Origin: Lobulomyces angularis
Taxonomy: Eukaryota; Chytridiomycota; Chytridiomycetes; Lobulomycetales; Lobulomycetaceae
Reading direction: 5' to 3'
DNA: 64,000 nt
NCBI GenBank assembly: GCA_027604685.1
Contig: JADHYX010000005.1
Location: 62,001-126,000 of the forward strand
The position numbers were made by a program, and so were the translations under genes. Positions within the stretch are counted from its first letter, which is position 1. Each line of letters begins with the position of its first letter. The notes below the pieces were generated by a model that saw only the letters and a program-made list of their open reading frames with translations, made no database searches and was not told the DNA's origin. Shown here piece after piece: positions 1-64,000 of the stretch.

Positions 1-2172
1 TACAAATTTAGCAAACTCGGTTAATTTTTCGATTATGGCCACAGGAGAATTATTATTTTCTCTTTCTTTTCTCCTTCTACTAGCTGAGTTATAATTGATA
101 TTACAATTTGTGAAATCTTGTGAGGTCCTATTATAAGTGCGATCAGACTTTATATTCTCGGTAGAGTTAGATTGATCTGAGCTTTCTTCGAAAAGGTCGT
201 ATGGTTGATATAAATTGTTGTTAAAATAGGTGATATTCTCGTTAAGAACAATATTTAAAATTATTTGTTTTAAGTTTTTAATTTTTATTGCGGCTTCCGG
301 TATTTTTCTGGTAAACTCCAGCCAGTTTTCTTTGGGATCCAAATTCACCTCATCTGGTTCTTTTTTAAACGCAGGTCTTTTGTCTAATTCTGGCTCTGTA
401 TAATCAGGCATTGCAAGAATTGAATCCAGAGTTGTTTTTAGTTCTACCTGCTCCATAAAAGGAATTCCAATGGAATTGGCAAACGCTTGTGCCGAATTTG
501 GTGTACGAAATAGTTGAGGAGGATCAATGCAGTCTCCAAGCCCATCGGTGCTAAACAATACAATATCCTCTCTGGTTAACAGAACTTGCCCAAAATGTAG
601 GTTATTTCCTTTGCATCTTAATCCACTTTTGCTTACTCTCCTAGGCTGCTGCTTTATATCTGCTATGGTTGGTGAAGTAGCCTTTTGTGAAGTGGGCCTC
701 CCCCAATCTTCTTCACTCCAAAAATGCATTCCATAAAGACGCTTTTGATCTCCATGATGGCCTCCCAGTCCACCGGGTGTCGAGGAAGTATCAATTCTAG
801 CTTTTTCTGTTGATGTTGGTTCTTTTAGGAGAGAAACCCATTCTTTAGTTTTGTGCTGAAATAACTGTACTTCAACATCTCCGGTTACTGCAAAGCAGCA
901 TACATACTCGAAATCGTGTTGCTTATTCTCTAATTTCAATATAACAAAAAAACTGGCAGTTGTGGAGCCTGCTTCTTGAACATTTTTACAGTTTTGATGA
1001 CTCTTAACTATAAGCTTTTGGAGCCACTGAAATATAACATGTGATGAAAGTGAATTTAATGTTGAATCAACACTTGTTTTCTTGCAATTATTTTCTCTAA
1101 CATCATCATTCGAATCAAGTTGGGTACTGCGTTCCGTAACAGTGCTTGGAGTTAGTAAATTGAGTAACTCGTCAATCATTTGATTGACGGTTGCTAAAAT
1201 GATGTTGCTAGCAAGTCTTGGAGCAAACCCAGAACCGCTTCCATCCACAGTGGCACCTACTGCAATACCTTTGTTTACTACTACAAAGTAACCGTCATTG
1301 TTCGGGTCGCTAACTAGCACTTTTTCTTTCAAAACCATTGCCGGATCAGTTGATGTAGGTTGCACATACGGATAAGAAGCTGTAAGAACTGCTTGGTACT
1401 TTGATTTTTCAGTCTGAATTTCTTTTAAAAGGGTAAAATCATGGAGTGGATGCTCACTAGTTCCTGCAACTACTTCTTTGTTATTTATTTGGACGCATCT
1501 GAAATCAAATCGTTCGTCTACTTTATGCTTTTGCAAGCAAATCTTTTGTCTAGTCACCGAATTGGGTTGAATATATATGATTGGCAAAAATTTCCAATGA
1601 GAGCAGTGTGCTTTCCTTGTTACATTCCAATACTTTTCTATCGTTGCAGTATAAATTACTAACAGAGGGTCTACCAAATCCAGATGATTTTGAAATTTAT
1701 TAAATATTTTTTCCAGACGATGAATTAAATTTAAGACATCCTTGATGGTTTGGGTTTTTGAAATTTTATGATGCTGAATTTGATCAGGTGAGAGAGATAT
1801 TCGTTTTTGTAAACTTTTTTTTTTCGGTAAATCAGACTCACCATAATCTGAAATATCTTGCAGTTTTTCTAATTCTTGCTGCATTTCAAAGTATAAGTTT
1901 TTAACTAAATTTACAATTTGAATTTCTTCTTCGGTAAAATTTTGAGATTCAGGTAAAACTGCATTATTAAAATTTTCTTTGTCATTGGTTTTGAAAATTT
2001 TTCCTATTACTTTTCCAATAACTGTTGCCTTTTTTTTCTTTTTTAAAATAAAATTTTGTTGTATAGGTTTTAGTTTCACTAAAAGTGAAAATAATTGTTC
2101 ATCTTTTGGATACAACTCTAGCAGTGTTAGTTGAGTTGTGCTGGAAACTGGACTTAAAGAAAGTTCACTCAT
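1..2172 (-). CDS. PP2C-like (PPM family) phosphatase-domain protein, 3' end outside window
   Basis: The reading frame is open without introns from an ATG at 2172 to the window edge (724 codons), so the C-terminus is missing. The N-terminal ~270 residues are charged and unrecognised. The PPM-type fold then shows as GATVDGSGSG (residues ~345-355), matching the family's metal-binding DG.G position, then a TASFFV strand, and LFSTDGLGD (~600), matching the family's SDGlwD motif. Between them lies a Gly/His patch, GGLGGHHGD. The first acidic metal ligand region could be VSDPNNDGYF, just before GATVDG. The family dephosphorylates Ser/Thr with Mn/Mg. Whether this divergent member is active cannot be told, because not all metal ligands are obvious. 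It could also be a pseudophosphatase scaffold. Both neighbouring genes downstream are on the same strand but unrelated. Confidence 0.72.
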   Translation of the reverse strand, partial: MSELSLSPVSSTTQLTLLELYPKDEQLFSLLVKLKPIQQNFILKKKKKATVIGKVIGKIFKTNDKENFNNAVLPESQNFTEEEIQIVNLVKNLYFEMQQELEKLQDISDYGESDLPKKKSLQKRISLSPDQIQHHKISKTQTIKDVLNLIHRLEKIFNKFQNHLDLVDPLLVIYTATIEKYWNVTRKAHCSHWKFLPIIYIQPNSVTRQKICLQKHKVDERFDFRCVQINNKEVVAGTSEHPLHDFTLLKEIQTEKSKYQAVLTASYPYVQPTSTDPAMVLKEKVLVSDPNNDGYFVVVNKGIAVGATVDGSGSGFAPRLASNIILATVNQMIDELLNLLTPSTVTERSTQLDSNDDVRENNCKKTSVDSTLNSLSSHVIFQWLQKLIVKSHQNCKNVQEAGSTTASFFVILKLENKQHDFEYVCCFAVTGDVEVQLFQHKTKEWVSLLKEPTSTEKARIDTSSTPGGLGGHHGDQKRLYGMHFWSEEDWGRPTSQKATSPTIADIKQQPRRVSKSGLRCKGNNLHFGQVLLTREDIVLFSTDGLGDCIDPPQLFRTPNSAQAFANSIGIPFMEQVELKTTLDSILAMPDYTEPELDKRPAFKKEPDEVNLDPKENWLEFTRKIPEAAIKIKNLKQIILNIVLNENITYFNNNLYQPYDLFEESSDQSNSTENIKSDRTYNRTSQDFTNCNINYNSASRRRKERENNNSPVAIIEKLTEFAKFV

Positions 2173-2468
2173 TCTTTTTTCAACTTATTACTTTTTTGTC
2201 CTCTTTTTTTTTTTTTGCAATTTTGATGTCCTTGACAATGATTGGCTATTGTAACAACTGAAAAAAGTACGAGACAGATTTCAATCATGTATTTAATTTG
2301 CATAAACAGATAAATTCTAACAATTATCAGAGTTTTACTGCAAATTTTATATTTTTACAAGTGTAGAACATTTATTATAAAAGAGGTAACTAAACTTAAA
2401 AAAATAAAAAAGAGATACAGAATAAGAATGTTTAGGTTTTAATGAAAAATAACTTTTTTAAGTTTTGG

Positions 2469-5400
2469 TTATAGTTTGCGAATTTTATCTTTAGTAAAAC
2501 CTTCTGTTTCTAAGATTTCAACAACTATTGGTACCAGAAATTTATTTATAAATGCACTTATAATGATTCTTACCTAAGTTAGTAAATGATGCTGGTCCAC
2601 TTACAACTATACAAGTTTTATTTTCCGAGAGTGGCATTGTTGCTTTCACTATCTCTGAATCAATCTAAAGTAAAAAATTAAAAATGATATTTCCATAAAT
2701 TTCTTACATCTCCAACTAATCCTTCGTAATTATGATCAGCAACCTTCAGCAACTGTGTTATTTGAAGGCTTCCACCACTTTTTTTAATGCAGTCACTTAG
2801 GAGTTGTTTCGCAAAAATATCATTGTAAGTATTATTCACATTTAGTAGATGAATTTTGCTATTTAGCATATTTGTTGTGGCATCCCTTTTCGAATTTAAC
2901 AGATGATAATTTATTAACTGTAAACACGGAGTTAATCCAGTCCCACCTGCTATCAATCCTAAGTTATCCCAACAGCCATCCTCTGTTTCATGGCAAAGTA
3001 GAGGTACTCCAGATAAAGGACCTCTCAGATTAATTGAATTGCAAGCTAGTAAGTGTCGAGTCATGTCACCATCGTACCTAATTATTAAAATAATCTAAAA
3101 ATTTTAAGAAATTTTTTACATTTTTATCATAAACTCAATTGATCCTTGGTTTATACAGTTTATCGGACAATAGCTTCTAGTTATGACCGCTCCAGTAGAA
3201 GTAATATACCGAAAGTTAAAGTATTCTCCTGGTTTAATTTTTAGCGTTGAATTTTGGTCTGGAAAAGAAAATATAAAGGAATAGACAGGACGTTTACTAT
3301 TCCCCTCTGTTAATAATGTCTTGCTTTCTAAATCTCTATAAAATTCAACAGTTAAAAATTTTTTTTTGATTGATGTTCTATACAGTTTAACAAATTTTTC
3401 AGAAAAAATTAGTTTTTTGGAAAATCCTTTTTCTTCATCTGCAATTAATGTTGGACGAGATAGATCCAAGTCGCTTTTTTCCTCGTCCATTAATGCAATT
3501 TTTCCAACTGCTAACTTTTCTAACATAAATCTTCATTTTTAAAAATGGTTAGTGTCAAGTATCTAATTTCTTATTAGAATACCTTGCTAATCTCGAATGC
3601 TTATGAAATAGTTGACTATTTTTACTTCCAGTTTGAAAACCTTCAAAATAATTTGTTGCATCCTATTTTTTTTATTAAAAAATTGAAAATTTTTGTAAAA
3701 TAAAAATTACAATTCCTGTAACTTCGAGAAGAATGCTTTTTCCTCCAGGATGGCGATCAAAAACTTTCTGAACGTCATCTAAATTTAGCATTTTTAATTT
3801 CTTAGCAAAAAACCAATGCTATATATACATAGGGTATCATATATTATTATCCATTTTGCTCCAGATTCAACTCTCACATTTATTTCGTTCCTAAAGAAAT
3901 TCAAAATTTACTTTAAATTTCAGGTTAAAATTTTTCGCACCACTCAAAAACCGGTAAGTTCGCACTTGACGGATTAAAACCATTTGATGGTTTTCTTCTA
4001 ACTAATGAATTATTTGAAATTTTCAGATTTGGGTTTTTTAAAATTTTTCTTTTCTCATATTCGGCGAATGAAATCATCTGCGCTGGAATATATATTATTA
4101 TTCTTGCACATTGTTAGGTGATTTTCAAAATTTCTACAAATACTTACACCAAATATGCTAATGGCAATCCTTCATGAAGATCTGCTAGAACAGCTAAATC
4201 TCTACATCCCAAATAGCCATTAACTACAAGAAAAAAATCAATTTTGTAAATATTTGAAATTCCCTTACCAACTCCCAAGAAATACATTCCAAACCCAATA
4301 ATCTTGTGAATATTTCGTAGGAAAAGAGTATACTTAATAGTAAATCTAGTCGAAATTTTAAATGACATAAATCCTGTAAGAGAAACAAATACTATTGTTC
4401 CAATCATTACTAATCCACATATACTGTGCGCCGTAAGTCCTCCAGAAAAAGCATTCGTAACTAAAGCTGTTATTGCAATTACCACAGTCTACGAAATGGA
4501 TGAAATAATTTTAATTGAAGTTATAAGGTGAATTACATTAGAGGTAACAATTGACATTAGTGCTTGATGTATATCTAACCAAGTTCGAAGATTCGTATGA
4601 TATCTTGCGACATAAATACCTGCAGGGTACAAAAACCCAAAACTAATGAACATTAAGACTCCATGCATAATCAATGTGTTAACTCTTGAGCTGGACACTG
4701 AAACGGAAACCACCTCAATTATCGATTGTTTCAATTTCAAAAAATCAACTTCTAAATTTCCGCGTTGTGATGGACCATGATATTGTAGATTATACCCATT
4801 TAAATTATATGCAAAACTCAAATACTGCGTACCATTAACAATATCCTTAAATGTTGGACTTATTGTACTGGAAACTAGCGGTCTAGAAAATTGCAAAGAA
4901 ACTGGACCATCTTTACTTTCAGGATTTATATTTTTAAAGTTATTGATATTGGAAATTTCATTGAAGTCAACAAAACCAACGAATTGCCTTAAAAAATAAA
5001 TAGTTGTTCTAATAAATTATTGAAAAATATGTTACGAATGAGCATTTAATATATTCCAGCTTCCATTATTCTTGGTAAAAAAATAAATATCCATATCATT
5101 CATAGTTTTTCCTAATCCAAAGGCGAACCATCCAGTTGTATAATTTGTGGTAACTGTAAAAGTTATGGAGCCTTCAGATACACTCCAGTCCAATAAATAA
5201 TCCATTGTAAAACTTACTTTGTACGGAATTTTAGTCGCTTTCCGTGAATTGTCAGAAAATGTATTTACAGTTTCAGTTTCCAATATGAAAGGATTGTCAG
5301 GAAAGTTCTTTATTATGGTATTCAGATTTATTAGACTTCCCAATGTCATGCGCTTTAAGTCTTGCGTGTCTTCTTCATCTAATATGCCACTTAAATAAAA

Positions 5401-7117
5401 ATAGGGATCTCCATCTCGAATTCTCGTGAACTGCTCGCCGATGGAAGCACGAAATAATGGACCAATTGTTCCTACCCCATCGTTTTCTATTAAACCGCCT
5501 ATTGGATATTAATAAATTTACTACTTAATAATTTACTACCAATAAATGCTTCTATATTATTAACATTTTTGTATTCCTTTTTTAATATTTCTTGTAATTC
5601 AATGTTTGTTGTTAGATCAGACCATTCAGTGACTACTGGCAATCCAAATGCTTTTCTAGCTTCGTTGTAGGTGCATAGCCCAATATCCCTTGCTCTAAAG
5701 CAATAAAAAAAAAATATTGCACACTAATTTCACCTTTGCAAGGTAACTGCTAATAAATCAAAACCGTAAGGATTGTTAAAAGGTAAACTACTACGCAAAT
5801 CTTCAACATAGTTTAAATCAACTACTTGTTCTGGTTGTAAAATTGCTCCTCTTAAATACACTTCTATTCCAGAACGTAGGATATCTGCATAATTTTTATA
5901 CACAACATCCCTCAGTAACTAAAAAATGTGAATTTTAGGAAAAAGTAAAGAAGCATACCAAATGTCCCCCAGAATATGGTGAATTATTCTCATTGATTCG
6001 ATAAATTATTGTATTCACAGCAGAATGACCATATCTCATTGCAGCAGTTGAAAAAAATGTATCAATGGCAGGATTTACCGATGAGTTATAGCCAACGTAT
6101 TGCTCTAATGGTGATCCCAAAAGAATAGGTAGATACTACAAAAGTCAGATATAAGGTAACCAATGATACTCACTTGCTCATATGTGATTTTCTGCTTAAC
6201 AGCAATGGTCCATCTTCTAGATTTTTGAAAAATTTCTTCATCAGTCCAAGTTTCATTATAGCATTTTTTTAGATTTCTTGCCTTTCTATTATGCTCTCTA
6301 AGAAATAAAGTAGCAAAAATGTTTGAAGACTTAAATATTAGGGTAAATTCAAAAATTTCAATATTTCTTACTGGCACCACATTTGTGTTCGGCACACTCC
6401 AAATAAATTCGTTATTTCCAACAAGTGGAAATTCTCCTGTTTCATTATGTAAACTTTTTAACAATCCATCTTTAAATAATCTAACATCTTCAATTTTATT
6501 TCCGAAATAGTTTCCATTTCCATAAATTTCTGAAACGTCAATGAAAGGGGTAAAAGTGTTTTCCAAGTTAATTTTTCCATTAGTTTCACCAAACCTTACA
6601 GTTCTAGAAAAAGGAATTGTTTCATTTCCACTTCCATTAGGATCAAATGTAAGGTCACCTTTAGGAACTTTTATATCATCACTAACAGAGGAATTTCTGT
6701 TGGTCAAACTTATGTCCAAGTGCAGTTGCAATCCCCACTGTGGTAGTAGTTCTGATATAAACTTTTCTGTGTAAGATGTCTCCTGAACATTATTAAGAAG
6801 GTTGCTAAGTAGTCTTGCGGATGACAAATTTGATACTAAACTTTCTGTTTTCAACGTATTATTTTAAATGTACAAATTATATTACCAGGATCCGTATCTG
6901 TAAGCCTTGGAGGTGTTTTCCATAAATTATATTCACCAGATGCTCCATAATTTGGATGTTCTAAAAAGACGAAGTCTAAGCAGCAATTTTATAAAGATAT
7001 ACCTTCATTGCAGCCTGTACAATTATAGGATGCTATTTCCGAATTTTTATATGGAATCTGTAAACACAGAATAGTTGATATATGGGAACATAATAATAAG
7101 ATGAAGAAATTCTTCAT
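2469..7117 (-). CDS. Peroxidase-DOMON-cytochrome b561-cytochrome b5-FAD/NAD(P)H reductase chimera
   Basis: About 19 exons join in frame into ~1270 residues. After a signal peptide (MKNFFILLLCSHISTILC) comes a full animal haem-peroxidase domain (~40-540): LREHNRKARNLKK, YLPILLG, proximal-His motif AMRYGHS, ARDIGLCTYNEARKAFGLP and IRDGDPYFY. A DOMON domain follows (~545-690; TTGWFAFGLGKTMNDMD), then a cytochrome b561 core (~700-870) with the four expected histidines in IMHGVLMF, DIHQAL, AHSICGL and NIHKIIGF. Next is a cytochrome b5 domain (~895-985) with its ligands in DRHPGGKS and HKHSRLAR. Last is a cytochrome-b5-reductase-like module (FAD motif RSYCPI, nucleotide motifs GGTGLTP and SGPASF). 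Stop TAA at 2469-2471. By family logic, cytosolic NAD(P)H electrons would pass FAD, b5 and b561 to an extracellular acceptor (DOMON haem, peroxidase haem, iron or oxygen). The exact reaction is unknown. No stop or start interrupts the joins, so I read one gene, not several. Confidence 0.9.
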
Positions 7118-7845
7118 TGAAAAAATTTTGAAACGCGAAAAAAAGTTAACACAAATAGATAAATATATTAATATGGTAATTTAGAATGTTACCCAGTAAA
7201 AGGTCAATACATACCTGATTCCAAATTTGCCGTTGACATTAAAGAAAATGGTATGTACTTACTCATATGAAGTAAAAGTTATTTTCAAAGTTATTTTAGA
7301 CGTATTCATTTAGATTGTATAGTCTTTTGAATATAGAACTGTAATGTTGGAAATAAAAAAGGTCTATGTATAAATTTATTTTAGATTTTATGAAATTTCA
7401 TTTCATGGAAGATGGATTGTTCTAGTGAATGAATTTTCTTTTTTTTTTTAAAATATTCAAATATTGTTCAGGTACAGACTACTATTTGTGGGTAAGAAAT
7501 TGTCCCAAGGTTGAAAGAATACAGAGAAATTGCAATTATTTACATTTTAACGTTATTATTTTTAATTTAACTTAAAATATCTAAAAAATTAAAGTAACTT
7601 TTGCTGCAAAAAATGTAAAAAACTATTCCTCAAACCTTAAAAATGTCAACTTTGAAGATTTAATTTTGGTGGGGTGTAATTTTGGTGTGGTATTACTATT
7701 TTCGTTATTGGAAAAGGAATAATGATTATCACAATTGACTCTAAAAGCTTCAAAGTTGTGCGGCTTTGGCAAATAATTAATGTCAAGAAATTTTTCAACA
7801 GGGTCCTCTTAATGTTATTTCTACGTCAAATGGAAAAATATATAT
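7118..7845. other. Intergenic, no gene seen
   Basis: AT-rich spacer between the start of the redox chimera and the end of the LRR gene. I see no coding exon with family character. It should hold the promoter of the chimera (minus strand). Confidence 0.6.
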
Positions 7846-9139
7846 TTAAAAGAAAGTATTACCGAATTTCTCAATATGATAGTTCATTTTCCCAAAAATG
7901 GAGTACCAGAGGTCATGTCTCGATTTTAAAATGTCATCGTTGAGATAAAGTTCAGAAAACAAGTTTCTACGTTGTGGACCAAATCCCATTATCAGCTTTT
8001 TCAAATTATCAATGTCACAATTGAACCTTTTATATTGTTTTTCATTGAAAAACTTAAAAAAGTCACTTTTAGTGATTTTAGTTTCACTTAAATCTACCGT
8101 AATCAACTTTTTCAGTCTTTGCAAATTGATAATGGAATTAGAGGTAATCTTTGAATTCCTTGATAAATTCAGTATTAATAAGTTGGAAGTTGCTAAAGGA
8201 TTCTGGGATAATATAGGGGATATTAAAGTATATGTTCCTTGGTCAGAAACCCTTTTCAAAAAAATTTACAAAACAAAGTTTATTAAAATTACCGTGTTCC
8301 TGAAAGATTAAGTACAAGCAAGTTAGGCAGCTTAGAAATATATGGCATCATTGTATCATCAAAAAGAATATTTCTAAAATCCAATCTAGTAATATAGTTT
8401 GGAATTTTTATAAGATTTTGCACACTAGGAGTTTCCATTATTAACAAATAATTATGTTTTTTAAACTGCTGGGGAAATAATTTTAGAAGTGTTTGCATTC
8501 CCTAAACGAAGCATTAAAAAATATTATTTTGAATTTTTTTAGTACTAGGTTGGAAAGTGGAGCTAAACTTTGCCTTCTGATAGCATAAATGCGATGGCCA
8601 TGATTTTCCCAGTTAATATCGCCCTCTTCAAGCTTTAAATCTATCTTGTCAAAGCTAAAGGCTAAAATATTCTTTTAAGAAGATGCTAAGTAACGAAGTT
8701 TTTTAACTTCTTAAATTTTTTCAAAACCTACTATACAAGATTGGGTTAAACTTAAAAGTTTCTTGTTGCTTTTAAAATTATAACTTTTAGGAGCAAACTT
8801 AAATTTTTGGGTAGTATTCAGATTTGTTTTAGCGTGCACTTTTAGTTGACGATCTATTTCTTGTAAGGTGAGGGCTTCAGCTTCAAAACAACTGGATTGA
8901 TAATGCATAATTAGATCTCTATAATTTAAGTAATTTTTTGGATCAACTGGTGCAGCATAGTATCTTTTATCATCTCTTCCAAGCCTTTCGTCTGGATGAT
9001 TGAACTCTAGTCCCCGCATAGATTCCTTTATATTATTCAAATTCAAATTTAAAATTATATAGTTTAGTTTGGAAATGCATACAAATTCGTTTTTTACAGG
9101 TTCCACCTTTTCAAACTTTCTCTTCTTCATTTCTTTCAA
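7846..9139 (-). CDS. Leucine-rich-repeat protein, intracellular
   Basis: Four exons (start 9139; stop near 7846). The first exon is Lys-rich with no signal peptide. The second is short (FSFDKIDLKLEEGDINW). The third and fourth carry LRR-like strands: ITRLDFRNILFDDTMMPYI, LPNLLVLNLSGTR, NLLILNLSRNSKITSNSI and LKKLITVDLSETKITKSDF. The spacing suits the longer ribonuclease-inhibitor-like or LRRC42-like repeats better than the plant type found at the right end of the window. No enzymatic motif is visible. The C-terminus (SRHDLWYSIFGKMNYHIEKF) is unrecognised. A resemblance to LRRC42-type proteins is only a guess. First-intron phase was chosen to keep the frame open (donor at GTAG|gttttg). Confidence 0.65.
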
Positions 9140-9668
9140 AATGGTGTTTTTTAAAATAAAGATAAGGGTTTTACAGATGCAGTTGATTTAATGTTATTTC
9201 TTTTAAATCCTTATTCAGGACTTTGCAGTTTCTATTAGGCTGGAACAAAATGTTCATAAAGAATTTTCATTCAGCAGCACACTTTGTCTTTCAACAAAAC
9301 TTAGGGGATTGAAACGTTTATGCATTGATAACCCAACTCCACTTTATAAATATTTTACAAACATGCTATTATTTTATATTGTTATTTCTTTATTTCAATT
9401 TTTTGACTGCATTTAGCAGTATATGTAAAAGTGTAATATGTTTTCAAATAAAATTTTAATGGTAGCAAAAAGAATTTCAACTTGATTATATTATACTTGT
9501 TATTAATATATTATTTGATTACTTTTCACTTGATATTAATATATTATTTGATTACTTTTCACTTGTTATTTTATATATTATTTGAGTATATTAAATAACA
9601 GCCTGTAAAAATTGATATAATCTAAGTTAGTTCTCAACACAAAACTGTGTTTAAAAAAAAAAAACCAA
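9140..9668. other. Intergenic with tandem repeat
   Basis: No gene recognised. It contains the 33-base tandem repeat listed separately, in very AT-rich sequence. Confidence 0.6.
9495..9592. repeat. 33-bp tandem repeat, about three copies
   Basis: Units at 9495-9527, 9528-9560 and 9561-9592. The first two differ at one base (acttgT/Atatt...). The third is diverged in its second half. The common core is attaatatattatttga. Confidence 0.9.
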
Positions 9669-11049
9669 CTACTCTAATGCCAACAATTGCTGGCGAATAA
9701 ACTGGTTTTCTAAAAAAGTTTAATTAATTCATACAATTGATAATTTTACCAGGGTTGATAATGGAGGCATCAGTGAAACATTTTACAGCGCTTTCATACC
9801 ATTCCAATATCTTATCTTCATCTTTCTCGATCGCTGCCAACTGAATAAAAGTTTGACCCAACTATAAAAATACTTTTAGAAAATAAAAGTCAAAATATTC
9901 TATTAACTTTTTCAAGATGAAATGTACTACTTTCTTCCAAAACATTGGACTTCCGTGATGTCAATCTTTTTGTTAAGGCATTTAACACGTCAACTGCATC
10001 TACAAAAGCTTTATAGGAAAGAGCGGTTTCATTCAACTTTAGAAATCCTTGCCCAAGTTCATAGTAATTAGATCCTAACTCCTTATTGACCTTGATTTTA
10101 AGTTGTTCATCAACATGCTCAGTTAGACTATCTAAAAATTTTAGAGCCATAATATTGAAGTCTAATAGCTTTATCTTTATGTTCTTTAGACAGAATTTAC
10201 TTCGCTTGGTTGTGTTGGAATTACTTAAATTCATATTTAATTCAACCAGTAACAGCAATTTTTTCAAAAAATCCTTATCTAAATTTTTACTGCATTTTTC
10301 GAGCCCCTACAGTGAACAACACAATTAACCTTAACTCATAAAAAAATTTCTGCATACATCGTTCAATTGACTAAAAAAGTTGGTATACTCAATTCGCGCA
10401 TTCTTTTTTAAATATTTATCATCATTGATTAAAGGTACGTCATCTTTATCCAAAGAAACTCCTTCTTCGTCACTCTCGACGTCTTCTGAATCATAGAAAG
10501 TAGTAAACTTAGTTTCTCGTTCTTTTCTTTCGAAATCTAACAAACTTAACTTACATAAACAACTTTCAATCCAAAACTTATTATTAGATTCACAGTTTAG
10601 CTTTTTATAAATTTCTTGACTTTTCTGCAAATACTCCTCCAGATTTAAAAACTTTCCAAACTCAAAATAACATTCGCCCTTAACCACTTCATTTTCAACA
10701 CTATCATTTTTGAAAGGGGTTTCCGCATCTAAATTCTTTAAAATTAACTCAAACAGCTTTATACAAAAGTTTGTTTCATCTTCCTCCTCGTCTTTTTTTT
10801 TTAATGTAGAGGCAAAGTTTTTTGTAAAATTCAATAATTCTCTAGGAGGCAAAATAGCTAGCTGTTTACAAATTTTAAATTAAAAAGTATAATATTTTTA
10901 ACCTTTTCTAAATCATAATCAGCCTCTACACAGATAGAACAATTCTGAATTTGACAATCTTTTGAATGAGGTAATACCTCGAATGCATCAACTTTTGATT
11001 TCTTGAAAGGTCTACCGGACTCACTTTGGTCTTCCCGCAAATTTTTCAT
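9669..11049 (-). CDS. Helical-repeat (TPR-like) protein, possibly ETT1/NRO1-related
   Basis: Five exons give about 395 residues (ATG at 11049, TAG at 9669-9671). The N-terminus has a basic nuclear-localisation-like stretch (GRPFKKSKVD). The rest is mostly amphipathic helices, including TPR-like pairs: GECYFEFGKFLNLEEYLQKS, ELGSNYYELGQGFLKLNET, LGQTFIQLAAIEKDEDKILE and WYESAVKCFTDASIINPENQ. An acidic loop (DSEDVESDEEGVSLDKDD) lies near residue 170. Length, basic N-terminus and terminal TPR-like motif resemble the fungal Ett1/Nro1 family (translation termination, Ofd1 regulation), but I cannot confirm this from motifs. The second intron uses the gtatgc donor inside LND|V to keep the frame open into GLEKCSKNLDKDF. 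Confidence 0.6.
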
Positions 11050-11341
11050 TGTTAAAAATTGAAATCTTAATTTAAATAACAAACATTAAATGAAAAACGG
11101 TTTTTAAGGTTAAAGAAAGAAAGTAAGTATTTTCAAGGTTACAAATCTTAGATATAAAACAACACTAATAGAAAAATGGTTTAAGGTTAATAACCATAAA
11201 TCTCATTATTATGGAAAATTCTACTCATAGCATACTCTCTTAAGTTATATTCATACTATACTATTTGAAATTGAATTTGATATATATTGTTGCAGTAATA
11301 AATTTTTTTTTTTTTTTTTAATTAAAATATATCAATTTTAA

Positions 11342-12522
11342 ATGCAATTTTCATCATTAAAATTACCATCGAGAAACTGGTCAATATTTTTTGCTACTAC
11401 TGGATCGCTAATAAGCTTAGGTCTTTATGACAGATTTAAAAAAAAGCAAATTTTAAAGGAATTTACGGAAAAAGTATTCAAAAATACCGTTAATTTAATT
11501 AATGTTTTGTAACAGGCGAAAGTTTTATCTTTGGGAACTATAGAAACAAATGAAATGCCTAGAAAAGTTTTAGTATTCACGTAATTAATTTTGTAATTTC
11601 GTTTTTCTCAAATTTGTTATACAGATCCGACGGTCAATACTCAAAATATGTGTTCTCAGAATTTATAAAACCAAGTAATTTTTTTTTTTTACATTGTTGC
11701 TTTATTATCTTTAATTTTTTTTTGCTAACCAAAATCAAAATTAGTTTTCGATGCAGCCGCTATTGACTATGATTTGTACGAGCCACGTAGAGAAGGCCAG
11801 GTTAAGGAAAAAATTATAGATTTGATTCAAACGGGGAAAGAAGAATTGGAAGGAAAGGCTAAAAAGAAAATAGAAGAGGCAAACAAAAAAAAAACTTTGT
11901 TGGAAAAGATGTTTGGAAGTTGGGAAAGGAAGTTAACACCTCAAGAGCAGCATATGTTATCTTTTATGGAACGACCAAAATATTGTGTTGATCAATCACT
12001 AATTGCTGTGGGTGCAGAGGGATGGACTGAGGTACGATATCAATTATTTCTCAATAGGTAAAATAATTTTTTTAGTTGCTTGAAGGTTTGGATACAGGAT
12101 TACGAACGAATAAACCAAGAAAAAGTGAAGTTGTAGTTGGAGAAGGTAGTGAACCAAATATTGAAAATTCGGAACAGAAAGAAGCTGCGATGACGATTGA
12201 ATCTGAGATTACTCAACCAAATGTTGAAATTCCTTACGGATTTGAGTTACCAGCTTTAGGTTTTATTCCCGCTCGCCAACTGAATGGCTGGTCCCTATTT
12301 CCTTACCGTGTTTATCGCTGGTTTCTGGAAAGAAAAGTGCTTCAAGTTGTCGGAGAAGAAGCGCTGAGGATTTCATTTAATGAAGAAAAAAAAAAATTTG
12401 TGAAAGAAGATTTCTTTTTTGGAAGTGGAACAGGACTACATGGAACCACTGACATAAAAACTGATAACTATGAAAATAAATTAAACTTAGAAACTATGGA
12501 AAAGTTGCAATTAATTGTATAA
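11342..12522 (+). CDS. TIM54: Mitochondrial inner-membrane translocase subunit Tim54
   Basis: Five exons. Residues 1-40 contain the family start LPSRNWSIFFATTGSL followed by SLGLYDRFKKKQ: a single membrane segment ending in YDR, as in Tim54. Later family blocks are IDYDLYEPRREG (~100), RPKYCVDQSLIAVGAEGWTE, ALGFIPARQLNGWSLFPYRVYRWF and a C-terminal block around FFFGSGTGLHG. Tim54 is a subunit of the TIM22 complex that inserts multi-spanning carriers into the inner membrane, with its bulk in the intermembrane space. The gene lies head-to-tail with TAF9. The next mitochondrial import gene in the window is TOM70 at 20664. Confidence 0.9.
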
Positions 12523-12732
12523 ACAATGTTTTTTTACAGTAAATATAGCTTTTTGTATAATTGTTGACGAATATTATTTATTAAATTAAAGATCTTAGAA
12601 TAAAGTTGAAAAAAACAATCAACTTAACAAAATCATCGAAATTTGGAAGCTGAAAAAAATCTCTGTTTATAATTTAGCTTGATAATTTAAATTTTTTTCT
12701 ACTAAAAAAAAATTTAAAAAATATTTTTCAAA

Positions 12733-13835
12733 ATGACTACAGTTCAAGATCCCCAGTTAGTTCCAAAAGATGCAAAACTACTAAATTTATTAATGGAGGC
12801 ATTAGGAATTAAGAATTACGATCCTAACTGCACATTACTTTTACTTCAATTTATGAAAACTTATACTGCAAACCTCTTACAGGATGCTCAAGCTTATGCT
12901 CAGCATGACAATAGAACTGAAATTGAACATCAAGATATCCAGCTTGCTATTACTCAAATTGTTTCATCGAGCTTTATTAAACCTCCTTCTAAGGATGTAA
13001 GAAAAAAGTTCCAACTACTTTTTTTTTTAAAAATTTTAATTAACAACAGCAATTATATGATAATTATATATATCATGAACTTCACTTAAATATTTGTTTT
13101 TATTTTAAAAAAAATATAGTTTTTAACAGATTTGGCAGAAAAAAAAAATGCTATACCACTACCTATAATTGGAGAAAAATTTGGAATTAGATGTCCTCCT
13201 GATCGACACAATCTAACAAAAAATAATTTTCAGATTTTACCTTCAGTAAATTTTTTTTTAATTCTTATTTTTATTATAACTTTCTTTTTCTTTGTTGTTT
13301 GTAGTCGGAAAAAACACAAAACTCCACTCAAAGTAATTCAAGGCCACCTAATTTACCATTCCTTCCCTCCCATCAATCGTTAGCCCCACAGAGTTTATAT
13401 AGAGGTAATATGTTGCAAACTCATTATTTCTAAAAATTATTTTGTTCATATTAAATTAAAGGACCATCGTCACAACCTCAATATCAAGCACAATTTAGGC
13501 CGCAACAGCAGTTTAGACCAATCGGAATGGGTGGTATATTTATAAATATTGATAACAACAAAAGTTTCACTTTTTTTTTTTAAAAAGGACCACCTTCACA
13601 GCAGCATTTTAGACCACAGCAACATCCTCAAAATTTTAGACCACTAATTGGACAAAATCAACAGCAGTACCAACAAAGTTTTATGAGTGCAGGGTCTGCC
13701 CTTCCCCAAATTTACAGACCTGCTGGTAATAATTATAATTCAAATGTCCAGCATGCAGCGGCACTTCCTCCACAACAGCATTTTTTGACACAGCAGCATA
13801 AAAAAGTGAAAAAAGAAGATGATGATTATGATTGA
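12733..13835 (+). CDS. TAF9: TFIID/SAGA subunit TAF9 with FRP/Q-rich tail
   Basis: Five exons. Residues 10-90 are a histone fold: VPKDAKLLNLLMEALGIKNY, then a long helix, then IEHQDIQLAITQIV. The family's conserved post-fold block follows across the next exon: DLAEKKNAIPLPIIGEKFGI and RCPPDRHNLTKNNFQILPS, close to metazoan and fungal TAF9. The rest is a low-complexity tail rich in Gln, Pro and repeated FRP (PQQQFRPIG, HFRPQQHPQNFRP), ending in KKVKKEDDDYD. TAF9 pairs with TAF6 in TFIID and SAGA and acts in the nucleus in promoter recognition. The Q/FRP tail is unlike the usual short C-terminus and looks prion-like. Confidence 0.92.
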
Positions 13836-14125
13836 TTTGATTATAAAATTTTGGTGATATTCTTGGGAAAGAAAATGTATGGGCAAGAAATATATTTAAA
13901 CTATTTATTTACTTTTATTAAAAAATTAGTTGCTAGTATAATTTGTTTCTATTAATATTATGAGGTGTTAATAGTATGAGGTTTGAAATATTTAAAAAAT
14001 CGAAATTCAAATTTTTATTTATGAAGAAAAAAAAAAATGAAAGAAATTGAATGTTTTCAAAACGAAAAATTGTGAAAATGAAAACTATTAATAAGTAAGA
14101 TTGAGTTATTTAATTCTTATTGCAA

Positions 14126-14650
14126 TTAATATAAAATCTCCATTTTACTTTTTAACCAAGTCATTCTTTCATTTTCTTTTAAATTCAAGAAATTAGAAAT
14201 ATAACCAGAATTTTTCTCCAAAAATGTGACGATTTCAATTAACTCTTTAATGCTAAAAACATCCAGTTCATTATTAGCTAAAAAGTTTGTGAATAAAAAA
14301 CAAAAAAAGAAAATAAGTATCATACTGATAGGATGCTTAAAATCAGTTAATACTTGCTTCTGTAAGGGGTTATTAACACATGTAGTTGTTGAGGAGTTAA
14401 ACGAATTTACAGACTGTTTACTTTCCAAAATTTTAGATTCATTAGCAATAACTTCTTTTTTTTTTGATGAAAAAGTTTTGTTTCTTATTGAATTATTGAA
14501 TTTTTTTGTTTTAAAAAATAATTTAATGCTTTTTAAAACTTTTTTCATGTTTTTTTTTTTATTCTTTTTACAATTTTTTTTCAGCAACATTTGTTTTGCT
14601 TTTAAATAATATATTTTTTTAAGCTTCCTATTTTTATTGTTTTTTTTCAA
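14126..14650 (-). CDS. Lys-rich hypothetical protein
   Basis: The frame is one ORF of 174 codons, but a likely intron (gtatgatacttatttt...tttttag, about 14284-14330) removes an unnatural hydrophobic stretch and joins HPIT to NNELDVFSIKELIE. The first 70 residues are almost all Lys, Asn, Phe and Leu, which could be a nucleolar or RNA-binding basic region. The C-terminus forms two amphipathic helices (SIKELIEIVTFLEKNS, LKENERMTWLKSKMEILY). No family recognised. The gene may be real because the spliced C-terminus keeps helical periodicity, but low complexity makes this uncertain. Confidence 0.4.
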   Translation of the reverse strand: MKKNNKNRKLKKIYYLKAKQMLLKKNCKKNKKKNMKKVLKSIKLFFKTKKFNNSIRNKTFSSKKKEVIANESKILESKQSVNSFNSSTTTCVNNPLQKQVLTDFKHPISMILIFFFCFLFTNFLANNELDVFSIKELIEIVTFLEKNSGYISNFLNLKENERMTWLKSKMEILY

Positions 14651-15015
14651 AAAAAAAAAACAATGAAAATTTTAATTTTTTGGAGAACAGAGAATATCGT
14701 GTTCGATATTTTTTTTCCAGGAAACTATTCTTCAAATACAGAACTAATCAACTCTAAATGAATATTTATTTGTACTTAAGTAATCGTTATTCTGAACATC
14801 AATAATGAAGCCTCTCAATAGACAAATATTTGGAGAAGTTTCCTTTGTTTTAACAACTAAAAGAAGGAGTCTTGTGAGTCTCCATTCCAGCAAAACGGGC
14901 TTTAATCATCTCTTAGCTAAATTATCAAAATGAAGCCCAAAAAAAATGGACATTATATAACATTTTTATTTTTAAATTAATAACTATCTTAAAAAAATTG
15001 CATCTATTCTTTATC
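14651..15015. other. Intergenic, with one small ORF
   Basis: Spacer between two minus-strand genes. It is less AT-rich than other spacers at 14800-14935 and holds the 42-residue plus-strand ORF listed separately. Confidence 0.55.
14805..14933 (+). CDS. Candidate 42-residue basic microprotein
   Basis: ATG at 14805, TGA at 14931. The product starts MKPLNRQIFGEVSFVLTTKR and continues RSLVSLHSSKTGFNHLLAKLSK. It is basic with only one acidic residue, Ser/Arg/Leu-rich and able to form an amphipathic helix, like a mitochondrial presequence or very small mitochondrial protein. No intron is needed. It is not homologous to anything I can name, so it is a candidate only. Confidence 0.3.
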   Translation: MKPLNRQIFGEVSFVLTTKRRSLVSLHSSKTGFNHLLAKLSK

Positions 15016-15936
15016 TTATTCTTTAACTTTTTTGGTACCTCTAAGTAAACCGGTTCTTCTTGCAGCAATAAGACCAACCTTTTGACCTGGTGGTGCATCT
15101 CTTGCAACTGTTGAAGCATGACCAATATGTTGATGATTACCACCACCATGAGGATGGTCTACTGGATTCATCGCAACACCTCTAGTTCTTGGCCATGAGT
15201 TACGTTTAACACGGTATTTGTGATAAGCTCTACCAGCTTTAAGTAGAGGTTTATCAACGATCCCACCAGAAGCTACAATACCAATAGTAGCACGGCAATC
15301 TGAATTAATAACTTTTTTGGCACCAGATCCCATCTTTAATCTCGTTTTTCCTTCATCTGGGTTATGTCCGATAATAGTTGCGTAGGTACCAGCTGCTCTT
15401 GCTAAGGATCCTCTATCTCCTACTCTTTCCTCAACGTTACATATAATAGTACCTTCTGGCATTGAACCAACATTTAATGTATTTCCAACATTTAAAGCAG
15501 CTTAAATTCAAAGTTTAATCATACCAAACAAAAAAAATTTGTAAACCTTTCTTTCCACAATAAATAAACTGACCAGTAAATAAACCTTCGGTAGCAATAA
15601 ATAATTCTTCCCTTTGTTTATATTTGTAAACATCTCGAAAGACAACTTTGGCTAATGGAGCTCCTCTTCCTGGGTCATGAATAATTTCTTTGACAACACC
15701 ACGAACATAACCATGTCTAAAGAAAGTTAAAAAAATATTAAAGTTGTAAAAAATATTTTATTTTAAATTTTCAGAATTAAAGAAATTATTGCAAACAAAA
15801 ATGGTGAAAATGATTTTATAATTTACCTTTCACTGAAATCTAAAGATCTTAATTTTGCTGCTCCTTTTCTTAATTTTGTGTGAGATTTGAAAATTCCACC
15901 AGCACCTTTTCTTTGAGTTCTAATAACGCGACCCAT
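15016..15936 (-). CDS. RPL2: Cytosolic 60S ribosomal protein uL2 (RPL8/Rpl2)
   Basis: Four exons (ATG at 15936; stop at 15016-15018). The N-terminus [20 protein letters not shown], the central block [20 protein letters not shown] and the C-terminal [16 protein letters not shown] are diagnostic of eukaryotic uL2. The His in [10 protein letters not shown] is the residue known to sit near the peptidyl-transferase centre in this family. Length is about 255 residues, as expected. Introns interrupt after SER, after the HGYVRGVV...YCGKK exon region and before AALNVG. The region just upstream holds an 84-base tandem duplication. Confidence 0.98.
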
Positions 15937-16601
15937 TTAATTTACTAGATGTGGAGAAAGCATATTAATAGCCAAAATTAAAATTTGGAAGAAGTAAATC
16001 AAAAAAAATAGAAAAGTGAAATATGTAGCATTTTAAATTGAATATTAGAAAAGTGGTTCAATTAAAATTGAAATGAAGTAATTAAAAAAATAGAAAAGTG
16101 AAATATGTAGCATTTTAAATTGAATATTAGAAAAGTGGTTCAATAAAAATTGAAATGAAAAGAGTTTTAAGTCATCCCATCCAATTAAAAAATGCATGAA
16201 GTTGAAGAAAATACTCGAAATTTGAGTTCAAGTGATGATTTTGCGTTTAAAATTAGTATTTTATTGAAGTTGCATTAAGAAAAAAAATTGTCTATTTGTA
16301 GTAGGACTTACGTTAAAATAAAATGGGAGAATAGCTTGTTACACAAAGGTCCAGAAAATCACTTTTTATATAATACAACTATCCCCAAATTATTTTTCTT
16401 TAAATTTTGTATCAGGTTTTAGTTTAGAAAATTCAATTGTTCTATTCCTATTGTATATTTTTTTATGGTATATTGTTAGTAAACTACATCTTCTCTAAAA
16501 TCATTAACTTAAAAGTAAAAACAGCTACTTCAATTCTGTAACTCATTATGATAAATTCGTAAAATTTGAATAAATATTTTTTTTAGTCACAGCAACAGTG
16601 G
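15937..16601. other. Intergenic, promoter side of uL2
   Basis: No gene recognised. It contains the 84-bp direct duplication and then the 3' flank of the mitochondrial carrier. Confidence 0.55.
15991..16157. repeat. 84-bp direct tandem duplication upstream of uL2
   Basis: Copies at 15991-16074 and 16075-16157. Both contain aaaagtgaaatatgtagcat followed by ttttaaattgaatattagaa, with only a few differences. It lies about 55 bases upstream of the uL2 start codon, so it may duplicate promoter or 5'-UTR sequence. Confidence 0.9.
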
Positions 16602-18251
16602 TTAGTCATTATCCCAAAACTGGCTAGAACAAACTTCGTATGCTAGCAATCCCAGAGCACTGGGAGGCATAGCAGTTATGAGTTTTGGTCCAATACCACG
16701 ATAAAATGTTTTAATTCCCCTTCTCTTTAAAACAGTTGATAATAAATTAAGTTTAAAACGGATCCCACCTTTCCGGTTTAGGTTCTCCTTCATTTTCCAT
16801 TGTTCTCCAAAGTCCATAACTTTTCTGACCTTTTCCAACGGAAACACTGTCATTTGATAAGCACAACCAGCCTGCAAGGATTTAAACAGGATAAATAAAT
16901 TTTATGCAATTACCATTGCGCCTGCTGTTAAAACGGCTGCTGAGTTCGCTAATGTGGCAGAAAAAGGTCTTTTTTCTTTAGAAATAACTTGAGATTGGTT
17001 GTCAAAAACTATCTTGTGTACAATATTTTTTTCATCAATAGACGAAGGTTTATCAGATGATTCTATAATAACATCATTTTCATTTATATAGTGTATTCCT
17101 TTTAAATTAAATGCATCTGCAACAATAGTTTTACTAAAATTTTTCATTCCCTCAAAAATTCCAAAAAACATCATAAATCCTATAATATAAGTTGGTAAGC
17201 AAAAATAAATATTTACCTAAAGAATCTTTCAAACAAATAAAAAAAAATTTTTTGTAAAGAAACTTCTGTACATGCTTTTGCAAAGACCAAAAATTAACTT
17301 TAGATGATGATGGAGGCAAAATTTTTTCTAAAGTTAATTTTAAAACTTTAAAAACGCCATCGCTAGTCAAAATTTACATAAAATTTTAAAAAATGGATTT
17401 CATTCATACCTACGATAATTTATTAAGTCTTTTCCTGATATTGATCTTTGAATGTTATCTTTTCAAATATGTTTTTGAGTTTTTTTTTTTTTTCATTCAT
17501 TTAAAATTACCTAAAGGAACCGATAAGAACGACTGAAAAAATCCTCCTAAAAAACCACCAGCAAAAGCGTTCTTGTACTGAAAGCCATAAGTAAATTCCA
17601 AAAAATCTAAAACAGCGTTAACTTAATTTAATTGTAAATCTTTATCTCACCTGAAGTTATTGCGTAAACGTTAAATAAAACTGCACCAACAAATGCATTT
17701 GCCAGCATTAAAGGCAACATGTTTCTGCCAATTACTTGGATTCCTTCATTTTTAACTACACTTCGAACAAATCTAAATTGATTTTTATGCAAAAATAAGA
17801 AAAAATTTTATGAAAGTAGAATTGCAAAAAACCTAAAGTTTGCTTTTTTTTCTTCAGCTGAAGCCATGGCAGAAAATAGGGCCCAGGGATTTAATGTAGA
17901 TGGTCTAAAAAATTTAACAGGAGTTCTAAACCAATACTTCAAAAAGCCTTTTCCAAAACCTTTAATTTACAAGATTTAAAAAAAAAAGAAAAAAGTAGGA
18001 ATACCAGATAAGGTGATGGTGGATTTCATAAGAAAAGCTCTAACAAAGGCTGCGATTGTCTCAGCCAAATTTTCTGTGGTAGTTTCAAGAGATTCAACAT
18101 CTTTACTCTTTGAAGCAACTTTTTTTAAATTGTGTGTGCTAATTTTGATACCATTTCCAACGCCAGGCAAGTTTGTTAGGTTTTCATCCAAGTTTTTACA
18201 CTTTTCATCGTCTTTACTGTTGCCTTTGATTAAAAGGACAGTTTCAGTCAT
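16602..18251 (-). CDS. Mitochondrial carrier family protein (divergent)
   Basis: Multi-exon gene (ATG at 18251). A hydrophilic, Lys/Asp-rich N-terminus of ~60 residues is followed by paired membrane helices. Carrier signatures (Px[DE]xx[KR]) are seen as SVPLDNIQRSISGKDLINYR in the second repeat and FPLEKVRKVM in the third. The gene ends in the typical last-helix region GIGPKLITAMPPSALGLLAYE. The first repeat signature is degenerate (around TPVKFFRPSTLNPWALFSAM). An inserted hydrophilic loop (DVIIESSDKPSSIDEKN) enlarges the middle. Carriers exchange metabolites across the inner membrane; the substrate cannot be read here. The segment directly upstream of its start (18283-18418) is an inverted copy of part of the neighbouring Fanzor relic. 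Confidence 0.8.
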
Positions 18252-18282
18252 CAAATTTTTTATTCAAATTTTTTTGAAATTT

Positions 18283-18418
18283 CATTTTTTCCTCCTTAAT
18301 ATCTACTGTTGAGTAATCCCTTAAATTTGTTTTAAAAGTGTATTTGTATCAAGAATTAAAGTACCGAGGAATACTAGAATTAGATAGCAGGACAGCATTA
18401 AACGGTTTTAACAAATAC
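18283..18418 (-). repeat. Inverted-repeat left arm: inverted copy of an internal Fanzor segment
   Basis: The reverse complement matches 19201-19320: shared blocks include gtttaatgctgtcc, gctatctaatt, taattcttgata and gattactcaac...agtagatatta, with small indels and substitutions. It lies 32 bases upstream of the carrier start codon. Confidence 0.88.
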
Positions 18419-18419
18419 T

Positions 18420-20390
18420 GTTCCTACAAATAAATGAATTTAAATATGATTCATTAAAGGCATTCCAATGAACTCAAATCCATCTTGATCGACTACAATA
18501 TTTGTTGATCAAGTGCGATAACATCCACATCTATACCACCCACTTTACAAAATTTTTTCTTTTAAATTGTCCAGTTACTGAGCACCTACCTTTACATAAA
18601 GATGATAGTCAAGTTATCGCATCAGAGTTAAAAAAAGTTGACAGCAACATATCGAGAAGTGGTGGTGATAGAAAACTGTTGGTTGATCATTTTTTACCTT
18701 TTATTAAAAGGGATAAAGAGTTGATTGATTATAAAGGGGAAAAGATTTTGTAATATCAACAACTAGCAACTTACATGTCTGAAACATTCGAGATTAGTAT
18801 TAAAGGTAACAAAAAGTAAAAAAGTAAAAAACTAATTTTTTAGTTAGTTAATGTGCAAAGAAATTTTGTAAAAAAGATAAAAACTTTAATAACTCAAGGT
18901 GTTGTCAAACAACATTTTCCACGCAATTTTGCAAGTGGTTTGCAAGAAGAAGAACGTCAACAACTTAAATGGGAGAGGAGGTAATTAAAAAGAGTTTAAA
19001 GTAAAGTGCAAATCTTGTTCGTACTGCAATTTTTGACAACATTCCATTACCAGAAAATATTCATTTAGACGATCAAGATTTAGTCGGTCACATATTAGCT
19101 ATCCTTCCCCAAGATATGCAAAAGGCATACCATACAAAATAACCATTCGATGGAAGCTTATTTATATTCATATATGCAACTGAGTAAATTGTTCAAACAT
19201 TATTTGTTAAAACCGTTTAATGCTGTCCCGCTATCTAATTATCGTATTCTTAATTCTTGATACTAATATACTTTAAAAACAAATTTTGGAGATTACTCAA
19301 CCAGTAGATATTAACGAGGAGACAAAACCTGGATAATGGTCCCAAGTTTTTAACTTAAATAACAAAGCTTTTTAAAGAAAAAGAGGTAGTGACAATGAAT
19401 TGTCGTTTACAGGAATGATCCGAACTAATTTGGTTGGCGTTTCAGTTAATATTGGTCCACCCCCAACAAAAGGTCGAAGGGTACACTAAATATTTAATTC
19501 TTTTTTTATTTTTTTTTACAGGGAAAGAAAAAAAAAATTAGATTGAATGCCTTTAGCACAGAAGTTTATCTTGAAAGAAACACTGCAGTGGTTAGTCAAA
19601 GAAAATTTTTGTTGTGATAGATCCTAATAAATGAGATCGCTGTATTGCCTTGGTCCAAAAAATAAAAAACTTCGTTATTCTCAACCTCAACGAGAAATGG
19701 AAACAAGAAAAAAAAAGAGTAGAAGAATTCGAGAAGAGTTGACAACAATTGCAGGATTGAATTCAGTGGGATTGAATGTAACTGTACCCCATACTACTGT
19801 AACCAATTACCTTTAATCTTTATCTCCGAACATTTTTTTCTGAGGATTTTCTTAAGAAGCAAGATTTTTATGGAAAGAAAATTTTTATAAAACTTCGCTT
19901 TAATGCTTTCATTAATACTAAAAAGTCAGAAGAAAAATTTATAAAAAAATTTAAAGGTTCATATGGAGGTGGAAGGCGAACAATAGTGATAATTGGGGAT
20001 TGGGATTCAGGTGGGACACATTAGTTGGTCAAGTTACTGCCAAGGAGAAAGGTTAGGGAAATGTTTCGTCAAGCAGGTTTGATGTTATGTTACTAGATAA
20101 TTAGAAGACTTCAAAAGTTTGTCCTGCTTGTTATAGAGAAACTCTTGAAAATTTTAGAAGAAGAACGTATCGTAAACCTTGGAGAAATGATGAGATGATA
20201 ACTGTTCATGGCTTGTTGCGCTGCCACAGCGAAAATACTCCATAATCGAATTGTTATTTATTAAGACTATGAAATCGAGATGATGCAACTACCTTAAACC
20301 AAAGACGTATAGTCAATTCATTTTTGCGTGGTGGTGCGTGACCATCTCCATTTTTAGGAGCTAAAATTCCTGGCTAGTTTTCGCTACCTA
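18420..20390 (+). pseudogene. Degenerate Fanzor (eukaryotic TnpB-like RNA-guided nuclease)
   Basis: Conceptual reading in pieces across frames shows the family order. N-terminal helical parts are at 18502-18753 and ~18775-19140. A TGMIRTNLVGVSVNIGPPPT block (~19412) corresponds to the family's kTDGvsv strand. RuvC-I reads VVIDPNK (Asp codon 19620-19622), at once followed by TGA and a shift into RSLYCLGPKNKKLRYSQPQR (19634 on). A GDWDSGGTH block follows (~19997). RuvC-II reads LLDN*KTSKVCPAC (~20082-20130), where the family has DEyrTSk.C: the Glu is Asn and the next codon is TAG. The zinc ribbon continues to HGLLRC. RuvC-III reads NRDDATTLNQRRIVNSFLRGG (20273 on). Stops and shifts throughout mean it is dead. 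No guide-RNA or end structure was identified. Confidence 0.85.
19201..19320 (+). repeat. Inverted-repeat right arm, inside the Fanzor relic
   Basis: Partner of 18283-18418 in opposite orientation, about 780 bases apart. Its downstream edge reads into EITQPVDINEETKPG, part of the nuclease relic, so the left arm is a rearranged fragment, not a terminal repeat. Confidence 0.85.
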
Positions 20391-20663
20391 TACCCAAATG
20401 GTACAAAAAGCTGGTATATTGTAAAATAAAAAAATTAATTTTTGCTAGATAAAAACTTGAGTACTACTTCATTTTTTATAACTTTTAATATTTTATATTA
20501 ATTATTGAAGATAACTGTTATTAAAGGATTAAAAAGATTCTATGAATTCTGTTGCAGATTCTAAAGATAAATTGATTTTTCTGAAGAGATCTTCTGTTGA
20601 ATTTTTTTTTTCCCAACTAAACTTAAAAAACCAAACCAAATATTAATGTTTTTTATTAACAAA

Positions 20664-22966
20664 CTAAGATTGACGATTTGCTTGAGCTGCAAGCTTTGCC
20701 ATAATTGCAGGGTATTTCTATAAATAAATAGTCTCAATAAATTTTTAATGCTAACACTTACACTTGCAAGGTTCACTTGTGTTATTGCAGCTTCTTTACA
20801 GCACACCGCATTTGCTATCTCCATTTCAGTTCGAGCAGAAGCAATCTACGAAAATAATAAAATATTTGGGCTACACTTCTTCATACCGATTTATCATATA
20901 CTTCACAAGCTTCTGCAATTCTATTCTGAGTTAAATAAAGTTGAGCTAATGGACCAAATGCAATATCTCCAGAAGGATCAACTTCAATTGCCTATATTAT
21001 TCAGTAAGATTTCAATAACGAACATTACTTTACCTTTTTTAAAAGTGATTCTGCTTTGGAGGTGTCTCCTTTAACTTGAAGATACAACATTGCTAAAATA
21101 TTTAGGCTTTAGTAAACATTGTGGTTAACAATAAACTAAACCTTTATTGATGTAAGGTAATGAAGACTTCGGAGACATTTTTATAGCTTTATCAAAACAT
21201 TCCAATGCTAAAAGAAAAAATCAACGCATTAGTAATGAAATAAACATATTACCTTTAGTTTCGTTGCCTTGATCCAAATAAATTTCACCATGGTAATTGA
21301 AAACTTCACTTCGATTGCTAAATAAAATTTCTGCTTCTTCGAATGTTTCGATTGCAACATCCACCTGTCCATTTTTATACATTGCAACACCAAGCTGGAT
21401 TTTTGCATAAACTAGATTTGGATCAAACGCTAAGCTTTTGCTAAAATCCTCTATGGCACCTTGTAAATCTCCTGTTAAATGTCTGACTTGTCCTCTATGA
21501 TAATAAAAATCTGCGCAATCACTTTTTATTTCCAGGGCACTTTTTAAGACCTCAAGGCACTTATCTATGTTATCCATTTCCATAAATACGGATGCTTTTT
21601 TTATATAAGAATCTATTTGAGTGGGATCTAGTTCTATGGATTTTTCAAAATCAAGCATTGACTTTTCAACTAAAATTGTTATCCAGCGATTATTATTTTA
21701 TCAAAAAATTTCTTACCAGTTCCTGTTAAAAACGAAAATGTGCCTCGTAAACTGTACGCAAAAGCTTCGAACTCTTTACTTAATGATCCTAATTCAATAG
21801 ATTTTTCAATATTTGATTTCGCTTTTGCAAATTCCTGATTCATAATGTTCATTACTGCTTTTTTAAATACTTTATCTGCCATTGTAATGTCTGAACCAGT
21901 TAAAAAGTTTGATAATTCAGAACTGGCTGTTAAAAAAAAAAAGGTAATAAAAAAAACCACTATATTAATTTACTTCTCCTAAATGATTCCATATAAGCTA
22001 AGAAAATGGAAATGTTAATACTGAAAAACAGTAAAAACCTGTGATGAAAGTATCAGACGGCAATTTTTCCTTCCTGGTCTAAAATTTAATGTTTAAATAT
22101 TAAAAATAGGCATAAAAGAATTCATACTTTAATTATTTCAGCAGCTTTTTGAGTACCAATATTTTTTAAAACTCTATCTACAGATTCTACGTTCACTGAA
22201 TTTTTGAATTCTTCCAGCAAACAAAGTGCAGAATAATCTTGATAAGGAAATGCATTAAATTTATAAAAAATTAATCTTTCTGTACCGTTAAGAGATTCTT
22301 TGTAGTTCTTAATTTTTTCAAAAGCAGAGGCTCTCCGTGTTAACGCTTTGATGTAGTTTGGATCTCTTTTCAATGCTGAAGTAAGAAACAATAAAAAACA
22401 ATCGCAATTTGTTTTCAGTTTATATTCTTTTTCACAAACCTTCGGTGCAATCCCATATGACTTTATCCCAGTTTTTCTAATGTTCAATAAACAAAAAAAT
22501 GAATTAAATATTACCAAATGCGCTTCACAGGCAGCTCGGTTATTAAAATAAACAGCATCAGGAGCTAGCCGGATGGCCTCTGTATAAAACTTGGTAGCCT
22601 CTTCGAATTTGTTTTCTGCAAATAATTTGTTCCCTTTATTTTTAGCTGCTTTAGCTAACTCCTTGAGCTCCTATTAAATTTTGCACAATTAAATTCAATC
22701 TAATCCCAAATATTATTTTTCTATTTTACAGATATTGAGAGATTTTGAGTGTCCACAATTTTTTCATCTACCATACTGCCATCCTTAATTGAACCATTTT
22801 TTGAAATTTTTTGGTGTTCTTCTTTGCTGGCGTTAGAAGATTTTAAATAAACTACACCAGCTCCAACACTAAGAAAAATTGCAGATCCCAGTAACAATTC
22901 TTTCCAATATCTTCCTGAAAAATTGGCCAATTTCTCTATAACGTTAGTATCAGATGTAGAAGGCAT
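20664..22966 (-). CDS. TOM70: Mitochondrial outer-membrane import receptor Tom70
   Basis: About ten exons (ATG at 22966; TAG at 20664-20666). Residues ~20-40 form one N-terminal membrane anchor (LLLGSAIFLSVGAGVVYL), as in Tom70. A linker and a first TPR (AKNKGNKLFAENKFEEATKF, YTEAIRLAPDAVYFNNRAAC) form the chaperone-binding clamp. Further TPRs run through ALKRDPNYIKALTRRASAFE, MLDFEKSIELDPTQIDSYIK, DCADFYYHRGQVRHLTGDLQ and VYAKIQLGVAMYKNGQ to the C-terminal blocks. Tom70 receives carrier and other precursors with Hsp70/Hsp90 at the cytosolic face. The family match, TPR count and N-anchor topology are clear. Confidence 0.93.
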
Positions 22967-23746
22967 GATTATCTAATTAAGCAATAATTTGGTTTTTATT
23001 TTTTAATTTTTGTATTTAAACGAAATTGAAACTTAATTCTAAATTTAATTATTCAAAAAAAATTTTTTTTAAATTACATCAACAATGAACCAACCAAATA
23101 TTTCAATTAAAAACAAAAAAAAAAACTATCCTTTACAATTATTATTTCTCTAATAAAAAAATAATAAATTGTTAAGTTTATATTTTTAAATGAATTAATA
23201 AATTGATCAAGTAGTTAATTTTTTTATTTTGGAAAGTGTAATTTGTAATTATTTTTACCAATGTGTTGATGTACTCTAATTTTATATCCTACACAATCAA
23301 TCTTTTTTTGATCTTTAACTAAAGATTCTATGATAGCTCTTTGTAAAAAAGCACAACTTAGTTGGAAGCTTGTCAATCCCAGTTGTTTAACATTTGAATA
23401 TGAAAAGAAAGGTTGAAGAATTAAAGACAACAATTACATCTATTCAAGCTTTTGGATTGGTTTAACTGATGTTGCCGTGTTTAAATTTTAGTATTGCGTT
23501 CCCTGAAAAAAATATTTATTGTTTCCAATTGCAAAAACAGTGTTTTAATTTAAACTATTACTTTATTAACGAATTTGGAACTTCGATTTTTCATCTTATC
23601 ATTACTTAACATTTATAACTTAAGGTTATTGGTGAAACATGATATGCTCAAAAAAATGTTGCACTGAAAACTTTTTGATTTCATAAATCTCTTCACCTAT
23701 TTACAAAAAAATCCAAAATTCAGTTAATATTAGCATTATAAAAGAA
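22967..23746. other. Intergenic between divergent TOM70 and SLY1
   Basis: A shared promoter region of two divergent genes. A 69-codon minus-strand ORF at 23224-23433 is the only coding-like stretch and is not supported. Confidence 0.5.
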
Positions 23747-25913
23747 ATGACAATTTTCGCAAGACAAAAAGAAGCTTTAATATCAATGTTAAATTTTAAC
23801 AACGCTTCTAGTTCAGTGTGGAAAGTTTTAATTTATGATAACCAAGCCCAACTCATCATTTCACCTCTTTTAAAAGTAAATGATCTTAGATTAAATGGTG
23901 TTACTGTTAATATGAATATTAATTCAACGAGGCACCAAATATCTGATGTTCCTGCTATTTACTTTTTATTACCATCTGAAGAAAACATTCAGAAAATCGC
24001 CAAGGTAACTTTTAATTAAGAAAAACTATTAATGTTTTTTTCAGGATTTTTCTTTAAACCTTTATTCTGAGTATTATTTAAACTTTTTAAGTCCTTTACC
24101 TCGAAGCATTTTAGAAGCACTAGCGAAAGTCAGCAGGGAACAGCAAATCGAACCAATCATTAGTCAAGTATATGATCAATATTTAAATTTTGTATGCTTA
24201 GACACAAACATGTTTACTTTTAATTTACAAAAAAGTTACCAAATCTTGAATTCTCCAAATTCAAATGATAGTGAAATCGATCAATTTGTTACAAAAATTG
24301 CGAACAGGTAAAATTTTGTTACACTAATAAATATTGATGCATTTTACTATTGCTATTTAGCTTATTTAGTGTTTTAATCACTATGAAAGTATTACCCATT
24401 ATTAGAAGTCCAAGGGGTAATTCGGCTGCAGAGATGGTAGCAAGCAAGTTAGAAGGGAAATTGAGAGATTATTTGATGAATAATAGAGGGACCGAATTTG
24501 GTGGTTCGGTTAGACCCATTTTACTTCTGTTGGATCGTAATTTAGATTTTACTAGTTTATTACATCATGCATGGACTTACTCAACAATGGTTCATGATGT
24601 TTTTGAGATGAAATTTAACAGAATTAATGTCATAGTAAGAATACTGTTTGTTGAAGAATTTAAACGCATTTTTTATTAATCTAGACTGAAGACGGTAAAA
24701 AAAAAAGTTATGACATTGACCCCACTGATTTTTTCTGGGAAAAGTATGCTGGCCTTCCTTTACCTCAGGCAGCCGAAGAATGTAGTCAGCAAATTAACCA
24801 ATATAAAAAAGATGTTGATGCATTAACTTCTTCCTGTGGTGTGGAATCGCTTGAAGAAGTTTCTGGCGGAACGTAAATTTTTTTTTTGTTTATAAATTTA
24901 TATATTTATTCACAGAAAAAATCTGCAACTAGCAATAACACAAATGCCAGAACTGACGGAAAGAAAGAGAATAATTGATATGCATATGAATATAATTGTT
25001 AGCTTAATGAATACTGTGAAGGAACGCCAATTGGACACATTCTTTTCACTGGAAGAACAAATTACTAGACAAACTAAGAGTTTAGTACTTGATACTTTAA
25101 ATGACAATTCAAAATCTAAAGAGGATAAATTAAGATTCTTCTTAATATATTTCCTTTCTGTTGAGGATATTCCAAAAGAAGATTTAATGGAGTATGAAAA
25201 AATTTTGTCTGAATCAGGTTGCTCAACAAGTAGCATAACATATATAAAAAAGTAAGTAGTATAGTGGTTATTTTGTTTATTGTAAATAGTGTTTTAGCCT
25301 TTACGAAAATGCACTCGGGTTCCGTTTCCACTTCCAATAGTTCTGGTGGTGGAGATTTATTAGGAAAATTTTCTTCGTTTGGAAATAAGTATTTTCTTTT
25401 TAATATTTTAATTTTTTAAAAGTTGTTTATAGGTTCATTGATGTAGCAAACAATGCAGGAGTTACTGGAGGGTTTGAAAATCTTATTTCAGGGGTGAAGA
25501 ATTTGGTAATTACAAAAAAAAATTTACCCATTACAAGAGCAGTGGATAATTTTATGGAAGGCAGTAATTTACAGGAATTTGAAGATTTTAGTTATTTTGA
25601 TGCAAAATTACCTAAAAATCAAAAATCGAAGAGTGCAACAGCAACTGCTAAGAATCAGACTTTTAGTGAAGGTAAAGTTTCAGTTTTTGGTTTGTACTTA
25701 ATAATTCTAGCTATTGTATTTGTTGTGGGTGGTGGAAATTATTTTGAGTATCAAAATTTAATGGATTATGCAGTAAGTTGAATTGAATAATTAAATTTTT
25801 TAATAGTGATTTAGAATTCGTCTGGCCAGAAAAAAAAAATTACTTACGGCTCAACAGAAATTTTAACTTCTAAAGGTATGATAGATCAATTTGATGAATT
25901 GGGAAAAAATTAG
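23747..25913 (+). CDS. SLY1: Sec1/Munc18-family protein Sly1 (SCFD1)
   Basis: Nine or so exons (ATG 23747; TAG 25911-25913). Family blocks in order: WKVLIYDNQAQLIISPLLKV (residues ~25-45), LPRSILEALAKV, MKVLPIIRSPRGNSAAEMVA, SVRPILLLLDRNLDFTSLLH with HAWTYSTMVHDVFEM, DPTDFFWEKYAGLPLPQAAE, MPELTERKRIIDMHMN, a helical domain-3 region, and the terminal KKITYGSTEILTSKGMIDQF. This is the Sly1 subfamily (ER-Golgi traffic, syntaxin-5/Sed5 partner), not Sec1, Vps33 or Vps45, judging by the RSPRGNSAAEMVA and YGSTEIL motifs. The last intron ends at tag|AATTCGTCTGG. Confidence 0.94.
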
Positions 25914-26340
25914 TTGCCAAAAGGTGTATGGTTTATATTATTCTTTCACTTAAAATTACTAGAATTAGTTAGATTCTTGTTTGTTCAATTTTTTGTAATA
26001 ATATCAAGATTTTTTTTAAAAAACTTGATTGTAAGAAGAAATTATATGCCAGTATGTTTTAAAAATCATGACGAGTAGCTAATGATTGTAGCCAGTACTT
26101 TTAACTGTTTTACCCATCATAAAACAGCGCATCCAATTTTTTAAATACAGTTAAAAAATTAAATATCATGCTGGAAACTGTATAGCAATAGTAAAATAAT
26201 GGTATAAAGTCTATTTAAGATAATACTTTTAATTTATAGAAAATTTTCACCCCTTTTTATTTCCATGACGTCACTTAAGTTAAAGCAATAAAAAAAATAA
26301 TTTTGTATATTTTTTTTTTTTGTTTTATTTAAAAAAAAAT
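25914..26340. other. Intergenic upstream of seipin
   Basis: AT-rich spacer, 3' of SLY1 and 5' of seipin. The one distinctive element is the CRE-type palindrome listed separately. Confidence 0.55.
26266..26273. promoter_or_regulatory. CRE/ATF palindrome TGACGTCA
   Basis: A perfect 8-base CREB/ATF half-site palindrome in otherwise AT-rich sequence, 67 bases before the seipin start codon. bZIP binding is inference. Confidence 0.4.
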
Positions 26341-28026
26341 ATGAGCACCTCTTATGATATAATTCAGCAAAAAAAAGTTTCGGAAAAAAATAGTCAGAAA
26401 GTTACTCTGAATAACGTTGTTGATGCAGTAAAAAACACTGGGTAAGAAGATTTTTTTTTTTTTTTTTTTTTCATTTAGAGGTGTTATAAATATTTTAATC
26501 CTAAATATGTTTTTTTTTTTTTTTGAAGTGAATTTGTTTACCATAATTTACAAGAAAATATTCCTCTTATAAATCAACAAATTAAAGATAACTTTCAAGA
26601 GTTGAAACAAAATCCTTTTTTAAACGAAGTAAAAAATGTTGGATTGGATATCAAGGAAAACCCATATCCTTACATAGAAAGGTTTGTTTAAATTTTTGCA
26701 TTATCCTTTTTTTTTTTTTGTTGAATTAATACTTTTATTTTTAAACGTAATAGCACTAGAAGAAATATTACTACATTTGTCGAAGATTTTCATTTACCAC
26801 AAGAAGTGGTTGACGTATGGCCTACTTTTATTGGTGTTTTTATCTTATGTAATTTTAGGTGCTGGAAGCTGCGTACAAGCCTGTTCACGATACAGTGTAT
26901 CCTAGATTACGACCTCTTTTAAACACTATTACCAATCCTGAAACTCAAAAAAAGATTTTGAATAGAATAATATTTTTTACCATGTTTGTTTTACTCTTTA
27001 GTGGTGCCTTACTTATGTATACTGCTTTTTATAACATGTACTTACCCACGTTTGAGAGATCTTTAGATGTTTACATGGATTACGATCACCATAATGGGTA
27101 TTTTAAAACTTACTTTAGCATTTTGAAGAAAATTTCTTTGAACATTAGTGTTTTTGCCCAGGTTGATTTAAGCATTCCTTACATGGACTCAAATGAAAGA
27201 TTTTTTAAAGATAAGGAAAGATTCGATTTAAAATTTGATATAGAAATTCCAGAAAGTGATGCAAACTTCTTGAAAAATAATTTTATGGTCACAGTCACAA
27301 CCTTTGATAATAAAAATGAAACTTTAAAAGGAAGTACGAGACCCGGTTTAGTAAGACATAAAAGTCACTTGCTAAGGTATTTGAATACCCTTAGCAAAAG
27401 CTTTTTTTTGGTAACTGGACTTTTGGAAGAAAGCCAAGTTATTAGAGTTGACCTATTAGAAAACTGTTTTGAAGACACAGTATGAAAAAATTAAATTTTT
27501 CTTCAAAATTAAGTATTTTAACTTTTATTTAGTACAACCCAACGAAATATGCGACTTTAAAAATCAATGAAAGAAATTTACAAATTTATTCAACTAAATT
27601 AACCGTTAGAAAAAGATTACAAGGTTTAGCATATTTGATGGTAAACAGGTGGTTCATTACTGGATCTGTTTTTGTTTTAATTTTTATGGTATTGGAAACC
27701 ATTGGATTATACTTTTTATATCTTGCCAGATTGTTAAAGAAGAAATACTTGTATGAGTTTATAATCTTAAGCTTTTTAATTGTTTATTTTTCTCTATCAT
27801 TTTTAACAACAGTGTGAAAGAGGTACAAGAATATGAAGATGGAGATATGGTAGAAGAAAATTCTGTAAATGCTGATCCTGAATATAAAACATTTGAAATT
27901 GACACAAAGGCTGAAATTGACGAATTTTTTAAAAAAAAATTTGTTGATGATGATTATGTGGATGATACCAAAGATGACGAAGATGCTGCTGTTCCTGATT
28001 TAAATACATTAGAAAGCATTAATTGA
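26341..28026 (+). CDS. SEI1: Seipin (lipid-droplet assembly protein)
   Basis: Six or seven exons. The first ~120 residues are cytosolic and helical (QQIKDNFQELKQNPFLNEVK), longer than usual. A membrane helix follows at RIIFFTMFVLLFSGALLMYT. Then comes the ER-luminal beta-sandwich domain with VDLSIPYMDSNERFF, FDLKFDIEIPESDANFLKNN, MVTVTTFDNKNETLKGS, the membrane-facing hydrophobic helix SHLLRYLNTLSKSFFLVTGL, and YATLKINERNLQIYSTKLTV. A second membrane helix is at FITGSVFVLIFMVLETIGLY. The C-terminus is acidic (KKFVDDDYVDDTKDDEDAAV). Strand order and helix match human and fungal seipin, which organises lipid-droplet budding sites in the ER. Confidence 0.88.
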
Positions 28027-28389
28027 TGATGTTATCTAATGAGCTTTTCAATTTTTGCACTATTTATAAATATAGAGAAATTAATATAATTTTTCAACTA
28101 CCATTCATTATGATCTTGTCTTGTATACCTATTTTTTAAATTTCACTAGATTATAATAATCCAAAAGTACTTTTGTTTAGCTTTGTAATATTCTATTGTT
28201 TAAATTCTATCTTTAGAACTAAGATTACTTTTTAGTATTTAAAAAAAAAAATAATCTCTAAATTAATATCCACTTAGGATACTTAAATGAAAAAAGAAAG
28301 CGTTGGAAAAAAAAAAGAAATAAAAATCCTCAGACAAAGGACATGATAGATTATGTTAATTGTTTCATATTTACAAAAAATTTAACGGA
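28027..28389. other. Convergent 3' flanks of seipin and the TRP channel
   Basis: AT-rich, no coding exon seen. It should hold both polyadenylation regions. Confidence 0.55.
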
Positions 28390-31300
28390 TTATTTTTGTT
28401 CAGTAATATCCATATCAATAGCACTTTGCTTGACATTAGGTTCTGAATAGTAAGCAGATGGAGATTTCTCCAGAAACTCGGCAGATTTAAAGGACTTGAT
28501 TACTTTATCATCAAGATCATACAAAACTTTTTCCTTGAAATGCCACATTGACTTCGGGAGAATTCTCAGATGATTTGGTCTAACTCCAGGAGCTGGACTC
28601 GTAAACATTATCTTTATTTTTAAAGAAATAAAAGTAAACTAGTAAATTTTAATTATTAAACTTACATGGTTGATTTTAACTTCCTCTCTGGCCGCTTCAT
28701 TCAAAGTTCTGTTAATTCTTCTTCTATCGTAAACTGCAAATACATCTAAAAATAGAAACAAAAAGTTAGTGCTTAAATATAATCCTTTGTTTACATCTAT
28801 CTGAATCAAATACAGATGTTTTTCCTCTACCGCCTTTAATGTAAGAAGGGAATTTAAATCCCAGTTTTTCTTTATAAAACCAACTGTAAAAAAAGAAAAA
28901 AAAAAAAAAAAATTTAGAAGATTGAAAGTGTAGAAAAATTTTTACTTAAAAGGGTTTTTCATATTCAATGGATTAGCTTTACTCCCAATTCTCAGATCGT
29001 AACTTAATATCATATTTGCCCATTGCAACCTCCATTGCCGCTGTTGATCTTTGAATATATTTCCAAAACTCATATTAAGCATGGCAATTAAAAGGTTCAG
29101 CATCAGCACAGCTTAAAAAATATTAATTAAAGTTTAAAATAATTTTTTTGATTAGAATACTTGTCAATATAGCATAACAAATAAATAACCCAGTTGCAAA
29201 AACTTTAGTTCTTGCATATGCAAAATCGAGATATTCATAATCCGCTAGTATATATCTAAAGAGCCACATAACACTTCCATATAACGTGTCCCAACCTAAA
29301 ACTGCACCACCGCTTTTAACAGATGCGATTTGCATTTGAAGATAAAATGCTTGAGCAAATCCAAAAAAAAGGCATGCCATAACGAAGATAAACATAACCA
29401 AATCTTTAGAAACCATTTTATAAAAAATTAAGACTAAAGGACCAATGTTCTAGTATTACAAATAAAATTAATATTTTTGTAAGTACTTCATTACCTGATT
29501 TGATTTTGCATAATTTAATAGCAAAAAGCATCCAATAATGGCAGCAAATCCTAAGACAATGGATTCTGTAAAAATAGAGGCAGAAGTTAATTGTTTTTTT
29601 TTTTTTTAGTTTTTTATGGCGTTTAAATTTATACCTAACTCAATTGATTGTATAACAAATCTGGAAAAAAAACTAAATATGATTAAGAGAGAATACAAAA
29701 TTTCCAATGAATTTTCAAATCTTCCATATTTAACAAAAAATTTCTTACAAAACAATAAAAATATATGTTGATAAAAAATAATTTATGTAATACCTGTAAT
29801 CCTAAATTTCTTAATTTCCACATTTCCCATCCAAGTAGAAGTATAGCTCCTACGAAAGTAATTAGTTCAGCACACAATCTGACATAGGAGTTTTTCCTAT
29901 AATTTAATCTTTCTTCAAATTCGTGTGGTAGAGTTGCAACGACGGTCATTAAACTTAGCACAATAAGTGTAAAAAATAAAAATTCCATCAGAAATATTTT
30001 TTTTATATATGTTTCCCATTTAACTCTCAAAATGAGATCAATGTACTAATTTTTATTCAGTAACATTTAACAATAGAATTTTTTTCTTAATTACCTTATG
30101 GTTAACCATATTTACATCGTTATTCTCAATTGCAATTTGTAAACCTGACCGAAAATATGGATTTTTGCCTGTGCTATGTGGCTGAAATGTATCAAGTTCG
30201 TGAACGGGATACACTGAACAACTTATATTTGGATAAGACCACAACTCTATTTTTAATAAATCAAAAATTTCACAATGTCCTCTGCTGATTGCCAAATTAA
30301 ACGGTGTTAGGTACATTTTATTTAACGCTTTGAAAAAAAATTTTAAATTTTTTCAGTTAACATTCAAACTTTTTTTGCATAAAAGTAAAATTAATTAATT
30401 ACCTTCAAAAGGATTTACTTTTTCTTTTTTTTCATTATCAGCAAATTTCTCTGTCATGTATTTATCAAGATAATCCTTTTGATCTGCAAATCCTTCATCT
30501 TCTTTCTCTTTCAAAAATTTTCTGATTACACTGTAGGGACTATTTTCCAAATTATGCTGTACTAAAAATTCATTTTGCTTTTCTTTTTTATTAAAGATTT
30601 GACCAAATTTTCCTAAAAAAATAGTTTATTTTTCAAAAATTAAACTATTTCAACTTGTATATATACCATGATAACAACAAATGTGTATACTATTGTTTCC
30701 ATAATCATCTCTTATGGAGGGATTTGCATCGTTTCGTAGTAAAAATTCTACTAATTTTCCATTTCCAGAGCAAACTGCGAATGACAGAATTGTTTCACCT
30801 AAATATGATAAGCCAGGTGTACTATGATCTTTTCTTTTATCGTCGCTGTTTATAAATGTGATTTAAAGGAAAGAGGCAGTTATATAACCTACATGTCGAA
30901 TTCTGTTCCTTTTGCCTTAAGAGTATTCAAAATTGACGTGCCATTTGTACCTTTGTCTGGAACCAGTTCCCACAACTTTTCAAACAGTTCTAAATCTCCT
31001 AAAAATTTAAAAAGAAATAATAAGAAAGTATGTTGCATAATAAAGGAAACTACCCTTCAAGGCTAAAATATGTAGGCAAGTTTGGCCGGCTCTTCGGAAA
31101 TTTTGTTTTATTTGAGTCGAAATTAATTTAGGATTAAGTTTTGCAATGATTAGAGCAATCTCTAAGTGAAATCTCTTATTTGCATTTTCGTTGTCGTTAG
31201 CACGAAAAGTCTTCTTGTCGATTTTTCTTGAAAGACAAGCAAGATGAAGAATAGTCTCACCAAAAGTTAAAACATATTCACTTCTTTCTAAAAATTAATA

Positions 31301-31556
31301 TGATTGTAATTAAAACATAACGTGTTTTTCTTAATATAAAAAAATACTTGGAGTTTCCTTTAAAGTTTTTTCAACGAAATCTTTGCAAAGAAAAAAAAAA
31401 GGTTATAGTGCTGAGATTCTCATTAATACCTTTATCCTTTTCAGTTGCTTGAACAACAGCATCAAATATCTGATGCTCAGCCATACTCTTATATTGGTCT
31501 TGAAGGTAGCCAGAGTTGATGTTTTCCACCTCGAATGGAAATGTTTTTTCATTCAT
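28390..31556 (-). CDS. TRP-family cation channel (TRPV-like) with N-terminal ankyrin repeats
   Basis: About 14 exons (ATG 31556). The cytosolic N-terminus has ankyrin repeats: TILHLACLSRK, AGQTCLHILALKGDLELF, GETILSFAVCSGNGKLVEFL with LLRNDANPSIRDDYGNNSIH, and YLTPFNLAISRGHCEIFDLL. Membrane helices follow from FLMEFLFFTLIVLSLMTVVA through LCAELITFVGAILLLGWEMW, ESIVLGFAAIIGCFLLLNYA, DLVMFIFVMACLFFGFAQAF, a pore-loop region GWDTLYGSVMWLFRYILADY and the last helix with AVLMLNLLIAMLNMSF, the typical TRP S6 motif (NLLIAMM). The C-terminal tail is basic then acidic. Ankyrin plus six helices fits TRPV/TRPC-like channels. Gating stimulus and ion preference are unknown. Confidence 0.85.
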
Positions 31557-33451
31557 GGTTGGCGCGAGAATAATTAGTTGCTAATTTGACTTTTTGAATT
31601 TGCAGCTACACAAAGCTCAAAAAAACTGCAAAACAACGTTGTTTTACAAAAATCCTTTTTTTATTGTCCACAACTACACAGTTACACAACTGTTTTACGT
31701 GACAGGAGAAATACTGTTCAAATGCAACAAATTAGTGAATCAAACATAACTATTCTATTCGTATTAGATGCAGTTTAAGATATGCTGGGAAATCACAATG
31801 AAAATACAACGTAATAAATGTTTTTTGCAATTTCCAAATTATTTAAAAAAAAGCACAAAAATCTTTAAATCACCTTTTTCTTCATTTAAAAATAAAAAAA
31901 AAAATAGGGAAAAAATTATAAAAAAAAAACTTAAAAAAAAAATTAAGTTTTTTATTGAAAATGAGGTAGTAGTGGAGATTCAGGAGATGGTCTTGTTTTT
32001 GGATAAAATTACATCATCGTAACTTTATCAAATAATAGTAATTTTTAATGAAATTTTCAGTTAATTATTTTGCTCATTCCAAATTGAAATTTTAAAATTA
32101 TTTTTATTATTCTATTTCTGTTGACAAATATCTCTCGCAAAAACAATGACGAAAACTGCATTGTATGAAGTGTTTATTCAATTTTTATTAAAACGATGGA
32201 TTTTGTCACAACAATTGTTATTGTGAATTTCCTTTCTTAAAAAGTGTAGTCATGCTATTGTTTTTTAAAAGCCTTTAATTCCACCACAGCAATTTGGAAA
32301 TTCATTGTATTTCCAGTGTATTTCCTTTTTTGTATTTGTTTAAAGTCTATCTAAAAACTCTATTGTGACACTTTCTTTTTTAAAAGAATTCAGGTAACTT
32401 TAGATTTCAATTAATAAAGGGTTAACATAAAAAAGTAAACAATTTAAGAAATATTTTTCAACGTTATGATATAATACTTTAGGTGTTTAGCAGTTTCATT
32501 ATCTATAAAAAATACCAAACTGTAGTTGCCCCTGTGTTTAATTGTTTTTTAACAGAGCATTCTGTGTAAAATGTAAAATTACCATATCAATTAAACTGAT
32601 GTCTTTCAGAAGTGGCTGAGATTTAGTTGCTTCACGCGCGTGACAAGTCACAGCAATGAGGTAACGTTGCACAAGGGTTTTTGACAAAAATACCAGAAAT
32701 TAATGTTATTAAAGATAAAAAATATCTAATTCTGTCTAAAATTGAATATATGGTAGTATTTTTATTATGAAAAAAATTTGTAGTATCGCTAAAAAATATA
32801 TACAATGACTAACAATTCTACTAAAAAAAAAAAGAGTGCAATTAGATTTACAACTGCTTATTAAGGAAATATTTCTTTATAATATTAATCAGCTTTAGCT
32901 TTTAGTGATTAAGTTTTCAATCCAAGAATATATTAAGTTTGTAAAATAAACGTCAATCTATACTTTTATTTTCTTACAGTCATTTATTATTCAACCAGTA
33001 ATTTTGTTTCAATCTAACTCAAATCAATAAACTCAATAATTCTAATTTTTTTCCTTCTTGATTAGTATATTTTTTTTTCCATTAAATATTTTATTAATCG
33101 TGTTTTTTGTGAAAGCTTGTTCATTTTGTTAATTATGCTTTTCTTTTCAACATTATAAACCTTCACTATCTTGGTTTTTACTTATTTTAGAATGTATATG
33201 CACATAAACAAATTTCAATGCTTAGGCAAATTAGAAAACTTTTTAAAACTTTTTTTTATTTGAATTATTTCATTTAAGAATATTTTGGTGTTGGTAGGAA
33301 CTTCCTTTCTTGCAAAAATGTTAATAGTGTAGAAAATAGAAAGCGTCGCTGAGGTCATTCATAACATCGTTAAGTTCTTGGATTAAAATGTTGTACTTTT
33401 TGTTATGAAGTGCTTCAGGAAAAAATTTTTTTTTTTTTTTTTCTATGAAAA
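31557..33451. other. Large intergenic region, no gene seen
   Basis: Longest gene-free stretch (1.9 kb). It has poly-A/Lys-like low complexity at 31840-31960, the dispersed repeat copy at 32483-32563, and a GC-richer patch with the palindrome CACGCGCGTG (32633-32642). I found no convincing exon or tRNA. Confidence 0.55.
32483..32563 (+). repeat. Dispersed repeat copy A
   Basis: Begins gtgtttagcagtttcat and runs to ttaacagagcattct. It is similar over about 80 bases to 56232-56314, same strand, with scattered substitutions and small indels. Both copies lie in intergenic sequence. Confidence 0.75.
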
Positions 33452-34397
33452 ATGTCAGAATTTAAATCTATAGAAGATAGAGCAAAATTTATATTGAAAG
33501 CTACATTAATTTCTGGATGTTTGGGTTGCTTTCAAGGGGTAACAATTGCAGCGTTGAAAGGCGAAAGTAAATTTGCTTATGGATTGATGGTAATTTTCTA
33601 TATTAAAGCCAGAAAAAGCATCTTTACTAATAAAATTTAGAATGGATCGAACTGGATAATTATATCATGTCCTTTTTTTAGTAATTTTAATATTTATTGC
33701 TATTTTTAATATTGTACTGAATTATATTTTAGGCATTAGAGAGGCAATTTTATACCGAAAGCATTACAAAAATATAAAAGAGGGTCGATCAAACCTTTTG
33801 TATAAAAGTAAAGATGATGCGATTGCTTCATCTATCAGTGGAATGATTGTCGGTGGTGGACTACTGTATTGGAAAAGTAAATTCCAACTTTTCAATTTTG
33901 TAACCAATTTTTTTATTTGATAGAGGGAAAATATGCCATACCAGCTGGGGTAGTTTTTTTTGGGCTGGGATTTTCAACACTTCAATTTGGATACTCCTTG
34001 TTCAGAGAATATAGATTAAACAAAGCAGTCTCACTTGCAAATATACCCATAGAAGAAGACCTAAAAAAAAAACCATCAATTTTTGAAAATCCGTTCAAAG
34101 ATCACGACAGTTTCGATTTTATGAAAGTAGAGGAGGCATCGGATCCTGTCAGATATATTATCGAAGGAGCTATTAACATTTTACAGAATACACTAGGTAT
34201 AAATAGAAAAAATACAACATTTTTCTTAATTTATTTTTATTTCTTAACTAATGAAAGGTAAATTTCCGGACTGGCTATCTCCTGTTGCCAATGCATTAGA
34301 CCCTGTGTATCGTAGTAAATTAAATACCAGAATTTATATATTAGAAACACAAATAAAAGAATTAGAGGCAAAAATTAAAAATGCGAAAAAGATTTAA
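33452..34397 (+). CDS. Small multi-pass membrane protein, possibly Tim17/Tim22/Tim23-like
   Basis: Five exons. A short N-terminus is followed by Gly-rich membrane segments: ISGCLGCFQGVTIAALKGES, a middle exon NGSNWIIISCPFFS, DDAIASSISGMIVGGGLLYW, and AIPAGVVFFGLGFSTLQFGY. Gly-rich small-residue helices ending in short loops are the pattern of the Tim17/22/23 superfamily, but the full signature is not clear. The C-terminus is hydrophilic with a PDWLSPVANALDPVY block and a coiled coil (RIYILETQIKELEAKIKNAK). TAA at 34395-34397. Mitochondrial location is inference. Exon 2 (33642-33680s) was found by the need to keep the frame into SIREAILYRKHYKNIKEG. Confidence 0.65.
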
Positions 34398-34586
34398 AGT
34401 TGCATAAAGGATACATTGGGTTTCTTATATTTAGAAAGTTAAAACTAGATTAATTTGAAGAAAGTACTCTAAAATAAATTATTTCGTTTAATTAAACTAT
34501 TTAAAGGAGATTGTTGCTATTTACCAACTGCATCAAAATATGTTGAAGTTAATTTTTTATAAAAAAAAAAAAAAAAAAAAAAAGTT

Positions 34587-35770
34587 TCAAAATAAAAATG
34601 TTGGAAAATCAGGATCAAATAAATTTTTCCACATTAATTCAATAAACAACAACTTAAAAAACAACCCTGAACATAAAACCAACAAACAAAGGACAAAATC
34701 TTGCTTTCCATTTAAATTAAAAAAGATTTTTAAACTTTGAAAGTTACATATGAAGCAAAATACTGAAATTACTTTTAATTGCAATTCAATTTCTAAAAAG
34801 TAAGTGGTAGTGTCACTTTTTTGATATTTGGAACTGTCATTGGGAGATAAATTGTTGTATTCGTTGTTGTTACTGAATGCCCAGATTATTGGTAAAATTG
34901 GTATAAACTTCCCTAAGTTTGATAAAATCAGCGTCATTACTGTCCTGTTTTGCCTAACAATACAAGTAAGAAGTTTTTTATTTTCATTAGCATATTTATT
35001 TATACATTTCCTTTGATTTATTTAATTTTGCCAAGAATAATATTAGAGATATTCCAAAATGCCAGAACAGTGTTTCTAAATGGAAAAAATTAAAAAAAAA
35101 ACCAATTATTACCAAGAAAACATAAAATAAACATATACAAATACTGCCAACCCAAATCTGGTACAAAAAACTTTAAATCAGTTTTAAACTCTTTACCAAC
35201 AATAATATTCCAAAAATATAGATTAAATAAACCAATATTATTATAAAAGCTAGGGTTCAACAGTATTAAAGGCTCCTTTTTGTATTCTTTTTCAAACTTG
35301 AACCATTTTACATAAACATCAAACAACACCAAAACAAATCCTAATCGTATTATTACAGTCTGTTTAAAAAATATTTTTTTTTTTAAAGTCAATTTAATTT
35401 TTCTAATTCATCATACATTCCATCCATTTTCAGAAAATTTTAATCTATTAAACAAAATATGACCTAAATGGATTGTGAAAAATTGTGAAAAAAAACAACA
35501 AAAAAAAAATTATTAACTTTATACAAGAAAAATTTTTAAATACGATAAGCCTGAGGTTTCAACAACACCAAATCTGTAAAAACTATTATTAAGTCGTACT
35601 CTAGGTACTTATCCTTAAATCTATGACACACTTCACATTTTTCTAACCTTAAATTTACTGGGCCGTAAGAGGTATACAATGAATTTACTCTTTTTTTTTT
35701 TTTTGTAATCAGAAACAACGATTAATGGTATTTACCCAGTTCCACACTCAATGCAAACCTTTTTTAACAT
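34587..35770 (-). CDS. ARV1: ARV1 lipid/sterol homeostasis protein
   Basis: Five or six exons (ATG at 35770). The N-terminal ARV1 homology domain is diagnostic: zinc-binding CIECG (residues ~6-10) and CEVCHRFKDKYLEYD, followed by LKPQAYRHILFNRL. Several membrane helices follow: RLGFVLVLFDVYVKW, WQYLYMFILCFL, TLFWHFGISLILFLAKL, LILSNLGKFIPILPIIWAFS and a C-terminal pair. ARV1 acts in the ER in sterol and sphingolipid handling and GPI-anchor synthesis. The first intron (gtaaataccatt...aaaag) contains a poly-A tract. The gene is convergent with the small membrane gene to its left. Confidence 0.92.
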
Positions 35771-36087
35771 TTTTTTAAGAAAACCCTCGAAAAATTTGAT
35801 AATACAGAAAAAGAGGCATTCAGTAAAAGAAAATAATTTAGAATTCTTCTTCAAAAAGTTTATTTTTTTAACTGTTTCTACCTTAATTTAAATATAATTG
35901 TGGACAGTTAAAAAAATATTAATTGACATTTAACACGCAGTATTTTTTTAGTCAATTCTTTTTCATTGTGATACGAGAAAAAAATTTTAACAAGTTATTA
36001 AAAAAATTTTTATTAAACAATATTGTCCTTTGATAACTTTTTTTTTAATTTCTTTACTTAATCTTATTACAGTTTTGAAGTAAAGAA
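35771..36087. other. Divergent promoter region, ARV1 / SCD6
   Basis: AT-rich spacer between start codons of two divergent genes. No further feature. Confidence 0.5.
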
Positions 36088-37986
36088 ATGAGTGGTATGT
36101 ACTTGGGATCTACGATCAGCTTGATAAGCAAAAGCGACATAAGATATGTTGGAGTTTTACACAGTATAAACCAAGCAGAATCTACTGTTTCCCTTGGTCA
36201 AGGTGAGTTTATTTATGGAGAGCTGTTTATTTAAATTTTTTTTAGTGAAATCTCATGGAACAGAAGGTAGGAGAAGTGGTCTAGATGAAATCCCTGCCAA
36301 TGATAAAATATTTGAATATATAGTGTTTAGAGGAAGTGATATCAAGGACCTGCATGTGGTCACAGCTCCAGTACAAGCGCAATCCCAGGTCCCTAATGAT
36401 CCAGCAATTTTAACAGTAAGTGTTAAACACCATTTGTTGTTTTTTTTGTAATTTTTTTTAGACACAACCTCCTCCTTCTGAGCAGGGGCAACCATCATAT
36501 TTTAATAACAGTAATCTTCCTTTACCACATAACACGATGAGTCAACCATACCTACCTCCTGGAATGAACAATTACATGTTACAACAAGCTCAACAACAAC
36601 AAGCGATGTTTTTTCAACAGCAACAGCAAAATTTTTGGCAACAACAACAACAACAACAGCACTCTAACAACGTAATTTATATCAAAATTAGTGTTTTAAT
36701 TCAACTTTTCATTTTTTTAACCATTTTTTTTATCAGGCCGTGCCTGCCTTTTCAGCGCAGCAAACATTGCCAACTCAAAATGCATCACAACAGCAAGCAC
36801 CTAATTCAACTTCCCCGACTTCCACTCCTATTAAAACCGAAAATTTGGAGGAAGGTAGCACCGAAAAGTTAAATAATGATCTAATGAAGTTAAATTTAAA
36901 TTCTTCCAGTAAAAAATCTACTACTGGTTCCACATTCGTAACCGAAAATAACCTTGTAGTGAAGAAGGAGAAAAAAAATGTAGAGAGTACTATTAATCCA
37001 CGCAGTGCGTCCCCTGCTTATAAAAATGTTACTGCAGAGGATTCGTTTGGACAATCAGGCATTGACAATGAAAAGCCACCTGCTGGTGAAATTGAATGAC
37101 TTAATTTTGTTAACTTTTCTTTTCTTTTATGAACTCAGAAAAAAGAGGTTTGTACGAAAAACAAAACTTAAGTGCTGCTGAAAGTTTGCCAGGTTTTACT
37201 TAAACTTTTTTTTTTTTTTAATTTGAAATAAAAGCCTCCAAAACGCCAAAGCATCAACACGGACAACGGCAAAATGGACATCATGAACAGGGTCAAATGA
37301 ATAATTATAGAGGAAATAACCGTAAGTCTGGTATTCATCAAAATGGTGATTATGAGAACAATAATTTTCGAGGTGGCAGAGGAAGAGGTTTGAACTAATT
37401 TAGAAAATATCAAATTTAACATACCAAAATAAAAAGGTAGGGGTAATTACGCCAATGCCAGTAGGGGAAACAATGTCTCTAAAATTACAGTACCAGATTC
37501 AGATTTTGATTTTGAATCCGCCAATGCCAAGTTTGAAAAAAATAAACTGAACGAAAATGAACCTAGTGAAGATGACAATGAACACCATGAAGCAGATTCC
37601 CCGAAAGAAATGTATTACGAAAAGTCTAGCTTTTTTGATAATATTTCATGCGAAGCAAAAGAAAAAGCGGAAGGTGGAAATAACAGGTAAGCTTTTATAC
37701 AGTTTTTTATTGTATTGTTTATAGAAATTCTAGAGTAAAACAATTTGAAGAAAGGCGATTGAATTTGGAGACATTTGGACAGACTGGTGCGAGAAGAGGA
37801 GGATATAACCGTGGAAGAGGTAGAGGTAGAGGTGGAAACTATAAAAACAATAGTAATTATGTAAGTGGGAGAGGAAACTCAAATTACAGAGGAAATAATT
37901 ATCGACATAATTACAACAATTATCGAAATGATAATGATGGTATTCCTAGACAACAAAATAATGTCGTATCAAATGAAACCAGCTAA
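36088..37986 (+). CDS. SCD6: LSM14/Scd6 family translational repressor
   Basis: Seven or eight exons. An N-terminal LSm14 domain (GMYLGSTISLISKSDIRYVG, ~residues 2-80, ending in VFRGSDIKDLHVV) is followed by a Gln-rich linker (AMFFQQQQQNFWQQQQQQQH). Then come RGG/RGN stretches, an FDF motif (DFDFESANAKFEKNK), the FFD box (YYEKSSFFDNISCEAKEK), the TFG box (RRLNLETFGQTGARRGGY) and a final RGG tail. This order is exactly that of Scd6/Trailer hitch/LSM14, which binds eIF4G and Dhh1/DDX6 in P-bodies. The Q-rich and RGG parts suit condensate formation. The acceptor before TCG/PASK was set to keep frame between PAEKRGLYEKQN and TPKHQHGQ. Confidence 0.94.
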
Positions 37987-38209
37987 AAAATTAATTTTTC
38001 AAAAATTTTTTTTTTACTCCAAAATGTGCTTTAATTACTCTTTTTTAATTTAGATTCAATGTAAAAATTTATAGCAAACTTAATTTTTATTTAAATGAAA
38101 ATTTGATTTGTTCTAATATTAAACCTAGTAACATTTGTAAATATTTAAAATTAATATTGTGTTAACAAATATTTTGGTTACACAATATATTCTTTTATGA
38201 AATATCTTC

Positions 38210-38572
38210 ATGTCATTTATATTAAGTGGAAGTAGAGGTTCGTTTTTTTTCTCGTAATTTTTATCGATCAATTCAATACATGATCATTTAATATTTAAAA
38301 AAACTGTCTTGTAGCATCAAAATTTACGCTGTTAGGATCCTTTTTTTTCACAGCAACAACAATTTTTACTGTTTATTATATTAAAGAAATAGAATTTACA
38401 GCAAGAAGAATGGTGCATATGTTACAATTATGTTAAAATCTAAAAGTTCTTTTTTTTGAAATAGGGCTTGCTAAGGGATGAAAATAGGTCAAAAAGATTG
38501 GAAAACATTTTAGATCAAGAAAAGCAAGATCGAATTAGGGAAGAATATGAAAACTTGAATAAAAAATCTTGA
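38210..38572 (+). CDS. PET117: Pet117, cytochrome c oxidase assembly factor
   Basis: A small three-exon gene: ATG at 38210, introns gttcgttt...cttgtag and gtgcatat...gaaatag, TGA at 38570-38572; about 77 residues. The product has SRASKFTLLGSFFFTATTIF, close to the Pet117 start (SRASK followed by one membrane helix with TAAT), then IKEIEFTARRMGLLRDENRS and a charged helical tail. Pet117 is an inner-membrane factor needed with Cox15 for haem A synthesis and complex IV assembly, so the cell makes a haem-aa3 oxidase. Confidence 0.85.
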
Positions 38573-39204
38573 AAAAATTTTTTTTTCTAATCAATTATTA
38601 TTCTATTCAAACACATTTAAGACCTAGAAATTTACTGTTTTAGTAAATATCATCCAATATTTTTTTTTTTTTTCCTCATTATTATGTTACTTTAATTTTT
38701 GTTCATTTTTATTTTAATTTATTTATATAATTATTTAGTTCTTCTTCTTTAAAGTTGAATTGACGATACCATACCGATTTAAAAATAAATTTGAAAGGAG
38801 TATTAACAATACAAAAAAATAAAATTGAAACTAAAAAAATTACAGCTATAATTGAGATATTCAAAAATTATGCAGTTGAGAATTAAAAAAATAATGAAAA
38901 TTCGGATTGATATCAAATTACTAAAATTATGTAAAAATCAGTATCCGATGGATATGATTTTTGCATCATCTGATTATTTTTCATGATTCCTTATTTTTAG
39001 TCTTTTCATAAGTTCAGACCATTTATGATATTCTGTAACTAAATGCTGATGATATTTGTGGTAAAAAAAATGGAAACCCAGTATGAAGAGGGTATATAGA
39101 AATGAATTCTATTCAATAATTAAAAAGTTTAAAAGAAAAACAATATCATTTAAGAGATAAAGGCGATTTAAATTATCTATTGTTTAAGTAAATTAAATAA
39201 TGCT
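38573..39204. other. Convergent flank of PET117 and the PQ-loop gene
   Basis: AT-rich, with many poly-T runs. No gene recognised on either strand. Confidence 0.55.
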
Positions 39205-40630
39205 TTAACTGGTAATAATAATTAGTTTATTTTTTTTCAGCTTATCATTTTTCCGATATAAATAAAACTGAAAAACAATTATCGAATCAAAAATTATTGC
39301 AAAGCTTGACATCAAAATCCATGGCAGATTATGTAAAATGTATGAATATTCTGTCGAGTTAAATAAAATGGACTAAAAATTTGTTAAAATTAATAACATC
39401 AGTTAGTGAGGAAAATATAATTAAATCCCTACCATTATGTACAAAAAATTTGCAATTAAACTAAAAAAAAACATTTTAAAGTTTAGTCCTTGTATCGATT
39501 TTCTTTTTAAATTTAAAAATATTTGAGGAATTCGCCCTCCAAAACCTTGAAAAAAAATAAATGAAGTTTAAAAAAAAAGTTAAATAAGGAAGTTTGTTTT
39601 TTTTTTTTTTTTTTTTTACTATATAAGCCCATGGAGATATAACCGAGAACAATGGCAGTAATTTCTTGACGTGTTTCATTTGCGAAATCGTAGCCTCCCT
39701 CATATCTCGAAAACAATCTGGTCTTGTTATTTATCACAAATTTATTTTGGTCTGAAGATAGATTAAGCTTGGTTGAAAAATACAATAACATTCCAATAGC
39801 ATAAACATTTGAAAATCGTCGCTGAACTTTTCTTACTGGACTATGTTCAGTAGCAGTTTCAGAACCTGACGAATTTGTGACTTTATTTTTGGAGTTTGTG
39901 TTGCTAACGGAGTTTCCTCTTACTTTTACACTGCGTGGACTCCTTATAATATTTTTTTCTAATCTGCTTTCTCTAGAGTCGGGAAAGTTATCCGCGTTTT
40001 CGCTTCCAACACTATTCCTTGGTGAAGAAAGGCTAACCGATAATCTCTTTAAGGATCCATAGACAACCTCATGTAATTGAGGGCCGTTATAAAATAAGTA
40101 AGATCCAAATGAATTATCAAATTCATCTTCTACCACCGCTTCCTCTGGAATATTTTTTTCAAGGGAAGGTATTGTAGGAAAAGTAGTTTGAACTGGTGTA
40201 TTTACAGCAGTCTCTGGTTTATTTATCATTAACTTCCTAGTTTTTCTACTATTTCTGCCGTAGTAAAAATGCTGTCCTAAAAATATTGCATCCAATGTAA
40301 AAAAGACTATAGCCTGAAGTACAACAGTAAAAATTGACTAGATTATCAATAATTTTATTAATTTAGTATTTTAGTCATCAGGTTCTTACAAAATTCAATA
40401 TTGCACCGGTAACGCTCATTATGTCCCCAATTAGCCAACAAAATGGCATATATAATGATATTCCTGCCTAACAAAAAAAAAAAAACCTTTAAGAATTCAA
40501 AAAATTTTTTGTATGATATTACCACAGATTTATATTTATAATTTCGAAGTAAAGTTGGTATATATAAAACAAAGAAAAATACAACGGAAACATAACCGCA
40601 CACTTGACCTAGTATCTGAATCCATTCCAT
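39205..40630 (-). CDS. YPQ1: PQ-loop (SLC66/Ypq-type) vacuolar amino-acid transporter
   Basis: About five exons (ATG 40630; TAA 39205-39207). The first PQ-like repeat is FVLYIPTLLRNYKYKSVV followed by GISLYMPFCWLIGDIMSVTG, with Pro but no Gln in the PQ position. After a long loop of ~170 residues (Ser/Asn-rich, cytosolic/vacuolar), the second repeat reads GYISMGLYSFGGRIPQIFLN followed by LKRKSIQGLNFKMFFFSLIA, with a perfect PQ. The last helices are YILHNLPWILMSSFAIIFDS and VFQFYLYRK, matching the PQLC2/Ypq C-terminus (nlPWllgs...D). These proteins export cationic amino acids or cystine from lysosomes/vacuoles. The long central loop is larger than usual. Confidence 0.87.
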
Positions 40631-41147
40631 TGAAGTAACAAAAGATACACTAATTTATAACTTTTTTATTTCCGGTCTCTAGAATTTTTCTTACTTCCAA
40701 TATTTCAATTTTGATTGGCTTATTTTAAAAACAAAAAAAAAATATAGAAAAAAAAACTGTTTTTAGGTCAATTCCTTTCTAAATAGGATACAGAAAAGGA
40801 TATAAAAAAGTTTTTTCATAGTCTAAACTAGAAAAGAGGTTTATTAATTTGAAAATGGATATTATGAATTTTTCAATCATAGTACTTGAATTGTATAAAA
40901 TTTTCAGAAATTTTTACATACCACACTATAAAATGGGGCTAAACGAACTGATGGAAGAAAATTATTAGGTTTTGCTGCCTGTGAAAATTGAATATTATTA
41001 CAATAAAAAATTTAGTGACGGGATTACATGCACCTACAATGTAACTGTAAGTTTCTGCAATTTTACAACAGTGGCGCAGCACTATAGACTGATTGGTTAA
41101 CCATAAAAAAAATTAAATTATATTATTTCTGCAAAATAATCCATTAA
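40631..41147. other. Divergent promoter region with an orphan exon-like stretch
   Basis: Between the PQ-loop gene and the kinase. A minus-strand stretch near 40922-40982, bounded by an acceptor (ttttcacag) and donor (gtatgt), would encode about AAKPNNFLPSVRLAPFYSV. No partner exons could be fixed, so no gene is called. Confidence 0.4.
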
Positions 41148-43865
41148 ATGGATTTTAAAGCAGCACCTGCTCAAAGGGAAGAAGTTTCAAATTCTTATTC
41201 CCTATCATTAATTGCAGAAATGTGTTCTGAAAAACTTAAGTTTGAAGAACCAATATCTGCAGTCAAAGTAGAATTAAATTTCAACCCAATATCTTGTGAA
41301 TTAGAAATTTTGGAGAATAGAGAAAATTTAATTGAAGTATTAAAGTTATCAAACCCAAAATTGCCACTGAAAGAATTAACTTCTACTGTACTAACTAAGA
41401 AAGCTGCTACTACCGTCAGAAACGGTTCTTCATCAGAACCAGACTCTTTAAAAGAAGTTAAGAGGGAGATTTCCCCGTCTACAGAGCGGAAAAGTATGGA
41501 AGATACTGAAAATGTGCTTGAAGCAAAAAATGCAGACGTAGTTTTACCATTAAAAATCGTGTTTTCACCACTATTAACTGCAACTGAAGAAACCATTTCA
41601 GCAGAACCAAAACCTTTAGAAAAAATAGTAAGAAAGTTTGAAGTGAATTCTACGCTGGATATTACAGAAAATAAAGAAAACATCAAAGGTTTAAAAAAAT
41701 CAACCTCAAACCTTTACTTCGAGAGAGTATCATCTTCAGCACAATTAACAAAAGAAAGATCAGAACCTGAAAATAAAAATCCAAGAAAAAGAAGTAGCAC
41801 TCTAGCCAATGTGCCAAGAATAAAAACAGAAAATATCTCCACTCCAAATACCAAAAATAACATTTTTCATTGGTCAAAAAAAGTTGATAATGAGGAACCC
41901 AAAGGCTTCTTAAGTAAAAGCAATAATGGCAGTAAAACCAACTTAGGATCTAGTTTGAAAAGAAGCGCAAGCAATAGCATAAATTTTTCATCATCAAAAA
42001 ATTTATCCCCACTGTTAGATCTAGGGTTACCAAATAGAAAATCTTCGTCTCTAATACATCGTCTTTTTCAATTCACAAATCATGACAGCAACTCCACTTC
42101 AAACGACAGTTACAAAATAAAAACAAATCTTGGAGCTGAAACTGAAGTGCTTCATTTTCCTGGTTTTTCAATTGCAGATCCCATTACACCAGATCATAAT
42201 AATTTAAACAAATCTGAAGCACTATACGCATCAAGGACAAACTCAACTTTATCTAAGTTTTTCCACTTTAATGTTTCTAACACGACACCAACTTCCCCGG
42301 CCCTTACTGCAAGTCCTAGAGGATCTGCCGACAATTTACAGGACACTATGTTACTTTTATCAACCGGTGCGTCCTCTTCTGTTACGCCAATACAGTCAGT
42401 ACCATCTACTAAAATCCACGAGGAAGAAAATATACTAACACCTATAATTCAAAAATTTAATGTCCTTAAAAGCCATAAATTTCATAACCTCGAGGAAAAT
42501 ACATTTTTTAAGGATGTTTTAACCTCTTTGCACATAAAAGCCAATCATAAAGATAAAGAGAAAGATAAGGACGAGGAAAGCAAGAATAATACTGGAATTT
42601 CTCTATCCAGATCTGTAAGCATGGAAAAATTGAACTATGGAATAAGAGATGAAGTATTGGGTAAAGGGGCTAATGCTACAGTAAAATTGGTATGTGGCAT
42701 TATTTGAAATACACGCTAAACAAAAATTTTAGGCACATCAGAAAATTATGAACATTGAAAAACTGTATGCAGTTAAGGAATTCAGAAAAAGAAGAAAAGA
42801 AGAAACTGAAAGAGAATACGTTAAAAAAGTAATAGGAGAGTTTTGCATTAGGTACGCAGCAATACATAAACTTTATTCATCCAGAATATATACATTCTAG
42901 TTCTAGTTTGCACCATGAAAATGTGATAGTTGTAATTGATCTGATTCAAGATGAAGTATAAATAATTTATTATATTAATGTATATAATCTTAAAATGATC
43001 GCTTTATAGAAAGACCGATGGTGTCAAATTATGGAATATCTGGCAGGAGGGGATTTGTATGGTAGAATTAGTAAAAGAACTTTAACAGACAAGGTTGAGA
43101 TAAATTGCTATTTCAAGCAGCTAATGTGTGGTGTACAATATTTACATTCAGTAGGAGTAGCACATAGGTATTAATGTACCTTATCAAAGAAACCAATTGT
43201 TAAAAAATTATTATGTTTAAAGAGATTTAAAACCAGAAAATCTTTTACTTGACGAAACTGGTAGAATATTGAAGATCACTGATTTCGGTTGCGCTAAAGT
43301 GTTTAAAACTTGTTTTGAAAAAACAAGTAGAACAGTGAAAGGAAAATGTGGATCCGATCCTTATATCGCACCTGAGGAATTTGATGACGATGCAGAATAT
43401 GAAAGCTTGAAAGTTGACATTTGGGCTTGTGGTAACCAAAAAAATTATGAATGACATCTTTAATTGTGTTCAGGTATCATCCTCTTTGCAATGTATCAAA
43501 AAACTGTTCCATGGCACTTGGCAAAGCAGGATGATCATAACTATGCAGCATATACCAAAAAACGCCATTATGAAGGGTATGGATTTTTATCATTTGATAA
43601 GTTACCAGAAGGGCCACGAAGTATCATATACAAACTATTAGAACCGAATCCTAAATTAAGACCATCTACAGCAGAAATATTTGAAAATTATTGGTTTAAT
43701 GCAATATGTTATTGCCATCTGGTGAAAACCGATGAACTAAATAACAGTTGTAATAAATCCTTTTTTGCTAAGTCTGGAAGCCAGCTCGAAGATTTTAACA
43801 ATGAAAAAAGCAATCCTGTTCTAAACGAAGTTAACCACACACATTTAAAATTAGGAGACCATTAA
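41148..43865 (+). CDS. HAL4/HAL5-type serine/threonine protein kinase
   Basis: Six exons. The first encodes a ~500-residue Ser/Thr/Asn-rich, probably disordered N-terminus. The kinase domain then shows the glycine loop LGKGANATVKL, Lys in YAVKEFRKRRKEE, Glu in a long alpha-C, MEYLAGGDLYGRI, catalytic loop HRDLKPENLLL (split by an intron), ITDFGCAKVF, the activation block VKGKCGSDPYIAPEEFDD and DIWACG. GSDPYIAPE is typical of the fungal HAL/NPR kinase group, which tunes plasma-membrane ion and nutrient transporters. The regulation seen is only inference from family. The disordered N-terminus carries many SP and charged sites, as in Hal5 and Npr1. Confidence 0.9.
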
Positions 43866-44118
43866 GTTTTAGTTTTCGTTACTGCAATTTTTTTATATTG
43901 AATTTACATACAATATGTTAGTTACATTCTTTTACATACGCAACTGCTAAAGTGTTAGATATAATAAATATTTAAGTTAAATTTAAAACACATTGATTTT
44001 AAGAGAAAATTATTTTTAAAGATTAATTTTTTTCAGAAACAAGTATATTAAAGTAATTTGAATAAATGTAAAATTTTTTAGTGGGAAAATTTTTTCCCCT
44101 TGAAAACATAATTTTATC

Positions 44119-46386
44119 ATGACCAAAACATTATTGGAAAAATATCACAATTTTGAAGAATTGAAAAAAGATGCTGTCTTAGGCTGGAATCAAACTGCAG
44201 ATCATAATTACTGGGTAAAATTTTTCTATTTTACAGTTTCATTCAAACTTCACAAATCATTGCCTCTATAGATACCTTCAAGTGATATCATAGGGAAATT
44301 ACCTGATGAAATGAATGGCACTTTCTTTAGGTATTAACGAATAAAGTTTACTTAATATGAACTTCACTTTTTTTTTATTAGAAATGGACCTGGTAAGATT
44401 CTCATCCACTTCAAAAATAATTTGCCCTTTTAAGGCATGAGTGAAGTGTTTGGGACAAAGTTAAAGCATCCAATTGATGGTGATGGAATGATAGCTGCAC
44501 TTTCATTTAGCGGTGGGAAAGTTCACTTAAGAAACAAGGTATGGCTTAACGTTAATAGTTGCTCTTTATTTCATTATAAAAGTTTGTGGATACATGGCAG
44601 CATCACGAGGAGCAAACCCAGCGGTATTTTAAATTTAGAGGACAGATGGTAAATGTTTATTAAAACTTATCAAACGCAACTTTTGATAGGGTACCGCTAC
44701 TAATGATATTGTCAGTAAAGATGCATTAAACTTAGCAACATCTTTAGCTACTCGAAGTAAAACGAAGTTACAACCTTTTAGGGATCCAAGGTATTAGAAA
44801 AATATTTGAAAAAGTAAAACTTTAAATATTTAGCAACACCAATGTTTTCTACTGGGGAGGAAAGGTATCAACGATTTAAACTATAACTATTTTTAAATTA
44901 TACTTTTTAGTTACTGAGTTCGTACGAAACTATGCTTCCGCACTCCATTGGTAAGGTTTCCTTATTGTGATTTGTGTTGCTTATCTCGCCAATATTTTAA
45001 GATCCTACGAATTTAAATACTCTGGGACCGGATGATTTAAATGAAACTCTTAAAATTCCAGCTTTCTCTGCACACTTTAGGGTTGATCCTATCTTGAAAC
45101 GGCTAGTCACGTACAACTGTTAAAAAGTTTTTTTTTTATTGAAAATCATTTTAGTTTAAGTTTAAAGCCAGAAACACCTTCGTTACCTGGAAAAAACGGA
45201 GCTTTGCCAATTTTACAAATGAATGAATATGACGAAGACTGGAAGTTAATGCAAACTCAAATACACAATATTCCTGGATTAAACTATTCACATGACTTTT
45301 TATTAACGGAGCATTTTTATGTTTTGCATATGGTAGCTATTTTAAGTTTTCATTTTTTTAATTTTTTTCTTCTGTAACCAGACACCATTTGTAAAAACTA
45401 GCGCAACTTTATTTATTCAGATCGCATTGGGCTTAAAATCTCCCGGGGATGCTATGAAGCATTATCCAGAGTGTCCTTCTAACTTTGTTGTAATAGAGAG
45501 AAAGCAAAATCCTAAAGTCTATTTTTTCAAAACTGGGAGATTTCATATTTTTCATTTTGGCAACATTTCAGAGGTAAAAGTTTCTAGTGACGAATACTTG
45601 CTGGAATTTAATGCCGTTTGCCTTGGTGGTGAGTATTTCGGTGTAATGTTTTAGAAATTAACAGATAATGCAATAGAAAAATTCAATATGTCTTTTGATC
45701 AAGGTTTGTGGTTAGCCAATGGATCTGAATGTCCAGGGCATCTTCTTGAATTTAGGTTGACTGTCCCATTAAAGGTAAATCCTAAGAAAGACAATGGAGA
45801 TATGAAATTATTTGATTGTCACCAGTTTTTGGCAGAGGATTCCAACAATGAGGTAATTATTAGAAGCAACTAATTTACAATTCTTATATAGTTTCCAATC
45901 GGACATCCATGGAGAAATGGGATGAAAAATAGATATACATATTTGATGTCAACAGTTGATAAACTACATCCTATTCCCTTTACCGATATTATAAAATATG
46001 ACAGTTTGACCAAGACAAAAAAGGTATGAGAATTATAAAATTCAGTTTTGTCTAAAATGGCCAGATTTGGTTTTCGTATGGAATTGTTGGTGAACCTTGC
46101 TTTGTTCCAAGAAAAAAAACTTTTGGGGTTGCAGTTAATAAAGAACTAATTCCAGATGAAGTATTATTTGCTAATAATATATTTGAAACTAATTGATTTT
46201 AAGGATGATGGCTGGATATTGGTGCAATTGTATTTACCAGAAAAACGTAAAACTGAATTCGTTATTTTGGATGCGAAATGTATTGAAAAAGGGCCGATTT
46301 GTACTATAAGATTAAAACATCATTTGCCATTCAGTTTTCATGGAACTTGGTGTGAGAAAACCTTTGTTAATCAATCGAATTTGTAG
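44119..46386 (+). CDS. Carotenoid cleavage oxygenase (RPE65/CCD family)
   Basis: About ten exons. Family motifs in order: NGTFFRNGPGMSEVFG (residues ~50-70), PIDGDGMIAALSF, and four iron-ligand histidines in AFSAHFRVDP, YSHDFLLTEHFY, GRFHIFHFGN and LPFSFHGTW near the end. Spacing fits the seven-bladed propeller of CCDs. The family cleaves carotenoids or apocarotenoids with O2 at a non-haem Fe(II). All four His are present, so it should be active; substrate and bond are not visible. A product such as retinal or an apocarotenal would be plausible for a light-sensing zoospore, but no opsin gene is in this window. Confidence 0.92.
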
Positions 46387-46532
46387 AATATTTTGTAGTT
46401 TTTTAAAAACAAACTGAAAAATATATTGTTTTCTTTTTACAATTTGCTCAACGACTCCTACACATTATTCATATATTTATAAAAGTTTTATATTTGAAAC
46501 CAAACTTTAAAATTAAAATTTTGTTTCACCAA

Positions 46533-46542
46533 NNNNNNNNNN
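46533..46542. other. Assembly gap (10 N)
   Basis: Ten Ns in poly-A/T-rich sequence just upstream of eIF3j. The true length is unknown. Confidence 0.99.
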
Positions 46543-46617
46543 AAAAAAAAAAAAAAAAAAAATTGTTTTTTTTCTTTAACCAATTTTAGAATATTTTTTT
46601 AATATACATTTTCATTA

Positions 46618-47732
46618 ATGGGTAATTATTTAACTTAAACGATTTTAAAAATTAACTGAAAATTTGATTTAGGGTGGGATAGTGAATCTGAATCTGATAA
46701 AGAAGTGAAGGTAACGTTGCCTATTTCTGCTAAAGCAAAAAAGTGGGAAGATGAAGATATAGAGGAAGTGGAAGTAAGTCGGAATTAATTTGTTAATTTT
46801 TTTTTTTTTGATTTAATACTATTCATTAGGATGATTGGGATGCTGAAGAAAATCCAGTAAAAAAGGTTGAAGTGGCATCACCGAAAACAACAAAAAAAAA
46901 GGGTCTTAAAGCCAAATTAGCTGAAAAGGAAGCATTGGGAAAAAAGGACGCTAAAGTTATTAAACATGAAATTGAAGAGACCGAGTTGGAAAGAAAAAAC
47001 AGGATAAAGAGGGAGATGGAAGCTAGTGATTTGGAAAATGCAAAGGACTTATTCGGTGGTGAGAACTATATATTTTTTTATTTTATTTATGTTTATTTTC
47101 ATAGATGCTACATTAAATAATAACAATTCCACTTCAGGATTAGATTCAATGAATCCAAAAACCAGAACTGAATTTGATCAATTTCTAAAAGCTTTAAGTG
47201 ATAAATTTTCTACATTTGAGGTTTTTTTTTTTTTTTTTAAAAAAAGAAATGATATACCACTTAATTTTTTTTTTTTTACAGAACTCAGTTTCATACCCTT
47301 ACTTTGTGGAGAATTTAGTTAGAAATATAACTATTAGTTTAAGTTTGGATGATTCAAAAAAAGTGTCCTCTTCATTAACTGGTGAGTTGGTTTAATTGTG
47401 TTAATTGAAACAATTAACACAATCATAGCTCTTATTAGTGAAAAACAAAAAATGCAAGCCGCAGAAAAAAAAGGTAAAAAGAAGAAGGGACCTACAGCGA
47501 ATTTGAAATTCAATGAAAAGGACACTACTAACTATGGAAATGAAGGTAAAATATTTTTTCTTTAAGTGAATTTAATAGAGAAAAAAAAAAAATAAATAAA
47601 TCATTCATATTCATTGATTTTATGGGATTAATTTCTACAAAGAAAATTTAATTAAATAAAATTACAAATTATAACACTTTTAATTTTTTTTTATTAGATC
47701 TTTATGCAGGAGAATATGACGATTTTATGTAA
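46618..47732 (+). CDS. HCR1: Translation initiation factor eIF3 subunit J (Hcr1)
   Basis: Seven or so exons. A two-codon first exon (M-G) splices to WDSESDKEVKV. The acidic N-terminus (KKWEDEDIEEVEDDWDAEEN), the Lys/Glu-rich helix region and the C-terminal block MNPKTRTEFDQFLKALSDKF, YPYFVENLVRNITISLSLDD are characteristic. The end, GPTANLKF followed by DLYAGEYDDFM, is the family signature. eIF3j sits on the 40S decoding centre and helps ribosome recycling. Because the gap at 46533 is close, an upstream alternative start cannot be fully excluded. Confidence 0.92.
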
Positions 47733-48235
47733 TTTAACAAGTTTTTCAAAGGCAATAATAATAAAAGTGAATTTTACCTTTTTTTTTTATTTTATTTTTT
47801 TCTTGACTTTTAGATACTTATTTATAATTTTTCTCTTTTAAAAAATTTACTATTTTATCTAATTAATATAAGGTTGTAAAGTACGAAAATTTCACAGTTA
47901 AATTGCAAATTTAAGTGATATAAATTTGATTGGTAAATAATAGGCAACATTGATTTAGCTGAATTTTTATAAAATAATGTATAATTGAGACTCTTTTATT
48001 GCTTAAGAAAAGCGATTCTTTTCAAAAAATTTCAAGGATCACCTTTTTTTCCTGTAAAATTATATCAACAAGTTCGTTTTACTAATTTCCAATTTGTTTT
48101 ATGCTAAATTCCAAGTTGAATTGTTTGAACTAACACTGTGTATAATACAGATCAGATTTATAAGTACAAATTAATATTTTGTATTGTTTAAACATTATTT
48201 TTCAAAAAAAAAAAAAAAAAAAAAATTAAGATATA
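47733..48235. other. Intergenic, no gene seen
   Basis: AT-rich spacer between eIF3j and PEX16 with a long poly-A run just before PEX16. Nothing else identified. Confidence 0.55.
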
Positions 48236-49877
48236 ATGGATAAACTTAAGGATTTCTACACACTTTATTCTAGCGAATTAATTAAAAATCCTCCTTTTTT
48301 TGCTCAATTAGAGAGTACTATTAAGACTTTTACTTACATTTTACCTGGTAAACCAACTATTTACATTAAAGAATCAAATTTTTTTTTATACAAAATAATA
48401 GGTCGGTTTTCACATGCTGATATAGCTTCTGAAGCATGTTCGTAAAAGTTTAAATGTATAATTTATTAAAATTTAAATTTTTTATTCAGTATACTCTTTA
48501 TTGTCTCTTCTTGGAATGGTTCATGATTCCATAATAAAAAAAAATTTGAAAAATAACGTAAACCTGACTAAAAATTTAATCGAGACTAAAAATTTGTTTA
48601 ACAAATATACTACTAGTTTAATGAATAACAAATTTTATTTATGTTATCTTTTGTACTTCATTTCTAATTTTGAAGTGTTGCTTGAGATGATTTCAAGTTT
48701 AAAAGAAAAATCCGAAACTGCACTCGAAAATACTTCTACATCAAAAAAAAATATATTTGGAAAAACAAGATGGAGAGTCATATTAGGAATTGAGAGCATC
48801 AAGTAATATAACTTTATTTATTTTTATCTAACAAAAATAAATTTATTTATTTTTTAGATTCGCCTTAAATGCTATTTTATTGTTTAAGACAAAGAGAAAA
48901 ATTATGTCCTCTCAAATACCATCTAGAGATTACGATTTGAGCAAACTTCCAAATTTAAGCAAAGATAGTGAAGTTCTTACTAATAACAATCCTACTGTAA
49001 AAGTTGATGACATTTCTACCAACAATGATCATAAAAAGGAATTATTTCAAGTACAAAAAAGAACAAAAAAGATTTTACCTACCATAAGAAGCTTAAAAAT
49101 TAACTCAAACAATCAAACTGTTAATGTAGACAGTTCTTCAATGTTAAATATAAATAATTTTGATTTCAGTAATTTAAATGATGGCTTAAGTAACCAAACA
49201 GATGATCAAGTTGTTGAAACTTTCCTTTTATCAAAGGGTTTAACAGACTCTTCTAAAGTTTTGGTGAAGCCTATAGATTACTGTAGAGTTTTAAACAACT
49301 TGGAAATTTTCGGTGAATTTCTTTATATTTTAAGACCGTTAGCGTATGGTAAGAGTTATTCAGTAATATAGATTGCAATAATAATTTTTTTTATCTTAAT
49401 ATTTATTTTACATTGAATTTTTTCTGTAGCATTTTTCTTAAGACAATATGGACGTGCTTCATTAAAACCACTTTTTATATCTTTTTTGATTGAGATCGTT
49501 TCAATTTCTCAGAGTCTACGAATAAAGAAAGAAACCTTAAATTTTTTTCGTACTGATGGAGAAAATCGAAAATCCTTTAATATTTTTAAAATTTTAGAAT
49601 TACAAAAAAATCTTACAAAATTAGAAAAAATGGAAGTAAAAAGAAGAATTTGGTTGTTTTTGTTTTACTTTCTTAGAAGTCCTATATACGAAAGTTTTAC
49701 TAAGTACCAAATTCTTCTTTTAATTTTTTTTTTTTAATTTTTAATTTTTAATTTTATAGGTCCAGGATCGATGGTGTAATAGAAAAGTATTCTACATATA
49801 GAATTTTAAATTTTTTTGCTGGAATATTAAAAGATTATCAAGATTTGTGGGAAAAATATTTTTTTTATGTGCAATAA
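48236..49877 (+). CDS. PEX16: Peroxisomal membrane protein Pex16
   Basis: Six exons. The N-terminus has the Pex16 start YTLYSSELIKNP, FAQLESTIKTFTYILPG, then RFSHADIASEACSVYSLLSL. Middle membrane-associated blocks follow (FYLCYLLYFISNFEVLLEMI; GKTRWRVILGIESIKFALNA), then an Asn/Ser-rich insertion of ~100 residues longer than in human. The C-terminus has LRPLAYAFFLRQYGRASLKP, KMEVKRRIWLFLFYFLRSPI and YESFTK, matching the family's E..R...YlLRsPfY. Pex16 brings peroxisomal membrane proteins to the ER/peroxisome. It implies the cell has peroxisomes. Confidence 0.92.
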
Positions 49878-50278
49878 AAAAAAAAGTATTGTTGGTTTTC
49901 TTGATTACTACCTTTTGTAATAAATAATAACTTTCCTTTTCTTTTTTTTTGTAATTGTGATTTTTTTTAAAAAACAATATAAAATAAAAATAAAAACATT
50001 CAGGTAGCAGCACAGTGTAGTTAACATCTTTTATGTTGATTGTGCTTAAACAATTTTTTTTTTCTTTTTATCTATAAGTTTTTAAAAAGAAAAAAACTAA
50101 TAAAAAAGTATAAATATAACTGTTTATTCCAATATTTATTAAATTAATTAATAAAAATATATCTAACTGGTATCTATTTTAGAGATAAAAAAAATAAAAT
50201 AAATAAATAATTAAGATTTATGAAAAAAATAAAAATAAATACGAAAAAAAAAAAATTATCTGTGTATTTACAATTTTT
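49878..50278. other. Convergent flank, PEX16 / TSR4
   Basis: Extremely AT-rich with poly-T and poly-A runs. No gene seen. Confidence 0.6.
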
Positions 50279-52090
50279 TTAGAAATCTTCAAATTGAACA
50301 ATACAAATTTCCTCAGTAATAGAAAGAGAACTCTTAAAGTTTTCATCCAAAATTGTACAAAGGTTATTGTCTATATTTTTATTAAAACAATCATTTTCGC
50401 AGGAAAAAATTAAAACAGTGCCGAAGTCTAAACCACTGCCGAAGATATTCAAGTATTCACTAAATTCATATTTATTACTGCTGTTTTTTTTTGGACCAGA
50501 AATAGTATTTTTTTTAAAGTCTCCTGAACTACCGTTGTTTAAAATTTTTGACATATAATTTAATTCATCAGACTTCAAAAATTCTAAAACTTTTGGCATT
50601 AACTGAAATTCAAATGTTCTATTAGAGCCACAATTTTGGCATTTTGATATTAAGGCATTATCCTTAATTTCACTAAAAATCGTACTTCCACTTTTTGGGT
50701 GAAAAATGCTTTTTATTTTTAAATCTTCTTTTTTCGAAACTTCCTGTAAACTAGAAAACAACAATGGCTGGCCATTAAATTCATACCTAATTAACTGATC
50801 AGGATTTTCTTTTATGGCATTTAAAAATTTATTAAACTCCGTGGTAAGAAAATTAGGTACAATATTTTCATAAACTTCTCCATCCCAAGTTATACTGTTA
50901 TTTGAAGAGCTGTTTTCATTTAAATCCCTAGTATTAAGTAACGGTTTTTTTGTTTTTGTTAAATGTTCAGTGTTACTAGGAGTCGGAGTGTCATTTTTCA
51001 TAAACAATCTAAATTTTGAGTCCCCTGTTCGTTGTTCATAATCTTCTAATAGTTTTAACTCATATTTGACATTATTATAATTATTTTTTCTCTTCTTTTT
51101 TTTTTGAACTTCCTCTTCTGTGTCATCAGACGAAGAGTAAAATATATTATCATCTTCAAAATCACTTTCCCTATCTTCATAATAAAAATCTATTAACGTT
51201 TCAGAAAAATGAAATGCATTAGTTTCATCTGACACCAAATTTAATTCATTTAAATTAGCAGTAATTTCCGAGATTAAGATATTATTGCTTTTATCGTTAT
51301 CATTTTCAAACTCTTCATGTTCTTCATTAAAATCGTAAATTTTGTCTCTCTCTTCAATAAGATTATTAATTTCATTTGACAATTCATTCGGAGAAACGTC
51401 TCCAAAATGAACATTTCCAAACATCGGTGCATCCCCAAAGGCGAATGAATTGTTTTGGACAGTATTTAAAGCATCCGTGCTACCAAAAAGTGGTATTTCA
51501 AAATTATCTGCATCAATAAAAGTTAATAAATCATTGATTATAAATTTTTTTGTACTCGCTGATTTTGTTTTCTTTTTTTCGGTACTTAATGCATTTAAGG
51601 ATGCATCCTAATAAAAATGCAGTAAAATAATAAAATAAATTCAACATTCGTTTTTTTAACAATAAAAAAAAAAAAAAAAAAAACAATTAACTTACAGTAG
51701 TTAATGGATTTTTTCCATTGGTGTCTTTCTCATTTATATTAGTTAAGAGTTTTTTCTTTAATTTTGTAACTTTACGTAATACTCTTAAAACCTTCCAACT
51801 GCCACTCACTTTTAGGCATTTCCTATTGTTGCAAGCAAATACATAAAAAATTCTTTCTAACTCCTCATCAACAGTCGTGTTCAGTTGAGTTATTAACAAG
51901 CACTTTTCTTTACAGTTAAAACACATTGGTGAAATGTTTATGGTTGGAAAAAATTTCTACAAATAAAAAAAAATAAAATTTTTCAAGTTAGAAGATTGCA
52001 TACAGGATTTCCACCTAATTTGTCCATGATATAATTCTTTTTTGAATAAGCACCTTTAAGCTGTTGATTTGCTTCGTATCCTATTTGCAT
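50279..52090 (-). CDS. TSR4: TSR4/PDCD2-family ribosome biogenesis protein
   Basis: Three or four exons (ATG 52090). The N-terminus reads DKLGGNPKFFPTINISPMCF, the family's GG.P.W...., then a CxxC pair in CFNCKEKC, LITQLNTTVDEELERIFYVF and FACNNRKC, the first zinc-binding module. A long acidic, disordered middle follows (DFYYEDRESDFEDDNIF). The C-terminal module has CQNCGSNRTFEFQLMPKVLE and DFGTVLIFSCENDC, as in PDCD2/Tsr4. These proteins chaperone ribosomal protein uS5 (Rps2). A poly-A tract lies in the intron at ~51660. Confidence 0.9.
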
Positions 52091-52489
52091 TTTAAACAAA
52101 GTTGTTAAGGATAATGAAAAGTTAAAAAATCCGTGTAACCTATTGTCAAATTTTTATAAAAAAAATTTTAACAAAAAAAAACTGTATAAAAAAATTAAAC
52201 AATCAAAAAGATAAAAAAAAAAAAACTGAAATATGGATGATTGTTTAAGAAAATGTTTTCCGTGTTGGTAAAAACTTTTTTTTTTTTTTTTTTTTTTATT
52301 TGTTATCGTCGGATATATTAAACACTTTGTTTTGTTCATTGTTTTTTTGTGTGGTTTGAGATAAAGTAATATAAAAATTTTTTCGACCAAGACAGCCAAT
52401 TCCAAATCTATATGATGATTTAAATGATTTAGAATTTGGTATTAACACACATTTTTTTTTTTCATTTTCAAGAAGAATTATTTTAACAG

Positions 52490-53536
52490 TTGGTAGAAAA
52501 TTTGCTAAGTGGTGGAGTTCAACTTCAACAGCGGCAGAGTAACAATTCTTTTTGGGATTCACTAGTTTCTCTTTTTCATAGAAAGAAACAAGGCCAGATC
52601 CGTTTAGAGTCTGATGTGAACTCTCCAACCTTTCCTCAAGCAGATGACAATTTTTTAGGTACTATGCAATATTAAATTAATAAAACAAATTTTTTTTTTT
52701 TTAAGACCAAGCTTTGGATGAAGACGTAGATATTTTATCAGTAGAAGATGTTCAAAGAATTACGAAAAATATAGGTTCCACTGAAAACAAAGGAAGCAGC
52801 GGAAATTTAACTAGAGAGTTTGGCGTCAAAAGAGAAAATGAGAAATTGATAGATTTCAACTCTGTTGTTGAAAAAGGTTTTGAATATTTGACAATAACAA
52901 CATAAATTTTTATTTGAAGATTTAGAAAAAATGAACTCAAAGTTACCAGAGCCACGGAAACTCAATAATTTTAATTTTTCAAGGAAGTTAACCCAAAAAA
53001 TTAATCCGAGTGAGTTTGTGGAAGCAATTAATTATAAAAGTGATATCAGTAGTTTACAGAATATAGAACATGAGAAAGAGGTCATTGATGATAGGTATTT
53101 TTTTTTGGTATTGGAAGTTTTTTTAAAGTTAATTTTTTGGGTATTCTCAATTAGACCACCTTATAAAAGAAATAATATTGAATTTCACCAACAAACATCT
53201 CCTGCTAGACCAAATTCTCAAATTGGGACCATTGCTTCAAAAAAATTCACAGAAGATGTACCTATTGTATTTAATCAAGGTTTTAATTAGGTTTAAATTA
53301 TATTTTGACTTTTTTTTTTAGATAACCCACTGGGCCAAAAATCAAAAGAAGGTTCACCGACGTCCAAAATATTGCAAGATGATCCAAAAAGAGGGTTTTT
53401 AAAAGATGATGATGAAGATATTGCCAGTGATTTAAGCAGTGATGATAACAACGTTGAAGACAATAAGCAAAAGTTTGACCCTACTTTGTTGAAAAAGTTA
53501 TCAAGTTTAAAACTAAAAAATGATTCTGGTAATTAA
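52490..53536 (+). CDS. Unidentified acidic, Ser/Asn-rich protein (5' end unresolved)
   Basis: Five exons can be joined in one frame from an acceptor at ~52489: NNSFWDSLVSLFHRKKQG, TFPQADDNFLDQALDEDVDI, LSVEDVQRITKNIG, PEPRKLNNFNFSRKLTQKIN, DIASDLSSDDNNVEDNKQ and the end TLLKKLSSLKLKNDSGN. No domain is recognised. It is largely disordered and acidic. An ATG at 52233 begins MDDCLRKCFPCW before a GT donor and would give a Cys-rich, possibly palmitoylated N-terminus, and a region at 52392-52435 reads PIPNLYDDLNDLEF, but I could not join either to the main frame by consensus splicing. The start is therefore open. Confidence 0.5.
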
Positions 53537-53732
53537 CCTCAGTTGATAATAGTAGATCAGCTGATACTATTTTATTTATATATAGTATTTTTTTATTTTA
53601 TTTTTGTAATGTTGTATTTTATTTTTCACACCAATTAAAGCCCTAAAAACCTTGTTAATAATTTACATTGAATTATTTTCCTTTACATACTTTTTTTTTT
53701 ATTTTTCCTTTTTAATTTTTAATTTATTTATT

Positions 53733-55651
53733 ATGTTACGAAGAACTTCAGATAGAATTAAAAAAAAACCTTCATTTTATCAAGATGAAGATTCTGTATT
53801 TAGCAGCTTTAAATTTGAGGATGATGATAGAAATGGCGATGCAGGAAATTTTTCTTATGAAGAGGATGATGATGACATTTTTCAAAAACCTTTCAAAACG
53901 AAAAAAAAAAAATCATTTTCATTAAATAAAAGTAATAATGATTGTAAAAAGGCCAAAATTCAAGCTGTAAAGAAATATGAATTAGATCCGCAAATTTTGA
54001 AGGAACTTTCAGCTTTATATCCAGATACGATAAACTGTTACAAAAATAAGAACATAGAGGTAGAAAATAATTTCGAGAATGAAAAATTTGTTGAAAACAA
54101 GATTGAATATGTTAATAATTTAAACACACTTGAACTAAAGTACGAAGTTGCAGAAAGCGGTAATATTTTTTTTTTTTTTTTGTTTTTCAGAATTTTGAAT
54201 AATGGATTAGTTATACTAACTATTAAATTTTACTTCACTTTAGGGCCAATTTCAAGTATGGATTTGTCAACAGATGGAAACCTCATTGCCACTTTCTGTT
54301 CCACAGGGTCTACCAAAATATGGGATGTTGATACAGGAAATTTACTTAAAAATTTGAGAGACAAAAATGTAAAAATAAAAAAAATAATTAAAAATTTTTT
54401 TTTTATCAAAAAATAGGAAATAAATATTGAAGAGCATTATGTTGGTAAATTTTTGAGAGATGACGATAGTTTGATTTGTGTTGGAGGAAAGTTAAAAGAC
54501 AGAAAATCTTGGAGTAACGAAGACGATGATAACCAAATTCTACCTTGTCCTATAAAAGTATTCAATATTTTTTTTTTCCACATTAAATGTAATTTTTTTC
54601 TTTTTTTTATATTTAGATATTCGATATCATTTCAGGAAAAGTAATACTGACTTTGAATTTTCATAATGAGGAAATACTAGACATAAAAAAGTTAAAATTT
54701 AAAGAAAAAAATTATTTATTGAGTACCAGTCAAGATGGATATATTAATAAATGGAGTTTAAATGACGACTGGAGGTAAAAATTAGAAAATTTTAGTTTAA
54801 TATACTTTGTTCAGTAAATTGGAGAGTTTTCAAAAAATGAAAGATGAAGTAACCTGTATGGCTTTTTCAATTTCATTTTTGCCCAATAGCGGAAATAAAT
54901 TTTTTATAGCTGCATGCGATGACAGTTTAAGATTGTATGATTTTGAAACTTGTGAAGTAAATCTTTTATTTTCTTTTATTCTTTTTGTGTGTATTAAAAT
55001 TTTTATAATAATTTAACTTTTTCGATAGTTAATCCATTCGTTTGAGCAAATTTTTAGTTATTACTGCGATTTTGTTAAATTTATTAACCCAGTTGAAATA
55101 ATAGAATCAGAATTAGTAGATGATGAAGAGGAATTTAGTTATATATTGACGAGAGGGGTTGAAACACTGGATATGGAGGACAACACAATAAATTCTTTAC
55201 CAAATAAAATTTATTTACATAAACTAATTTATCCAAAAGAGAAATTAGAGGAATTTAAATTAATTAAAGTAAAGGAGTATATGCATGAAGAGTAATAATA
55301 TTTCAATGATAATAATACATTTAATATTATTTAACTTTTTTAAATTAGATATCAGGCAAACTCTTGGCTAATGAAATTAAAATGCAATGGAAGATATATA
55401 GTTGTAGGAAATTTTTCAGGAGGAGTTTTATTTTTTAATTTGAGAAGTGGTAAGTTAAGTTGCATTTTGAAGGATCATTTTGAATTAGAAGTTAGAGATT
55501 TCATTTTCCATCCGTTTAAAAAACTATTTTTTTCCTGTGCAGATGGTATGTTGGTTAAATTTTTTATTTCTTAATACAAACTGATCCGAATTTTTTAATT
55601 TTTTTTCGTATTTGTAAAGATGGAAAATTGAAATGCTACGAACAACAATAA
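53733..55651 (+). CDS. WD40-repeat protein with basic/acidic N-terminus
   Basis: Six or seven exons (ATG 53733; TAA 55649-55651). The N-terminal ~150 residues are charged (MLRRTSDRIKKKPSFYQDED), with acid-rich and KTKKKK stretches suggesting a nuclear protein. WD-like units follow: SSMDLSTDGNLIATFCSTGS with TKIWDVDTGNLL, IKIFDIISGKVILTLNFHNE, YLLSTSQDGYINKWSLNDD, KFFIAACDDSLRLYDFETCE and GRYIVVGNFSGGVLFFNLRS, ending FFSCADDGKLKCYEQQ. About six repeats are visible, so a seven-bladed propeller is likely with one degenerate blade. I cannot assign a named family. Confidence 0.7.
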
Positions 55652-56231
55652 AAAAAACTAACAAAAATACAAAAAAATATATATAAAAAAAATATTAAAA
55701 AAAATACCTATTATTTAAATAGTTCTAATCAATAATATTTTGTATTTGTTTTTTAATAAAAATACTATTAAAAAAATTATTTTTATTTTTTCTTTTTTTT
55801 AATATTTTATAGTTTAATATTTTAATTATTTTTTAAGATGTTATTTTATATCCTTTTACAAGATTTTTAAAATATAAAAGATGTAACATGCTATAGAAAT
55901 ATGATACTCTAAGATTCACCACTAAAAGAGGAAATAAAAGCTATTTTTTTTCTTGTTCGTAAAACAATTTTTTTGAAAAAAAAAAGCAGTGGAACTTTGA
56001 GCCATTCATTCTATGTTATAGTGAATCCATAATACGAAAGAAATTTAACATAGGTAAAAGTATCATATGTTAATAGATTTCTTATTTACTAATCTGGAAG
56101 AGTTTTTTTTACAGAAAAACAATTTTATTTATTTTTGTTTTATTGATAAATATTCTGCTTTTGGTTAATAGAATTCTTTTATCAAAAAAATAAAGCTTCT
56201 TTCAAAGAACAAATATAATTTTTTATTTTTT

Positions 56232-56314
56232 GTGTTTAGCAGTTTCATATTCTATGAAATATCAACTTATATAGTTGCTACCTGCGTTTATTCTGTTCTT
56301 AACAGAACTTTCTT
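56232..56314 (+). repeat. Dispersed repeat copy B
   Basis: Shares gtgtttagcagtttcat, tagttgc, gttta and ttaacagaac...ttct with copy A at 32483-32563, same strand. Confidence 0.75.
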
Positions 56315-56412
56315 TTGTTAACTGGAATCTACTATTAATCCATTTTAATATGGTTTCTCAGTGAGAGAATTTGGCCAGATTGTATATAAATTTAGTAATT
56401 ATCAATAAATGC

Positions 56413-56478
56413 TAATAAACCCATAGTAAACTTAATGTAATTGATTAATAAACCTATAGCAAACCTATTATAATTAAT
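56413..56478. repeat. 33-bp imperfect tandem repeat, two copies
   Basis: Units at 56413-56445 and 56446-56478, sharing taataaacc.atag.aaac. Short and diverged. Confidence 0.7.
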
Positions 56479-56731
56479 TATGATTAGGAATAATAACAAT
56501 TAGCCTTTCGTTTATAGAAAACTCTTTCTACTTTCTTCTTAACTAAACTTCTCCTCAATTCTTAATTTGAAGTTGAACTTATTGAAATAGTAGCTTTTGG
56601 CATTCAGTAGTAAGTCATTGTAGCTTTATCCACTAAATTTTGGTGTGACAATTGTGTTCTCCATTTTTTAAATGTGGAAAATTGGTTTCCCCACAATTTT
56701 CTGCTGAATTAACGTCCGCCCAATTTCAAAA

Positions 56732-56774
56732 GTTCGGCCGAACCTATTTTTCAACCTCGCCTAAGTGGCTTAGG
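56732..56774. promoter_or_regulatory. Palindromes upstream of the SWEET gene
   Basis: gttcggccgaac (56732-56743), a perfect 12-base palindrome with CGG-CCG ends, and a hairpin cctaag-tgg-cttagg (56760-56774), about 130-175 bases before the SWEET start. CGG..CCG sites suit zinc-cluster regulators in fungi, but this is inference. Confidence 0.4.
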
Positions 56775-56907
56775 CCTACGGAAAATTTTGGTTTTTTTTT
56801 TTTTTTTTATATAAATTTCAACTAAAAAATTACAATTCTTTTTTTTTTTTTTTGTTATAAAAAATTTAAATTACAATAAAAAAAAGAAAAACTAAAAAAA
56901 CTAAAAT

Positions 56908-57707
56908 ATGGTTCTAGTTAATTGTCAAGATGAAATCTGCTCAACTTTTGTGAAACACATTATACCTTCAGTCACAGTACTCTTTACAAATTTGGTCTAC
57001 TTAGTCTCTTTACCTTCTTTATATAAATGCATTAAAACTAAAAGCTTGAATAATTTAAACCCATTGCCTTTTCCTTGGCAAACGTACGTATTAAATGTTT
57101 TTTTATTTTTTTTTTTTAAATACGTACCAAATTTTATTAATTTTATTTGCATATCTATAGAAACGTAGGTCTTGTATTTATTATCTATTCTTTTCTTTTG
57201 AAAGACAAAGTCTTGTTCCTTTCCAATGTACTTGGCTACTTTACAGGAATTGTTTACGTTTTGGTCAGTTTTCCATTAAGTTCTAAAAAAGAGCAAAATT
57301 TGGTAATCTACAGTATGCTTTTGAGTTCTCTCAGTATTTTTGTTGCTGGATTTATCAGTTTTCTTTGTAATTTGGATACCCAATACACTTCGGCATCTTT
57401 GGGAATTGCTTCTATCTTTAATTTATTTTTTTTTTATTTCGCTCCAATCTACAATTTAAAAAACGTCGTCAAGACTGGAAATAGTGAATCAATCTCCCTT
57501 CCATTATCGATCATCAGTCTTCTCACCGGCATAAGTTGGACCACCTATGGTGTAATCTTGGAAAATTGGTACATCATTGTTCCAAACTCTTTTACCATAC
57601 TCTTTAGTCTCACTGGTTGCTTTATTAAATTTTTGTATTATAAAAATACCAAAAAGGTTGTTGCTGCTCCTGTTGTTCATTCCCTTAAAGATAAATTTGT
57701 TATTTAA
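56908..57707 (+). CDS. SWEET-family sugar transporter
   Basis: Two exons (intron gtacgtatt...ctatag). About 240 residues with seven predicted membrane helices arranged as two three-helix MtN3/saliva repeats joined by a linker helix. First repeat: VTVLFTNLVYLVSLPSLYKC, LNPLPFPWQTNVG (the conserved Pro/Trp region) and GYFTGIVYVLVSFPL. Second repeat: LGIASIFNLFFFYFAPIYNL, VVKTGNSESISLPLSIISLL and WTTYGVILENWYIIVPNSFT with the conserved YG and PN. The C-terminus is short (APVVHSLKDKFVI). SWEETs are facilitators of sugar flux across membranes; the substrate is not readable from sequence. Confidence 0.9.
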
Positions 57708-57843
57708 AAAAAAAAAAAAAAAAAGTTTGTTTATCATTTTCTTTCAAGTTAGTATAATTTATTTATTTATTTATAAAAAATTAAAGTTTTTTAATAAAAA
57801 TTTTATAAATGATATATTTTAAATAATATAGAATTTTTTTTTT

Positions 57844-57853
57844 NNNNNNNNNN
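57844..57853. other. Assembly gap (10 N)
   Basis: Ten Ns in poly-T/A-rich sequence between the SWEET gene and the 3' end of the phosphatase. Confidence 0.99.
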
Positions 57854-57918
57854 CTTTCTTTTTTTGTTTTAAAAATTTATAAGCAAAAAAAAAAAAAATA
57901 AATAAATATATATAATAT

Positions 57919-60900
57919 CTATTTATAAATTTTTAAATTTTCTTTAATATAATTTTTTACATCAACTTCAGATTTAACTTTTTCCAAGATTTGAAAATCA
58001 ACTTTTTTGATACCTAAAAGGAAGGAGAACAAAAAAAAAAAAATTGTCAAAATAAATATAAAAAAAAAAAAAAATTAGTTTTAAATACCTAAAGTAAAAT
58101 GTGCAAAAACAGGTCTATGATCTGAAGCTAAACTCTCAATTCTACTAAAATATCTATTTACTTTAATTTTTTGGTTGCTAAACTTCGCTCCATCTATATT
58201 TACACCACCTTCACGATTTTTACTAAATAAAACTTGGTTTTCATTACTGAAGTATAAAATTCTATCACAGTAAGCTGGCACCCTCTTTTTTTCTGAGGTA
58301 TCGTAGTTTTTTGTGTTAACATCGTATTTAAAAGTCGGTCTAAATTGAATCTTTCCTTCTTTAAAATTACGTAATGCAAAGTGCTTGTTATGCTTTATTT
58401 GTGCAGAAAGTTGATCATATTTCTTTTGTTTAAATAATAATAAAAATAAAAATAAAAAAAATTTCAAATTTTTTTTTTATTTATTTTTTTTTTTCAAATT
58501 TACTTACTAATAAAAATTCAAAATTTTCGGATAAAGCAGCACCGATTACTTCTTCCCTTGGACGTTCAATTCTATAGTTTAAATCTCCTGAAAGGATTAC
58601 CAATTCATGGTCTAATATTTCGCTTCCATCACCTTCATAAAGGATTTTTTAATTTTTTCTTTTTTAATTTAAATTATCAAAACCTCCATTAACATTAAAA
58701 TTATGGGTTAAATTTGGAAATTGGGTATCTTTGAGTATAGTACATATGTCATTATTTCTGGACAAAACTTCTTTTTGGTGTGCAGCTAGATGGACATTCA
58801 CTAAGCATATCGCTTAAAAATAAAAATAAAAGAAATGGTTCCTGGCATTAAAAAACAAAAAAAAAAAGGTTATTACAAGTATCAAAAAACAAGAGCCTAA
58901 CTGCAATAGAGCCTTTGTTACCGTGAATACCACCGAATCCGGTTTTAATTGTGTCAACTTCAACTTCTTTAATAGATTCCAAATTCTTTTCACTAACAAA
59001 CACTAATGTATACAGTCCAACGAGTTGTTTACATACTAATTGTACGTATTTCGTATGTGGTTTATGCCGTTTTAACTCCTCCTTAAATAGTTCTGCCCAC
59101 TGTGTAGAAGGGTCCATTTTGCTTGGTTTACTTTTTTTTAATATATTTTTTGCTTGTGTTTGAGCCTAACAAAAACAAAGAAATTTTTTACATAAATATG
59201 AATAAAAAAAAATATGCATATTTTTTTGTTATACTGAATCTAGAGCAATCAATTCTTGAAAATTAATAACAATGATATCAGGATACGTTAGAGATGTTAA
59301 CATATCCATACAAAATAAGGGGTCTTTTGATTGTAAATCGGAAACCTTCATTGAATCAACATTCCTATAAAAATAAAAATACAAAAAAAAATCAAGAAAA
59401 AAGAATTAATTAATATCATACCATGTGCAAACTAAAGCTTTTATCGTGGAAAAAGTACTATATACGCATTCTTTTAAACGAACTTGCTCATCTAAAAGCA
59501 AAAATTTTACACTGAGAAGCAAAAAAAAAAAAAATTAGAAACCAATGTAATCATTCGTCAACAGTCCATCCCATATTAAAATTTGTCCTTCGTCTGATGT
59601 AGATATTATGTCTAATCTATTATTCTTAACTGAATTTAAATTCAAATTTAGTAATATACAAGGATTTTTGTTATAAGCGATAAAACTTTTAATTTTTTGG
59701 TAGTTGTTTTTCTTTGAAAAAACTTGAATCTTTCCATTAATAGAACCTGTCCAAATATCATCTCTTACTGTTAATATTGCTAAAATCTTTGTTGGACCAC
59801 CGCCAGTAATTATTTTTGTCTTAATTATTGAAATTTAAAAATAAAAAAAATAAATTAATAAATTCACTAAAGTTGCAAAGAGTTTAAAAATAACTGCTGA
59901 TTAATCTATTATATACCACATTGAGCTTTGAATCCCAAATAACAACTTTACCGTCTTCATGTCCACTCAAAACTCCATTATCTTTATACTCTGTCAGACA
60001 AGTGATAAATCCACAAATGACAGGACTATTTAAAACTTTATGTTTTAAATCAACCTCATCCACTTTAATATTGTAAACTTTTAAAAATCTGTCCAAGATA
60101 GAGCACGTCCACAACATTTGATCACAAGTCACAACAGCGATGTGAGGGGGAATTTTAGATATTAACTTTCTAGTAGGTTCATTGGTTAGAGTGATAATTC
60201 CATTATTGTTTGGTCTCCAAATTTTTAAAACTCCATTTTCGTCAATAGAGCAAATCTAATTCATATATTAAAAAAATAAACAGAAAATATGAAATCTGAG
60301 AAAAAGTACCATTCTTTTAATATCATTCTTTAGTAAAAGAGTAATTTTTGCGGCGTGTGCTAATTTTTTTTCGACTAGTTCTCCAGAAACATCTACATCC
60401 CAAATTTCACCTCTTCCTAAAGAGACCCAAATTCTACAAACACTTATTTAACTCTTTAAAAATAAAATTATGTAGTACCTATTGCGACCAGGGACAAAAA
60501 TTAAAGCTAAAATTTTCATATCTTCATTTACCATTTTAAAGGAAGAATTATAATCAGAAGATGAGCAATTATAATCCCAAATTCTGATATTGTGAAATGC
60601 AGTAGCTATATATGGCATATTTATAGCAACTAAAATTTAAATAAATTAATTTACCATTATTTGTATATTTTTTTTTGGGCTTACTATATTTTATTTTGTT
60701 TGGAATAGTAAAACTTTTTTTGGCTTGTAAGGGAGGTCTTCTATTACAAATCACTAATTTGTCTCTGTCTTTGATGACACTTTCTTGAGATCTGGAATTG
60801 ATTTTAGATTTTGAATTATTTTTAACTGTCTGAAAATCATTTTTTGAACTAAAAGGATTATTCGGGTTAGAGTTTGATAAGGTGTAACTATTTGAGTCAT

Positions 60901-61363
60901 TAAACCGTCCTAGGTCATTAGGATACAAATTTTGAAGAGGATTTGAGGTATCAGAAATGTCCACGCCATTAATTCCGGTTGTCGCATTTAAAACATCAGT
61001 GGTACGCGAATTTTCTAATGAAAAAGAAGGGCTCAGTGGAGAACCTAAAACAGGAGAGGTATTTAGTGACTGAAATGATGTAAACGGGTTAGTTGAACGA
61101 TAAGAATTTGTTAAAGATAAATAAGAAAGATCATCATGCAGAACATTAGTTGATAGACTATTGTAAGATATAAAAGGGTTTGTTTCTATTTGAAAAGGAT
61201 TTGAATTTGAAGACAAGTTGGGAAGAGACTGCGAAGAATTTGGGGCAGCTTGTGAAGTTAAACGCGACATTTGACTATGCTGGTAGGCGGTATTAGTAGT
61301 GGAAGTTCTAATTGAATCGTCATCACTATCTGTAACATTTAAAAAAGGATTTGAACTTCTCAT
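57919..61363 (-). CDS. WD40-inositol polyphosphate 5-phosphatase with NPF motifs
   Basis: About 15 exons (ATG 61361-61363; TAG 57919-57921). The N-terminal ~250 residues are disordered and carry several NPF motifs (SSNPFLN, SNPFQIETNPF, STNPFTS, NNPFSS), ligands of EH domains. A WD40 region follows (IRIWDYNCSSSDY, GVLKIWRPNNNGI, GKVVIWDSKLNV, GQILIWDGLL). The 5-phosphatase domain has all main motifs: TWNVDS, NFQEL, GGIHGNKGSIAVR, VNVHLAAHQKEVLSRN, LSGDLNYRIERP, RVPAYCDRILYFS and SDHRPVFAHF. It should remove the 5-phosphate of PI(4,5)P2 or related inositides at membranes. The architecture recalls plant WD40-5PTases. NPF motifs suggest an endocytic role. Confidence 0.9.
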
Positions 61364-62180
61364 TACTAAAATAAAAAATAAAAAAATATTAATTTTCGGA
61401 CGAACAAAACATTAAAGCTTTATTTAAATCTGTAAAAATACAACTTTACGATTTTACACTTTTTTTTTTTTTATTTTTATTTTTTTTTATTATTACCTTA
61501 GAAAATAAATCTTTTTAGTATTTTATTTATCTTCTTCAAATCTTAAAAAACAATTGAATAATAATGAAAAAAAAAAAAAAGATAAATGGTTTAAAAATTA
61601 AGCTTAAAATACCTAAGTATAGAAAATCAAGAAAAAATTATTTTTCTTCCAATAAAATAAAATAGTTGAATGTTGAAATTAAAAAAAAAAAAAAAAAAAA
61701 AAATTGGGTATTGAAGACTAATTTAAATAATTTTTTTTTTTTTGATGTCAAGATAAATAATTTTTTGAAAAAAAAATTTTTTTTTTTAATTATTTTTAAG
61801 GTTTGAAAAAGATTACATTTTAATATTATATGTCAGCAGAAATAATATCTGCGTTTAATACTAGCTAACACTAGAAGAATGGATCCATGAGCATCTCTAA
61901 TTCCTACCGCTCATTTTCTTATTAAACACTTTTCAGAAAATTCACAAATTTTTAATTAACGTTCCTTGATCAATCAAGTGAAAACATGAAAATTCTATTC
62001 ATGAAATTAAGCAATAGTTGCTTAAACTGTTTTTAATGTTGTAGAAATTGCCTTATTTAATTTCAAATTCAGTTGTAGTTTTTTTCAAGATTCCCTTTAA
62101 TAACAACTGAGTTTAAAATTAAGAAAAAAAAATTTAGAAAAAAAAATTAAAAAATAAAAATAGTTAATTAGAAAATAGTA
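61364..62180. other. Divergent intergenic, poly-A/T-rich
   Basis: Between start codons of the phosphatase and the LRR gene, with several A and T runs of 10-20 bases. No gene seen. Confidence 0.55.
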
Positions 62181-63655
62181 ATGAAAGACTTCAATAGAAA
62201 AAAACCTAAGTTCAGTAACCGAAAAATAAAAATTTTATTTTACCTTCTGGTAGTATTAACACTCATGATTGGGATTTTTTACAGAACCTACTTGTTAGCA
62301 ACCAGAAATTATCAAAAAGTTCGACAGTGCGAATTCTTAAGTAAATGGCAACCAAACATATTTCCTGATAGATTTAGCTGCTGTGAGAATAAAAAGCATG
62401 TCTCATGCGATAGTCTAGGAAGAATAACAAAGCTGTATGTTTTCTTCAAAATTTATGCAGAACTCAATTAAAATTTTTTTATTATATACTTTTATCCAGT
62501 GACCTACACTCTCAAAAGTTAAAGGGTGCAGTTCCCAAAGCTCTGGGATTAAGATTAAAAAAATTAAAGTTATTGTAATGATACTAAACATCAGAAATTT
62601 TTATTTTTTATTTAATTTTTTATTACCATTTTGCATTTTGATTAGATATTTGCATGAAAACGAATTTGTAGGAAAAATACCATTGACACTAGGAAAACTG
62701 AAAAATTTGAAAAAAATGTATACCATTTGTTACATTTTTGCGCTTATCAACTCTTTTTTTTTTTGTTTTAGGTGGTTGGGTCAAAATAAATTTACAGGAA
62801 ATATTCCATACAACTTTGGCAATTTGACAAACTTATTGGAGCTTCGATTAAATAATAACCAGTTAACTGGTTCAATACCTGATACGTTGGGAAATTTAAA
62901 AAAGCTAAAATATTTGTAATTTTTTATTGTATTTTTTATTTTTATTGAAATCTTACTTTTTTTTAAAAAATTATTGAATTTTTTTTATAGAAAACTATAC
63001 CGAAATAAGTTAAGTGGAACTTTACCATTATCATTGAAAAAACTTTCCAACCTTGAAAAGCTGTAAAAATTTAATAAGAATCTTCAAATAATTTTAAATA
63101 TTTTTTTTCTTTTTAGCATTTTAAATGATAACAAACTTCAAGGTACCATCAAGGGTAGTTTATTAAGACATTTAACAAAATTGCAGTATATGTAAGCATT
63201 TTTTTTTTTTTTTTCTTTTACATTATCATTAAAGAAAGTTACAAGGAAATAAGTTTAGAGGAAAAATTCCCTCGGAGTTAGGGAACCTGACTGAATTAAT
63301 ATGGTTGTATGTTCATGAGAATCGATTGACAGGTTCAGTACCTTCAACTTTAGGAAAATTAACTAAGTTGACAAAATTAAAAATTCACAATAACAACTTG
63401 ACTGGAAAAATTCCTTCTAGCTTTAAGAATCTACGGAACCTAGATTTTTTGAATTTAAGCAAAAACAACTTTACCAATACATTTCCAAATTTAAATGGTT
63501 TAAAAAAATTAAAAGTTTGTGTTGTTCTCAAGGTAGGAAATGTGTCATGCAACGCTAGTTTTTCTAATATGAATATAAAATGCGACATATCTAACTACAA
63601 TGGTAATTACTCAAATAAAAATAAAAAAAAGTCCTTTAGAAAGGTTTTAACTTAA
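62181..63655 (+). CDS. Membrane-anchored LRR protein (plant-type repeats)
   Basis: About seven exons. After a basic N-terminus, one membrane helix (FYLLVVLTLMIGIFYRTYLL) near residues 20-40 suggests a type II topology or signal anchor. A Cys-containing cap (RFSCCENKKHVSCDSLGRIT) precedes eight or nine 24-residue plant-type LRRs with the LxGxIP pattern: LHENEFVGKIPLTLGKL, WLGQNKFTGNIPYNFGNL, RLNNNQLTGSIPDTLGNL and so on. The C-terminus is Asn/Lys-rich without a kinase domain. Introns fall at the same place of each LRR, so exons equal one or two repeats. Such proteins often face outside and bind partners; no ligand is known. Confidence 0.85.
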
Positions 63656-64000
63656 TTTTTTTTACCGTTAAGGATGCTGAGGTTGTTTTTCTTGATTCTT
63701 TATTTATTAGATAATGCAGTCAAGATTGTAAAACCAAAATTAATTTATTTAGAATCTATGCTCAAGTAGAATATTTAACAATTTTGTATTTTTTTAATAC
63801 AAATTGTCCTATTTTTTTTCGTTTTTCGTTATTTGTTATTTTGAAAAAAAAGATGGTCATGAAATAAAATTTTTTTGACTATAAACCCCAAAACCCCTTT
63901 CCAATCAAAAAATTTCAATGAAAATTTGCAAAACTAATTTTGTTAAATCACAAAAAACTTTAAAAATTTTATTTGAGCACTATTAGAATAAAAGTACGCA
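63656..64000. other. 3' flank of the LRR gene
   Basis: AT-rich to the window edge. No coding stretch recognised. Confidence 0.5.

Follow-up and report, generated by a model that had tools for sequence, protein, structure and literature searches.

An animal-peroxidase-type head joined to a DOMON, cytochrome b561, cytochrome b5 and reductase chain in Lobulomyces angularis and other early-diverging fungi

We analyzed a stretch of 64,000 nucleotides (the window) from contig C5 of the genome (20.8 Mb in 533 contigs) of the chytrid Lobulomyces angularis (Chytridiomycota, Lobulomycetales). The target gene occupies positions 2469..7117 of the minus strand, as an earlier note on this DNA had placed it, with the ATG at 7117 and the stop codon ending at 2469. 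By hand splicing, the gene consists of 19 exons and 18 GT-AG introns of 38-52 nt and encodes 1281 amino acid residues in one open frame. The order in the protein is a probable signal peptide, an animal-type haem-peroxidase domain, DOMON, cytochrome b561, cytochrome b5 and an FAD/NAD(P)H module. The features of the locus are the following:

2469..7117, minus strand: whole gene (hand splicing, profile-guided spliced alignment, NCBI model P0001)
7061..7117, minus strand: likely signal peptide, an N-terminal hydrophobic stretch, aa 1-19 (hydropathy)
5290..7027, minus strand: animal-type haem-peroxidase head, aa 31-515, introns included
6717..6722, minus strand: distal-site codons H105-L106, corresponding to Asp-His in the solved peroxidase 8s6c; the distal His is replaced by Leu
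6025..6027, minus strand: proximal His H310 (RYGHS), kept
5036..5498, minus strand: exon 8, aa 446-599, peroxidase and DOMON uninterrupted
4810..5202, minus strand: DOMON, aa 545-659, with candidate haem ligands M578 and H670 (Pfam PF03351, conservation)
4537..4987, minus strand: exon 9, aa 600-750, DOMON and b561 uninterrupted
4204..4668, minus strand: cytochrome b561 core, Pfam aa 707-830, with H708, H740, H771 and H811 (Pfam PF03188)
3941..4102, minus strand: exon 12, aa 849-902, final b561 helix, cytosolic linker and LPVFE lead-in
3891..3940, minus strand: intron 12, at the b561-b5 junction (hand splicing, profile-guided splicing, P0001)
3497..3865, minus strand: cytochrome b5, Pfam aa 912-984 in the 1281-aa numbering, with H933 and H968 (Pfam PF00173)
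3120..3530, minus strand: exon 16, aa 973-1109, b5 and FAD domain uninterrupted
3017..3286, minus strand: FAD-binding domain, aa 1055-1130, with the RSYC motif R1091/Y1093 (Pfam PF00970)
2523..2956, minus strand: NAD(P)-binding domain, aa 1151-1264, with the GGTGLTP motif (Pfam PF00175)

The proposal that the gene forms one continuous spliced frame is borne out by two further gene models. Profile-guided spliced alignment, based on the five proteins P0002-P0006, which come from four further species of fungi, yielded a single chain with 17 introns, 16 of which are identical to those of our model; intron 2 has the same donor and a different acceptor, and the last intron lies outside the reach of this alignment. 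The NCBI model, P0001, recorded as “Peroxidase mlt-7 [Lobulomyces angularis]”, is also a single chain, 98% identical to the target protein. It reads through intron 3 and has a different start, and these differences are gene-model choices. Both sources place intron 13 at 3828-3779.

Annotation might nevertheless have joined neighboring DOMON-b561 and b5-reductase genes, which we consider very improbable. NCBI models are predictions, and the b561-b5 link can be regarded as the weakest between any two modules: it crosses an intron, the b5 profile begins at the final residue of exon 12 (aa 902), and the link depends on splicing, P0001 and relatives. Both paralogue models described below also seem, by exon lengths, to bear an intron close to this junction. 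Against an artefact, all remaining module junctions (peroxidase/DOMON, DOMON/b561, b5/FAD and FAD/NAD, the last inside exon 17) are intron-free, P0001 and profile-guided splicing concur at intron 12, and the identical order recurs in several phyla and in the two paralogues. In addition, the metagenome protein P0029 has 1334 residues encoded on a contig of 4358 bases and spans the b561-b5 junction, which leaves little space for introns or a second gene. Because four junctions lie within exons, intron 12 is agreed upon by P0001 and profile-guided splicing, and relatives have their modules in this order too, we take the fusion of all modules in one chain as confirmed at the level of sequence.

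The five-part order read from the DNA was reproduced by Pfam, where six models passed their cut-offs: An_peroxidase (E 4e-95), DOMON (4e-10), Cytochrom_B561 (1e-5; barely, with 26.2 vs 23 bits), Cyt-b5 (4e-7), FAD_binding_6 (5e-7) and NAD_binding_1 (1e-9). This search used a 1286-aa version of the chain, which differs at intron 13, and returned eight families at E up to 1. The four b561 histidines and both b5 histidines claimed in the earlier note are present, together with the DOMON Met and His; H670 lies just outside the Pfam DOMON range, and an extra helix follows the Pfam b561 range, to about aa 866. The signature of the b5-reductase module is complete (H933, H968, R1091, Y1093, GGTG), and the nearest solved sequences and folds of this module are b5/b5-reductase proteins. 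For the DOMON and b561 part, no solved relative was found by sequence at E up to 1, and fold searches barely probed these two parts. The predicted model of a relative, P0061, has five membrane helices and a b5-reductase fold in the flavin part, and the peroxidase fold of the head was matched in a relative's predicted model. The whole-chain model of P0061 is of moderate quality (pLDDT 71, pTM 0.40), and the relative placement of the domains is not fixed by it.

Three protein searches, each scoring about 8000 candidates, revealed relatives in many sequenced early-diverging fungi; the list of taxa is therefore a minimum, and little can be read into a missing taxon. Among chytrids, members were found in Chytriomyces, Phlyctochytrium, Dinochytrium, Nowakowskiella, Synchytrium, Cladochytrium, Geranomyces, Obelidium, Blyttiomyces and Rhizoclosmatium, as well as in Powellomyces (N-terminal part only), Physocladia and Entophlyctis (both partial) and Siphonaria (an entry flagged UNVERIFIED_CONTAM). 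Beyond chytrids, the family includes proteins from Allomyces, the arbuscular-mycorrhizal fungi Rhizophagus and Funneliformis, the xanthophyte alga Tribonema and the metagenome proteins P0027 and P0029. The Podila member is partial, its model being without the reductase, and the Goniomonas protein (P0025) has the head, DOMON and b561 without b5 and reductase. When the chain without its head was used as query, 14 matches were obtained, namely twelve proteins with a peroxidase domain, one DOMON protein of 356 aa and one DOMON-b561 protein from Thecamonas.

Two further copies with the same plan are encoded in the Lobulomyces genome itself, on C43 (L009) and C350 (L010), and the ligand residues of both were covered by the family alignment described below. 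Their spliced models are automatic: L010 runs into the contig end, so that its N-terminus is missing, and its initial portion is uncertain, while L009 is cut in its last part, with DOMON, b561 and NAD below the Pfam cut-offs. In these automatic models, five intron positions are common to the target gene and each paralogue, and thirteen are common to the two paralogues. The b561 Pfam model passes in the target and Goniomonas and is below the cut-off or unlisted in five of the seven scanned proteins (L009, P0061, P0006, P0027 and P0011); the b561 assignment of those five rests on the four histidines, plus helices for P0061. The NAD domain is unlisted by Pfam in P0061 and P0027.

Thus, the architecture, whose full order was new to the author of the earlier note, is not unique to this gene. 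That note had named the prior description of many identical architectures as grounds against its reading. This applies to databases, where the entries carry generic labels (the named ones read only “heme peroxidase”, “Peroxidase mlt-7”, “hypothetical protein” or similar), and does not hold for the open-access literature searched. Judged from titles, abstract openings and passages, no paper among the matches listed describes the architecture; the sole one of these to contain the Pfam accessions of peroxidase and DOMON alike concerns, by the same parts of its text, the ferric-reductase superfamily. The component parts as such are known.

Conservation was assessed in a family alignment of 29 rows, where counts refer to rows with a letter at the column. 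The haem ligands of DOMON, b561 and b5 are conserved in almost all covered rows. The DOMON Met is found in 29/29 rows and the DOMON His in 26/26, with gaps in P0011, P0068 and P0069 (Tribonema P0011 is without the DOMON His stretch). The four b561 columns have His in 26/26, 26/26, 27/27 and 26/26 rows. The first b5 His is present in 27/27 rows and the second in 26/27, not counting a spurious letter in Goniomonas; the single exception, Podila, is probably misaligned. The FAD Arg (26/26) and the first NAD Gly (25/25) were counted excluding Podila, whose model ends earlier and whose letters at these sites are products of the alignment, as are those of Podila and Goniomonas at the second b5 His. 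One chytrid subclade (P0003, P0060, P0061, P0062, P0065 and P0068) has EGIG, DGIG or EGIA in place of the NAD motif GGTG, and the electron supply may differ there.

The peroxidase head shows a different pattern. Aligned to 8s6c and 6erc, the target has L106 at the distal-His column, in a gap-free region, and alignment to solved peroxidases puts N217 at the distal-Arg column. The distal His is present in 2 of the 22 covered rows (Goniomonas and P0027) and lost in the other 20, with Leu, Met, Phe, Ser, Thr, Gln or Tyr in its place; it is absent from every covered fungal row, including the target and the C43 paralogue. One residue before this column (-1), at the position of the haem-ester Asp of myeloperoxidase, 15 of the 22 rows have a His; all are chytrids and make up 15 of the 16 Chytridiomycota rows, Nowakowskiella being the one without it. 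Of the 25 rows covered at the distal-Arg column, five have Arg (Tribonema, Funneliformis, Allomyces, Goniomonas and P0027); Rhizophagus has an Arg offset by one residue, and all covered Chytridiomycota rows lack the distal Arg. Complete active sites are thus confined, among covered rows, to Goniomonas P0025 (VHD, Arg, GHT) and the metagenome protein P0027 (AHD, Arg, GHS).

Other parts of the head are kept. The proximal His is found in 24 of 26 covered rows, the exceptions being Tribonema and Allomyces. The calcium-site residues of the target, D107, T162, D166 and S168, correspond to D96/T168/D172/S174 of myeloperoxidase, and their columns are D/E in 22/22, T/S in 25/25, D in 25/25 and S in 23/25 covered rows. 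Without a distal His, efficient formation of peroxidase intermediates is not expected. Because this residue is gone in all covered fungal rows, the fungal heads are unlikely to be working classical peroxidases; since the proximal His is kept in 24/26 rows, they may still carry out haem chemistry. The fungal head would be best described as a DUOX-like “peroxidase homology domain”, with the fold, the calcium site and usually the proximal His kept and the distal His lost, and most likely it binds haem, perhaps through the proximal His, and has no classical peroxidase role.

The earlier note saw in this protein the DUOX plan rebuilt from another membrane core. The comparison stands in that both proteins have an N-terminal domain of the animal-peroxidase type (by Pfam in the target, by fold in a relative's model) and in that b561 takes the place of the NOX/ferric-reductase core of DUOX; it is strengthened by a similar loss of the catalytic site in the head. 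The NOX core families PF01794 and PF08022 are absent from the eight Pfam families matched by the target at E up to 1, none of the eight is an EF-hand family, and NAD_binding_6 appears at 0.071 only, below the cut-off. Unlike DUOX, the target adds DOMON and b5. In passages of a report on human DUOX1 (PMC7794343), the head is described as lacking the haem-ligand His and containing no haem, and mutants of its two cation sites as not assembling with DUOXA1. The same Lobulomyces genome carries a gp91phox-like NOX gene, so the target is not simply a substitute for an absent NOX.

Heads of the family and of DUOX also form separate branches. A tree of 40 heads, including 24 of the 29 family rows (three of them long-branched), places the family on one side of a branch with support 97/93, and DUOX is recovered with 100/100. 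In a tree of 29 better-covered rows, from which 11 long, short or incomplete rows of the 40 were excluded, a branch with 100/97 divides the family from the 13 remaining heads, and DUOX again has 100/100. Constraining the distal-His-less fungal heads with DUOX, and with this a single distal-His loss common to the family and DUOX, was mildly rejected (p-AU 0.026; test groups chosen after the 40-head tree), and constraining family and DUOX heads as sisters was not rejected (p-AU 0.328). Because of the head tree and the p-AU of 0.026 for the groups held together, the loss in the family was probably independent of that in DUOX, that is, convergent. Among the comparison rows, the distal His is absent in 5/5 DUOX and present in four bacterial or cyanobacterial sequences; an insect row is without it, and the peroxidasin row has a gap there, probably from cropping.

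DOMON followed by cytochrome b561 is the plan of CYBDOM proteins, e.g. Arabidopsis HYP1, and the likeness extends to the DOMON Met/His haem pair and the four b561 histidines (M578, H670, H708, H740, H771 and H811 in the target). According to passages of the HYP1 study (PMC10784544), this protein reduces ferric and cupric substrates by outward electron transport from cytosolic ascorbate, and a path from b561 to DOMON was proposed; the DOMON mutants were mislocalized, so that the DOMON step was not testable there. Whereas the donor of HYP1 is cytosolic ascorbate, the target has a built-in b5 and reductase, plus a peroxidase head, and the fused reductase suggests NAD(P)H as the donor instead. The b5 and FAD/NAD part resembles NADH-cytochrome b5 reductase, nitrate reductase and CYB5R4 and, unlike in these proteins, is linked to an electron path in the membrane and on its outer side. 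The head resembles the peroxidase-cyclooxygenase superfamily in sequence and fold (DdPoxA, lactoperoxidase, cyanobacterial 8s6c). It shares with the catalytic enzymes of this superfamily the proximal His and calcium-site residues and differs from them in the loss of the distal His, in chytrids also of the distal Arg, and in being tethered to a membrane electron chain.

From the gene, the module order, the cofactor residues and the head and reductase folds of relatives we infer a topology, an electron path, an acceptor and a role for the head. The NAD(P)H-to-outside route suggested in the earlier note agrees with the anatomy of the domain order. Electrons from cytosolic NAD(P)H would enter FAD and pass to the b5 haem, then to the inner and the outer b561 haem at the outer membrane face, from there to the DOMON haem and finally to an acceptor on the outside, which could be a ferric or cupric ion, oxygen or the head's own haem. 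The b5-reductase would take the place of ascorbate in HYP1. Goniomonas lacks the reductase, so the wire could run on another donor. The head would be anchored over the exit of the wire, either as a terminal redox site or as a structural and regulatory cap, somewhat like that of DUOX. We favor, with reasonable confidence, an electron exporter in the plasma membrane that is driven by NAD(P)H and that, in fungi, bears a head other than a classical peroxidase; outward export as such is highly probable. As acceptor, a metal is a plausible, tentative choice, oxygen is a weaker candidate, the head's own haem is unlikely, and anything else is improbable.

Two other uses of the head have to be weighed against this reading. 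The wire could yield superoxide or H2O2 outside, to be used by an active head, e.g. for cross-linking of wall proteins. The complete sites of P0025 and P0027 would suit such a self-fed enzyme, as would the fold and proximal His retained in most fungal rows, but with the distal His missing in 20/22 rows and Arg in just 5/25 rows of the distal-Arg column we find it rather doubtful. Alternatively, a proximal-His haem in the head could be reduced via DOMON and act as a terminal oxidase, oxygenase or peroxide reductase or, as a variant, as a bis-His electron carrier in chytrids with the -1 His. This is a sharper form of the electron-exporter reading and compatible with it. A reductase, a haem wire and a haem-fold head on one chain speak for it, as does the -1 His of nearly all Chytridiomycota rows; however, the -1 position, which matches the ester-forming Asp of myeloperoxidase, may face the haem edge and not the iron, and we regard this form as possible, if on the unlikely side.

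Returning to the electron exporter, the family may tentatively be seen as a second, independently assembled dual oxidase of early-diverging fungi and eukaryotic relatives, an NAD(P)H oxidase or reductase built on a b561/DOMON wire in place of NOX, with the distal site of its head lost independently of the animal DUOX head and the head now serving as an electron-fed terminal haem or a structural cap. If this is true, evolution made the DUOX plan twice, with unrelated membrane cores, and the peroxidase head was damaged both times, which raises the question of the purpose of a catalytically damaged peroxidase head. The complete-site members, Goniomonas and P0027, offer a natural before-and-after pair with the damaged heads. 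The family is found in chytrids and arbuscular-mycorrhizal fungi, where iron reduction at the surface and reactive oxygen are relevant to nutrition and to contact with the host.

Among the 29 rows of the family alignment, only two combine the proximal His of the peroxidase head with both the His and the Arg of its distal site: the Goniomonas protein P0025 and the metagenome protein P0027. The former has neither the b5 nor the reductase part; Pfam matches in the latter cover the head, DOMON, b5 and the FAD domain, with none listed for the b561 and NAD parts. Judging by eye from two HPGG motifs in its sequence, the metagenome protein P0029 appears to contain two b5 modules, and the database model of the Phlyctochytrium protein P0004 carries a protein-kinase domain (PF00069) in addition to the family domains, probably a neighboring gene fused into the model.

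In the paralogue on contig C350 of the Lobulomyces angularis genome (L010), head exons seem to be duplicated or out of order at about 7200-7739, near the contig end, possibly reflecting a tandem copy or an assembly fault. The same genome encodes a gp91phox/NOX2-like frame (L013, contig C25) that matches the cytochrome b-245 heavy chain at 303 bits, and thus a true NOX is also present. Two other frames were noted in the window itself:

1..2184, minus strand: a 728-aa open frame extending past the window edge, with zero Pfam matches at E 0.001
50279..51607, minus strand: 442-aa frame with a PDCD2_C domain (E 2.9e-25)

The family alignment also shows that in one chytrid subclade (P0003, P0060, P0061, P0062, P0065 and P0068) the NAD motif GGTG is replaced by EGIG, DGIG or EGIA. 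The FAD motif in these proteins, read by eye from their sequences, is RSYW. Electron supply may therefore have changed in this subclade.
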